43,757 nucleotides of DNA from Paenibacillus sp. FJAT-26967 (GTDB taxonomy: Bacteria; Bacillota; Bacilli; Paenibacillales; NBRC-103111): assembly GCF_001541095.1 (NCBI RefSeq), contig NZ_LMXH01000002.1:2484-46240 (forward strand), given 5' to 3'. A program made the translations under genes and the position numbers. This document shows, in pieces, positions 1 to 43,757 of this stretch; the first letter of the stretch is position 1; every line of letters starts with the position of its first letter. The notes beneath the pieces are model-generated. The model saw nothing but the letters and a program-made list of their open reading frames with translations. It searched no databases and was not told the DNA's origin.

Positions 1-50
1 CACAGCAATGTGTGGAGCTGACCAATACTAATCGGTCGAGGGCTTGACCT
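1..50 (+). rRNA. 23S ribosomal RNA, 3' end (partial)
   Basis: The first about 50 bases carry the conserved 3' terminal segment of bacterial 23S rRNA: the ACTAATCGGTCGAGGGCTTG block that ends the molecule next to its closing helix. The gene continues upstream of the window. It is followed by a spacer of about 185 bases and then 5S rRNA, the standard order of a Bacillales rRNA operon. No tRNA is seen in the spacer. Confidence 0.93.
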
Positions 51-235
51 ACAGGTCTTTACGCGAGTAGAGGCCAACATCGGAAGCATGGCCTATGGCC
101 GTGCACCACAAGATCTTTGGATGGATCTTAGTACATCTTTCGCTGCTAGTTTTCAGGGTACAACCCTGTGATGAGTAGTATGTCCGCAAGGAGATGCTGC
201 GATTTTCGAAGTCTCTAACACTTCGGAACATCCTG

Positions 236-352
236 TTTGGTGACGATGGCGGAAGGGAACCACGCGTACCCATCCCGAACACGACCGTTAAGCCTTCCAG
301 CGCCGATGGTACTTGGACCGCAGGGTCCTGGGAGAGTAGGACGTTGCCAAGC
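236..352 (+). rRNA. 5S ribosomal RNA
   Basis: A stretch of about 117 nt begins TTTGGTGACGATGGCGGAAG, contains the conserved loop with CCCATCCCGAACACG, and ends GGAGAGTAGGACGTTGCCAA. The ends pair to form helix I (TTTGG.../...CCAAGCA). This is a typical Firmicute 5S rRNA, directly downstream of the 23S end and just upstream of a strong terminator, so it closes the rRNA operon. The exact ends are estimated to within a few bases. Confidence 0.95.
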
Positions 353-357
353 AAATC

Positions 358-396
358 AAAGAACATTCCGTTATATCAACGGAATGTTCTTTTTTT
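358..396 (+). terminator. Rho-independent terminator of the rRNA operon
   Basis: A perfect 15-bp stem (AAAGAACATTCCGTT paired with AACGGAATGTTCTTT) around a 5-nt loop runs into seven T residues. It starts six bases after the 5S 3' end and ends the rRNA transcript. Confidence 0.93.
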
Positions 397-546
397 ATCC
401 AGAAATTGATATCAGAATTTTGATTTTATTTCATCCTATCGGGAAAACTAGTAAACAGACAATATTCGAACCTAAATTGAGATCATTGGCACGAAATATC
501 GGTGGGATCTGAGAATGAACAGTTTTTTTTGGTTGATGAAATAAAT

Positions 547-571
547 TTCATTTAGTGCTAAACTAAATGAA
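547..571. promoter_or_regulatory. Perfect 10-bp inverted repeat, likely operator of the SDR gene
   Basis: TTCATTTAGT, a 5-bp spacer, then ACTAAATGAA form a perfect inverted repeat 53 bases before the SDR start codon. There is no T-run, so it is not a terminator. Its size and symmetry suit a dimeric MarR- or TetR-type repressor. No such regulator gene lies next to it. I could not place a convincing -35/-10 pair around it. Confidence 0.55.
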
Positions 572-623
572 GTAGTGATTCTTTCCTGGTCGCTCAATTT
601 ACTTACGCGAGGAGACACAACTA

Positions 624-1382
624 ATGGAGAACACCAGCAAAGTCGCAATTGTTACAGGCGGGGGCAGCGGGATCGGTAGAGCTAGTTCCTTGAAATTAGC
701 AGAAGATGGCGTCAAAGTAGTGATTGTTGATTTTAATCAGACAACAGGCGAAGAAACAGTAAATCTGATTAAAGAACAAGGCGGAGAAGCAATTTTTGTA
801 CAAGCTAACGTAACAGACAGTAAAGATGTTCAAAACTATGTTAATAAGACTGTCGAAACATATGGCAGAATTGATATCTTTTTTAACAATGCAGGCGTTA
901 TCCAGAAGTTTGCCAAGCTTGCGGATGTACCGGAAGAAGAATTTGACCGTACGATGAACGTTAACGTAAAAGGTGTTTTTCTGGGCCTGAAATATGTTCT
1001 TCAAGTGATGGAGAAACAGGGCAGCGGTTCGATTATAAATACGGCTTCGACTGCCGGTATCAGAAGTGAGCACAGTGCAAGTGCCTATTCAGCAAGCAAG
1101 CATGCTGTAATTGGTCTGACCAAAGCAGCCGCACTTGAGTATGTCAGACAGGGTATTCGCGTTAATGCAATTTGTCCGGGCGGTGTTGAAACTGCACTGA
1201 CAGCCGGAGTTACGGAGAGCTTTAAAGAAGGGGGCTATGTACCCGAAGAGGTCTCGACTATGCGCATCGGCCGATTCTCACAGCCTCAAGAAATTGCAGA
1301 AGCCGTGGTATTCTTAGCCTCCGATAAATCCAGTTATATGACGGGTTCGGTAATGGTGGTTGACGGAGGCTTGACTCTGTAG
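624..1382 (+). CDS. SDR-family oxidoreductase (glucose/3-oxoacyl-type dehydrogenase)
   Basis: This is a classical short-chain dehydrogenase/reductase of 252 aa, the usual family length. It has the Rossmann glycine motif TGGGSGIG at residues 11-18, Asp36 at the end of beta-2 (which favours NAD(H) over NADP(H)), NNAG at 88-91, and the catalytic Ser142, Tyr155 and Lys159 (YSASK). The C-terminus ends in the common ...GSVMVVDGGLTL. It acts in the cytosol. The substrate cannot be read from sequence; the closest named groups are glucose 1-dehydrogenase-like and 3-oxoacyl-ACP reductase-like SDRs. The ATG at 624 is preceded by AGGAG nine bases upstream. The gene stands alone, with the inverted repeat at 547-571 upstream and a hairpin at 1436-1466 downstream. 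The function class is certain, the physiological role unknown. Confidence 0.93.
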   Translation: MENTSKVAIVTGGGSGIGRASSLKLAEDGVKVVIVDFNQTTGEETVNLIKEQGGEAIFVQANVTDSKDVQNYVNKTVETYGRIDIFFNNAGVIQKFAKLADVPEEEFDRTMNVNVKGVFLGLKYVLQVMEKQGSGSIINTASTAGIRSEHSASAYSASKHAVIGLTKAAALEYVRQGIRVNAICPGGVETALTAGVTESFKEGGYVPEEVSTMRIGRFSQPQEIAEAVVFLASDKSSYMTGSVMVVDGGLTL

Positions 1383-1767
1383 ATTCTACAGGAAGCGCGG
1401 CAAGCTCGTGGTATGACTCGTGGTGTTAAATGAGGGAAGGACAGAATTTCTGTTCTTCTCTTTATTTGTATACCTATCCTAATCCCGCTAGATTGATCCC
1501 AACAATAGAATATTTCTGTTTGATACGATGAGGAATAAGGGCTGGAAGATTAGATAGGGACCCGAATCGAACGAGTCAAAGACAGCATCAGGGTCAGAGA
1601 TGAAGTTAGGCATAGATAAGGGGCTGGCAGGAAACAATTTTCTGATGGGATGATTTAATTTAATCGGTGCTTTCTGCGTTTCTACTGGGGGTTTCTCCCA
1701 ATGTTTAACGCCCTCCCAGGTCGGGTAATAATAAGTGTCCAATTGTTGATCAAAATTTGAATATTTT
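1383..1767. other. Intergenic region of about 385 bp without a convincing gene
   Basis: Apart from the hairpin at 1436-1466, no gene is supported. A minus-strand reading frame of 95 codons (1488-1775) is open, but it has no clear ribosome site, its start overlaps the promoter of the next gene, and its product matches no family I recognise. The region could be a decayed remnant. Confidence 0.5.
1436..1466 (+). terminator. Probable terminator of the SDR gene
   Basis: GAAGGACAGA pairs with TCTGTTCTTC (one G-U pair) around a 3-nt loop and is followed by TCTCTTTATTT, about 55 bases after the SDR stop. The T-run is interrupted, so strength is uncertain. Confidence 0.6.
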
Positions 1768-1797
1768 TTGAACAAAACGTTTGTTTTGTGCTATAAT
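1768..1797 (+). promoter_or_regulatory. Sigma-A-type promoter with an inverted repeat between -35 and -10
   Basis: TTGAAC (1768-1773) and TATAAT (1792-1797) are separated by 18 bp. Within the spacer, ACAAAAC and GTTTTGT form an inverted repeat (1772-1789, 4-bp centre). That is a typical position for a repressor that blocks RNA polymerase. The promoter reads into the small membrane protein gene at 1842. Confidence 0.7.
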
Positions 1798-1841
1798 AGA
1801 CACAAATAGACCCTTACAAGCCTGAAAGGGAAGTGATTCCA

Positions 1842-2120
1842 TTGACAACGAATTCCGTAACTGTAAAACAGATCGCTAACAAAGAAAAAGAAGTTCGCCG
1901 CTTATTTAATTTTATGAACATCATGGCGTGGAGCGCGCTCGTGATCGGTGTAGTGTTGAGCCTGTGGAACGTCACACATTTTAGTGACAAGAACTTAACT
2001 CTTATGGTCGGCATTGGATTCTTAGTAGGCAGCGTCTTTATCTATACGATCGGCACAGCAATTCATCTGGTTCATAAGCGTAAGTATGAGCAGCAGGAGA
2101 ATGAAGAAAGCAACGCCTAG
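1842..2120 (+). CDS. Small conserved-type membrane protein, two TM helices, unknown function
   Basis: A 92-aa protein starts at TTG 1842 (MTTNSVTVKQ), chosen because the ribosome site GAAAGGGAAG lies about 7 bases upstream; an in-frame GTG at 1833 would sit on top of that site. Residues 1-25 are charged. Two hydrophobic segments follow, about 28-46 and 56-78, and the tail is polar (HKRKYEQQENEES). This suggests a two-helix inner-membrane protein with both ends in the cytosol. It has its own promoter and terminator, so it is a single-gene unit rather than part of the neighbouring quinol oxidase operon. I do not recognise the family, and no function can be assigned. It is probably real, given its RBS, promoter, coding pattern and terminator. 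Confidence 0.75.
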   Translation: MTTNSVTVKQIANKEKEVRRLFNFMNIMAWSALVIGVVLSLWNVTHFSDKNLTLMVGIGFLVGSVFIYTIGTAIHLVHKRKYEQQENEESNA

Positions 2121-2156
2121 AAATCTGGTTATAAGGTAATCAAACTGTACAACAAG

Positions 2157-2196
2157 AAAACCTCTCTTTACCTATTATAGGTGGAGGGAGGTTTTT
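2157..2196 (+). terminator. Rho-independent terminator after the small membrane protein gene
   Basis: AAAACCTCTCTTTACCT pairs imperfectly with AGGTGGAGGGAGGTTTT around a TATTAT loop, ending in six T residues. It lies 36 bases after the stop codon at 2120. Confidence 0.85.
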
Positions 2197-2539
2197 TGCG
2201 TTTTAGATTTTAAGAATCCCTTTGTTAGGGTAAAGATGTTTATGCCCTGCGAATTGACAAGATTAGACAGGTTTCGCGCACCCGATTATTTCTAAAAACA
2301 TTCCAGAAACATTCCAAAAACATGCAGAATGCAGATTTTATCCGCGAAAATGCCTAATGGTTACAGAAAAGCGTCTAAACGTTGAACATTGTATTACGGA
2401 AATTCAACGGATCGTTGACACATTTGTTAACAGGGCAGATGTTCGATTACGTTTCTGTTATGTTTATCACATAAATGTATGAACGAACGATTTTCGCAGG
2501 CTTTAATTGGCGGGGTCGTCAGTCAGGAGATGAGGAGAA
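2197..2539 (+). promoter_or_regulatory. Long leader/regulatory region of the quinol oxidase operon
   Basis: These 343 bases hold no gene. Visible elements are three direct repeats of AAACATTCC-like units at 2296, 2307 and 2318 (exactly 11 bp apart), a TTGACA at 2415-2420 with only a poor -10 downstream (GATGTT), and a TGTTAACA palindrome (2425-2432). The promoter itself is not firmly located. The 11-bp period suggests a response-regulator binding array controlling qox. Confidence 0.5.
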
Positions 2540-3520
2540 TTGAAGAAGGCAAAGTTATTCCGGCGTTTCACAGCATCAGCTATGCTGGTCTTGATGGCGG
2601 TTCTTTCTGCCGGATGTGACCTTATCGTGCTCGATCCTAAAGGGCCGATCGGTCAGCAGCAGTTAGATCTGATCATTATTTCCACCATTCTTTGCCTGGT
2701 CATTATTGCGCCTGTTCTGATTATTACTTTCGTAATCGTATGGCGTTACCGTGATAAGCCGGGACGTAAAGCGAAATACGAACCTAATTGGGAGCATAGC
2801 ACCAAGCTCGAAACCATCTGGTGGGGTATTCCGATTATTATTATTTTGGCGCTAGCCGTCGTAACGGTAAAGTATACGTACGCGCTTGAGCCTTCTAAGC
2901 CGATTGAAGCAGAGGCCAAACCGATCACGATTCAAGTGACCTCGCTCGACTGGAAATGGCTCTTTAAGTATCCGGAGCAAGGCATTGCTACCGTGAACTA
3001 CGTTCAATTTCCGGAAGACGTGCCGGTTCGCTTTGAACTGACCGCTGACTCTCCGATGAACTCATTCTGGATTCCTCAGCTTGGCGGGCAGGTATATACC
3101 ATGTCAGGTATGGCAATGAAGCTGCATCTGATGGCCGATGAGCCGGGTGAATATATGGGATCCGGGGCTAACTTCACGGGCAGAGACTTTGGCAGCATGA
3201 GATTCGTAGCTAAAGCGACTTCCCAGCAAGAGTTTGACGAGTGGGTGAAGAAAACGAAAGCGGAATCGCCTGCTTTAACTATGGATGGCTATAAAGCTCT
3301 GGCCGTGCAGGGTGTATCGGAAGTGAAGTCGTATTCTTCGTTCCCTAACGGGCTGTTTGAGCAAATTGTTACGAAATACGGCGCTCACAATAATCATGGA
3401 GCGACGGGGGAGAACAGCAAGCCTGCTGAAGGCACTGCTGACAAATCCTCTACCGATGGAAACACCAGCTCTGATGGAGCTGCCAAAAAAGATGAGCATT
3501 CCGGCCATAGCGGCCATTAA
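2540..3520 (+). CDS. qoxA: Cytochrome aa3/bo-type quinol oxidase subunit II
   Basis: Subunit II of a proton-pumping heme-copper quinol oxidase. It is a lipoprotein: signal peptide with lipobox LSAGC and lipidated Cys26, then DLIVLDPKGPIG as in QoxA/CyoA. Two TM helices follow (about 43-68 and 91-115), then an extracellular COX2-type cupredoxin domain (about 125-250). That domain lacks the CxxxC copper-A cysteines of cytochrome c oxidases, which marks it as a quinol oxidase. The long hydrophilic tail is rich in His, Ser and Thr (last residues HSGHSGH). Length 326 aa is normal. The start is TTG 2540, with AGGAGA nine bases upstream. It is the first gene of qoxABCD, 23 bases before qoxB. Symbol by homology; cyoA is an equally used name. 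Confidence 0.95.
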   Translation: MKKAKLFRRFTASAMLVLMAVLSAGCDLIVLDPKGPIGQQQLDLIIISTILCLVIIAPVLIITFVIVWRYRDKPGRKAKYEPNWEHSTKLETIWWGIPIIIILALAVVTVKYTYALEPSKPIEAEAKPITIQVTSLDWKWLFKYPEQGIATVNYVQFPEDVPVRFELTADSPMNSFWIPQLGGQVYTMSGMAMKLHLMADEPGEYMGSGANFTGRDFGSMRFVAKATSQQEFDEWVKKTKAESPALTMDGYKALAVQGVSEVKSYSSFPNGLFEQIVTKYGAHNNHGATGENSKPAEGTADKSSTDGNTSSDGAAKKDEHSGHSGH

Positions 3521-3543
3521 TAGAGAGGAAGGGAGGGTCATCT

Positions 3544-5514
3544 ATGTTGGAGAGTATAAAACAATTCGCTTCTGAATTTTTCGTTACTGGCGATCCGCTT
3601 ATTTATGGCGCTGACGTCAGTATCGCTTTGGCTACTATTGCCATTATCTTCGTACTGACCTATTTTAAAAAGTGGCAGTGGCTGTGGCGTGAATGGCTGA
3701 CAACCGTCGATCATAAAAAAGTCGGCATTATGTATATCATTGCTTCCATTCTGATGCTGTTCCGCGGGGGCGTGGATGCGCTCCTGATGCGTACGCAGCT
3801 GGCCATGCCGGGTATGGAGTTCCTGGAACCGGAACACTATAATCAGATTTTTACAACTCACGGCGTCATTATGATTTTGTTCATGGCGATGCCTCTGATG
3901 TTTGGTTTGTTCAACATTGCAGTACCGCTTCAGATCGGTGCGCGTGACGTCGCGTTCCCGTTCCTGAATGCACTGAGCTTCTGGCTCTTCTTCTTCGGTG
4001 CCATGCTGTTCAATATGTCCTTCGTTATCGGAGGTTCACCGGATGCAGGCTGGCTTGCGTATCCTCCTCTATCGGAGCTCTCGCATAGTCCGGGGGTCGG
4101 GCAGAACTTCTATATATGGGGGATTCAGATTTCAGGTATCGGTTCCTTGATGACAGGGATTAACTTCATCGTTACGATCCTGAAAATGCGTGCCCCGGGT
4201 ATGAAACTGATGAAAATGCCTATGTTCAGCTGGTCTGTTCTTTCCAGTTGTATTACGATCATTTTCGCATTCCCGATTCTGACGGTTACACTATTCCTGC
4301 TCTTCTTAGACCGTTTTGCAGGAGCGCATTTCTTTACCCTCGACGGCGGGGGCAACCCGATGATGTACATCAACTTGATCTGGATGTGGGGTCACCCTGA
4401 AGTGTACATTGTTATTTTGCCGGCTTTCGGTATTTTCTCTGAGATTGTTTCAACCTTCTCGAAGAAAAAGATTTTCGGTTACAAATCCATGGTCTTCGCT
4501 ATGATGATTATTAGTGTCCTGTCGTTCTTTACATGGGCGCATCACTTCTTCACGATGGGATCGGGGGCGAATGTCAATGCCTTCTTTGCCGTAACGACCA
4601 TGATCATTGCCATACCGACCGGTGTGAAAGTGTTTAACTGGCTCTTCACCATGTTCCGAGGGAAGATCAGGTTCGACACTCCGATGCTGTGGACGATCGG
4701 TTTCATACCGTGCTTTATTGTCGGTGGTATGACCGGGGTCTTGTTGTCGGTAGCACCGGCAGACTTCCAGTTCCACAACAGTTATTTCCTGATCGCCCAC
4801 TTCCACCAAGTTCTTATCGGCGGCGTAGCCTTCGGTTACTTCGCAGGTCTGTACTACTGGTGGCCTAAGATGTTCGGCTTCAAGCTGAATGAGAAGCTCG
4901 GCAAATGGGCATTCTGGTTCTGGAATATCGGTTTCTATGTCTGCTTTATGCCGCAGTATCTGCTGGGTCTTGACGGGATGACTCGTCGTATCAGTACCTA
5001 TGGCTGGGATACCGGATGGTATGCACTCAACCTGACTTCTACCATCGGCGGATTCTTGATGGGTGTAGGATTCCTTTTCCAAGTATGGCAGATTGCACAC
5101 AGCATCAAATTTATGGACAAAGACACAACTGGCGATCCTTGGGACGGACGTACTCTCGAATGGTCGATTCCTTCTCCGGCGCCACTGTATAACTTTGCAA
5201 CGATCCCTTACGCTCCTGAACAGGATCCGTACTGGGAAGAGAAGCAGCGAATCGCTCAAGGGCAGAAGCCTGCGCCGAAACCGCCGCTTGAACCGATTCA
5301 TATGCCGAAGAATTCGGCTATTCCATTCATTAAATCGGTTTGCTGGTTCATTGCCGGCTTTGGTTTTGTCTTCAATTGGATGTTCTTCGCTATCCCGGGT
5401 CTTATCGGTGTAGCGGCCTGCATGATCTATCATTCCTTTAATTACGACACAGATTATTATATTCCGGTGGACGAGGTTAAACGCACGGAAGCCGCAGCAA
5501 GGGGGTCGGTCTAA
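3544..5514 (+). CDS. qoxB: Cytochrome aa3/bo-type quinol oxidase subunit I
   Basis: Catalytic subunit I, 656 aa, about 14-15 TM helices. It binds a low-spin heme and the binuclear heme-copper centre and reduces O2 to water while pumping protons. Visible ligands are His106 and His421 (low-spin heme), His284, His333 and His334 (copper B), Tyr288 in HPEVY (cross-linked Tyr) and His419 (high-spin heme). Arg74, Asp78, His98 and Gln101 match the residue set known to form the quinol site of E. coli CyoB, supporting quinol (here menaquinol) as donor. An AGAGAGGAAGGGAGG ribosome site precedes ATG 3544. The gene ends directly at the qoxC start. Heme type (a3 or o3) cannot be read from sequence. Confidence 0.97.
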   Translation: MLESIKQFASEFFVTGDPLIYGADVSIALATIAIIFVLTYFKKWQWLWREWLTTVDHKKVGIMYIIASILMLFRGGVDALLMRTQLAMPGMEFLEPEHYNQIFTTHGVIMILFMAMPLMFGLFNIAVPLQIGARDVAFPFLNALSFWLFFFGAMLFNMSFVIGGSPDAGWLAYPPLSELSHSPGVGQNFYIWGIQISGIGSLMTGINFIVTILKMRAPGMKLMKMPMFSWSVLSSCITIIFAFPILTVTLFLLFLDRFAGAHFFTLDGGGNPMMYINLIWMWGHPEVYIVILPAFGIFSEIVSTFSKKKIFGYKSMVFAMMIISVLSFFTWAHHFFTMGSGANVNAFFAVTTMIIAIPTGVKVFNWLFTMFRGKIRFDTPMLWTIGFIPCFIVGGMTGVLLSVAPADFQFHNSYFLIAHFHQVLIGGVAFGYFAGLYYWWPKMFGFKLNEKLGKWAFWFWNIGFYVCFMPQYLLGLDGMTRRISTYGWDTGWYALNLTSTIGGFLMGVGFLFQVWQIAHSIKFMDKDTTGDPWDGRTLEWSIPSPAPLYNFATIPYAPEQDPYWEEKQRIAQGQKPAPKPPLEPIHMPKNSAIPFIKSVCWFIAGFGFVFNWMFFAIPGLIGVAACMIYHSFNYDTDYYIPVDEVKRTEAAARGSV

Positions 5515-6141
5515 TTGGCACATGTTAAAAATCACGCGCACTCGCAAGCTCAAGGTCACGATGATCATCATGACGGCCATGTCGACCAGGAGTCGCTGCG
5601 GAGGTTTGGTTTCTGGATCTTCCTGATTACCGACGTTATTCTGTTTGCGACACTGTTTGCTACTTATATTGTACTGAGAAATAACACCAATGGCGGCCCA
5701 ACCGGTGCGGAATTGATCGAAATGCCCGGTATTATCGCCTCCACCTTTATCTTGCTGACATCGAGTTTTACAAGCGGTCTGGCTGTCTTGTCGATGAACA
5801 AAGGCAACCTTAAAGGTCTTATCGGCTGGTTGGCAGTAACCGTATTGCTCGGTGCCTCCTTTATTGCGCTGGAAGTGAACGAATTTGTTCATCTGGTGCA
5901 TGAAGGAGCTACGATCTCTACGAGTGCCTTCTGGTCCGGGTTCTTCACACTGGTCGGTACGCACGGGCTTCACGTATCGATCGGTCTCGTGTGGATGATC
6001 GGGCTGATGATTCAGCTTAAGCGTCATGGCATCAACAACATTACGAAGCGTAAAGTGGATGTTATCAGCTTGTACTGGCACTTCCTGGATGTTGTTTGGA
6101 TCTTCGTCTTTACGTTCGTTTATTTAATGGGGGTGATGTAA
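5515..6141 (+). CDS. qoxC: Quinol oxidase subunit III
   Basis: A 208-aa subunit III with five predicted TM helices, of the COX3/CyoC type: FWIFLITDVILFATLFATY in helix 1, the conserved Glu in IALEVNEF, and the HGLHVSIGL motif. It helps stabilise the binuclear centre and proton uptake. The start is TTG 5515, with no gap after the qoxB stop codon and with AAGGGGGTC as ribosome site, so translation is coupled. The N-terminal 24 residues hold seven His (HVKNHAHSQAQGHDDHHDGH), an unusual metal-binding-like tail. The gene ends one base before qoxD. Confidence 0.95.
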   Translation: MAHVKNHAHSQAQGHDDHHDGHVDQESLRRFGFWIFLITDVILFATLFATYIVLRNNTNGGPTGAELIEMPGIIASTFILLTSSFTSGLAVLSMNKGNLKGLIGWLAVTVLLGASFIALEVNEFVHLVHEGATISTSAFWSGFFTLVGTHGLHVSIGLVWMIGLMIQLKRHGINNITKRKVDVISLYWHFLDVVWIFVFTFVYLMGVM

Positions 6142-6142
6142 G

Positions 6143-6499
6143 ATGGCACAACATACGTCCCATTCAAATGGAGCAGGCGGGAATCACGGGCATTCGGAGG
6201 AGTCGCACGGTCACGGTTCCCTGAAGTCTTACGTCATCGGTTTTGTTCTGTCGATCATCTTGACAATCATTCCTCTGGTTGTCATTATGAACGACATGCT
6301 GCAGGGTAAAGCGGCACTGGTAGTTCTGCTTGGCACAGCCATTCTACAGTTCCTGGTACAGCTGCTGTTCTTCATGCACTTGAATGAAGAGAACAAACCG
6401 CGCTACAACCTGATGACGCTGCTTATGGGGATTCTGATCGCTGGAACGATTGTTGCCGGTTCGATCTGGATCATGACTTACAACGCAGTAGCAACCTAA
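6143..6499 (+). CDS. qoxD: Quinol oxidase subunit IV
   Basis: A 118-aa subunit IV of the CyoD/QoxD type with three TM helices (about 31-50, 58-80, 92-112) and the conserved FFMHLNEENKPRYNL loop. It is an assembly/stability subunit. The ATG lies one base after the qoxC stop. Residues 1-26 are His/Gly/Ser rich (six His), similar in character to the start of QoxC. It is the last gene of the operon, followed by a terminator at 6516. Confidence 0.94.
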   Translation: MAQHTSHSNGAGGNHGHSEESHGHGSLKSYVIGFVLSIILTIIPLVVIMNDMLQGKAALVVLLGTAILQFLVQLLFFMHLNEENKPRYNLMTLLMGILIAGTIVAGSIWIMTYNAVAT

Positions 6500-6515
6500 T
6501 CATTTAAGATGAACT

Positions 6516-6546
6516 AAGCCTTCCCGATTCCGGGAAGGCTTTTTTA
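6516..6546 (+). terminator. Terminator of the qoxABCD operon
   Basis: AAGCCTTCCCG pairs perfectly with CGGGAAGGCTT around a 4-nt loop, followed by a run of T residues, 16 bases after the qoxD stop. Confidence 0.93.
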
Positions 6547-6547
6547 C

Positions 6548-6576
6548 TTGACATCGTTCTTGTCTTCCTGTATAAG
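6548..6576 (+). promoter_or_regulatory. Sigma-A promoter of the T-box leader
   Basis: TTGACA (6548-6553), 17-bp spacer, TATAAG (6571-6576). Transcription would start near 6583. A second TATAAT at 6600-6605 lacks a matching -35. Confidence 0.7.
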
Positions 6577-6582
6577 TATTTT

Positions 6583-6857
6583 AATATTCAGTTGATTGCT
6601 ATAATTTAAGATTGTTGAACGGGAAAGTATATTCAGCGCGGAGAGTCACAGCGAGCCGGAAGAGTGGGAACCGGTACAGATGCGTGAATAGAAACGGATC
6701 CGGGAAATGGTCTTCTGAACGTCCAGTAAGAAGATCCGGCTAATATGCCGTTATCCGTATGAGCGGCCGCTTCCGTTTAACTGAAGCCGGCACATAGAGT
6801 GGTACCGCGGGAAGCTATGAGCTCTCGTCTCTTATTAGAGACGAGGGCTCTTTTTGT
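6583..6857 (+). promoter_or_regulatory. T-box riboswitch leader, arginine specific
   Basis: This has the layout of a T-box leader. Stem I carries GGGAAAGTA with the AGTA turn at 6626-6629. The AGCCGG...GTGGGAACCGG distal-loop region follows. The opposite strand of the specifier loop reads GTGAATAGAAACGG. The T-box itself, GAGTGGTACCGCGG, is at 6797-6810. A terminator stem (GAGCTCTCGTCTCT with AGAGACGAGGGCTC, loop TATT, then five T) is at 6819-6855. The likely specifier codon is AGA (6690-6692), an arginine codon, matching the arginyl-tRNA synthetase sequence downstream. Uncharged tRNA-Arg would pair with the specifier and T-box and allow read-through. Specifier placement is by eye. Confidence 0.92.
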
Positions 6858-6913
6858 TTGTATAGTTTCACATCGAGAAAGCAGTTCCTAAAGAATTTAG
6901 AGGGGGAAGAAAG

Positions 6914-8582
6914 ATGATCCATACCCAGCTCCAGCAATCCATTGAAGAAATAGTAAACGGTATGCTAGTTGAATCGGGAGCGGAATGGCCGCAGAATCTT
7001 CAGGTGAAAATTGAGCACCCTGCCCACCCGGAGCACGGGGACTACAGTACGAACATTGCCATGCTGCTCGCGAAGCAGTTGAGAAGATCATCTCTGCAAA
7101 TCGCTGCCCTTCTGCAAGAAAGATTGAAAACGCTAAAGATTGCCGGTGGATTGTTTGCTGAAACAAGGATCGCAGCGCCGGGCTTTTTGAACTTTTATAT
7201 CGACTGGCAGGTGTGGGCGAATGAATATGCAGGGAGACAGAGGGATAGAAGTGGGACTGCTGCCAGGGAATCTTCCAAAATCGTGATCGAACACACCTCG
7301 ATAAATCCGAACAAATCCGCACACATCGGACATCTAAGAAATTCCTGTATCGGGGACACGCTGGCCAGAATGTTACAAAGCGAAGGACATCAGGTGGAGG
7401 TTCACAATTATATTGATGATTTGGGCAATCAGCTTGCGGATACGGTAGCAAGTGCTGGTATGGGAAAGCGGTATAGTGAGAGAAGGATTCTGGGAAGAGA
7501 CTTTTGCGCTGCTGAAACAGACAGAAGTCTTCTATAAGGTCAGAGAGGGTAAACTTGCAGGGTGCTGGGTGCTGAAGCATCGCGAGGAAGAGCAGGAGGT
7601 TGCTGCAAGCGAAGCAGACGAAGAATATCAGAACGATAAGATCCTAGTCCGCTCAAACGGTATTCTGACTTATACGGCTAAGGATATCGCCTACCATTTG
7701 TGGAAGTTCGGACTGCTTGCCAATGACTTCCGTTATAAAGAATTTACGCCAGGCGTATGGACGACCCAACCCCAAGGTGAGGGCAGACCCATAGGGCAGG
7801 CGGACACGGTGGTTAATGTAATCGATCACAGACAGGAGTATCCGCAGGCCATGGTGAAGCAGGCGCTGGAGGTGCTTGGCTATGAAGAGCAGACGGCCCG
7901 GCTGAAGCATGTAAGCTACGGGGTCGTCTCTCTGAGTCATGAGACCGCTGCCGGCCTCGGTGTGGATATATCTGAGGGCAGGAGTTCGTATCCCATGTCA
8001 GGCCGTCAAGGTGTCGGGATCAAGGTGGCAGAGCTGCTGGACCGCATGGAGCACGTGATTGACGAGAAGAGGTCCAGGACAGCGGGACTGCCCAGCCGGG
8101 ACATTGCAGCGGCTTCCATCCGGTACTACCTGCTTAAATACCATCTGCAGACCGAAGTTGTCTTCGATTTGCAGCAGGCTACGGAGGTTTCAGGCAACTC
8201 CGGGGTCTACCTGTTGTATGCACATGCAAGGGCGTGCAGTGTACTGCAGAAGGCCAAGGAAGAGAAGGGGGATGGTTCCCTCCTTCATGATTCAGTAATC
8301 GTTGATGGAGAAGCGCTCCAGCCGCAAGAGCTGAGCCTGCTCCGTCATCTGGCTTATGGACCCGAAATCAGAGGAGCCGCAGCCCGGCAGCTGGCGCCGA
8401 ATATTCTATGCGGCTATGCGTATGAGCTTGCCCTGCTGTTCTCCAATTTCTACAGCGCTTGTCCCATTCTGAAGGGGGCGGAGCAGCGGCAGAGCTTTCG
8501 TCTGTGGCTGACGTCATTCTTTAAAGACTCGCTTGAAGAAACGTTACACCTGCTGGGACTCCCCGCGCCTGAGAAAATGTAG
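6914..8582 (+). pseudogene. argS: Arginyl-tRNA synthetase gene with internal out-of-frame deletion
   Basis: The N-terminal part (6914 to about 7450) carries the ArgRS add-on domain, the HIGH-type signature SAHIGHLRNSCIGD and NYIDDLGNQLADTV. Coding then continues in another frame from about 7449 with LVWESGI...FWEETFALL, the connective and KMSKS-like region (YPMSGRQGVGIK) and the DALR anticodon-binding domain, to the stop at 8582. In intact class I ArgRS these two blocks are separated by roughly 80-90 residues that are absent here, and the frames differ by +1. This is therefore best explained by a deletion of about 250-270 bp whose length is not a multiple of three, rather than one miscalled base. 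The start ATG 6914 follows AGAGGGGGAAGAAAG. The upstream T-box is intact. The cell presumably has another argS elsewhere. Loss of function is inferred; assembly error is the alternative. Confidence 0.8.
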
Positions 8583-8594
8583 GCAGGCGCTTGC

Positions 8595-8624
8595 AAGAGC
8601 AGCCGGGCTTGCCGAACCGCTCTT
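8595..8624. terminator. Possible hairpin between convergent argS remnant and carboxypeptidase gene
   Basis: AAGAGC and GCTCTT enclose a GC-rich centre (CCGGGCTTGCCGAACC). There is no clear T-run on either strand, so terminator function is weakly supported. Confidence 0.35.
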
Positions 8625-8641
8625 AGAAGCATAGGGAGCGG

Positions 8642-9571
8642 CTAGGCTTTAAAACCATAGCGGAGAAGCTTCTGGGAATCGGTCCAGATACCCGAGCGCG
8701 TTGATTTGAGGACAACGGCGATCAGATTCCGTCCATCGCGGCCGGCGGAGGATACGAGACAATAGCCGGCTTCGTCCGTAAACCCGGTTTTTACTCCGTT
8801 AACCCCTTGGAAATAGAATTCGCCATCCTGCAGGAGCAGCTGATTCCGGTTCTCAAAGGAAATGCTGGTCCCGGCGGAAATCGCAGTATGACGCGGCTCA
8901 TCTACGATGCTGCGGAATGTTTCGTTCTTCATCGCGATCTGAGTGATTAACGCGATATCATGTGCAGTGGTGTAATGGTCATCATGATGCAGACCGTGCG
9001 GATTCATGAAATGAGAATCCTTCGCGCCGATTTTGCGCGCTTTGGTATTCATCAGCGAGGCGAAGTAACGGATACTTTGCTGAGCGGTTAGCTCCTGCCC
9101 GCTATCCTTCCGTGCGATGTAGCACGCTACAGTGCGGGCTGCATCATTGCCCGATGGCAGCATCATGGCGGCAATCAGGTCCCTCAGCGTCAGACGCTGG
9201 CCTTCTCTGAGTCCTGCGCTGCTTTCACCCGGATCAGATTCGCGGATTTCATCCCCTACGATGATCTGCTGGTCGAGGTCACCCTTCTCCAGTGCGATTA
9301 AAGTAGTCATGATCTTAGTTGTGCTGGCCGGGTATAGTCTCAGGTTTTCGTTCTTGTCATACAGGACAGAGCCGCTATCTGCATCCAGCAGAAGTGCGGC
9401 TTCTCCTTCAAGATCACCAGGCAGGATGACATTGCCGATTACTTTCGTACGGAGTGAATTCCATGCAAAAGCCGCGTGCGGCTTAATCGTGTTCCAAGGT
9501 TCGGCAAGAAGAGAGACAAGAAGGAGCACGGCAAGGGAGCCGATGAGAAATGCGGCGATTCGTAATTTCAT
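8642..9571 (-). CDS. Serine-type D-Ala-D-Ala carboxypeptidase (peptidase S11, DacF/PBP5-like)
   Basis: A low-molecular-weight penicillin-binding protein of 309 aa that trims the terminal D-Ala of peptidoglycan pentapeptides outside the membrane. The N-terminal hydrophobic segment (about 5-23) is a signal/anchor. The three active-site motifs are present: STTK at 83-86, SGN at 140-142 and KTG at 261-263. It lacks the long C-terminal amphipathic anchor domain of DacA, so it may be held by its N-terminus. The ATG at 9571 is preferred over an upstream in-frame GTG (9733) because AAAGGAATT lies about 10 bases before it and the signal peptide starts there. The promoter at 9617-9645 carries a direct repeat also found before the neighbouring two-component system, so regulation by that system is likely. 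Confidence 0.93.
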   Translation of the reverse strand: MKLRIAAFLIGSLAVLLLVSLLAEPWNTIKPHAAFAWNSLRTKVIGNVILPGDLEGEAALLLDADSGSVLYDKNENLRLYPASTTKIMTTLIALEKGDLDQQIIVGDEIRESDPGESSAGLREGQRLTLRDLIAAMMLPSGNDAARTVACYIARKDSGQELTAQQSIRYFASLMNTKARKIGAKDSHFMNPHGLHHDDHYTTAHDIALITQIAMKNETFRSIVDEPRHTAISAGTSISFENRNQLLLQDGEFYFQGVNGVKTGFTDEAGYCLVSSAGRDGRNLIAVVLKSTRSGIWTDSQKLLRYGFKA

Positions 9572-9616
9572 CTGGGTCAATTCCTTTCGGATAATCTCCT
9601 TCCATTGTGAAGGACA

Positions 9617-9660
9617 AGAATAAACAATCCGATAAGAAAACCTAACGAAAAGATTAAGAT
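9617..9660 (-). promoter_or_regulatory. Carboxypeptidase promoter with response-regulator-type direct repeat
   Basis: Reading the minus strand, ATCTTAA-4 bp-TTCGTTA (9660 to 9643; 11-bp period) runs into a -35 TTAGGT (9645-9640), then a 17-bp spacer and -10 TATTCT (9622-9617). The repeat is nearly the same as that upstream of the response regulator at 11636-11653 (identical TCTTAAT and TTTTCGT blocks). This geometry, direct repeat touching a weak -35, is typical of sites where OmpR-family regulators activate. Confidence 0.6.
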
Positions 9661-9700
9661 TGCAGCGGAGGCTGTATGGGTGGAACGCTGTTCCGTCAGC

Positions 9701-9745
9701 AATAAACAAGAGGCGCACCTGCCAGGGATGCACCTCTTGTTTATT
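9701..9745 (-). terminator. Hairpin terminator after the sensor kinase gene
   Basis: AATAAACAAGAGGCGCA and TGCACCTCTTGTTTATT form a 17-bp stem with one G-U pair, 12 bases after the sensor kinase stop. The AT-rich stem base and flank can serve as the T-run on the minus strand. It separates the two-component operon from the carboxypeptidase gene. Confidence 0.7.
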
Positions 9746-9756
9746 GGACGGACGGC

Positions 9757-10869
9757 CTATTTACCCGTTCCAGACTCCAGCGCTTTCAGCCGCACGGTAA
9801 ATACGGTCTGTTCCGGATCGCTGTACGCTTCAATCGAGCCGCCGTGCAGGTCCATGATTTGTTTGGCGATGGCAAGGCCAATACCGGAACCGCCGTAGTG
9901 GGTTGCCCGTGATTTTTCAACCCGGAAAAATCGGTCGAAAATACGGGGCAAATCGGCCTCGGGAATTTCTTCCCCATAGTTAATGATTTGCAGAACGACT
10001 TCATCCCCGTCAAGACGCCCGTGAATGTCCAGATAAGTACCGTCATGCCCGTATTTGATGGCATTGGTCATCAGGTTATCGAATACCCTGCGCAGCTTAT
10101 TGCCGTCCGCACGAACGTACAAGCGGGGCTGCTCGAATTCCATCCGGATCTCCATCTTACTGTCCTGTAATCGGAGCTGAAATTGCTCTGTGATCTGCCT
10201 GAACATTTCGACGGTATCAATCTGGACCCGGTGGAGTTTCATTTCGTTGTTGCGAAGCCGCGTATATTCAAAGAGATCGTGTACGAGCTGATTGAGACGC
10301 AGAGATTCCTCGTAAGCCATCCCGATATAATGACGCAGTTCGACTTCGTCGCGGTATTTATCCTGATCCACAAGTCCCAAATATCCCGTAATGGAGGTTA
10401 GAGGGGTTCTCAGGTCATGAGAAACATTAGTGATCAGTTCATTCTTGGCTTGCTCCGCTTTGCGCTCTTCTTCGAGAGCTGTTCTCAGCTTCTGAACGAG
10501 CCGGTTGATGTTGTCCGTAAGCTGCGCCAATTCGTCCGAATCCGCCGTTTCGGGAATCTTGTGGTTGAAATCGCTGTCCATGATTTTCTGGACGTGCTGA
10601 TTGATCTGCTGAAGATGCGTCTGGTGGCGTCTGTGCTGTTCTCTTTTATAAAAAAATATAAAAAACAAAAGAAACAGGAGAGCGGCGGCTATGAAATAAG
10701 CATCCGGATATCCTACCTCATCGTTGATCCAGATTAGTAATTCAGGCAGATTGATCCGATTGGAATAGCCGGAGTAGAAAACAAGCCGCGAGATTTGATA
10801 GATGAAGAAGAAGGTGAGTAACGATGAAGCGATACTCCAGAGCAGCGCAATTCCCCATTTAGATTTCAA
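9757..10869 (-). CDS. Sensor histidine kinase, VanS-like
   Basis: A 370-aa membrane kinase. TM helices lie at about 7-31 and 57-75 with a short 25-residue extracellular loop (YSGYSNRINLPELLIWINDEVG). A HAMP-like linker spans 76-135, the HisKA domain has His151 in NVSHDLRTPLTSI, and the HATPase domain has the N box (NLMTNAIKYG), G1/F boxes (FDRFFRVEKSRATHYGGSGIGLAIA) and a final G box. The very short sensor loop resembles VanS/BceS-style kinases that sense cell-wall events in or near the membrane. The start is TTG 10869, overlapping the end of the regulator gene by 11 nt with GGGGGGTC upstream, so the pair is translationally coupled. The ligand is unknown; the neighbouring D,D-carboxypeptidase supports a cell-envelope role. 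Confidence 0.93.
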   Translation of the reverse strand: MKSKWGIALLWSIASSLLTFFFIYQISRLVFYSGYSNRINLPELLIWINDEVGYPDAYFIAAALLFLLFFIFFYKREQHRRHQTHLQQINQHVQKIMDSDFNHKIPETADSDELAQLTDNINRLVQKLRTALEEERKAEQAKNELITNVSHDLRTPLTSITGYLGLVDQDKYRDEVELRHYIGMAYEESLRLNQLVHDLFEYTRLRNNEMKLHRVQIDTVEMFRQITEQFQLRLQDSKMEIRMEFEQPRLYVRADGNKLRRVFDNLMTNAIKYGHDGTYLDIHGRLDGDEVVLQIINYGEEIPEADLPRIFDRFFRVEKSRATHYGGSGIGLAIAKQIMDLHGGSIEAYSDPEQTVFTVRLKALESGTGK

Positions 10870-11566
10870 GCTTGTAGCCGACCCCCCATACAGTATGAAT
10901 CAGTTTTTCTCCGTCCATTGCCCTCTCCAGCTTATCCCTCAGACGGCTCATATGAACCGTAACGGAATTCGTCGATTCGAAGTACTTTTCTTTCCAGATA
11001 CGTTCGAAAATTTCTTCGGAGTTGAACACTCTTCCAGGGTGACTTGCGAGCAGGAAAAGAATGCCGAATTCCAGAGGCGTTAATTTGACCGGGGAAGATC
11101 CCGCCATTACGGTATGAGTCTGTTTGTCGATCCGCAGAGAAGCGATGGAGATGACATGTTTACCGGCCGTGTCCGCAGCGGGATCAGGCGGCGAAGCCTG
11201 ATAATAAGCCCTTCTAAGCAGGGATTTGACGCGGGCGATAAGCTCCAGCGGGTTAAAGGGTTTCACCAGATAATCATCGGCCCCTGTCATTAGCCCCGTG
11301 ATTTTATCGACATCGCTGTCTTTGGCGCTAATCATCAGAATAGGCGTCATCCGCTGTTCACGGATTTTCACGCAGACTTCCAGTCCGTCCATCCCAGGCA
11401 TCATAATGTCGAGAATAACGAGATGAATCGTTTGGGCGGCTATGAGTTCGAGTGCTGCATGTCCGTTCTCCGTTTTGTACACCGTGTAGCCTTCATTATG
11501 TAAATAAATTTCAATCAGTCCTGCTATTTTACGATCATCGTCAACGATGAGAATGTTCTTGTTCAT
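10859..11566 (-). CDS. OmpR/PhoB-family response regulator, VanR-like
   Basis: A 235-aa response regulator. The receiver domain (1-120) has the acidic pocket DDD at 9-11, phospho-acceptor Asp53 (LVILDIMMPGMDG), Ser/Thr in MISAK and Lys102 (YLVKPF). A winged-helix DNA-binding domain covers about 140-235 (LTPLEFGILFLLASHPGRVFNSEEI...VTVHMSRLRDKLE...VWGVGYKLEI). ATG 11566 follows GAAGAAGGGTG. It is the first gene of a two-gene operon with the sensor kinase. The 11-bp direct repeat in its own promoter, repeated before the carboxypeptidase gene, suggests it activates both units. Confidence 0.95.
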   Translation of the reverse strand: MNKNILIVDDDRKIAGLIEIYLHNEGYTVYKTENGHAALELIAAQTIHLVILDIMMPGMDGLEVCVKIREQRMTPILMISAKDSDVDKITGLMTGADDYLVKPFNPLELIARVKSLLRRAYYQASPPDPAADTAGKHVISIASLRIDKQTHTVMAGSSPVKLTPLEFGILFLLASHPGRVFNSEEIFERIWKEKYFESTNSVTVHMSRLRDKLERAMDGEKLIHTVWGVGYKLEI

Positions 11567-11607
11567 GGAGCCACACCCTTCTTCCGCATTGTTCGCTTGC
11601 AGCTTCT

Positions 11608-11653
11608 ATTGTAGCATCCGTCCCTGCCGAACCCTTTACGAAAACATTAAGAA
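11608..11653 (-). promoter_or_regulatory. Promoter and putative operator of the two-component operon
   Basis: On the minus strand, TTCTTAA-4 bp-TTCGTAA (11653 to 11636) is a direct repeat of 11-bp period. It lies immediately upstream of a poor -35 (AAGGGT, 11636-11631), then 17 bp and -10 TACAAT (11613-11608). The -35 suggests an activator-dependent, autoregulated promoter. Confidence 0.6.
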
Positions 11654-11739
11654 TACTTTAGAATTGCATGTTCCGGTTCAATATTCGCAGGACAGCAGCA
11701 GATGTAATGAGGAATCCAAAGGAATTATTGATGTAAGCC

Positions 11740-11777
11740 AAAAAGACAGGGGATCCTGAACCAGGATGAACCCTGTC
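11740..11777 (-). terminator. Terminator of the msrAB gene
   Basis: GACAGGG pairs with CCCTGTC, with inner ATCCT/AGGAT pairing. On the minus strand the stem is followed by five T residues (11744-11740). It lies 32 bases beyond the msrAB stop codon. Confidence 0.85.
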
Positions 11778-11808
11778 TGTCGTTGTTCGGTGCTGCAGCT
11801 TTAAGCTG

Positions 11809-12777
11809 TTATTTCGTAAACAGCCTGGAATAATATTCGTATCCTTCCTCTTCCAGCTTATCTTTGGGGATGAACCGGAGAGCGGCGGAGTTGATGCAGT
11901 ATCTCAGGCGGCTAGGTCCGGGGCCGTCTTCAAAAACATGCCCGAGGTGGGAATCCGCTTCGCTGCTCCGCACTTCCGTACGGATCATATTGTGCGTCAT
12001 GTCCACATGTTCGGTCACTTGGCTTTCTTCGACGGGTTTCGTAAAGGAAGGCCAGCCGCAGGAAGAATCGAATTTATCAAGGGAACTGAAGAGCGGCTCG
12101 CCGGAAACGATATCTACGTAGAGCCCTTCTTCTTTGTGATCCCAGAATTCATTGCGAAATGGGGGCTCTGTCCCGCTGTTTTGAGTCACTTCGTATTGGA
12201 CAGGTGTCAGGCGTTTCTTCAGATCCTGATCTTTGCCGTGGTCTTTCCACTGTTTTTTCAAAAAAGCCGCCCTCCCGGAGCCGATGGAATACGCTTGATA
12301 GCGGATCGGATTTTTCTTGTAATAGCCTTGATGATAGTCTTCGGCCGGATAAAAAGGCTTCGCCGGCAAGATGTCCGTTACAATGGGACGCTGGAATCTT
12401 CCACTGGCGGCAAGCTCCTGCTTGGACCGCTCCGCAGCAAGCTTCTGCTCTTCGCTGTGATAGAAAATCGCCGTGCTGTAGGAGTGGCCGCGGTCTGCGA
12501 ACTGTCCGCCCTCATCCGTCGGATCGATTTGCTGCCAGAACACCTGTAGAAGGCGCTCATACGGGAATACGGCAGGATTGAAAGTGATCTGCACGGCCTC
12601 GTAATGCCCGGTAGTGTCGGAGCATACTTGTTCGTAGGTCGGATTGGGCAGATCACCGCCGGTATAGCCGGAGATTACCTTCAGAATGCCGGGCTGCTCG
12701 TCAAATGGTTTGACCATACACCAGAAGCAGCCGCCCGCAAAAGTGGCAAGCTCTGTTTGTTGTGGGTTCTGATCCAT
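11809..12777 (-). CDS. msrAB: Peptide methionine sulfoxide reductase MsrA-MsrB fusion
   Basis: A bifunctional 322-aa cytosolic enzyme that repairs both S- and R-epimers of methionine sulfoxide. The MsrA domain (about 8-160) has the catalytic Cys17 in GGCFWC and the conserved [23 protein letters not shown] and EDYHQGYY segments. The MsrB domain (about 178-315) has CGWPSF, HLGHVF and catalytic Cys294 in RYCINSAAL. Only one pair of the MsrB zinc cysteines is expected in this form; CGWPS supplies a single Cys, so the zinc-free type is likely. The ATG at 12777 is preferred over an upstream in-frame TTG (12795) because AAGGAG lies nine bases before it. It is monocistronic with its own terminator. 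Confidence 0.95.
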
Positions 12778-12996
12778 CGTCTTCAACTCCTTCAAGGAAA
12801 AGTATAGGTATCCGGACCGTCCGCCTGTCTAAGGGGAAGATCCGTTCTCTGTTAGGTTAGGCTGACACGGAAGCGGAACCCGGCACGACCCGTAAGTTTG
12901 TCCGTGATTTTCTTATTATACCATTTCTGTCCGTAAAAAAAGAGCGCCTCTCCCCCGGCATAAGGATGAAGCATGCAGGATACTCACGCTAGCGAC

Positions 12997-13024
12997 TTGA
13001 CCGCTCCAACCAAAAGAGTATAAT
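12997..13024 (+). promoter_or_regulatory. Promoter of the Nudix hydrolase gene
   Basis: TTGACC (12997-13002), 16-bp spacer, TATAAT (13019-13024), about 60 bases before the start codon. Confidence 0.65.
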
Positions 13025-13084
13025 GGTCGCTGACATGAAAGCAAGCTGCGGAAGCGGCAATCGACAAAGGAACTAGGTGAGGCA

Positions 13085-13642
13085 GTGGGAGCAAATTATT
13101 GTATGTCGTGCGGAGCGGCACTGATCAGCCGCGATATCAACGGAACGGTACGCAGGGCTTGTCCGTCCTGCAGCTTCGTTCACTGGGGAAGCTACAGCAC
13201 CGGGGTGGGAGCGCTAGTTATACGAGAGGGCAAGCTCCTGCTGGTACGCAGAGCCCAGGAGCCGGGGAGAGGGCGGTGGACGAATCCGGGCGGTTTCATC
13301 GAGCAGCATGAGCTGATTCATGAGACGATCTGCCGGGAAGTTCGGGAGGAGACGGGAATAGAAGCGGCTGTGCAAAGCATCGTGGCGGTCCGGGACCAGC
13401 CAAGAGATATCCACAACCTCTATATTGCCTTTGCCATGGATTATATGGGAGGAGAGCCGGTACCCGACGGTATTGAGGTGGACGGAGCGGGTTTCTTCAG
13501 CCTCGGTGAAATGGAGAAGATGAACGTGGCACCGTTTACCCGCTGGCTGGTGGATGTTGCCTTGAACGGAAAAGCGGAGGGCCTGCTGCTAGACGAGAAG
13601 CCTGTTGTGACTCTGGAAGGATACGGATTATTTCGCGTGTGA
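13085..13642 (+). CDS. Zinc-ribbon Nudix hydrolase
   Basis: A 185-aa protein with an N-terminal zinc ribbon (Cys6, Cys9, Cys26, Cys29) like that of NADH pyrophosphatase NudC. It is followed by a Nudix domain with a perfect box, G-x5-E-x7-RE-V-x-EE-x-G-I at residues 70-92. The predicted reaction is cleavage of a nucleoside diphosphate linked to another moiety, with Mg2+ or Mn2+, in the cytosol. It is shorter than NudC and lacks the SQPWPFPxS motif that marks NADH-specific members, so the substrate is open. The start is GTG 13085, after AGGTGAGG. It is a single-gene unit with its own promoter and terminator. Confidence 0.92.
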   Translation: MGANYCMSCGAALISRDINGTVRRACPSCSFVHWGSYSTGVGALVIREGKLLLVRRAQEPGRGRWTNPGGFIEQHELIHETICREVREETGIEAAVQSIVAVRDQPRDIHNLYIAFAMDYMGGEPVPDGIEVDGAGFFSLGEMEKMNVAPFTRWLVDVALNGKAEGLLLDEKPVVTLEGYGLFRV

Positions 13643-13670
13643 GGTTTTCTTCATCTATACAAACATATAC

Positions 13671-13705
13671 AAGCAGACAGGTAGCAGGGATGCCTGTCTG
13701 CTTTT
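13671..13705 (+). terminator. Terminator of the Nudix gene
   Basis: AGCAGACAGG pairs with CCTGTCTGCT around an 11-nt loop, then TTTTCGTT, about 30 bases after the stop. Confidence 0.85.
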
Positions 13706-13747
13706 CGTTGAGGAGGATGGCGAGATACAGTTAAAATATTAAGTTTT

Positions 13748-13809
13748 TGTAAGCGCTTGCTAAAAAGGAAATTTGTATTTTATAATATTTATAAATCAAA
13801 TTGATTTAT
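13748..13809 (+). promoter_or_regulatory. Promoter with a cre (CcpA) site and a perfect palindrome
   Basis: TGTAAGCGCTTGCT (13748-13761) matches the CcpA cre consensus closely. It overlaps the likely -35 TTGCTA (13757-13762); 18 bp later comes -10 TATAAT (13781-13786). Directly after it, ATAAATCAA-A-TTGATTTAT (13791-13809) is a 9-bp perfect inverted repeat near the expected start site. Together these imply carbon catabolite repression plus a second, specific repressor controlling the secreted protein at 13903. Confidence 0.75.
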
Positions 13810-13902
13810 TAAGTATGTAATCATTTGATTCACGGATGAGCCCATGGGAGGTGAAAAAAAAGAAATCTTTGCCGAGTCCAATAAGACGGGAGACGATGAC
13901 CA

Positions 13903-16900
13903 ATGAAAACCAGCATCAGCAAGCGGTTCCAGCTTCTATTTAAAATCGGCCTAGCCGCCGGTTTATTAATGCCTGCGTATGGTTTGAATACATGGACGAC
14001 TGTGCAGGCGCAAACGGAAAGTATCCAGTGGCAGACCGTTGAGGAGAGACAATTTACCGTATCTCCGGGCGTTCAGCATACAAGCCGGACGATTACGGGG
14101 GGCGGACTGCGTGAGTCTGTACACATGCTGGAAGTAGATCCCGCTAATCCGTATGTAGGGATAGAGGCGGTATCTTCACGAGGGGAAGTATCGCGGCATG
14201 AGACGGTCGGGAACATGCTAAACGAGCTGAAAGCCCAGGGCAAACGCCCGGTAGGCGGAGTGAACGGCGATTTCTTCTCTACGGTAGGTGTTCCCTCCGG
14301 TCTAATGGTCGCAAGCGGTGAACTGGTCAGTTCTCCTTCTTCAAGCAAAGTCGCCATGGCGATCCTGCCGGATAAGACGATTAAAATTGATGAGGCTGTC
14401 GGAACTACTATGAAAATCAGCACGGAACAGGGAGAGTCTCTGGTGCTGAGTATGATCAACAGGACTCGTGTAGCCTCACATACCAATCATGCCTTCGCTT
14501 ATAATTGGAGATTCGGGAGTTCCACCCGGACGCCGGCGGGCGGTGTCGAAGTGGTGGTCAAAGCCGATGATCCCCATGTAAAGTTCAAAGCGGGCCAGCC
14601 GCTCCAGGGTCTCATCCAATCCATACAAGAAGCGTCGGACACACCGATCGAGCCGGGTACCTATGTCTTGTCCGCAACGGGAGCCAAAGCGGATTGGATT
14701 CGTCAGAAACTGTCCGCAGGAATGAACATCCGCCTCGACATTGCGATCGGCAAAGGGTTCCAGGATGCGGAGCAAGTGATTTCGGGAAACTCCACCCTGG
14801 GCTACGTGCTGCTCAAAGACGGGGTGGTATCTCCGAAGCTGCTAGATCCAGCAGATCCCAATACGAGCGCACGGCATCCGAGGACGATGATCGGCTCCAA
14901 GGAGGGCAAGCTGTACTTGGTCACGGTGGACGGCAGGCAGCCGGGTCATTCGGACGGCCTGACCATGGCGGAGGGGGCCTATTATCTGCAAAGTCTCGGA
15001 ATGGTCAATGCCATTAATGTGGATGGCGGAGGCTCTACAACCTACTACACGCGCCAGCCCGGAGACGAGCATCCTGCACTCCTGAATAAGCCTTCGGACG
15101 GTTATGAACGTGCAGTCGGCAATGGGCTTGCCGTACTGACAACAGCGCCGGTATCTCCGCTGGAGAAGCTGGTTGTAACGCCGGCTTCACCCGTTAAGCT
15201 GCTGTCGGGGAGCACTCTGTCCTTCGGGGTTAAAGGTCAAGATGCTTATCAGAATGGGATTCTTGTCGAGCCGGATGATCTCCAGTGGTCGGTAGAGGGC
15301 GGCATCGGCCAGGTGGATGCTGCAGGGAAGCTGACTGCGTCCGCACAGGCTGCGGTAGGGAAAGTGATTCTGCGCAGCGGCGCGGTTGCCGCGGAAGTGG
15401 AGGTGCAGGTTGTGGACCGTGTACACAAGCTGAGTCTGCGCCCTAACCCGGCGGTAATTGAACCGGGAAGCCAGGTGAAATTCGAAGTGTCCGCGGAGGA
15501 TGAAGCGGGCCGCAGTATTCTGCTGTCACCGGACCGGCTGCAATGGTCGGTGAGCGGCGGCATCGGTACCGTTGCCTCAGACGGGACGCTCCAGACTGTC
15601 ACCGGGTCCGCTGAGGGCAAAGTAATTGCCCTCAGCGGCGACGCAGCAGCCGAAGCGGTGGTGCAGGTAGGCAAGCCTCCTCTTGTACTGGAGGAATTCG
15701 AAAGAACCGACGCGATGCAGATCAAGGAAACGAATGTGGTCCCGGGATCTGTCGCAATTACAGCGGTCGCGCGTCCTAACCCGGTCCGCTACGGGACCCA
15801 TTCAGGGAAATTCACGTATAATTTCTCTGGAACCACGGGTGAATCCGGCGCTTACCTTAATCTGCTGAATGCGGCAGGCGAGATCGGGCGTGAGGTGGAG
15901 GGACAGCCTTACCGCTTCGGAATCTGGGTCTACGGAGATTCGGGTAAACACGATTTGCGGCTCGGAATCGCAGACGGTCTGGGCACGAACCGGATCTATA
16001 AGCTCACAGGCGAGGGTGGGGTCGACTGGACAGGCTGGAAATACGTCACAGTGGACGTGCCTGTCAATGTGATTTATCCGCTCAAAGTCCGGTATATAGG
16101 TCTGGTGGAAACGGATGATGCCGATAAAAATAGCGGAACCCTCTTTCTGGATCAGCTCAGAGCGGAATACGTGGACATCGGTGAAGATCTGGAAGGGCCT
16201 GTCTTTACTGCCCCGTCACCGGAGCCGGGTTCACTCGTCTCAACCGCCCGTCCTGCCGTCGGGATACAAGTATCCGATTCCGGCATCGGTGTCGATCCGA
16301 GCTCGATCCATGTCACGTTGGATGGTACAGCGCTGCCTCATACTTATGAAGACAGCTCAGGACGGATCGTGGCTGTGCCGGAGAACGACCTCGCCGCAGG
16401 CGAGCACACCGTAAAAGTCGAAGCCGCCGACCGAAGCGGGAATGCGGCAATACCAGTTGCTGTATGGACATTCACCGTACATACACAGGACGGAGAATCT
16501 CCCCGCTGGGAGGAAGGCGGAGCACCTGAGGTTTCACGCATCACGGAGAGCACGGTGAAGCTGAGCTGGTCTGCGGCTGCTGATAATAGAGGCGTGGACG
16601 GCTACCGGATATACCGAAGCGGCGAGCGGATCGCAAGTGTTCCTGCCTCGGAGGCGGCCCGGTATGAATGGGACGGAACAGGCCTGCTGGGAGCTACCTC
16701 CTACCGGTTTGAGGTAGAAGCGTTCGATGCGGCCGGGAATACTGTCCGGTCGGCTCCGCTGGATATAATGACATTTCCCGATTCTTCACCTCCGGGTGCT
16801 CCGGAGCCGATATCGGTCCGGGCTTTGAACGGGCATGAGATTACGGCTGTATTCACACCTCCGGCTGACCCGGATTACGCGGGTACCGAGGTGCGTATAG

Positions 16901-17133
16901 TCCGTCACGGGCAAGGTGGGAACAAAGAGGATGCGGAACAAATTCTGCAGGCGGAGCACGGCCGTACGGAACTAACGTCTGCTTGGTTGAGGCACGGGAA
17001 GTATAAGGTAATCGTGCAAGCCAGGGACAGGAGCGGCAACCTGTCTGCTCCGGTCATGCGGGAAATAAAACTCAACGAGGGTACGAGGCCGGGCGTCGAC
17101 CAAGAAGCAGCGCCCGGGCATGGGGGACAGTAA
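13903..17133 (+). CDS. Large secreted phosphodiester glycosidase (NAGPA-type) with Ig-like, CBM-like and FN3 domains
   Basis: A 1076-aa exported protein. A Sec signal peptide is followed by likely cleavage after VQA at 36. Residues about 60-420 are an NAGPA/phosphodiester glycosidase domain (GGVNGDFFS, NSTLGYVLLKDG, HPRTMIGSKEGKLYLVTVDGRQPGHSDGLTMAE, NVDGGGSTTYY). Two Big2-like Ig repeats cover about 424-590, each with a LQWSV-GGIG core. A jelly-roll domain resembling carbohydrate-binding modules spans about 595-765. An Ig-like segment (770-860) and two FN3-like domains (865-960, 965-1055) complete it. No LPXTG or SLH anchor is seen. It probably cleaves GlcNAc-1-phosphodiester or related glycan/teichoic-type linkages outside the cell; the actual substrate is unknown. 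GGGAG precedes ATG 13903. cre and palindromic sites upstream suggest it is switched off by preferred sugars. Confidence 0.9.
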   Translation: MKTSISKRFQLLFKIGLAAGLLMPAYGLNTWTTVQAQTESIQWQTVEERQFTVSPGVQHTSRTITGGGLRESVHMLEVDPANPYVGIEAVSSRGEVSRHETVGNMLNELKAQGKRPVGGVNGDFFSTVGVPSGLMVASGELVSSPSSSKVAMAILPDKTIKIDEAVGTTMKISTEQGESLVLSMINRTRVASHTNHAFAYNWRFGSSTRTPAGGVEVVVKADDPHVKFKAGQPLQGLIQSIQEASDTPIEPGTYVLSATGAKADWIRQKLSAGMNIRLDIAIGKGFQDAEQVISGNSTLGYVLLKDGVVSPKLLDPADPNTSARHPRTMIGSKEGKLYLVTVDGRQPGHSDGLTMAEGAYYLQSLGMVNAINVDGGGSTTYYTRQPGDEHPALLNKPSDGYERAVGNGLAVLTTAPVSPLEKLVVTPASPVKLLSGSTLSFGVKGQDAYQNGILVEPDDLQWSVEGGIGQVDAAGKLTASAQAAVGKVILRSGAVAAEVEVQVVDRVHKLSLRPNPAVIEPGSQVKFEVSAEDEAGRSILLSPDRLQWSVSGGIGTVASDGTLQTVTGSAEGKVIALSGDAAAEAVVQVGKPPLVLEEFERTDAMQIKETNVVPGSVAITAVARPNPVRYGTHSGKFTYNFSGTTGESGAYLNLLNAAGEIGREVEGQPYRFGIWVYGDSGKHDLRLGIADGLGTNRIYKLTGEGGVDWTGWKYVTVDVPVNVIYPLKVRYIGLVETDDADKNSGTLFLDQLRAEYVDIGEDLEGPVFTAPSPEPGSLVSTARPAVGIQVSDSGIGVDPSSIHVTLDGTALPHTYEDSSGRIVAVPENDLAAGEHTVKVEAADRSGNAAIPVAVWTFTVHTQDGESPRWEEGGAPEVSRITESTVKLSWSAAADNRGVDGYRIYRSGERIASVPASEAARYEWDGTGLLGATSYRFEVEAFDAAGNTVRSAPLDIMTFPDSSPPGAPEPISVRALNGHEITAVFTPPADPDYAGTEVRIVRHGQGGNKEDAEQILQAEHGRTELTSAWLRHGKYKVIVQARDRSGNLSAPVMREIKLNEGTRPGVDQEAAPGHGGQ

Positions 17134-17142
17134 CATCAGATT

Positions 17143-17176
17143 GCGGGTGGCTGATACAGTCACCTGCTCTTTTTTT
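17143..17176 (+). terminator. Terminator after the secreted glycosidase gene
   Basis: GCGGGTGGCT pairs with AGTCACCTGC (two G-U pairs) around GATAC, followed by seven T residues. Confidence 0.88.
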
Positions 17177-17230
17177 AGCTTGAAGCGAGTATTCGTTTGA
17201 AGAAAAATTGAAAGAAAGACAAGCTGCCCA

Positions 17231-17257
17231 ACAGCCGATTTGTAATCGGCTGTTTAT
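17231..17257 (+). terminator. Second hairpin, probable back-up terminator
   Basis: ACAGCCGATT pairs perfectly with AATCGGCTGT around a TGT loop, then TTATTTG. It stands 54 bases after the first terminator and could also serve as a bidirectional insulator. Confidence 0.65.
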
Positions 17258-17324
17258 TTGCCGGTGCGTGGAGTCCGGGGGACCGCCTTTTTAAGGCTAA
17301 TTCCCATAGTAGCTGCTGTGCTTA

Positions 17325-17355
17325 TTGGTTCATGGGTGTTCAATCATGCTATAAT
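17325..17355 (+). promoter_or_regulatory. Promoter of the metallophosphoesterase gene
   Basis: TTGGTT (17325-17330) and TATAAT (17350-17355) with a 19-bp spacer, about 45 bases before the start codon. The spacing is long and the -35 imperfect. Confidence 0.5.
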
Positions 17356-17401
17356 ACGGACACCATTTATTTTTGAATCATGGTAAAGGAGACGGGCGAA
17401 T

Positions 17402-18538
17402 GTGAAGTCACGGTTGGTTTTGATCATTCTTTTTTTGCTTCTCTATCTGGGCCTGAACTTCTACATTGGCTTACACGGGATACTGCTGCTTGCGTACTGG
17501 CAGGTCGGGATTCCTCCTGCTTTGTATTGGACGCTGTTTACTCTGCTGGCACTTGCCTACGTTCTCGGGCGCTCTCCTATTCTTCCGGGAGCACCGGGAA
17601 GATTCCTGAAGGTGATCGGTTCTTATTATTTCGCTGTGTTTGAATTTGCCGTGATCCTCATTCCGCTTGGAGATCTGTCTATATGGCTGATGAAGACCGC
17701 CGGGGTTTCTCCCGCTGTATACATACCTGCCGTAAGCACAGCGGTGTTAACGGTTCTAGTCTTGCTGCTGGTCAAGGGCTACTGGAATGCCTGGACTCCT
17801 ATTGTCCGGACTTACCGGATCCGGGTAAATAAGAAGGCAGGGGATCTTGGGCAGATGCGGGTGGCCGTCGCTTCCGACATCCATATGGGGAATATCGTAG
17901 GCAAACGGCACCTCCGGCGTCTTGTGACCCGCGTGAATGCCATGAAGCCGGATCTTATCCTGCTGCCGGGTGATCTCATTGACGATGACATTGAGCCGTA
18001 TATACGCAACGGCATGTCCGAGGTGCTGGAGCAGCTGCAATCCCGGCTGGGCATTTATGCTGTTCTCGGCAACCATGAATACTACGGCGGTCACGTGGAA
18101 GAGCATGTGAAACAGATGGAGCGGATCGGAATCCGGGTGCTCAGAGATGAGGTCGTTCCTGTCGGGGAGATGCTTTACGTCGCAGGTCGCAAAGATAAGA
18201 CCGCCGAAACCTTCGAACCGGATGGCCGGCTCGCTGTAGACGCCTTGTTGTCTGGCCTCAATAAGAATAAACCTATTCTGCTCATGGATCACCAGCCTTA
18301 TCATTTCAGCAAAGCCGCTGCGGCAGGAGCGGATGTACTTTTGTGCGGTCATACCCACAGGGGACAATTCGCTCCTAACCACTGGATTACAGGCAGGCTG
18401 TTTGAGCTCGATTGGGGCTATCTGCTCAAAGATAACTTGCATGTTGTCGTTTCCTCGGGCTTTGGAACATGGGGACCTGCTATCCGGATCGCAAGCCGTT
18501 CTGAAATTATCGAGCTCGTCATCGATTTTGTGGAATAA
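17402..18538 (+). CDS. Membrane-anchored metallophosphoesterase (YkuE/YaeI-like)
   Basis: A 378-aa protein. Four hydrophobic segments (about 3-31, 38-56, 72-95, 105-126) anchor it; a calcineurin-like phosphoesterase domain (about 150-378) follows. The metal-binding motifs are in order: SDIHMG (Asp159, His161), LLPGDLIDDD, LGNHEYYGG, LMDHQP and LLCGHTHRGQF. This family hydrolyses phosphate mono/diesters with two metal ions; YkuE- and YaeI-type members have been linked to envelope substrates, but the substrate here is not known. The GTG start at 17402 is favoured by AAAGGAG about 12 bases upstream. Downstream, the mutarotase-like gene begins 78 bases later and may be co-transcribed. Confidence 0.92.
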   Translation: MKSRLVLIILFLLLYLGLNFYIGLHGILLLAYWQVGIPPALYWTLFTLLALAYVLGRSPILPGAPGRFLKVIGSYYFAVFEFAVILIPLGDLSIWLMKTAGVSPAVYIPAVSTAVLTVLVLLLVKGYWNAWTPIVRTYRIRVNKKAGDLGQMRVAVASDIHMGNIVGKRHLRRLVTRVNAMKPDLILLPGDLIDDDIEPYIRNGMSEVLEQLQSRLGIYAVLGNHEYYGGHVEEHVKQMERIGIRVLRDEVVPVGEMLYVAGRKDKTAETFEPDGRLAVDALLSGLNKNKPILLMDHQPYHFSKAAAAGADVLLCGHTHRGQFAPNHWITGRLFELDWGYLLKDNLHVVVSSGFGTWGPAIRIASRSEIIELVIDFVE

Positions 18539-18616
18539 AGCAGGTTCAAGTAAATGTCTGGATAAAGTGAAAACAGGGCTTAAAAAATTAATCCAATTGA
18601 AGGAGCGGGAAAAGAA

Positions 18617-19621
18617 ATGACGGGAACCAACACACACGGCGCCTATGAAGGCGATTATCAGGGAATGAAGGCAGTTTGGCTCAAATGGGGCCGCTACGAA
18701 GCCGCAATGCTGCCCGAATATGGAGGTAATTTGATTGCTTTCCGGGATATCGAGAATGCTTATCAATTTCTTCATGAACCTAAGGAAGAGGAGCTGGAAT
18801 CGTTCAAAAAAAGTCCGGTTATCCACGGTATTCCCGTACTATATCCGCCGAATCGTTATGAAGACGGGAAAATCCCTTGGAACGGGCAGGAATTCCAGCT
18901 TCCGGTCAACGAGCCAGGCTCCGGCAACCACCTCCACGGTTACCTTCATACGTCCGCCTGGAAAGTAGAGGACTACGGTCAGACCCGCTGCGAAAGCTAT
19001 GTCGTCGTATCCAGCACGATAGATGAACGGCATGCTATGTACCAGTACCTGCCTTTCCGGTTTACGGTAAGATTGCGATATGCCCTTAGCGAGGATGGGT
19101 TGTCCCAGCAGCTTTTCCTCCGGAATGACGGAAGCGATGCTATCCCTTGTCTGCTGGCCTTCCATACGGCGATTAACGCGCCGTTTGCTCCGGATTCGTC
19201 CGCAAATGATTACCGGGTGAAGCTGACCATCGGTGAGCGTTGGGAGATTAGCGACCGCTTGCTGCCGACCGGTAAGTTCCAGCCGCTGACTCCTCAAGAA
19301 ATTCAGCTGCGCGATGAAGGGATTAGTCCTTACTTCGATGATCTGAACAACCATTACACCGCCCGGGCGCAGAACGGACGGAACCGTATGGAGCTGACAG
19401 ATACGCGAAGCGGTGTAACCTTGGTGTACGATGTAGGCACATCCTATAAGCAGTGGATGATCTGGAATAACTTCGGAACGGAAGGCTTCTTCTGTCCGGA
19501 GCCGCAAATTAATCTGGTGAACGCTCCCAAGAGCTCCCTTCCGGCAGAAGATATCGGTTTATTTGCACTGCAGCCTGGAGAGATATGGGAAGCAACGGCT
19601 CGCCTGTATGTCAAAAGGTAA
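18617..19621 (+). CDS. Aldose 1-epimerase (mutarotase)-family protein
   Basis: A 334-aa cytosolic protein with the galactose-mutarotase-like beta-sandwich pattern. It has an early GGNLIAFRD motif, GNHLHGYLH with His105/His107 at the position of the first active-site His, FHTAINAPF at the position of the second, and FFCPEPQINLVN with the Glu that acts as base in the family. These residues suggest it is catalytically able to interconvert alpha and beta anomers of a hexose or a modified sugar. It belongs to the divergent GalM-like group rather than classical GalM. AAGGAGCGGG precedes the ATG at 18617. The metallophosphoesterase gene upstream lies in the same orientation with no terminator between. 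Confidence 0.85.
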   Translation: MTGTNTHGAYEGDYQGMKAVWLKWGRYEAAMLPEYGGNLIAFRDIENAYQFLHEPKEEELESFKKSPVIHGIPVLYPPNRYEDGKIPWNGQEFQLPVNEPGSGNHLHGYLHTSAWKVEDYGQTRCESYVVVSSTIDERHAMYQYLPFRFTVRLRYALSEDGLSQQLFLRNDGSDAIPCLLAFHTAINAPFAPDSSANDYRVKLTIGERWEISDRLLPTGKFQPLTPQEIQLRDEGISPYFDDLNNHYTARAQNGRNRMELTDTRSGVTLVYDVGTSYKQWMIWNNFGTEGFFCPEPQINLVNAPKSSLPAEDIGLFALQPGEIWEATARLYVKR

Positions 19622-19768
19622 GGCTGCCGGGAATTAAACGATCTGAAAACCTTTACATGAGAGAAAGCTTCCCGTAAAATGACCTCAAGTAAGCAGTTCC
19701 AGAACCAAGCACTAAGCTTTCCCAATATCTGTGTAACATGATAAGATGGAAAGCAAGGAGGAGTAAAC

Positions 19769-20479
19769 ATGTCGACACCTAATGAAGCCGGCGAACAGCC
19801 GATTAAAGATGCAGCCCAAGAGCAGCCTGAGAGCCAGGATTCTCTTAATACGGAATCCGGACAAGCTGTCTCTGGTCAAGAAGAGCAGCCGACCGAGGAA
19901 CAACTCCGTCAGCAGAATGAAGCTATTTTTGCGTGGTACAATCATGTGGAAGCTGTTCTGAAAGAGCAGTTCGCCGATTATGAAGTTGAGGGCCAGGTGG
20001 GTCAGCATCCCGGTTTTGGCCCTTTGTTTGCCTATACGCTACGCCATGATGGAAACAGCTGGTCGTGCGGCTTTTTCCTGAATGAGCTGGTTCATACGTT
20101 CCAGAACAAAGAGAATCCGGTTCAGTGGCTGTCTTCCTTCTTCGTCGATTTAATCCGCAGCCCGGAGAGCCGTCCGCTGCCAGCGGTTCCTCAAACAGAG
20201 GAAGACGCTAAGAATTTAATCGACCAGTACATCGTGCCTTATTGCGCCGATACCGTCAGAAGCGAGTTTCCGGAGGAGCAGGTTTATGTGGATCTGGAGC
20301 TTCATCCCGAGGCGGGTCCTGTGCTGGAAGTCGGTTTTCCGGCAATTAAGGAAGGCAACAATACCTTTGCGCTTCCGCTGCAATTCCTGCTGACCCTTCA
20401 CTTGTTGAATCGTGACCCAGCCGACCCTCTGGTCCAGGCTCTGTTCCGTATTCATGAGGAACATAAGCAGCAAGTATAG
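19769..20479 (+). CDS. Hypothetical acidic cytosolic protein
   Basis: A 236-aa protein of no family I recognise. Residues 1-55 are low-complexity and rich in Glu and Gln, likely disordered. Residues about 55-230 look like a compact alpha/beta fold (FAWYNHVEAVLKEQFADYEVEG..., YVDLELHPEAGPVLEVGFP, FALPLQFLLTLHLLNRD). There is no signal peptide and no TM segment. A very good ribosome site (AAGGAGGAG) precedes the ATG at 19769, and the gene ends in front of a long palindromic terminator, so it is surely a real gene. It is preceded by a 147-bp gap after the mutarotase gene, so it may have its own promoter, which I could not place. Confidence 0.85.
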   Translation: MSTPNEAGEQPIKDAAQEQPESQDSLNTESGQAVSGQEEQPTEEQLRQQNEAIFAWYNHVEAVLKEQFADYEVEGQVGQHPGFGPLFAYTLRHDGNSWSCGFFLNELVHTFQNKENPVQWLSSFFVDLIRSPESRPLPAVPQTEEDAKNLIDQYIVPYCADTVRSEFPEEQVYVDLELHPEAGPVLEVGFPAIKEGNNTFALPLQFLLTLHLLNRDPADPLVQALFRIHEEHKQQV

Positions 20480-20538
20480 CATCCGCGGATGGTTGGAAGG
20501 ACCGGTCCCGACGGGGAAGCAATTCAAACAAGACTGGC

Positions 20539-20570
20539 AAGGGCTGGCGCGATATCGCGCCAGCCCTTAT
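20539..20570. terminator. Bidirectional terminator, 30-bp perfect palindrome
   Basis: AAGGGCTGGCGCGAT and ATCGCGCCAGCCCTT form a perfect 30-bp palindrome (20539-20568) between two convergent genes. Short A/T flanks on both sides suit termination in both directions. Confidence 0.8.
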
Positions 20571-20651
20571 TTGCATCAGAGGCGCCTGCTGCAGCGCTTC
20601 TACTTAGCATGTATCTTTCTTTGTTCCGTCTAAATGCGCCGCTAAGAACCC

Positions 20652-21899
20652 TTATACAGGGTCCGAAGCCTTAAACTCCATGATGCAAGTAGTTCCTATG
20701 TAAGGCCGGCTTTCATAACGGATCGTGCCGTTCATCATTTTCAGCAGACTTATGACGACCATGATCCCCAGTCCGGTCCCATTTTGCTTGGTTGTATAAA
20801 AAGGTTCACCCAGGGATTTCAGCTGTATCGCTGACATTCCTTCGCCTGTATCCTGGATCGTGACCAGGATTTGATCCTTGATGCGGTCCGTCGTAATCGT
20901 GAGCGTCCCGCCATCAGGCATAGATTCGAGCGAATTTTTGAGAATATTGAGCATGCACTGTCTGAATTTCTTCGATTCTCCCCATATATATAGGGGTTCT
21001 TTACTGTGATGCTTAACAAGAGTTTCAATGCCGGAATGAATAGACAGCGTCGTGATCAGAGTAATAATTTCCGACAGAAGATTTTTAATTTCGAGCCGCT
21101 CCGGCTTATCCGCACTTGGCTTAGCGTAATTGAGGTAATCCGAAATAATCGTGTCAGCCTGATCGACTTCCGAGATCGCCAAATCCAGATAGCGCAGCTC
21201 AGTCTCGGAGTGCGGGTTGCGCCTAATCAGCTGAAGAACCCCACGGATAGTCGTTAACGGATTGCGTATTTCATGCGATATGGATGCGGCCATCTGCCCC
21301 ACAAGCTGAAACTTTTCTGCAGCGATCAGTTTTTCTCGCATCATTTCCTGAGTCTTCACCCAGTCATACATATAATTGATGAACCAGACCGAAATCAGAG
21401 TGCCGGCAACCGTCATGAGCATGAAGGCAGCATTCTGCTGCAACCGGCTATCCAGTAGGAGCAGAAGAAGCAAATAAACAAAAGTGAGCCACGTTGCAGT
21501 CACATTTTTAAATAGGATGGAATGATGCCTCACTCTGCGGGCCACAAAAAAACCAAGCAAACTAATCACGATTGCTGCGGTGAACACAGGCCAGAACGGA
21601 TTATGAAGGACAAAGTAGCTTCCGATGTTAAAGGCAGCCACAGTAGCCCCAATAAGAATAGGCCCTTCGAAGAACAGAACCAGCATCAGGGAAACCGGGA
21701 TGAAGTGAAGGATATAGATCAAGGGATCTTTGGGCTCGAAGGTCAGGTAAAAGAAGGACGATAAGCCTAAAATAATCAGAAAAATCCATTCTTTCTTGAT
21801 CCTTGAATTTTTCTGAAGAGCGAGAATCAAATAAATCATCGCAGCGCTCAGCGTATAAACCACACTGCGTACTTCGTATGTAAGAATCGTGTTAAGCAA
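20652..21899 (-). CDS. Membrane sensor histidine kinase, KinB-like (5TM-5TMR type)
   Basis: A 415-aa kinase. The N-terminal half holds six predicted TM helices (roughly 9-27, 38-53, 62-92, 102-120, 132-150, 157-178) arranged like the 5TM-5TMR_LYT sensor of KinB and LytS. The kinase half has the H-box MAASISHEIRNPLTTIRG (His near residue 208), an N box (CMLNILKNSLESM) and a G box (TKQNGTGLGIMVVISLLKMMNG). The TTG at 21899 is preferred to an upstream in-frame TTG (21917) because GGAAAGGA lies just before it. No response regulator is next to it, as is usual for sporulation kinases feeding Spo0F. A role in sporulation initiation is plausible but inferred from family resemblance only. Confidence 0.88.
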   Translation of the reverse strand: MLNTILTYEVRSVVYTLSAAMIYLILALQKNSRIKKEWIFLIILGLSSFFYLTFEPKDPLIYILHFIPVSLMLVLFFEGPILIGATVAAFNIGSYFVLHNPFWPVFTAAIVISLLGFFVARRVRHHSILFKNVTATWLTFVYLLLLLLLDSRLQQNAAFMLMTVAGTLISVWFINYMYDWVKTQEMMREKLIAAEKFQLVGQMAASISHEIRNPLTTIRGVLQLIRRNPHSETELRYLDLAISEVDQADTIISDYLNYAKPSADKPERLEIKNLLSEIITLITTLSIHSGIETLVKHHSKEPLYIWGESKKFRQCMLNILKNSLESMPDGGTLTITTDRIKDQILVTIQDTGEGMSAIQLKSLGEPFYTTKQNGTGLGIMVVISLLKMMNGTIRYESRPYIGTTCIMEFKASDPV

Positions 21900-22046
21900 G
21901 GCAATAGTCCTTTCCAAACGCGCGTTATGATTTTATCATAAAGGCTTGTCACCATAGGGGCAATGTAAATCATTATAAATAGACAAATACGGGAAAGGTT
22001 TGCTTGAATATCCTGAAAATGGACGTTTTGGAAGGGTTAAATACCG

Positions 22047-22069
22047 AAAAGCCGGACATTAGTCCGGCT
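22047..22069 (-). terminator. Terminator of the ABC exporter operon
   Basis: AGCCGGAC and GTCCGGCT (minus strand) form a stem followed by four T residues and CGG, about 24 bases beyond the stop of the second ABC gene. Confidence 0.8.
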
Positions 22070-22092
22070 AAGCGGTGCAGAGGACCGTACAT

Positions 22093-23976
22093 TTAGCCAA
22101 TTGCCGCAATGCCTTGCGAATGCCGGTATAATTCTTCGTAATAGCCCCGCTTGCCAAGCAGCTGATGATGCGTGCCTTGTTCCACGATCCGGCCATGTTT
22201 CATGACGATGATCCGATCCGCATGCATGATCGTGGACAGCCTGTGCGCAATCACGAGCGTGGTTCGTCCCTCAGACACGACGGCAAGCGCTTGCTGCACC
22301 AACTGTTCGGTATGAGAATCCAGATTGGCGGTAGCTTCATCCAGGATAAGGATTCTCGGGCGGAAGACGAGAATTCGTGCAAAGGAAATCAGCTGTCTTT
22401 CACCTGCTGAAAGTCCGCTGCCGCGTTCGGACAACCGTGTATCGTAACCGTCCTTAAGCCGCTGAATGAGCGCATGTGCCCCGACCGCTTGGCAGGCCCG
22501 GATTACTTCCTCACGGCTGAACTCTTCACGGAACAACCGGACGTTGTCCAGAATTGTGCCGGAATAGAGATAAGGTTCCTGCTGGACGAGTCCAATCATA
22601 CGGTGCAGGGTATCCTGCTCTATCCGGCGGATATCTGTGCCGTCAATGCAGACGCTGCCTGCGTTCACATCATAGAATCGGGTCAACAAGGAGATAAGGG
22701 AGCTTTTTCCGGCTCCGGTTGTCCCGACGATGCCGATCATTTCACCCGGCAGGATATGTAGATCCAGCTTCCTCAATACGCTGCTTCCTTCCACGTAGGA
22801 GAAATCCACGTTGTTATAATCGATCCGGCCAGCCGTACGTTTCCAGTCGACCTCTGCCTTGTCCTTCGGGGAAGGATCTTTAACCTCAGGCTCAGTCGAT
22901 AAAATTTTCCACAAGCGGTCCATAGAAATAGAAGTAGATTGCAAAGTATTCCACTGCTGCGTAATCTGGTTGATGGGCTGGAAAAACTGGCGGATATAGG
23001 TGATGAAAGCATAGAGAACACCGACTTCAACCGTACCTTCAAAAACAGTGACGCCGCCCAGCCAAGCGAGGAAAGCGACCGATACATTGCCGAAAATATC
23101 AAACGAACGGTTAAACAAGACATTGGTCTTGATTTCTTTCAAATTGGCTTTGAAATACTGTTCATTGCGGCCGCTGAAGCGCTCAAACTGTTCGTCCTGC
23201 TGATTATAAGCCTGAATGAGACTCATCCCTGCCAAATTCTCCGCCAAGTAAGCGATTAGCCGGGATAGTTGAGTGCGCGTCTGCTGATATGCTTTGCGCA
23301 GCATGTTCCGGAACAAAATGGCAATGAGCGCAATAACAGGCAGCAAAAGCATGCTGTACCAGGCGAGCGTAGCATCGATCTGGAACATGAAGAAGATGAT
23401 GAGAATAAGTGTCATTCCATCCCGGACCAGACTGAGGAATACCTGCGTGAAAAATTGGCTGATGGTCTCCGTATCGTTTGATTCCAGAGTGACGAGACTG
23501 CCTATGGGATAGCGGTCAAAAAAGGACATGGACAGTCTGGAAATGTGACTGAACAGTCTCTTACGGATGCTGGCAACGATGCTCTGCCCGGCGAATTGAA
23601 GCAGATTGTTCTGGATGTAGGTGAAGATGAGATTGACGGCGGACAGGGCCAGGTAAACAAGGCCGATAACGATCAGCGGCTGCATAGCCCCGTCTCCGCC
23701 AATCAGATGGTCATCAATTGCGATTTTAACCAGGTAAGGCTGGAACAGCTCCGCAAGAATGGCAAGCAGCGCACATCCGAAGATGCCCAGGAAGGTTAGC
23801 CGATGTGGCTTTGCATAGGACAACAACGCTTGGAAGGCCGCCGTTTTGGCCGGTTCTTTGCGGTCTTTCTCTGCTGTCACCGCCTCGTCGGTCCTGCCGC
23901 CGGAAACGGCAGAAGCATGTGATCCGGTTTCCTTGGCGGAAGACGGATTCCCGCGTCCAGATTTATCTTTAGGCAT
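22093..23976 (-). CDS. ABC exporter half-transporter, active-site subunit (BmrD/YheH-like)
   Basis: A 627-aa type IV ABC half-exporter. A charged 45-residue N-terminal extension is followed by six TM helices (about 55-355) and an ATPase domain with Walker A (GTTGAGKSS), Q-loop, signature LSAGERQLISFA and Walker B ILILDEATANLD with the catalytic Glu present, then the H-loop IAHRLST. The complete Walker B but unusual signature (LSAGE) is typical of the consensus-Glu partner in heterodimeric exporters such as B. subtilis BmrCD. The ATG start at 23976 follows GGAGGAGGGG. It overlaps the upstream ABC gene by 8 nt, so the two are coupled and form one heterodimer in the membrane. Likely drug or lipid-like substrates; unknown. 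Confidence 0.94.
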   Translation of the reverse strand: MPKDKSGRGNPSSAKETGSHASAVSGGRTDEAVTAEKDRKEPAKTAAFQALLSYAKPHRLTFLGIFGCALLAILAELFQPYLVKIAIDDHLIGGDGAMQPLIVIGLVYLALSAVNLIFTYIQNNLLQFAGQSIVASIRKRLFSHISRLSMSFFDRYPIGSLVTLESNDTETISQFFTQVFLSLVRDGMTLILIIFFMFQIDATLAWYSMLLLPVIALIAILFRNMLRKAYQQTRTQLSRLIAYLAENLAGMSLIQAYNQQDEQFERFSGRNEQYFKANLKEIKTNVLFNRSFDIFGNVSVAFLAWLGGVTVFEGTVEVGVLYAFITYIRQFFQPINQITQQWNTLQSTSISMDRLWKILSTEPEVKDPSPKDKAEVDWKRTAGRIDYNNVDFSYVEGSSVLRKLDLHILPGEMIGIVGTTGAGKSSLISLLTRFYDVNAGSVCIDGTDIRRIEQDTLHRMIGLVQQEPYLYSGTILDNVRLFREEFSREEVIRACQAVGAHALIQRLKDGYDTRLSERGSGLSAGERQLISFARILVFRPRILILDEATANLDSHTEQLVQQALAVVSEGRTTLVIAHRLSTIMHADRIIVMKHGRIVEQGTHHQLLGKRGYYEELYRHSQGIAAIG

Positions 23977-25714
23977 GCCGGGTCCCCTCCTCCTGTATGG
24001 AATAAAGTGACGCGTAGAGTCCCTTCTGCGCGAGCAGCTCCTGATGGGTTCCGCGTCCTACGATGCGCCCTTCGTCTAGTACGATGATTTCGTCCGCATG
24101 TTTAACTGCGCTGATACGGTGCGCAATGATTAAGGTGGTTTTATCCTTGTGCGAAGCCCGGATTTGTCTTACGATGCTGGTTTCGGTAACCGCATCCACC
24201 GCGCTGACGCTGTCGTCTAGAATCAGAATGGGGGCATGCTTCATGAAGCCCCGTGCCAGACTGGCCCGCTGGCGCTGGCCGCCCGACAGCGTGATCCCGC
24301 GTTCACCGAGCTTCGTATCGAAACCTTGGGGGAGCTCGGTAATGCTGCTGTAAATTTGAGCATCGCGCGCCGCCTGCTCCATCTCGTCTTCCATCGCTTC
24401 CCGGTTAGAGAAGGCGATATTATCGCGGATCGTCGTGCTGAACAGGAAGCCGTCCTGAGGAACATAGGCGATTTGGGATCGCAGGCTGCTAAGGGTGACA
24501 TCGCGTATATCCCTTCCACCGATAAGAATGGTATGGGCAGGAGGATCATAGACCCGCAGCAGAAGTTTAACCAGCGTAGTCTTGCCGCTGCCTGTTCTGC
24601 CTACAATGCCCAGCGTTCTTCCCGGCTTGATGCTCAGGTTGATGTCTTCCAGTGCGCAGCGGTCCGAACCCGGGTAGCAGAAAGACAGGTTCCTGATTCG
24701 GATATCCGTCATTCCCGGACCCAGCTCTGCCGCATCAGGCTGTTCACGGATATCCGGCGCAGCGGACAGCAGATTGTTCAGCCGTTCGAGCGAGGCACGG
24801 GAGCGCTGCATCATATTGATCACATTGCCGATCTGCTGCAAAGGTGTCATCATCATACGCAGATAAAAGGTGAGCGACACGAAGCTTCCGAGTGAAATTT
24901 GTCTCGTTAGCGTCATATAACCGCCAATAAGAATGGCAAGTACCATGGAGAGAGAACCCATAAAGGGAAGCAGGGTCTGGAAGAGAGAAGAAATTCTTAC
25001 CAGACGGAGCTGGTTCTGCCGGATTCGGTCCACACTCACTCCAAAACGTGCAGAAGCCATTTCTTCGGCTGCAAAAGTCTTGGTTACCCGGATTCCGCCA
25101 AACTGCTCTTCGGCGGATTCGGTCATAGAGGCGAGCGATTCCTGGACTTCAAGTGAGCGCGTACGTATTCGTGGCCCCAGAAATACAACGATGACGGGAA
25201 TGGTTGCCATGGGAAGGAGCGTGCCCGCGATCAGACTAAAAGGAATTGAACTAAGTGACATCATGACAAAGGCGGATAAAATAAAGAAGATGGCGTTAGT
25301 AGTCTGATTCACGCCGTTGGAGATCGATTCTCTTACGGCTGTTACGTCATTCATGACATAGCTGAGCAGCCTTCCGACCCCATGTCTTGAGAAGTAGTAC
25401 TCACTCAGGGAAGAGAAGTGACGGAACAGCTTCTGGCGTGTGACATATTCGAATTTTCTTCCTAGCCTTGCATTGGTATATTGGCCGATACCGAATAGCA
25501 CACCATAAGTGACGCCAATCCCAAGCAGAGCAAGGCTGTAACGGGCAATGGATTCCATGGTCGCGGTCTTTTGCTGGAGGTCATCGGTAAAATGGCCCAG
25601 CACCAGCGGAAACAAAGACTGGATAACGTTGGATAGAATGATGAAGAAAACACCCGTGGCATACATGCCTAAATTAGCTTTTACATAATCACGCAGTAAT
25701 CTTGTACTGCCCAA
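23969..25714 (-). CDS. ABC exporter half-transporter, degenerate-site subunit (BmrC/YheI-like)
   Basis: A 581-aa half-exporter with six TM helices (about 15-315) and an ATPase domain. Walker A is GRTGSGKTT, signature LSGGQRQRASLARG, Walker B ILILDDSVSAVD, H-loop IAHRISA. The catalytic Glu after Walker B is replaced by Asp (DD instead of DE), the hallmark of the subunit that contributes the non-hydrolysing site in asymmetric exporters. Together with the gene downstream it forms a heterodimer. The start is TTG 25714, with GGGAGGTG seven bases upstream. A promoter with -35 TTGCCG and -10 TAGAAT lies at 25780-25751. Confidence 0.94.
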   Translation of the reverse strand: MGSTRLLRDYVKANLGMYATGVFFIILSNVIQSLFPLVLGHFTDDLQQKTATMESIARYSLALLGIGVTYGVLFGIGQYTNARLGRKFEYVTRQKLFRHFSSLSEYYFSRHGVGRLLSYVMNDVTAVRESISNGVNQTTNAIFFILSAFVMMSLSSIPFSLIAGTLLPMATIPVIVVFLGPRIRTRSLEVQESLASMTESAEEQFGGIRVTKTFAAEEMASARFGVSVDRIRQNQLRLVRISSLFQTLLPFMGSLSMVLAILIGGYMTLTRQISLGSFVSLTFYLRMMMTPLQQIGNVINMMQRSRASLERLNNLLSAAPDIREQPDAAELGPGMTDIRIRNLSFCYPGSDRCALEDINLSIKPGRTLGIVGRTGSGKTTLVKLLLRVYDPPAHTILIGGRDIRDVTLSSLRSQIAYVPQDGFLFSTTIRDNIAFSNREAMEDEMEQAARDAQIYSSITELPQGFDTKLGERGITLSGGQRQRASLARGFMKHAPILILDDSVSAVDAVTETSIVRQIRASHKDKTTLIIAHRISAVKHADEIIVLDEGRIVGRGTHQELLAQKGLYASLYSIQEEGTRHA

Positions 25715-25750
25715 GTCACAGCACCTCCCGGCTCATTTACTCATCCTTCC

Positions 25751-25780
25751 ATTCTAAAGGGCTGTAGAAGAGAGCGGCAA
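25751..25780 (-). promoter_or_regulatory. Promoter of the ABC exporter operon
   Basis: Minus strand: TTGCCG (25780-25775), 18-bp spacer, TAGAAT (25756-25751), about 37 bases before the TTG start codon. Confidence 0.55.
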
Positions 25781-25925
25781 GGAACGTTTGTGCACCTGTA
25801 GGGTGATATCGGGGCATACAGAGCCGCCAGTTATATGAAAGCGGTTTTTTACCAAGGAATTCAAAATATTTGGAGTTTTTATCCTATTGAACATCTCAAG
25901 TCAAAATTGTGTCAGGGGGAGCGGT

Positions 25926-26483
25926 ATGGAGGAGACGTTATACAGGGAGCAGTTAATCGAGTGGTTTTTACATAATGAGGAGAGAATGGAGGCTTTGAGA
26001 GTCCTGCGGAACCAAGCGCTGCCAGAAGCCGTTATCGCTGCCGGATTCGTACGCAATTATGTGTGGGATCAGCTGCATGGCTATAAGACCGCAACTCCGC
26101 TCAATGATACGGATGTTGTCTACCTGGATCTGCTGGATGTATCGGAGCAAAGGGACCGGTCAGCCGAGAGAGCTTTACAAGAATTGTGTCCCAGATGGAA
26201 ATGGTCTGTCAAAAATCAGGCGCGCATGCATCTGCGGAATCAAGTGGAGCCTTATACTTCGCTGGAAGATGCACTCAGCAGATGGCCGGAAACGGCGACC
26301 GCCGTGGGGATCAGATGGACGGAAGAGGATAGGCTCGAAATTGTTGCGCCTTACGGGCTTACGGATCTGTTTCAACTCCGGGTAAAGAGATGTCCTTCGT
26401 TTGAAGATCGGTTCTATTACCGCCAAAGAGTGGAGCAAAAGGGCTGGCTGACAAGATGGCCCAGGCTGCAAATGGAAGACTGA
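25926..26483 (+). CDS. Nucleotidyltransferase-family protein (DUF925-like)
   Basis: A 185-aa cytosolic protein with the pattern of the small nucleotidyltransferase-fold family formerly called DUF925. It begins with a helix bundle (LYREQLIEWFLHNEERMEALRVL), followed by AAGFVRNYVWDQLHGY and the acidic NDTDVVYLD motif that replaces the GS...D-x-D catalytic signature. It ends with GLTDLFQLRVKRCP and FYYRQRVEQKGWLTRWPRL. The activity has not been established to my knowledge. The ATG at 25926 is chosen because AGGGGGAGCGG lies directly upstream; an earlier in-frame TTG (25887) has no ribosome site. Confidence 0.85.
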   Translation: MEETLYREQLIEWFLHNEERMEALRVLRNQALPEAVIAAGFVRNYVWDQLHGYKTATPLNDTDVVYLDLLDVSEQRDRSAERALQELCPRWKWSVKNQARMHLRNQVEPYTSLEDALSRWPETATAVGIRWTEEDRLEIVAPYGLTDLFQLRVKRCPSFEDRFYYRQRVEQKGWLTRWPRLQMED

Positions 26484-26650
26484 ATCACAGAGAGGATTTG
26501 CACATTCGCCCCTTAATCTTGACCTTGCCAAAAAACATTTTCAAAAAGATAATCATGGACGATGTTTCCAGGTTAGGATTATAATGCTGACAGAACGGAG
26601 CTTAATAATCCATCTTATTGCTCGGAGCCAAAGCCGGAAGGGTGAGCCAG

Positions 26651-27868
26651 GTGTCATCGAATATCCGTAAAATGCTGATGATGAACTTTGTTTCGTCAAT
26701 TATTTTTATTTACATCGGGATTTTTATTAATTTGTATATTTGGCAGGTTAACAACAGCATTTTTGAAGTTTCTTGGTTTAACCTGGTTATGTTTATAGGC
26801 TGGGGCATCTCCTTTGTACTGGGGGCGCGGATGCTGTACAGGCAGACAATCCGCCTGCTGCTGGCTTTGTCGGCTGTCAGCGGTGCGGCTGCCTTCCTGC
26901 TGCTGACTTTCCTCACTCTGGATAACCGGAATTTGTGGATCGCTATGATCGGTTTGCCGGTAGGGCTGATGTGGGGGTTCTATACGGTTGCTCAGAATTT
27001 AAGTGTGTCTTTCTCTGGGAAAGGCAGCGAAGTCGCTTCTTTTTTTGCCGCCAATAACCTTATCGCTCAGGTCTTATCCATGGTTATTCCGATCGTATCC
27101 GCCCAGTTTATCGGATGGTTCGGCTATGAAAGCTCGTTTATTCTCATGTTTGTCTTTGTTATTATCATGCTCCTGTTCTCTTATACGATGCCTAAAATAT
27201 CGATGCCCCTTTCCGAGGGGCCCCAACTGGGTTTCTGGAAAGAACTTACCGTAAAAAAGGTGTTCGGCAGCCGCCAATCGGTCTGGCTCGTCCTGTCCAT
27301 CCTTGCAGGCGGCGTATTCCTGCAATTTCAGAACCTGTTTACACTCGTGTTCACTTTTACCGTTACCCAGGATAAACTGCTGATCGCCCTGCTGAATGTG
27401 CTTTATACGGGTTCCGCTTTTCTGGGCCTTGTGCTGTACCGCAAATTCAAATGGAACGATAATCTCTGCCTGTGGCTGGGAGTTATTCTTCTGTCGGCGG
27501 GGTTTGTTGTTGCGCTCTTCCCGCTGCATCCGCTGCTGATTTTGTCCAATGTGTTGACGGCTTTCGGAATGTTCTTCTTCGCGATGATCTGGAATGCGCA
27601 GCAGTTTCACTGTATCGAGAATTTCCCGCCTGCCCGTAAGGCCGCTTTTCTGATCTGGCGTGAGGGCCTCTTAATCGGCATGCGTATCATTCTGCTTGTT
27701 TTTATCATGCAGCTTCAAAGTCTGGACGGCTGGTTGTATGTGGCCCTCATCGGGATTACGCTGATCAGCTTGATTTTAATTCCTGTTTTTCAGACAAAAG
27801 CAGTTAAAGTGATGGTGACGGGCAGGGCGCCTTCATCCCCGGGAACTTCCATTTCAGAAGGAACCTGA
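26651..27868 (+). CDS. MFS transporter
   Basis: A 405-aa integral membrane protein with 12 predicted TM helices in two six-helix halves, of major facilitator type. It is mostly hydrophobic with short loops, a central loop of about 25 residues (MPKISMPLSEGPQLGFWKELTVKK) and a Ser/Thr-rich C-terminal tail. The substrate and direction cannot be told from sequence. The GTG at 26651 is chosen because GGAAGGG lies eight bases before it; an in-frame TTG at 26618 has none. A TATAAT at 26580-26585 may be its -10. It is followed by a strong terminator, so it is not part of the pts region downstream. Confidence 0.85.
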   Translation: MSSNIRKMLMMNFVSSIIFIYIGIFINLYIWQVNNSIFEVSWFNLVMFIGWGISFVLGARMLYRQTIRLLLALSAVSGAAAFLLLTFLTLDNRNLWIAMIGLPVGLMWGFYTVAQNLSVSFSGKGSEVASFFAANNLIAQVLSMVIPIVSAQFIGWFGYESSFILMFVFVIIMLLFSYTMPKISMPLSEGPQLGFWKELTVKKVFGSRQSVWLVLSILAGGVFLQFQNLFTLVFTFTVTQDKLLIALLNVLYTGSAFLGLVLYRKFKWNDNLCLWLGVILLSAGFVVALFPLHPLLILSNVLTAFGMFFFAMIWNAQQFHCIENFPPARKAAFLIWREGLLIGMRIILLVFIMQLQSLDGWLYVALIGITLISLILIPVFQTKAVKVMVTGRAPSSPGTSISEGT

Positions 27869-27921
27869 GGGATATCGAAGATTGGGAAGCAGGACTTTCC
27901 TCAGGGTGCAGGAACCCGGCT

Positions 27922-27965
27922 AAACCGGACTTAGGACTAATTTCCTGAGTCCGGTTTCTTTTTGC
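27922..27965 (+). terminator. Terminator after the MFS gene
   Basis: AAACCGGACTTAGG pairs with CCTGAGTCCGGTTT (one G-U pair) around an 8-nt loop, then CTTTTTG. Confidence 0.88.
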
Positions 27966-28014
27966 ACTATGAATGGTGCAAAAGGTTTGATCTTCTCAGT
28001 TGGAAGCGGTTGCG
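27960..28014 (+). promoter_or_regulatory. Inverted repeat and possible cre upstream of ptsH
   Basis: TTTTGCAC and GTGCAAAA (27960-27983, 8-bp spacer) form an inverted repeat just after the terminator T-run. TGGAAGCGGTTGCG (28001-28014) matches a CcpA cre in all but one conserved base. No clear -35/-10 pair is seen, so the ptsH promoter is not placed. Confidence 0.35.
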
Positions 28015-28086
28015 ATAAGGTGGATACATCGGGAGCAGTCCCGCTAAGGTCAAGTTTCAGGCACGAAATCGGGAGGAGTTATACAA

Positions 28087-28344
28087 ATGCAGAAAGAATT
28101 TTCCGTGCAGAATCCGCTAGGGATCCACTCACGCCCTGCCGGGGCTTTGATGAAGAAAGCAAAATTATTTCCATGTGAAATCACTGTTACTAAAGGTGAC
28201 AAAACCGTAAACGGCAAAAGCATCGTCGGTTTGCTGTCGCTCGAAATGCGTTACGGAGATAAAGTAACCGTCAACACGTCCGGTGAGCAGGAAGAGGAAG
28301 CGCTGAACGAGCTCGGGCAAATGCTCGAATCCGTTCTTGAATAG
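28087..28344 (+). CDS. ptsH: Phosphocarrier protein HPr
   Basis: An 85-aa HPr of normal length. The PEP/EI-dependent phosphorylation site is His14 in NPLGIHSRPAG, and the HPr-kinase site is Ser45 in GKSIVGLLSL. Having both sites makes it a true HPr rather than Crh, able to pass phosphate to PTS permeases and PRD regulators and, as HPr(Ser-P), to assist CcpA. GGGAGGAG precedes the ATG. ptsI follows with a 9-bp gap, as in most Firmicutes, but no ptsG-type permease gene is upstream. Whether this is the only ptsHI pair of the cell cannot be judged from the window. Confidence 0.96.
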   Translation: MQKEFSVQNPLGIHSRPAGALMKKAKLFPCEITVTKGDKTVNGKSIVGLLSLEMRYGDKVTVNTSGEQEEEALNELGQMLESVLE

Positions 28345-28353
28345 GTGAATAGC

Positions 28354-30108
28354 ATGAATAGGCAGGAAGAAAATGTTAAAATAAAAGGAATTGCGGCTGC
28401 TCCTGGCTATGCAATGGGCAGAGCGCAAATCTGGCAGGAAGTGCCCGTTGAGGTCGGCAGACGGATTCTGGCTGAGGAAGAAGTGGCAGCAGAAGTAGTG
28501 CGGCTAGAGCTGAAAACCAAGCAAGCGCTTGCAGAACTCCAGTCTCTCAAAGAAGAGACGGCGCAGAAAATGGGGGAAGCTCATGCCGAAATCTTCGAGA
28601 CACACATGCTGCTTCTTGAAGATGATGATTTCATCGGCGCTGCGGCCGCCAGCATCCGCTGTGAGCATGTGAATGCAGAGGCAGCGGTGGAAGAGGCTGC
28701 GCAGGCCCTCGTCGCCGTATTCGAGAACATGAATGACGCCTACATGCGCGAACGCGCATCCGACATCCGCGACGTCGCCAAACGTCTGCAGCGTCTGCTG
28801 CGCGGTGAAGAAGCCGATATGCAGGTCGGAGGCAGGGAACCGGTCGTTCTGTTCGCCCACGACCTGACGCCATCGGATACGGCCCGGCTGGACCGCAGCC
28901 GCGTTACCGGCTTCGCTACCGCTATCGGCGGCAGGACCTCGCATTCCGCGATCATGGCAAGATCGCTGGAGATTCCCGCCATTGTCGGCATGGGCGACGC
29001 ACTCCAGCAGGTGAAAGCCGGCGACTATGTGATCGTCGACGGCAGCGAAGGCGCGGTGTACATCAATCCGGATGCGGAGCTGATCGGGCAGTACCGCTCC
29101 AAACAAAGCCGCTATGAAGAACGCCGCAGCCGGCTGCAGGCCTATGTCAGCCGTGCTTCGGAGACAGCCGACGGCAAGCACGTCGAGCTGGCGGCGAACA
29201 TCGGCGGCCCGCAGGATGCCCAGGCGGCCCGCACGGGCGGAGCCGAAGGAATCGGTTTGTACCGGACGGAGTTCCTGTACATGGGCCGCGACACGATGCC
29301 GACGGAGGAGGAGCAGTTCCTCGCGTACAAAGTCGTCGCCGAAATGTTCCCGTCCCAGCCGGTTGTGATCCGGACCCTCGATATCGGCGGAGACAAAGAA
29401 TTGCCGTATCTGAGCCTGCCGAAGGAAGCGAATCCGTTCCTGGGCTATCGCGCCATCCGGCTTTGTCTGGACCGCAAGGACTTGTTCCTCACCCAGCTTC
29501 GCGCCATCCTTCGCGCCAGCGCCTTCGGCAAAGTCAAGATCATGTACCCGATGATCTCGAATATCGAAGAGCTGCGCCAAGCGAATGCGGTTCTCGCGGA
29601 AGCCAAAGCAGAGCTGGATGCCGAGGGAATTGCCTACGGCCAGGACGTAGAGGTCGGCATCATGATCGAAGTGCCGGCTGCGGGCATGGCAGCGGATCAA
29701 CTCGCTTCCGAAGCTGATTTCTTCAGCATCGGCACGAACGATCTCGTGCAGTATATGATGGCTGCTGACCGGATGAACGAAACGATCGCTCATCTGAGCG
29801 AACCGTTCAATCCGGGCGTCCTCCGCCTGATCCGGCACGTGATCGAGTCGGCGCACGCCAAAGGCCGGTGGGTCGGCATGTGCGGTGAGATGGCCGGCAA
29901 TGTGACGGCTATTCCGCTGCTGCTGGGAATGGGCCTGGATGAGTTCAGTATGGGAGCGGGATCTATCGCCGCCGCCCGGGGGCTTCTGCATAAGCTCGAC
30001 AGCGAAGAGATGAAGCTGCTGGCAAGTGAAGCGCTCGAGCTGTACACGGCAGAAGAAATCAAGCAGTATGTGATCGGCCGCGTTCCTGCCGTATCGGAAT
30101 GGCTGTAA
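28354..30108 (+). CDS. ptsI: PTS enzyme I (phosphoenolpyruvate-protein phosphotransferase)
   Basis: A 584-aa cytosolic enzyme I, the first PTS kinase, which moves phosphate from PEP to HPr. It has the N-terminal HPr-binding domain with helical insert (about 35-150), the swivelling phosphohistidine domain with active His197 (AIGGRTSHSAIMAR), and the C-terminal PEP-binding TIM barrel with GLYRTEFLYM, the IEVPAAGMAAD loop, FSIGTNDLVQY and the catalytic Cys in GMCGEMAG. The ATG at 28354 is taken as start because AGGTG lies seven bases upstream; an in-frame GTG at 28345 directly follows the ptsH stop but lacks a site. The middle and end of the gene are visibly richer in GC third positions than its neighbours. 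Confidence 0.96.
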   Translation: MNRQEENVKIKGIAAAPGYAMGRAQIWQEVPVEVGRRILAEEEVAAEVVRLELKTKQALAELQSLKEETAQKMGEAHAEIFETHMLLLEDDDFIGAAAASIRCEHVNAEAAVEEAAQALVAVFENMNDAYMRERASDIRDVAKRLQRLLRGEEADMQVGGREPVVLFAHDLTPSDTARLDRSRVTGFATAIGGRTSHSAIMARSLEIPAIVGMGDALQQVKAGDYVIVDGSEGAVYINPDAELIGQYRSKQSRYEERRSRLQAYVSRASETADGKHVELAANIGGPQDAQAARTGGAEGIGLYRTEFLYMGRDTMPTEEEQFLAYKVVAEMFPSQPVVIRTLDIGGDKELPYLSLPKEANPFLGYRAIRLCLDRKDLFLTQLRAILRASAFGKVKIMYPMISNIEELRQANAVLAEAKAELDAEGIAYGQDVEVGIMIEVPAAGMAADQLASEADFFSIGTNDLVQYMMAADRMNETIAHLSEPFNPGVLRLIRHVIESAHAKGRWVGMCGEMAGNVTAIPLLLGMGLDEFSMGAGSIAAARGLLHKLDSEEMKLLASEALELYTAEEIKQYVIGRVPAVSEWL

Positions 30109-30169
30109 ACCTGTAGCGGCCGCTCCTGCCTAGTCACGATGAATTCCTTCCGTAGAAGAGGATGGGAAG

Positions 30170-30178
30170 TGGTACAAT
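30170..30178 (+). promoter_or_regulatory. Possible extended -10 promoter before the regulator gene
   Basis: TGG-TACAAT (30170-30178) is an extended -10 twelve bases before the regulator start codon's ribosome site, within the 81-bp gap after ptsI. There is no good -35. No terminator is seen in the gap, so read-through from ptsHI is also possible. Confidence 0.35.
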
Positions 30179-30189
30179 AGACGACAAGG

Positions 30190-32136
30190 TTGTACTTGCA
30201 GGAGGGATTACTGATGACGTTAACTACACGATCTCGTGCATTGCTCAAAAAAATCGTCTATTCACGGAGTCCTCTGAGGATCAAGGAATGTGCGGAAGAA
30301 TTCCAGGTTAGTGAGCGGACCGTCAAATATGATCTGGAAGCCATAAGAATCTGGCTCCAGCAGGAGAGCATCGAACTTCAGTCCAGACCGAACAAAGGGA
30401 TCTGGATTGAGTGCGGGGATGCGGAGAGGATTCATCTCCTGGAACGGCTGGATGCGGTAAGCGAGCATGTTTTTCTTAATCAGCAGGGCCGCATGAGGTA
30501 TATGCTCATTGAACTTCTGCTGAACGACGGATACGTGACCATCGGCGAACTGGTGAACAAACATGACGTCAGCCGGAATACGGTGCAGGCCGATCTTGCC
30601 ATTGCGCAGCAGCAGCTCGTCCATTCGAATCTGGAGCTGGTCCGCAGCAGGCACGGAATCAAGGTGAGCGGCCCCCGGCTTCGAAAACGCGCAGCTCTGG
30701 AGAATATTATCCAGGATCTGCTCGACGGTAATGACATGTTCCAGATTGTGCAGGGAGTTGTCCGGGAAAGAAAGCCCAAGCTCCACTTCAGCAAGCTGCT
30801 GGAATGGTTCCTGGAGCCCGTCGGGGATCTCGACCGTATTTTCCAAGTGGTCGGAAGTCTAGTGAGACAGACGCGCGAGAGGACGCATATCCTGCTGTCG
30901 GATAATGCCATCATTGGCGTGTTTATCCGGCTATGTATCGTCATCCGCGGGAATTTTACACTAGAAGGTGAGGATGAAGCCGGTCTGAATCAGCAGACGC
31001 CGCTCTCACCGCCCCGTGCCCTGACCCGGCATCATACGTGTATAACGGAACTGTTCCGCGATCAATTAACCGGACTATCCGCTGTGCTTGAGCGCGAATT
31101 TACCGACGAAAGCATCCGGTACGTCAGTTTACCCGCAATCGGCATGATACCTCAGATGCTGAAGGATAAAGATGAGGCGGGGCAGATGCTGCCTGACGCT
31201 TATCTGGTTACGAAGACGCTTATTGATCTCGTCAGTGAAGCCGTGCGCGTCCGGTTCCGGCAGGATCCCGATCTCATGCAGTATCTGCATGCTCATGTCG
31301 CCGATAAACTCAACAAATACAGCTATGGAATCGCCGATCCCAATCCTTTGCTGCATGAAATTATGCGTTCTTACCGCCAGATGTTCGATCCTGTCCGGCA
31401 AGCCTGCAAAGAAGTATTCGCTCCTTACGGCATTACACTCTCTGATTCCGACGTAGCGTATATAGTTCTTCATTTCCAGGCTGCTTTTGAACGGCGACAG
31501 GACACTCAGGTCTATAAGGCGCTGGTTGTATGCGGTACCGGACGGGGAACATCGAAGCTTTTGAAAACGGTCATTGAGAATGAGATCAAAACGCTTCAGG
31601 TTGCGGCTTTTTGTTCGGTGATGGAGTTTGAGAAACAGAATGTCACCGATTTTGATCTGGTTATCAGTATTTTTCCGATCGATTCGGCTGTGCCCGTCGT
31701 CGTGGTTAATCCGATTCCGGATAAGAATGACTTCAAATCGATACGTTTGAGGCTGGATCATCTGGAAGAGACGCGGGCCCCTCAAGATCCGCTGGCGCGG
31801 GTGAACGATAGTTTGCAAAGGCCCGAGCTGTCTTATTTAGAACAGAAGTTTCAAGATATTATCTGGAAAGGCTTCGAGCTTAGCCGGGCTATCCGGACCC
31901 GTTTCGCAGACTACCTGAGCGAAGACAGAATGGAAGGCTTAACGCTTCATTTGCTTTTTATGATGAACCGCATTGCGTTTGATACAGCTTATGTCCAGTC
32001 CGGCAACTCAGCCGTTCCTGAAGGTATCGGAGGGGAAGCGGTACAGCACTTGAAGGAGCTGCTTTCCGAACATCGGATTCATGCGACAGAAGGCGAAATC
32101 ATGGCCATTTTAAGGTATTTTGAGAGGAGTTCGTAA
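30190..32136 (+). CDS. BglG/MtlR-type PRD-containing transcriptional regulator
   Basis: A 648-aa regulator. Domain order: two winged HTH domains (about 5-65, with RIKECAEEFQVSERTVKYDL; and about 100-155, with VTIGELVNKHDVSRNTVQADL); PRD1 (about 195-320); PRD2 (about 330-435) with His369 and His428; an EIIB-like domain (about 440-525) with Cys448 in VVCGTGRGTSKLL; and a third, C-terminal PRD-like domain (about 545-648) with His587 (LTLHLLFMM). PRD1 lacks both His at the usual places (GVFIRL and VSLPAIG), so phosphorylation control probably acts on PRD2 and the EIIB Cys. This is a DNA-binding activator rather than an RNA antiterminator. It is first in the operon and controls, most likely, the genes that follow. 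The next gene starts two bases after its stop. Confidence 0.9.
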   Translation: MYLQEGLLMTLTTRSRALLKKIVYSRSPLRIKECAEEFQVSERTVKYDLEAIRIWLQQESIELQSRPNKGIWIECGDAERIHLLERLDAVSEHVFLNQQGRMRYMLIELLLNDGYVTIGELVNKHDVSRNTVQADLAIAQQQLVHSNLELVRSRHGIKVSGPRLRKRAALENIIQDLLDGNDMFQIVQGVVRERKPKLHFSKLLEWFLEPVGDLDRIFQVVGSLVRQTRERTHILLSDNAIIGVFIRLCIVIRGNFTLEGEDEAGLNQQTPLSPPRALTRHHTCITELFRDQLTGLSAVLEREFTDESIRYVSLPAIGMIPQMLKDKDEAGQMLPDAYLVTKTLIDLVSEAVRVRFRQDPDLMQYLHAHVADKLNKYSYGIADPNPLLHEIMRSYRQMFDPVRQACKEVFAPYGITLSDSDVAYIVLHFQAAFERRQDTQVYKALVVCGTGRGTSKLLKTVIENEIKTLQVAAFCSVMEFEKQNVTDFDLVISIFPIDSAVPVVVVNPIPDKNDFKSIRLRLDHLEETRAPQDPLARVNDSLQRPELSYLEQKFQDIIWKGFELSRAIRTRFADYLSEDRMEGLTLHLLFMMNRIAFDTAYVQSGNSAVPEGIGGEAVQHLKELLSEHRIHATEGEIMAILRYFERSS

Positions 32137-32138
32137 AG

Positions 32139-33272
32139 ATGAAAGCGGAATTGCTAATAATTGGCGGGACGATCGTTGATCCTTCTACTGGTAGATCCGG
32201 CGCGGGCGATGTCCTCGTCAGCCAGGGGCGTATTGTTGGGGTAGTGGAGCCGGGAACGGCTGTAGAGGCAGAGAGAACATTGGATGCTGCCGGCTGTTAC
32301 GTATCACCGGGCTTTATTGATATTCATACCCACATTTATGAGGGTGTGCAGGAGATGGGCGTTGCTCCCGACCGCGTCGGGATCGACCAGGGCGTTACGA
32401 CGGTCGTAGATGCAGGCAGCTCCGGCTTTGCGAATTATGAGGATTTTGTTAAAAGAAGTATCGAGCCGAGCAAAAGCCGCGTACTGGCCTGGCTGAATAT
32501 CTCCGCGCCCGGACTTGCCGAGGGGCGCTCTGAGCTGGCTGATCTAGCGAAGCTTGATCCCGAAGCGACGCTTGAGGTCATTGAGCGTCACCGCGACAGT
32601 ATTATCGGAATCAAGGCTAGAATGAGCGGCTCGGTTGTTAAATCAAGCGGTATCCGCCCGCTTGAGATCGCTAAGGATACGGCGAGAGAAGCAGGCCTGC
32701 CGGTGATGGTTCACGTAGGCAATGCGCCGCCGGCACTCGGTGATGTGCTTGACTTGCTTGAAGCGGGGGATGTCGTTACCCACGCTTTCCACGGCAAAGC
32801 AGGCGGCATCCTGAATGCGGACGGTTCCTTGATTCCGCAGGCAGCCGCTGCGCTTGAGCGTGGTGTTCTGTTCGACGTCGGTCACGGCAGCTCAAGCTTC
32901 AGTTTTGATACGATGATCAAAGCCAGGGAGCTTGGAATTCATCCTTACTCGATCTCTACGGATCTTTATCTTGTTAATTTAGTTGAAGGGCCTGTATACA
33001 GCCAGGCGATCACCATGACCAAACTGCTGGCGCTCGGTTACACCCTGGAAGAGGTTATTACGTGGGCGACTTCCGCACCCGCCAAAGTGCTTGGACTGGA
33101 ATCAGAAATCGGGACCTTAAAAGAAGGTTCAGAAGCCGACATCACCATCTTCCGGATCGAAGAGGAGCCTATTCTTCTTAAGGATGCGGAGGGCAAAACC
33201 ATAGCGTACAACCAGCAGCTCATTCCACAATATACCATAAGAGCTGGAGAGATATACACATGTTCAACCTAA
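32139..33272 (+). CDS. Amidohydrolase/deacetylase-family metallohydrolase (EF_0837 type)
   Basis: A 377-aa TIM-barrel amidohydrolase. Metal ligands are visible: His63 and His65 (DIHTH), Lys159 (GIKARMSG, probable carboxylated bridging Lys), His192 (MVHVGN), His215 (THAFHG) and Asp275 (STDLY). These fit a binuclear zinc enzyme. It belongs to the family represented by Enterococcus EF_0837, related to N-acyl amino acid deacetylases and acyl-hydroxy-acid esterases. In this operon it could remove an acyl group from an N-acylated amino-sugar acid before DgaE acts; that is inference. GAGGAG precedes the ATG, which lies two bases after the regulator stop; the gene overlaps the next by 13 nt. Confidence 0.92.
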   Translation: MKAELLIIGGTIVDPSTGRSGAGDVLVSQGRIVGVVEPGTAVEAERTLDAAGCYVSPGFIDIHTHIYEGVQEMGVAPDRVGIDQGVTTVVDAGSSGFANYEDFVKRSIEPSKSRVLAWLNISAPGLAEGRSELADLAKLDPEATLEVIERHRDSIIGIKARMSGSVVKSSGIRPLEIAKDTAREAGLPVMVHVGNAPPALGDVLDLLEAGDVVTHAFHGKAGGILNADGSLIPQAAAALERGVLFDVGHGSSSFSFDTMIKARELGIHPYSISTDLYLVNLVEGPVYSQAITMTKLLALGYTLEEVITWATSAPAKVLGLESEIGTLKEGSEADITIFRIEEEPILLKDAEGKTIAYNQQLIPQYTIRAGEIYTCST

Positions 33273-33622
33273 ATGAAGTCATGGAAGAAATTCCGCAGAA
33301 AACGGAAGCTTCCGCAGAGAAACTAGAGATTGTCCAAACCCTTCTTACGGATCTTCGGCTCATGTCTGAAGATATTAGTCTAAGCATCCCGCATACGAAA
33401 GCCGTTATTATAGGCATACATCTTCTTGCCTTTCTGAGAAGAGTGGACCTGGACGAATATTTGCCGGAAATTGAGCCGGAGATGTTCGAAGAGCTGAGTA
33501 CGGAGTCTATCGAACTGAGTAAACGTCTGTTCAGCAGCTATCAGTTCCCTCCTACAAGAAAGCTGGATGATGCGGAAGTGTTTTTCCTGGCAGTTCATTT
33601 TGAAGCTGCCAAATCTAACTAA
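33260..33622 (+). CDS. Stand-alone PRD domain protein (EF_0829 type)
   Basis: A 120-aa protein made of a single PTS regulation domain. Both phosphorylatable His are present, in IIGIHLLAFLRRV and FFLAVHFEAAK, separated by about 65 residues, the usual PRD spacing. There is no DNA- or RNA-binding domain. It presumably is phosphorylated by HPr or an EIIB-like protein and either partners with the large regulator (whose own first PRD lacks His) or controls a transport protein. ATG 33260 lies inside the amidohydrolase gene with GGAGAG seven bases upstream. Confidence 0.87.
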   Translation: MFNLNEVMEEIPQKTEASAEKLEIVQTLLTDLRLMSEDISLSIPHTKAVIIGIHLLAFLRRVDLDEYLPEIEPEMFEELSTESIELSKRLFSSYQFPPTRKLDDAEVFFLAVHFEAAKSN

Positions 33623-33636
33623 CAGGAGTGAAATCC

Positions 33637-34002
33637 ATGGAAAACAAAGTGAAAGTAGTTATTGGCGATCGTTTAGGTAAAGGGCAGAATGTAGCCAAAG
33701 GTGTCGAGGCGGCCGGCGGAATAGCGATTGTGATTCCTGGTGTAGGCGCTGATATGAAGCTCGGGGACGTTATGAACAAAGAAAACGCGGATTTCGGTAT
33801 CTCGTTCTGTGGCAGCGGCGGTGCAGGTGCCGTTACAGCTAATACCAAATATAAATATCCGATGGAATTCGGAATGCGTTCGATTGATGCAGGAGTTACG
33901 GCAATACGCGAAGGTAAAAAAGTGCTCGGTTTCGGTTTTATGGACGTCGAAGAGCTTGGACGCCGTTTGACGGAAGAATATAAAAAAGTAAACGGGAGGT
34001 AA
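33637..34002 (+). CDS. Glycine-rich SFCGS-family protein (EF_0830 type), unknown function
   Basis: A 121-aa soluble protein of the SFCGS family, named for the motif FGISFCGSGGAGAV (Cys58). The protein starts as a beta strand and Gly loop (VKVVIGDRLGKGQN), with further Gly-rich turns (GVEAAGGIAIVIPGVGADMK) and a C-terminal helix (DVEELGRRLTEEYKK). The size, the alpha/beta pattern and the Cys at a strand end recall PTS EIIB proteins that carry phosphate on Cys, but I cannot show homology. The ATG at 33637 is chosen over an in-frame GTG (33628) because AGGAG lies eight bases before it. It has no known role; it is always, as far as I know, encoded with DUF4310-4312 genes. Confidence 0.88.
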   Translation: MENKVKVVIGDRLGKGQNVAKGVEAAGGIAIVIPGVGADMKLGDVMNKENADFGISFCGSGGAGAVTANTKYKYPMEFGMRSIDAGVTAIREGKKVLGFGFMDVEELGRRLTEEYKKVNGR

Positions 34003-34010
34003 GGCAGACT

Positions 34011-34349
34011 ATGTTTCAGCAAAAACCGTTAACGCTCGTTGTCAGTGGGTCCTCGGAAACGAAGCAGGGCGCATTTCAGCAGGCCCTTACCCGTATGAAA
34101 GGTCAAATTTCAAGGGAAACAACCGATGTGCTCATGCAAATTGAGCCGCAGGAAGTGGAGATCGTTTCGGCCAACGTGACGCAGTACCGCGAGAAGTTTC
34201 TCGGACTGTTCTTTCCGCGGAATCGGACCCGTTATGATGTAACGCTGCGGATAACGGTGAAGCTGAAATATGTGAACCTTGATGAGCTTGAGTTTACTGA
34301 AAATGCCGAGAATCTCAGTAAATACCAGCGCATTCTCAAAATGCGTTAA
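34011..34349 (+). CDS. DUF4312-family protein (EF_0831 type), unknown function
   Basis: A 112-aa soluble protein. The N-terminal strand-helix unit (LTLVVSGSSETKQGAFQQALTRMKGQI) is followed by two long beta strands (TDVLMQIEPQEVEIVSANV; TRYDVTLRITVKLKYVNL) and a short helix. It fits the DUF4312 family found in the same operon of Enterococcus and enteric bacteria. There are no catalytic signatures I recognise. GGGAGGTAAGG precedes the ATG, nine bases after the SFCGS gene. Given its small size and position it may be a soluble component of the membrane system encoded by the next two genes. Confidence 0.87.
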   Translation: MFQQKPLTLVVSGSSETKQGAFQQALTRMKGQISRETTDVLMQIEPQEVEIVSANVTQYREKFLGLFFPRNRTRYDVTLRITVKLKYVNLDELEFTENAENLSKYQRILKMR

Positions 34350-34426
34350 AAGATAGAGCTGAGATTACTAGAGATAGAGAGTGGATTTGGGAAGCTGTCT
34401 GTATTCTGAAGTTCTGGGGGATTCAT

Positions 34427-35215
34427 ATGAGTATTACATTGGCCATCATTTTTAAGTCCATCATTATCGGACTGCTTGTCGGCTTTGGTGTTGGAGCCGG
34501 CGCGGCGCGTATGTTCCATGCGCCGAACGTGCAAGGGATGGGCGCTTTCCGCACATTCGGAGAACTGAATGCCTGCGAAGGCGACTCCGTAGCCCACTTT
34601 TCATTCGGTCTGGGCTTTCTGTTCAATGCCTGGGCGTCTGTTGTCGGTGCCGGTGCACTGACACAGGACGTCGATCACCGGATTATTCCGCACTGGTCGG
34701 CAGCTGCCCTGCTATCGCGGAACAAGAAGCTTGAAGAGACGCTTCACGATCCGCGTAAAATGGCTTGGGCAGGCGCAATTATCGGTGCGATCGTTGTCGC
34801 TCTGCTTAACTCAACAGCGGCAGCTATCCCGGCTTCGCTGCAATCCGTAGCGACCAAGGTCCTGGTGCCTGCCGCTAACTGGCTGATTAATCCGATCATG
34901 CCGATCGTATTCTGGACTGCGGCAATGGATGCAGGCAAGCGGACCGGTGTGTGGGCGACTCTGCTCGGCGGCTTCTCTCATCTCGTGATGGGTAACGCGG
35001 TTCCGGGTATCGTGCTTGGTATTCTAATCGGCAAGGGTGTTGATGACGGCGGCTGGAACCGTATCACCAAAACGATGCTGGTTGCCATTATTCTGCTGTT
35101 CGTATTCAGCGGTTTCTTCCGTGCCTTCGATGTGGCTCTTCTGAAGAGCATGAGCATCGCAACCCCGCAGTGGCTGATTGACCTGCACGCATTCTTTGGA
35201 TCGGTGGTGAAATAA
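34427..35215 (+). CDS. DUF4311-family membrane protein (EF_0832 type), candidate transport subunit
   Basis: A 262-aa integral membrane protein with about six to seven hydrophobic segments. It opens with a Gly-rich helix (SIIIGLLVGFGVGAGAARMF), has a polar, conserved-looking segment NVQGMGAFRTFGELNACEGDSVAH that could line a substrate site, and a second such loop DVDHRIIPHWSAAALLSR. The family has no assigned function. With the 216-aa DUF4310 protein it forms the membrane part of this operon, and no other permease gene is present, so a transport role is likely by context. The ATG follows CTGGGGGATTC; a 77-bp gap separates it from DUF4312. DUF4310 starts two bases after its stop. Confidence 0.87.
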   Translation: MSITLAIIFKSIIIGLLVGFGVGAGAARMFHAPNVQGMGAFRTFGELNACEGDSVAHFSFGLGFLFNAWASVVGAGALTQDVDHRIIPHWSAAALLSRNKKLEETLHDPRKMAWAGAIIGAIVVALLNSTAAAIPASLQSVATKVLVPAANWLINPIMPIVFWTAAMDAGKRTGVWATLLGGFSHLVMGNAVPGIVLGILIGKGVDDGGWNRITKTMLVAIILLFVFSGFFRAFDVALLKSMSIATPQWLIDLHAFFGSVVK

Positions 35216-35217
35216 CC

Positions 35218-35868
35218 ATGGAAAACAACTTGCAAAAAGGCTTCTGGTATTCCGAATGGGCATTTGTTTTATTCGTTGCTTGTCTTTCCTCTGGGATTTT
35301 TGCCGGAACTCACTTATACTATGTATATCATGTAGGTGCATTCAACGATATTGCTATCGTAGCTATGCTTGAAGCAGGTATCAAAGGTGGAGCCTATGGC
35401 GCCGCAGCGGCATTCGGTGCGAGCTTCTTGTTTGCCCGTATTCTGGAAGCTCCGCTGGTTGGTATTCTGGATATCGGCGGTTCTCTACAGACAGGTATCG
35501 GTATCGGTGTTCCCGCTCTGATGCTTGGAGCAGGCATGACGGCTCCCCTTACCAACTTCCCGCTTGCTTTGCTTACGGGAGCCGCTCTTGGCGTAGCTGT
35601 AGGCGGCGTTATCATTCTGATCCGTAAATTTACGATCAATGCGTCCAATTCAACCTTTGGTGCCGATGTCATGATGGGAGCGGGTAATGCCTCCGGACGT
35701 TATCTGGGTCCGCTGATTGTAATCTCTGCGGTTATGGCTTCGATTCCCGTTGGAATCGGTGCGACGATCGGTGCAGCTATTTTCTACTACTATAAAAAAC
35801 CGATTGCCGGCGGTGCGATTATCGGAGCTATGATACTGGGTGCAATCTTCCCGATCGTGACGAAATAA
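35218..35868 (+). CDS. DUF4310-family membrane protein (EF_0833 type), candidate transport subunit
   Basis: A 216-aa membrane protein with about six hydrophobic segments. It is very rich in Gly and Ala, with a run of helix-packing motifs (GGAYGAAAAFGASFLFARI, GILDIGGSLQTGIGIGVPA, GAALGVAVGGVIILI). The GDxxTG/GGSLQTG-like stretch is reminiscent of mannose-class PTS EIIC proteins, although I cannot show relationship. The protein starts in the cytosol or outside with a short polar tail (ENNLQKGFWYSEW). ATG 35218 lies two bases after the DUF4311 stop with GGTG upstream, so the two are coupled. Function unknown; partner of DUF4311 in a probable uptake system. Confidence 0.87.
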   Translation: MENNLQKGFWYSEWAFVLFVACLSSGIFAGTHLYYVYHVGAFNDIAIVAMLEAGIKGGAYGAAAAFGASFLFARILEAPLVGILDIGGSLQTGIGIGVPALMLGAGMTAPLTNFPLALLTGAALGVAVGGVIILIRKFTINASNSTFGADVMMGAGNASGRYLGPLIVISAVMASIPVGIGATIGAAIFYYYKKPIAGGAIIGAMILGAIFPIVTK

Positions 35869-35950
35869 ACCTACACGGAATACGGATACAAAATTTAAGC
35901 AGCAAGATGTTCATACCATGGATTCAAATCAAGGATAGAGGAGAGAGACC

Positions 35951-37051
35951 ATGAGTATCTTTGAGCAGTACGGATGCAGACAGGTAATTAATGCGAGCGG
36001 TAAAATGACCGCACTCGGCGCCAGCGCCGTCCACGAAGATGTGGCGGCAGCTGTTGCGGAGGCGGCGAAGGATTATGTGGATATCAGTGAACTGATGGTT
36101 CAAGCCGGCAAAGTGATTGCCGAGGTGACGGGCGCCGAAGACGGCTGTCCGACAACCGGAGCAGCCGGAGGCATCGCGATCTCGGTCGCGGCCGTCATTG
36201 CGGGCAAGAGCCTCAGTCTGATTGAACGCATACCGCTCACGGATGGCCTCCGTAATGAGATCATCATCCAAAAAGGACACTCGGTTCACTTCGGCGCCTC
36301 CATTCCACAGATGATTGCAATCGGCGGGGGCAAAGTCATTGAAGTGGGCCAGGCCAACCATGTCGAGAAGGATCATATCGCGGAAGCGGTTACGGATAGA
36401 ACCGCAGCACTTCTCTACGTGAAATCTCACCATGCGGTGCAGAAGGGAATGCAGTCCATTGAGACAATGGCTGCCATCGCCAAAGAGAAGGGAATTCCTC
36501 TGATCGTAGACGCTGCAGCTGAGGAAGATTTCCGCAAATATGTTGCCATGGGTGTGGAAATCGTGGTATATAGTGGCGGTAAAGCACTAGAAGGCCCGAC
36601 ATCCGGCTTCATTTGCGGACGCGCGGATCTGATGGAAGCGTGCCGCGCCCAGTATAAGGGAGTCGGACGCCCGATGAAGATCGGCAAAGAGGGCATCGTC
36701 GGATTGCTGACGGCGCTCCGCCGTTACGACAACCGTCCGGATGAGTCCGAGCAGCAGCGTGAGCGTATGGAGTGGCTGATCGCCGAGCTGCAGAGTGTTC
36801 CGGGTGTCAAAGGAGCTATCCTGCAGGATGAAGCGGGACGTGCCATCTATCGTGCGCAGCTGACGATTGATCCCAAGGCAGCAGGCAAGACGGCTTATGA
36901 ACTGATTAAAGAGCTCGAAGCCGGTAATCCTGCCGTTTATACTCGCAATCATTATGCGAACCTGGGGATGATCAGCATTGACCCGCGTCCGCTTCTGGTT
37001 GGACAGGAGCAGATTATCGCAGAGAGAATCAAAGCGATTCTGCAAGCTTAA
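35951..37051 (+). CDS. dgaE: DgaE-type PLP-dependent ammonia lyase (D-glucosaminate-6-phosphate ammonia lyase family)
   Basis: A 366-aa PLP enzyme of the SelA-related family. Lys211 in YSGGKALEGPTSG is the Schiff-base Lys, Asp187 in IVDAAAEE contacts the pyridine nitrogen, and TTGAAGGIAI forms the phosphate cup. In Salmonella, DgaE converts D-glucosaminate-6-phosphate to 2-keto-3-deoxygluconate-6-phosphate and ammonia. Here DgaF follows 33 bases downstream, which supports the same two-step path to pyruvate and glyceraldehyde-3-phosphate. The substrate could differ, since no Dga-type PTS permease is present. GAGGAGAG precedes the ATG at 35951. An 82-bp gap after DUF4310 shows no terminator. 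Confidence 0.9.
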   Translation: MSIFEQYGCRQVINASGKMTALGASAVHEDVAAAVAEAAKDYVDISELMVQAGKVIAEVTGAEDGCPTTGAAGGIAISVAAVIAGKSLSLIERIPLTDGLRNEIIIQKGHSVHFGASIPQMIAIGGGKVIEVGQANHVEKDHIAEAVTDRTAALLYVKSHHAVQKGMQSIETMAAIAKEKGIPLIVDAAAEEDFRKYVAMGVEIVVYSGGKALEGPTSGFICGRADLMEACRAQYKGVGRPMKIGKEGIVGLLTALRRYDNRPDESEQQRERMEWLIAELQSVPGVKGAILQDEAGRAIYRAQLTIDPKAAGKTAYELIKELEAGNPAVYTRNHYANLGMISIDPRPLLVGQEQIIAERIKAILQA

Positions 37052-37084
37052 TCCGTTAAAGAAAAGGGAGATGGAGAGAACGAT

Positions 37085-37807
37085 ATGTCACAACAACCTA
37101 CGATTAAATTAAATGTTCTTGCAAAAACTGCTGAAAACGCGAAACAGATTGTTGATGCAGCGGAAGGCCGCGTTTACGTGGGACTGATGGTTAAAAACTT
37201 CGCTTCCGTAGATGAAGCCGTCCAGACAGTGGACGAGTTTCAACAAGCAGGCGTGCCTGTCTCGGTAGGTCTGGGTGCAGGAGATCCGGCTATGTGGAGC
37301 AAGGTTGTAGATGTTTCGATCCGCACCAAACCGGCTCACGTGAATCAAGTATTCCCGGCAGCAGGCTATACACTGGGCGCTATGCGCGCAGCGGGCAGCC
37401 CGGATACACTGGTCAACGCTCTGATCACCCCGAGCGGAACTGCAGGTCAAGTTAGAATCGCAACGGGTCCGACAAGTGTTCAGTTCGAGAACGACACGGT
37501 TTCTTGTGAAGCTGCTGCGGCTATGCTGGCTGAAATCGGCATCCACTCCGTGAAATTCTACCCGATCGGCGGCGTAGACCACCTGGACGAGCTTGCTGCT
37601 ATGGTGAAAGCTTCCGTTGCTCAAGGCATTAAAATCTTCGAACCGACTGGCGGAATCGACATCGATACGATCGGCCGTGTTGTAGAAGTATGTGCAGAGA
37701 ATGGCGCTGAGATCATTATTCCACACGTGTATACGTCGATTATCGATAAGGCGACAGGCTTAACCCGCATTGAAGATGTAAAAGAATTAATGCGCGCGAT
37801 TTCGTAA
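37085..37807 (+). CDS. dgaF: DgaF-type 2-keto-3-deoxygluconate-6-phosphate aldolase
   Basis: A 240-aa cytosolic class I aldolase of the KDGP aldolase (formerly DUF1341) family. Lys157 in HSVKFYPIGG is placed as the Schiff-base Lys; the G-x-G loops GLGAGDP and EPTGGID suit a phosphate-binding TIM barrel. It would split KDPG made by DgaE into pyruvate and glyceraldehyde-3-phosphate. It is the last gene of the operon: 80 bases later a terminator ends the transcript. GGGAGATGGAGAG precedes the ATG. Confidence 0.91.
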   Translation: MSQQPTIKLNVLAKTAENAKQIVDAAEGRVYVGLMVKNFASVDEAVQTVDEFQQAGVPVSVGLGAGDPAMWSKVVDVSIRTKPAHVNQVFPAAGYTLGAMRAAGSPDTLVNALITPSGTAGQVRIATGPTSVQFENDTVSCEAAAAMLAEIGIHSVKFYPIGGVDHLDELAAMVKASVAQGIKIFEPTGGIDIDTIGRVVEVCAENGAEIIIPHVYTSIIDKATGLTRIEDVKELMRAIS

Positions 37808-37886
37808 GAGACTGTCATAAAGCTGCTGGTAAGCTGGACTTTAACAAGTGTAAGCATAGTAAACGCTGCCAATATTAAAGAAATGG

Positions 37887-37918
37887 CCTCATGCCGGTTA
37901 TCCGCCATGAGGTTTTTT
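37887..37918 (+). terminator. Terminator of the dga-type operon
   Basis: CCTCATG pairs with CATGAGG, with an inner CGG/CCG pair set and TTAT loop, followed by six T residues. Confidence 0.88.
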
Positions 37919-37997
37919 AATAGTCTGGATCTCAGGAATTCATCGAACTGTACCCAAATTAGATGATTGTACCCTATATGCTTTGAATTTATCCCTT

Positions 37998-38100
37998 TTG
38001 AGACCTAGCGATTTATGGTGTAATAAAGACACGGGTCAGCTTCAATTTCACACTCCACACGTTCTGGTACTCTCGCATTATGGGGAGTACACTTTTTTTT
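37998..38100 (+). ncRNA. Candidate short transcript of about 70 nt (promoter to terminator)
   Basis: TTGAGA (37998-38003) and an extended -10 TGG-TGTAAT (38016-38024), with a short 15-bp spacer, precede a strong terminator: GTACTCTC paired with GGGAGTAC, 8-nt loop, then eight T residues (38067-38100). No start codon with a ribosome site lies between. This could be a small RNA, or a leftover of a larger unit. Confidence 0.35.
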
Positions 38101-38278
38101 GTCCGGATGTATGTGAGTTCGTAACTTTTGTTATAGGATCGGATAAGAAGTAGGACCCCGAATTTGTACTCATCTGCGTTTTTCCGTAATACAGAAACTT
38201 CAAAATTAGTAATTTTTATCCCTGTATGAATCGAATATACCCCTGTTGATGCGGGGGGATATATGGTGTAATGAATGT

Positions 38279-38319
38279 AGCCGACCGCTGCTTGGGTATC
38301 CAAGAGAGTCGGCTTTTTC
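38279..38319 (+). terminator. Two-part hairpin terminator
   Basis: Outer stem AGCCGAC/GTCGGCT and inner stem CTTGG/CCAAG (loop GTAT), then five T residues. It has no upstream gene in this orientation within 400 bases, only the promoter-like repeat at 38246-38272. Confidence 0.7.
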
Positions 38320-38342
38320 TATGCCCAGGCTTACAGAGTTTT

Positions 38343-38368
38343 GTTTCGCATCATTACCCGAAGGGTAA
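38343..38368 (+). promoter_or_regulatory. SigB-like promoter of the csbD-type gene
   Basis: GTTTCG (38343-38348), 14-bp spacer, GGGTAA (38363-38368) agree with the general-stress sigma-B consensus GTTT...GGGTA. The -10 lies in a palindrome, ATTACCC-GAA-GGGTAAT (38353-38369). CsbD in B. subtilis is sigma-B dependent, which fits. Confidence 0.6.
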
Positions 38369-38421
38369 TTAAAAGCTGTAGAGATAAAGTAATAAATAAC
38401 CCCATAAGGAGATGAGATACC

Positions 38422-38655
38422 ATGGACAATAATGTATTTAAAGGTAAATGGAAACAGCTCAAAGGGGAAGCGCAAAAGCAATGGGGCAAGCTGACAGATG
38501 ATGACATGGATGTCATTAACGGCGAGAAGGAAAAGCTGGTCGGTAAGCTGCAGGAGCGTTACGGCCATACGAAGGATGCAGCAGAGGACGAATACCAGCG
38601 CTGGTCCAGTACTTATCGTGGTGATGAACCAGTGGATACCGACCGACGTATTTAA
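38422..38655 (+). CDS. csbD: CsbD-family general stress protein
   Basis: A 77-aa small, charged, helical protein with the CsbD signature: FKGKWKQLKGEAQKQWGKLTDDD near the N-terminus and the repeat-like EKLVGKLQERYGHTKDAAEDE. It is soluble, with no signal peptide. Its biochemical role is unknown, but the family is induced by general stress and phosphate limitation in Bacillus. A very good ribosome site (AAGGAGATGAG) precedes the ATG at 38422, and a sigma-B-like promoter lies 54 bases upstream. A terminator follows at 38678. Confidence 0.93.
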   Translation: MDNNVFKGKWKQLKGEAQKQWGKLTDDDMDVINGEKEKLVGKLQERYGHTKDAAEDEYQRWSSTYRGDEPVDTDRRI

Positions 38656-38677
38656 TACTATCAGGTTTGCTAATAAT

Positions 38678-38706
38678 AAAGCCGAATCCTTCCGGATTCG
38701 GCTTTT
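38678..38706 (+). terminator. Terminator of the csbD-type gene
   Basis: AAAGCCGAATCC pairs with GGATTCGGCTTT around a 4-nt loop, then TTGACT. Confidence 0.88.
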
Positions 38707-38784
38707 GACTGTTATACCACATGCTGCTGCCTTGGTCTTGTGTGTGGTCTTGTGTGTGAAAGGGACATTTTAATAAGAGAGAAT

Positions 38785-38818
38785 AAAAAAGTGCACTTCT
38801 ATCTAAATAGAAGTGCAC
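38785..38818 (-). terminator. Terminator of the GDPD-like gene
   Basis: On the minus strand a perfect 12-bp stem (GTGCACTTCTAT with ATAGAAGTGCAC, loop TTAG) is followed by six T residues. It lies about 100 bases beyond the GDPD-like stop codon; the plus strand also has a short T-run, so it may act both ways. Confidence 0.85.
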
Positions 38819-38914
38819 CTTTTATGGGTTTAATTATGGATTATAATGGGTCATCATCCAGTATCCCAGAAGCAGCTTGTCCAGACAACTGAATGCCGCT
38901 GTCCTCTCTGCAAA

Positions 38915-39805
38915 TTAACGGGCTGCCGCTACATTACCGCCTAACCGGGTACCCGCATTGGCGAGTTTAGGGGCCATAGGTGTCGAATAGTCTATATAGT
39001 CGGAATAAAATCCGTGGACACCAATTTGCTGCAGGCGTTTGACTTGATATGGATCGTTCACGGTATGAACGTAAGTCGGCACACCCAATTTGTTCAGCCC
39101 ATCAATCATAGAAGCAGTAGCTCTTTCAACTGGCATCGCAACCGCCTTGATATTATGCTTTTTGACTAAAGCAATCGTTTCTTTCTCGGTATAGCCAGTC
39201 ATATAGATGGAAAACAGGTAGTTAGGGAAATCGTGAATTTGCTTCACGTCTTTGATCATGTCGATTTCAAACAATTCCGGTACGATGCGATCCAAGAGGG
39301 CCGGATCGATCGCTTTTGCTTTTTTGACAATAAGCTCAAATTGTTTTTTATATACGGCAGGATCTTCACTTTTCGTATCGGTAACAAAATAAACATCCGG
39401 ATATTTCACAAGTATTTCTAATATCCCGTCCAGATCCAGAGGCTTGTATGCCTTTAAGATTTTATGCTTCTTGAATTCAGCCAGCGTAAGCGGGCCGTTC
39501 TTCAAATGTTCGGGCAGTGTCGGCTGTAATCTTTCGGACAAGTATTGGTACCAATCATGACGTGCCGCAAGCTCATTATCGGCTGTCAGAATCAGATCCG
39601 CCTCAAATACGCGGTACCCCTTGTCGTAATTGACGAGAAATGCTTCGTATGAATTCGTGAGCGTCTGTCCATATATGCTGCCTAGACCGTGCGCAATAAG
39701 GGTCTCATTCGTCCAAGGTTGCTTAGCCTCTTCAGCTGAAGCTTGTACCGGCAACAGTGACAACATGATCGCGACGGACAGAACTCCTGTTAATAGCTTC
39801 TTCAC
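38915..39805 (-). CDS. Secreted glycerophosphodiester phosphodiesterase-like protein
   Basis: A 296-aa exported protein: Sec signal peptide MKKLLTGVLSVAIMLSLLPVQASA with likely cleavage after ASA (residue 24). A GDPD/PLC-like TIM-barrel domain follows: LIAHGLGSIYGQTLTNSYEAF has the first catalytic His and the NS pair, FEADLILTADNELAARHDW has the acidic metal ligands and second His, and VTDTKS the late Asp. The HGLGS variant of the usual HRG shows it to be a divergent member. It likely hydrolyses glycerophosphodiesters or related lipids outside the cell to recover phosphate or glycerol. The start is GTG 39805, with AAGGAGG eight bases upstream. It is a single gene with its own terminator; no clear promoter is seen. 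Confidence 0.9.
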   Translation of the reverse strand: MKKLLTGVLSVAIMLSLLPVQASAEEAKQPWTNETLIAHGLGSIYGQTLTNSYEAFLVNYDKGYRVFEADLILTADNELAARHDWYQYLSERLQPTLPEHLKNGPLTLAEFKKHKILKAYKPLDLDGILEILVKYPDVYFVTDTKSEDPAVYKKQFELIVKKAKAIDPALLDRIVPELFEIDMIKDVKQIHDFPNYLFSIYMTGYTEKETIALVKKHNIKAVAMPVERATASMIDGLNKLGVPTYVHTVNDPYQVKRLQQIGVHGFYSDYIDYSTPMAPKLANAGTRLGGNVAAAR

Positions 39806-40206
39806 TTAATCAACCTCCTTGATGGTAGTGGGCCGGAATTTCCCAGGGAATAACCGGCTTGAATTAGTAGTCATTTTGTCCTGGTGAAACACCCTTTATT
39901 TACCCGACTGACTTGGCGTGAAACAAACAACTTGGAAATTTGGTTGTGTTTTTGTCGAAAAAAAGGTAAAAATCCTATTGTTTCACCCGGATTAAATACT
40001 GGTTTTAGAGTTGCTGAAATTTTAAATAATATCTCAACTTTTTGTTATTTTATCGTATAAGTCAATCCAATCTAATCCAATCCAATCAATATTAAAGTGT
40101 TAAAGATCTATTTATTGAAAAATGTACAAAAGTTTATTCCAAAATGAAAAAAAGTGGTTTAAACTAAGACTAGCACAGATATCAGACACGAAAGAAGTTG
40201 AGGTGT
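39806..40206. other. AT-rich intergenic region between divergent genes
   Basis: About 390 bases without a supported gene. It holds a run of AATCC-type units (AATCCAATCTAATCCAATCC, 40064-40083, continuing CAATCAAT) and three scattered GTGAAAC/GTTTCAC elements (near 39884, 39921 and 39979). Promoters for the flanking divergent genes must lie here, but I could not place them. Confidence 0.45.
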
Positions 40207-40875
40207 ATGTTACAGTTTGTTCCACGATTGAGGCTATGGGCCTCCTTATTCGGTTCTTTTGCACGTATTGCTCCTTTATCTTTTGGTGGCGGATTCGCCA
40301 TGCTTCCCGTTCTTCAGCGTGAAATCGTACACCAGCGAAACTGGCTGTCGGAAGAAGAGTTTACGGAAGTGATCTCCGTCTCCGGCGTAGCGCCGGGAGG
40401 GGTCGGAGTAAATGCATCCGCGTTTATCGGCTATAAACTGGGCGGAGTAGGCGGAGCTGCTGCCGCAGTGTGCGGAATGATTCTGCCTACCTTTGTACTG
40501 GTTATGATTCTTACTATTGGCTTTTCTTCGTTCAGGCATTATCCTAAAGTTAATGCGGCTTTGGAAGGCATTCAGATGGCTGTGCTGGCCCTCATCGCGT
40601 TTGCGGGTATACGGCTCATCCGCTCTTCTGTGTTCGACGGCGCTACACTGTCGGTATTCGCCGCTGCGGCGGCGGCTCTGCTGTTCACCGGGATTCATCC
40701 TCTGCTGGTCATTCTGCTGGCTATTGCTGCAGGTCTTGTACTTGTGGCCGCGAAAATCCGGCTGCACATAGCGGTTCGCTATGAACCGAAGCCCCGAACG
40801 TTGCCGGGGAATTCAACTGCATCCTCACCTAATCGTTATCCGGAGTTCGAAGGCTACTTCGGCGAAGGTATATAG
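40207..40875 (+). CDS. Chromate transporter, short form, first of a pair
   Basis: A protein of about 222 aa of the CHR (chromate ion transporter) family. The family motif appears as FARIAPLSFGGGFAMLPVLQREIV...EVISVSGVAPGGVGVNASAFIGYKLGG, followed by hydrophobic helices to about residue 185 and a polar tail. As a single CHR domain it is about half of a long ChrA; the second half-type gene follows 12 bases later, so the two form a heterodimer in the membrane. The start is unclear: the ATG at 40207 has AGGTG only one base upstream, and an in-frame TTG at 40198 has only a weak site. The substrate is not proven to be chromate in such pairs. Confidence 0.87.
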   Translation: MLQFVPRLRLWASLFGSFARIAPLSFGGGFAMLPVLQREIVHQRNWLSEEEFTEVISVSGVAPGGVGVNASAFIGYKLGGVGGAAAAVCGMILPTFVLVMILTIGFSSFRHYPKVNAALEGIQMAVLALIAFAGIRLIRSSVFDGATLSVFAAAAAALLFTGIHPLLVILLAIAAGLVLVAAKIRLHIAVRYEPKPRTLPGNSTASSPNRYPEFEGYFGEGI

Positions 40876-40887
40876 GGGGAAGATGGG

Positions 40888-41424
40888 ATGCTGATTCTAT
40901 TATTCTGGACGTTCCTTAAAATAGGCATTCTTTCGTTCGGCGGCGGCTACGCGATGATCCCGGCCATTCAGCACGAAGTGGAGAGCCGAGGCTGGATGAC
41001 TGCGGAACAGTTCGGCGATGCTGTTACTTTATCGGGCATGGCGCCGGGACCTTTGGCTACCAATTGCGCCATTTATATCGGCGATTGGATGCTTGGGCTT
41101 CCCGGGGCAGCGGCAGCTCTGCTGGGCATGGTCATGCCATCTGCAGTGCTGGTCGTGGCGGTGGCACGGTTTTTTTTCCGGATCCGTACGCATCGTACCG
41201 TGAAGTCTGTTTTCTACGGACTGCGTCCTGTTGTAGCGGCCATGGTCGTCGTAGCTGCCCTGCGGTTCGGCTTCACTTATTTCCAGCATGACTGGTGGAC
41301 CTGGAAAACAGCCGTATCGGCCGGTATTTTCGGATTAGCGCTGCTCGGCCTGACGCGGTATCGAATGCATCCTTTGTCCGTAATTCTGCTCTGTGCGCTA
41401 GTAGGTGTAGCGATTTATGGCTAA
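40888..41424 (+). CDS. Chromate transporter, short form, second of a pair
   Basis: A 178-aa CHR-domain protein with about six hydrophobic segments. The motif is ILSFGGGYAMIPAIQHEVESRGWMTAEQFGDAVTLSGMAPGPLATNCAIYIG, the same pattern as in the partner gene upstream. The pair is the usual arrangement of short-chain CHR proteins in Bacillales. AGGGGGAAG precedes the ATG. Its end overlaps the ROK regulator gene by 8 nt, which couples transport and regulator expression. Confidence 0.9.
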   Translation: MLILLFWTFLKIGILSFGGGYAMIPAIQHEVESRGWMTAEQFGDAVTLSGMAPGPLATNCAIYIGDWMLGLPGAAAALLGMVMPSAVLVVAVARFFFRIRTHRTVKSVFYGLRPVVAAMVVVAALRFGFTYFQHDWWTWKTAVSAGIFGLALLGLTRYRMHPLSVILLCALVGVAIYG

Positions 41425-42628
41425 TAAGCCGATTACCGAACGTATCGGAAACCGTAAAGAAAAAGAAATTTTCGAACTGATCCGTCAGGGAGGAACCGTG
41501 TCCAAGATCGAACTTCTGGAGAAAAGCGGTCTGACGGTCAGCACACTAACGCGCTTACTGGATGAGCTTTGTGACCAAGAGCTGATCACCGAATCGGGAT
41601 ACGGCCCTTCAACCGGGGGCAGACGGCCTGTCCTCTATCAGATCAGGGCAGACTACGGCTGTGCGCTGGGAGTCGATATTTCGCGTACACTGACCCGGCT
41701 TGTGTTGACCGATATGCATTTGAACATCCTTGATTCCAGGACTTGGGAGATGACCGTCCGGATGACTCCGGATGTCCTTCTGGAGGAGATCGCGGCCGAA
41801 GCGGCAGCTATGCTGAGCCGCTGCGAAATACCGGCAGATCGAGTGCTGGGTATGGGTTTAGGAGCGGTAGGGCCGGTTGACCGGCGTGAAGGTGTCATCC
41901 TAAACCCGCGTTATTTTCCGGCTCCGGGTTGGCAGGAAGTGCCTGTCCGCGCGCTGCTGGAGCGGCGCCTGGGACTTCCTGTTCTCCTGGATAACGGAGC
42001 CAATACTGCGCTCCTGGCGGAATCATGGTCCAGGCAGAAGCGTTCTTTCCGCCATATGCTGTATGTGCATATCGGGGTAGGTCTGCGTTCCTCCATGTTA
42101 AGCGAAGGTGAGCTTATCTACGGCGCTGTGGATATGGAAGGCTCTATCGGCCAGATGATTATTCAGACGGACGGTATTTCGCCCCGCTCACAGGAGGGTA
42201 ACTTCGGGGCCTTGGAGTCCTACGCTTCGATCTATGCGATCGAGCGCGAAACACGGGCCCGGCTCAAACAGGGACGGCACAGTACGCTGTCCGCTGCCGG
42301 CGATCCGGATGCGGTCACCTTTCGTGAAATTGTCCAAGCATTAGCTGCCGGCGATCCTCTGGTAGTCGAGGTTATTACCCAGGCGGCCGTATATTTCGGT
42401 ATCGGGCTCGCGAATCTGCTGAATATGATGCACCCCGAGAGAGTCGTGCTGGGCGGCCCTTTGATCGCTGCAAGCGATTTGTTCTTCTACACCGCAACGC
42501 AGACGGCTATCAAGAAAACGTATTATTACCCGACTTATCAAGTTCTATTCAGCAAAGGAAGCTTTGGTGAAGAGGCGCTGGCTATAGGCGCGGCTGGCCT
42601 CGTCATACGCCAGCTCTCTTCGCACTAG
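41417..42628 (+). CDS. ROK-family transcriptional regulator lacking the zinc motif
   Basis: A 403-aa protein. An N-terminal winged HTH (about 10-65: SKIELLEKSGLTVSTLTRLLDELCDQELI) is followed by a ROK sugar-kinase-like fold (about 75-400) with LGVDISRTLTRLVLTD, GLGAVGPVDRREGVI, LLDNGANTALLAE (the catalytic-type Asp position) and GPLIAASDLFF. The C-x-C-G-x-x-G-C zinc cluster that marks most ROK proteins is missing: at the corresponding place it reads QEGNFGALESYAS. It therefore may fold or sense differently. Typical members repress sugar genes until a sugar binds; the inducer here is unknown. The start ATG 41417 overlaps the second chromate-transporter gene; the SMP-30-like gene follows 98 bases later. 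Confidence 0.9.
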   Translation: MANKPITERIGNRKEKEIFELIRQGGTVSKIELLEKSGLTVSTLTRLLDELCDQELITESGYGPSTGGRRPVLYQIRADYGCALGVDISRTLTRLVLTDMHLNILDSRTWEMTVRMTPDVLLEEIAAEAAAMLSRCEIPADRVLGMGLGAVGPVDRREGVILNPRYFPAPGWQEVPVRALLERRLGLPVLLDNGANTALLAESWSRQKRSFRHMLYVHIGVGLRSSMLSEGELIYGAVDMEGSIGQMIIQTDGISPRSQEGNFGALESYASIYAIERETRARLKQGRHSTLSAAGDPDAVTFREIVQALAAGDPLVVEVITQAAVYFGIGLANLLNMMHPERVVLGGPLIAASDLFFYTATQTAIKKTYYYPTYQVLFSKGSFGEEALAIGAAGLVIRQLSSH

Positions 42629-42726
42629 CGCAAAGGCTGTGCCATTACAATACAAACCGCTGCCGCAGATTTTACCGGTCGAAGAGAGCAGCAGGCGGTA
42701 CGGGAATACGAAGGAGAGCGAGCGAT

Positions 42727-43581
42727 ATGGAGAATAAGGAACAATTGTTCACAAGCCGTGTTTTGACCGAGCCGCAAGGTTTTACTGCAGGAATTGAAGG
42801 CCCTGGCTGCGACGCGCAGGGTATCTTGTATGCCGTTAATTACGCAGAACAAGGTACGATCGGCAGAGTCACGCCTGAGGGGGATTGCAGTGTATTCCTC
42901 AACATGCCGGGTACAAGTATCGGCAACGGGATCCGTTTCACCAGAGCCGGCGAAATGCTGATTGCGGATTATGTAAACCATAACGTCTGGAAGGTTGATA
43001 TGGCGACTAAAGCGATGACTGTTCTCGGTCACAGTCCAGACATGAATCAGCCTAATGATATTGCGATTACGGCAAACGACATCGTACTGGCGAGTGATCC
43101 GAATTGGGGCAATAACACGGGCAATATTTGGAGAATTACACCGGATGGAACAGTCACCTTGCTGGAGAGTGACATGGGGACCACGAATGGGATTGAAGTC
43201 TCAGCGGACGAGAAGACACTCTATGTGAACGAATCCGTGCAGCGCCGTATTTGGTCGTACGATCTGTCTCCAGATGGCTCGGTCAGCAACAAACGGCTTT
43301 TCATCGAATTCCCCGATTTCGGGTTGGATGGAATGCGCTGTGACGCCGAGGGGAATGTATATTGCACGCGTTTCGGCAAGGGAACTATCGTTAAAATTTC
43401 TCCCGAAGGTAAGATTCTTGAAGAAATCCAGCTGCATGGGAAGAACTGTACGAATCTTACGTTCGGAGGACGCGATGGCCGGACGGTGTATGTCACGGTA
43501 GCCGACAACGGCAATGTAGAGACATTCCGGGTGGATATTCCGGGCCGTGACCGTGTGCTGTGCGGAGCGGTAACTCTGTAG
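42727..43581 (+). CDS. SMP-30/gluconolactonase-family protein
   Basis: A 284-aa six-bladed beta-propeller of the SMP-30/LRE family. Metal-ligand-type positions are IEGPGCD near residue 20, GIRF and IADYVNHNVWKVD, QPNDIAI (Asn), TNGIEVS (Asn) and FGLDGMRCD (Asp). There is no signal peptide, so it is cytosolic. Members hydrolyse sugar lactones with a divalent metal. It follows the ROK regulator in the same direction and is likely its target, suggesting sugar-acid metabolism. GAAGGAGAG precedes the ATG at 42727. Confidence 0.9.
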   Translation: MENKEQLFTSRVLTEPQGFTAGIEGPGCDAQGILYAVNYAEQGTIGRVTPEGDCSVFLNMPGTSIGNGIRFTRAGEMLIADYVNHNVWKVDMATKAMTVLGHSPDMNQPNDIAITANDIVLASDPNWGNNTGNIWRITPDGTVTLLESDMGTTNGIEVSADEKTLYVNESVQRRIWSYDLSPDGSVSNKRLFIEFPDFGLDGMRCDAEGNVYCTRFGKGTIVKISPEGKILEEIQLHGKNCTNLTFGGRDGRTVYVTVADNGNVETFRVDIPGRDRVLCGAVTL

Positions 43582-43657
43582 CTTGCAGATTTTGAAGATG
43601 GTTCTTTTCAAATCGGAAATTGGAATTACCCTCAATAAAAAGACTTGGCGCCTTGCT

Positions 43658-43757
43658 TGGGACTGACCCCTGTTTGTGAGACAGGGATCAAAACACCTTT
43701 CAAGTTATGCAGCCAGTCGTCGGAATTCAAGCGGCGACTGGTTATTTAGTTTCGTTT
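43658..43757 (-). mobile_element. 3' end of an IS3-family insertion sequence (partial)
   Basis: On the minus strand the last 53 bases of the window encode TKLNNQSPLEFRRLAA followed by a stop (43707-43705). That reads like the C-terminus of IS3-family (IS150-type) transposase OrfB, which typically ends in a NQSPxEFRxxAA-like sequence. The 47 bases beyond it contain a CCTGTTT...AGACAGG imperfect repeat and TGGGACTGACCCC, which is a plausible terminal inverted repeat beginning near 43658. The rest of the element lies outside the window. Family assignment rests on a short motif. Confidence 0.6.
43705..43757 (-). CDS. IS3-family transposase OrfB, C-terminal end (partial)
   Basis: Sixteen codons and a stop codon are visible on the minus strand, ending in SPLEFRRLAA. 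The pattern fits the last residues of IS3-type integrase-core transposases. The gene continues beyond the right edge of the window. A hairpin, CCAGTCGTCG with CGGCGACTGG (43713-43741), lies within the coding end. Confidence 0.55.
   Translation of the reverse strand, partial: TKLNNQSPLEFRRLAA

Follow-up and report, generated by a model that had tools for sequence, protein, structure and literature searches.

By what route does substrate reach DgaE- and DgaF-family enzymes in an operon without a known permease? The question is raised by a locus on a stretch of 43,757 nucleotides from Paenibacillus sp. FJAT-26967 (hereafter the window), which resembles the Salmonella dga operon in its DgaE/DgaF-family enzymes, its link to the phosphotransferase system (PTS) and the 6-phosphate pocket of its DgaE, but which encodes five other proteins, together with an amidohydrolase, where Salmonella has the mannose-type PTS DgaABCD. 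The PTS permeases known to date belong to a small number of superfamilies in which A, B and C parts can be recognised, and no mannose-type EIIABCD was found among the open reading frames (ORFs) and Pfam matches of the window operon. The first-pass annotation had read four uncharacterised proteins of the operon as a transporter. Uptake remains part of the reading proposed here, but the comparative evidence favours PTS-driven phosphorylating uptake, with PTS proteins adjacent, over a plain permease.

Gene content and enzymes of the operon

All nine genes previously assigned to the operon are present as plus-strand ORFs within 30190..37807, and Pfam and NCBIfam matches confirmed the SFCGS, DUF4312, DUF4311, DUF4310, DgaE and DgaF families named for them. 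That extent was nevertheless too short, as it overlooked genes for HPr and enzyme I (EI) upstream (28087-30108). The HPr, a ptsH paralogue (28087..28344; PF00381, 2.4e-27), contains His14 and a KSI motif (Ser45), and the EI, a ptsI paralogue (28345..30108; TIGR01417, 6.8e-205), contains the active-site motif GGRTSHSAIMAR. Both precede the regulator gene on the same strand, with 105 bases between EI and regulator, where the window scan found no plus-strand terminator-like site. An MFS-type gene (26618-27868 in the window) lies directly upstream of HPr, both here and in the closest relatives. The MtlR/Mga-type regulator (30214..32136) comprises two HTH domains (PF08279, PF05043), a PRD (PF00874, 7.6e-18) and an EIIB-like domain whose Pfam match to PTS_IIB (4.9e-4) is under its cut-off; the listed ORF opens at TTG 30190, but ATG 30214, preceded by AGGAGGG, is the more likely start.

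The regulator is followed, all on the plus strand, by an EF_0837-family amidohydrolase/deacetylase (32139..33272; NF006689, 1.4e-135; closest solved entries 8wzy, 2ics and 2ogj), a stand-alone PRD protein of the EF_0829 family (33260..33622; TIGR03582, 1.6e-13, under cut-off) with His54 and His113, the SFCGS protein (33628..34002; PF14272, 2.8e-60) with an invariant Cys61 in a Gly-rich loop, the soluble DUF4312 protein (34011..34349; PF14189, 7.5e-28), the membrane proteins DUF4311 (34427..35215; PF14188, 1.5e-116) and DUF4310 (35218..35868; PF14187, 3.3e-106, and hydropathy), a DgaE-family PLP ammonia-lyase (35951..37051; TIGR01437, 2.4e-146) and a DgaF-family KDGP aldolase (37085..37807; TIGR03581, 1.8e-86; closest solved entries 3nzr and 3lm7). 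From the regulator onward the intergenic gaps measure 2, -13, 5, 8, 77, 2, 82 and 33 bases, so that an earlier description of mostly 2-9 bases holds for four of the eight and fails for the others (-13, 77, 82 and 33).

Unlike Salmonella-type DgaE and DgaF, both window enzymes score below the NCBI equivalog cut-offs (DgaE-family, 415.6 bits versus 600; DgaF-family, 278 versus 300), and their substrate may therefore differ from glucosaminate. The catalytic and phosphate-binding residues of DGL are conserved in DgaE: numbered as in the solved enzyme, H163, the PLP-Lys, R301, R332 and R346 occur in 56 of 56 rows, the last three being the phosphate-binding arginines, while H162 occurs in 55 of 56 and position 226 is Arg in 31 rows and Lys in 25. 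N-acyl-glucosaminate is a plausible substrate, and the best reading remains, as first suggested, that an amino-sugar acid, free or acylated, is taken up.

Linkage of a five-gene unit to enzymes and PTS proteins

Among 51 loci found with DUF4311, SFCGS, DUF4312, DUF4311 and DUF4310 occur together in 50, and the sole exception (L031) is cut by a contig end. Conversely, in a search of 398 genomes with SFCGS, all seven genomes over the cut-off, the window's included, encode the other three families alongside (L120, whose sequence looks by eye like an RpiB, was omitted from this count). The same gene order, SFCGS-DUF4312-DUF4311-DUF4310, is seen again in Bacilli, in other Bacillota and in Proteobacteria, a recurrence beyond chance. 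The co-occurrence anticipated for the four families is thus borne out, but the core extends to a fifth gene: in 49 of the 50 loci that allow the test, the PRD protein precedes SFCGS, and the conserved unit is PRD protein, SFCGS, DUF4312, DUF4311 and DUF4310. The same families as in the window, judged by likeness to family models, make up Enterococcus EF_0829-EF_0839 (TIGR03577-03583), to which the window adds HPr-EI; EF0839 is described in the available part of PMC7701990 as a divergent eda-like aldolase, possibly linked to amino sugars.

The unit also accompanies DgaE and DgaF, as had been proposed. DgaF was found in seven of seven module genomes versus 13 of 398 overall (p 6e-12), and where DgaE/DgaF are distant from the unit they are encoded elsewhere in the genome in four of four cases (L006, L009, L022 and L049); a genome search of L017 found no DgaF. 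A mannose-type permease is not the partner, since 32 of the 49 module genomes lack its EIIC (EII-Sor).

Of the 51 loci, 22 have HPr next to the unit and 11 have EI there, to which L125 is added (raw counts); depending on the lineage, these genes lie upstream or downstream of the unit. The HPr histidine is conserved in 21 of 21 aligned rows (the window and 20 of the 22 locus HPrs), and the EI of L031 departs from the usual active-site motif. In total, the window genome has five HPr and four EI matches. Opposite-strand HPr-like matches in four enterobacterial loci (L044-L046 and L048) were left uncounted, as they apparently belong to the RapZ gene cluster, RapZ being found in four members. All 49 module genomes searched contain EI, versus 73 of 199 in the phylum, a comparison that is informative outside Bacilli only, because EI is near universal within them (7/7). 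In the EI tree, which retains one outlier row (G355a; branch length 10, no motif, probably a wrong-frame ORF), the locus EIs do not form a single clade, a topology compatible with one gain plus losses instead of several gains. HPr and EI could also serve the PRD regulators only.

Sugar kinases were compared between loci with and without the unit. A tblastn search of locus DNA with 11 PfkB queries and one FGGY query matched L013 and L014 only, so that neither kinase was found in any of the 44 loci that carry the unit in cis (L025 is not among the 44 because its contig stops after DUF4310). A sugar kinase is present in 12 of 12 DgaE-DgaF operons without the unit in cis, as PfkB in L013, L014, L131-L134, L148-L151 and L154 and as FGGY in L152; L153, with a DgaF-like protein only (34%) and no DgaE match, was omitted. 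Kinases of further families could escape this count, the Pfam tallies of flanking ORFs giving the best 25 of 82 and the best 25 of 145 families. A kinase-bearing dga operon also occurs in seven module genomes (L006, L009, L013, L014, L022, L049 and G200).

Components of the unit and their relatives

No EIIA of a known family was matched in the unit by Pfam or NCBIfam. In the PRD protein, both phospho-histidine positions are invariant in 50 of 50 rows and lie 59 residues apart; those of MtlR are 59 apart in PRD-1 and 57 in PRD-2, according to the available part of PMC8560693. In one genome (L128), PRD and SFCGS are fused in a single 249-aa ORF. Cys61 is the one conserved cysteine of SFCGS, and the AF2 model (pLDDT 91.5) predicts an alpha/beta fold of five strands in which Cys61 follows strand 3. 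The Cys of the CGTG motif of RpiB/LacAB follows the third strand, and the modelled strand order presumably fits that of RpiB. Their Cys-Gly loop is like that of SFCGS and is aligned with it by hhalign (SFCGS-RpiB, P 0.006; YhfU-RpiB, 6e-4), but SFCGS is shorter and the profile signal is weak, at E 0.2 against PF02502, below the RpiB/LacAB family cut-off, and at E 4.8e-4, under cut-off, for the SFCGS Pfam profile against the RpiB-like L120. SFCGS has no PTS_IIB match in Pfam and none to the glucitol EIIB profile. The glucitol-type PTS (SrlA/SrlE/SrlB) has two membrane chains and soluble parts, and its EIIB was considered for the SrlE-like Cys-Gly loop of SFCGS; it was rejected after profiles were compared with those of 18 SrlE, 18 SrlA and 17 SrlB proteins and showed no similarity for any component. 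Sequence searches for solved relatives of the four families gave none convincing, the best being SFCGS to nitrogenase (E 0.053).

DUF4311 and DUF4310 are multi-helix proteins with many invariant polar residues and are proposed to be two halves of a translocator. Neither has a sequence match to any EIIC in Pfam or the PDB, and the AF2 model of DUF4311, all-helical at pLDDT 84.4, matched no PDB fold (best E 1.2). A relationship between the two proteins was rejected by profile comparison and shuffles. DUF4312 has no invariant His or Cys.

The E. coli yhf cluster includes a full-length SFCGS relative with the same Cys, YhfU (hhalign score 32, the highest of 60 shuffles being 16.7), a protein related to the PRD protein, YhfY (P 2e-6), and a membrane protein between YhfU and YhfS. 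It differs in that this is a single 434-aa protein, YhfT, in having no annotated DUF4312 and in its different enzymes. Shared FH/FND motifs had hinted at homology of DUF4311/DUF4310 with YhfT, but the comparison, made with five YhfT sequences only, stayed within the column-shuffle range, and the idea was rejected. A search of the literature outside subscription papers found no functional study of stand-alone PRD proteins, the EF_0829-EF_0839-type families, the yhf genes, the solved entries or N-acetylglucosaminate.

A candidate uptake route and its alternatives

From gene content and order, residue conservation, the PRD-SFCGS fusion, the kinase pattern and the adjacency of EI and HPr, we infer transport, the phosphotransfer steps and the substrate, and lean towards the five proteins forming a PTS-driven phosphorylating uptake system outside the known enzyme II families. 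Phosphate would pass from PEP through EI and HPr, in the copies adjoining the operon, to the PRD protein (on a histidine, in the EIIA role), then to Cys61 of SFCGS in the EIIB role, and finally to the sugar acid as it enters. DUF4311 and DUF4310 would move the sugar acid across the membrane, with DUF4312 as a putative accessory subunit. The cell would thereby receive a 6-phosphate, probably of an N-acyl-2-amino aldonate (for instance N-acetyl-D-glucosaminate), which the EF_0837-type amidohydrolase would deacylate and DgaE would deaminate to 2-keto-3-deoxygluconate-6-phosphate. DgaF would cleave the latter to pyruvate and glyceraldehyde-3-phosphate, while the PRD/EIIB-like regulator may read the phosphorylation state. 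More tentatively, and with somewhat greater doubt than confidence, the unit may represent a new class of PTS permease, in which a PRD takes the EIIA role, an RpiB-like protein acts as EIIB via a phospho-Cys, the membrane unit has two chains of a new fold, and yhfT-yhfU-yhfY is a second branch.

Several of these observations would also suit a non-phosphorylating DUF4311/DUF4310 transporter with soluble subunits, for which HPr, EI and the PRD protein would do no more than regulate transcription and transport, the sugar acid being phosphorylated by a kinase encoded elsewhere. Classically, HPr and EIIB target PRD domains for regulation (available part of PMC8560693), the adjoining regulator combines a PRD with an EIIB-like domain, 29 of 51 loci have no HPr alongside, the DUF4311 model shows no EIIC-like fold, and seven module genomes have the kinase-bearing dga operon. 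This is nonetheless unlikely, as PfkB/FGGY kinases are missing from all 44 cis loci although the DgaE phosphate pocket is retained there, EI as well as HPr recurs alongside the unit in varied arrangements, and the PRD is fused to SFCGS, not to a DNA-binding domain. The cross-match to L120, the aligned Cys-Gly loop and the predicted fold would fit SFCGS being an RpiB/LacAB-like enzyme that isomerises or epimerises the sugar acid (or its phosphate) after import, rather than a phosphocarrier, with DUF4311/DUF4310 performing transport; its linkage to two membrane proteins and fusion to the PRD protein would be odd for such an enzyme, and the known dga pathway requires no isomerase (available part of PMC9529869), making this improbable.

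Least credible is a PTS-linked membrane sensor or signalling complex, with the sugar acid imported by another permease. The PRD protein does share its operon with a PRD regulator, the unit is sometimes apart from the enzymes (L006, L009, L022 and L049), and the MFS-type gene upstream of HPr would offer a permease. However, a hairpin with a T run parts that gene from HPr in the window, and other adjoining transporters are scattered: among the best 25 of 82 and 25 of 145 families, ABC_tran occurs in at least eight and MFS_1 in at least four of 155 flanking ORFs (MFS_1 in at least four of 77, among the families listed). Two multi-helix membrane proteins rich in invariant polar residues also argue against a sensor.

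If phosphorylating uptake by the five-gene unit is correct, a phosphorelay would have been assembled from other parts, namely a regulatory PRD domain and an isomerase-like protein, and a route for amino-sugar acids would be completed. Four uncharacterised families of Bacillota and Proteobacteria would gain a testable function, as would, by relationship, part of the uncharacterised yhf cluster of E. coli.

A conserved five-gene unit and its DgaE/DgaF partners

The nine genes described by the first-pass annotation are real and, by profile matches in the window, belong to the families given there. The source genome is a Paenibacillus near P. lutrae, and its DUF4311 is 99% identical to the copy in comparison locus L002. 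A DUF4311 search recovered 51 further loci from Bacilli, other Bacillota and Proteobacteria, and the co-occurrence of four families anticipated by that annotation was borne out by neighbourhood comparison: SFCGS, DUF4312, DUF4311 and DUF4310 are adjacent in 50 of the 51, the sole exception (L031) being truncated by a contig end. The stretch upstream of SFCGS is covered in 50 loci, of which 49 encode a stand-alone PRD protein there; none was found in L043. The conserved unit comprises five genes, this PRD protein included, with identical order in every run among those listed. Eight of 398 genomes of the phylum matched SFCGS as query, and in seven of the 398 (source genome included) DUF4312, DUF4311 and DUF4310 all adjoin it (7/7). 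L120, an SFCGS match below the cut-off, reads as RpiB and was rejected.

DgaE lies no more than 2.5 kb downstream of DUF4310 in 44/51 loci; the dga operon is instead upstream of the unit in L013 and L014, and the L025 contig stops after DUF4310. The unit stands alone in L006, L009, L022 and L049, with genes for an EF_0837-type deacetylase, DgaE and DgaF elsewhere in all four genomes. The DgaF family occurs in 13/398 genomes, including 7/7 with the unit (hypergeometric p = 6e-12, relatedness ignored); in one of these seven, G200, it is on a different contig from the unit. The L017 genome (Paenactinomyces) carries the unit and DgaE, and no DgaF-family match was found in it.

Association with general phosphotransferase proteins

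Directly upstream of the nine genes in the window, and belonging with them, are plus-strand genes for HPr (28087-28344) and PTS enzyme I (EI; 28345-30108), with 0 bases between the two and 105 bases from the EI end to the likely start of the regulator, a gap with no plus-strand terminator-like site among those listed in the window scan. Immediately before the HPr gene is a 15-pair hairpin with a T run (27922-27957), probably the terminator of the upstream MFS-type gene. The window HPr and EI are extra copies, as the source genome yields five matches to HPr and four to EI. Active-site motifs are present in both; the EI motif pattern was matched in 8 of the 11 other locus EIs, with variants in L024 and L043, and was not found in the L031 EI.

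Of the 51 loci, 22 have an HPr gene and 11 an EI gene adjoining the unit in the same orientation (raw counts). HPr is upstream with EI in some Paenibacillus, upstream without EI in others, and downstream in Brevibacillus, a record labelled Anoxybacillus, Desulfosporosinus and Hungatella; in L125, from an independent sample, HPr-EI is downstream. In enterobacterial L044-L046 and L048 an HPr-like gene follows the locus in the opposite orientation, apparently alongside RapZ. EI was found in all 49 module genomes searched (L012 and L025 left out) versus 73/199 genomes of the phylum, a contrast informative outside Bacilli only, since all seven Bacilli in that sample have EI. In a tree of 25 EIs, with many deep branches unresolved and one outlier row included, the ten locus EIs do not form one clade: their distribution takes five changes, of which well-supported branches force three or more. 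Their label is more clustered than in most shuffles (7/500 equally low), and a single gain followed by losses may have occurred.

PRD protein residues His54 and His113 are kept in 50/50 rows. Their spacing, 59 residues, equals that of the two PTS-phosphorylated histidines of MtlR PRD-1, the PRD-2 pair being 57 apart (PMC8560693).

Source of the phosphate on the DgaE substrate

The window DgaE aligns with all catalytic and phosphate-binding residues of the solved enzyme. Across DgaE proteins, 56/56 retain the three phosphate-binding arginines (Arg301, Arg332 and Arg346) together with His163 and the PLP lysine. As the phosphate-binding residues are kept, the substrate should arrive phosphorylated; the chemistry requires a 2-amino aldonate 6-phosphate (PMC9529869, and in part inference). 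The EF_0837-type amidohydrolase suggests an N-acyl substrate, such as N-acetyl-D-glucosaminate, and an epimer is possible because DgaE and DgaF score below NCBI equivalog cut-offs.

Among DgaE-DgaF operons that lack the unit in cis, all 12 observed encode a sugar kinase, of PfkB type in L013, L014, L131-L134, L148-L151 and L154 and of FGGY type in L152, there near a sodium:solute symporter. When 11 PfkB proteins and one FGGY protein were searched by tblastn against the DNA of the loci, only L013 and L014 matched, and in both the dga operon stands apart from the unit. Neither kinase was thus found in any of the 44 loci with unit and DgaE together, a pattern in which related genomes are non-independent. 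DgaE of the kinase-type operons retains the three arginines as well, consistent with a kinase step ahead of DgaE there. Some of these operons, with MupG genes in L132, L149 and L154, look like systems for uptake without phosphorylation, or for hydrolysis of an imported disaccharide, after which a kinase would be needed. Seven module genomes additionally carry a kinase-type operon. On the simplest interpretation, the phosphate of the DgaE substrate comes from the unit.

Several neighbourhoods contain further genes. The operons near a 6-phospho-N-acetylmuramidase (MupG) gene (L132:4211-9262, L149:5159-11129 and L154:2213-8881, the last also near a PTS EIIC) suggest a pathway that handles a disaccharide with a terminal amino-sugar acid. 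Upstream of the dga operon in L148 (1343-8281) are GFO_IDH_MocA oxidoreductase and xylose-isomerase-like genes, which perhaps make the aldonate intracellularly. A HAD-family phosphatase gene lies directly 3' of DgaF at L031:3382-4191, L125:5546-6340, L127:11669-12469, L128:4578-5384 and L129:5062-5862.

Structure models and a proposed enzyme II-like role

SFCGS Cys61 is kept in 47/47 alignment rows; the DUF4312 alignment has no invariant His or Cys. The AlphaFold2 model of SFCGS is a confident five-strand alpha/beta fold (pLDDT 91.5, pTM 0.86) with Cys61 immediately after the third strand, as is the catalytic cysteine of RpiB, whereas that of lactose-type EIIB follows the first. Given this position and a weak match of the SFCGS Pfam profile to an RpiB-like protein (E 4.8e-4), homology to EIIB is unsupported by every test here. 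SFCGS and E. coli YhfU (DUF2620) are related over their full length (hhalign score 32.1, against a maximum of 16.7 among 60 column shuffles), with the cysteine kept in 5/5 YhfU proteins, and the PRD protein is related to YhfY (profile comparison, P 2e-6). The E. coli yhfS-yhfZ cluster (L053:4936-12345) encodes YhfU and YhfY together with a membrane protein, YhfT, for which no relationship to either DUF4311 or DUF4310 could be detected. The AlphaFold2 model of DUF4311 is all-helical (pLDDT 84.4, pTM 0.68). Its best PDB hit has E 1.2, so none reached E <= 0.001; the modelled chain may be one half of a heteromer.

In one genome, L128:9134-9883 is a natural PRD-SFCGS fusion, a 249-residue ORF in one frame (PRD part 2-119, E 2.5e-17; SFCGS part 130-247, E 2.4e-61), suggesting that the two proteins work side by side in a single chain. 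An EIIB role for SFCGS is proposed on the basis of conservation, fusion and context.

A canonical permease always encoded elsewhere in these genomes would have refuted the reading of the first-pass annotation; this does not hold for the mannose-type EIIC (PF03609), absent from 32/49 module genomes and present in 17/49. No functional study of the unit's families was found in the open-licence literature. The defining domains of known enzyme II families, those tested, are all missing, so the unit is not classed as a member; we propose that, though outside these families, it works like a PTS enzyme II.
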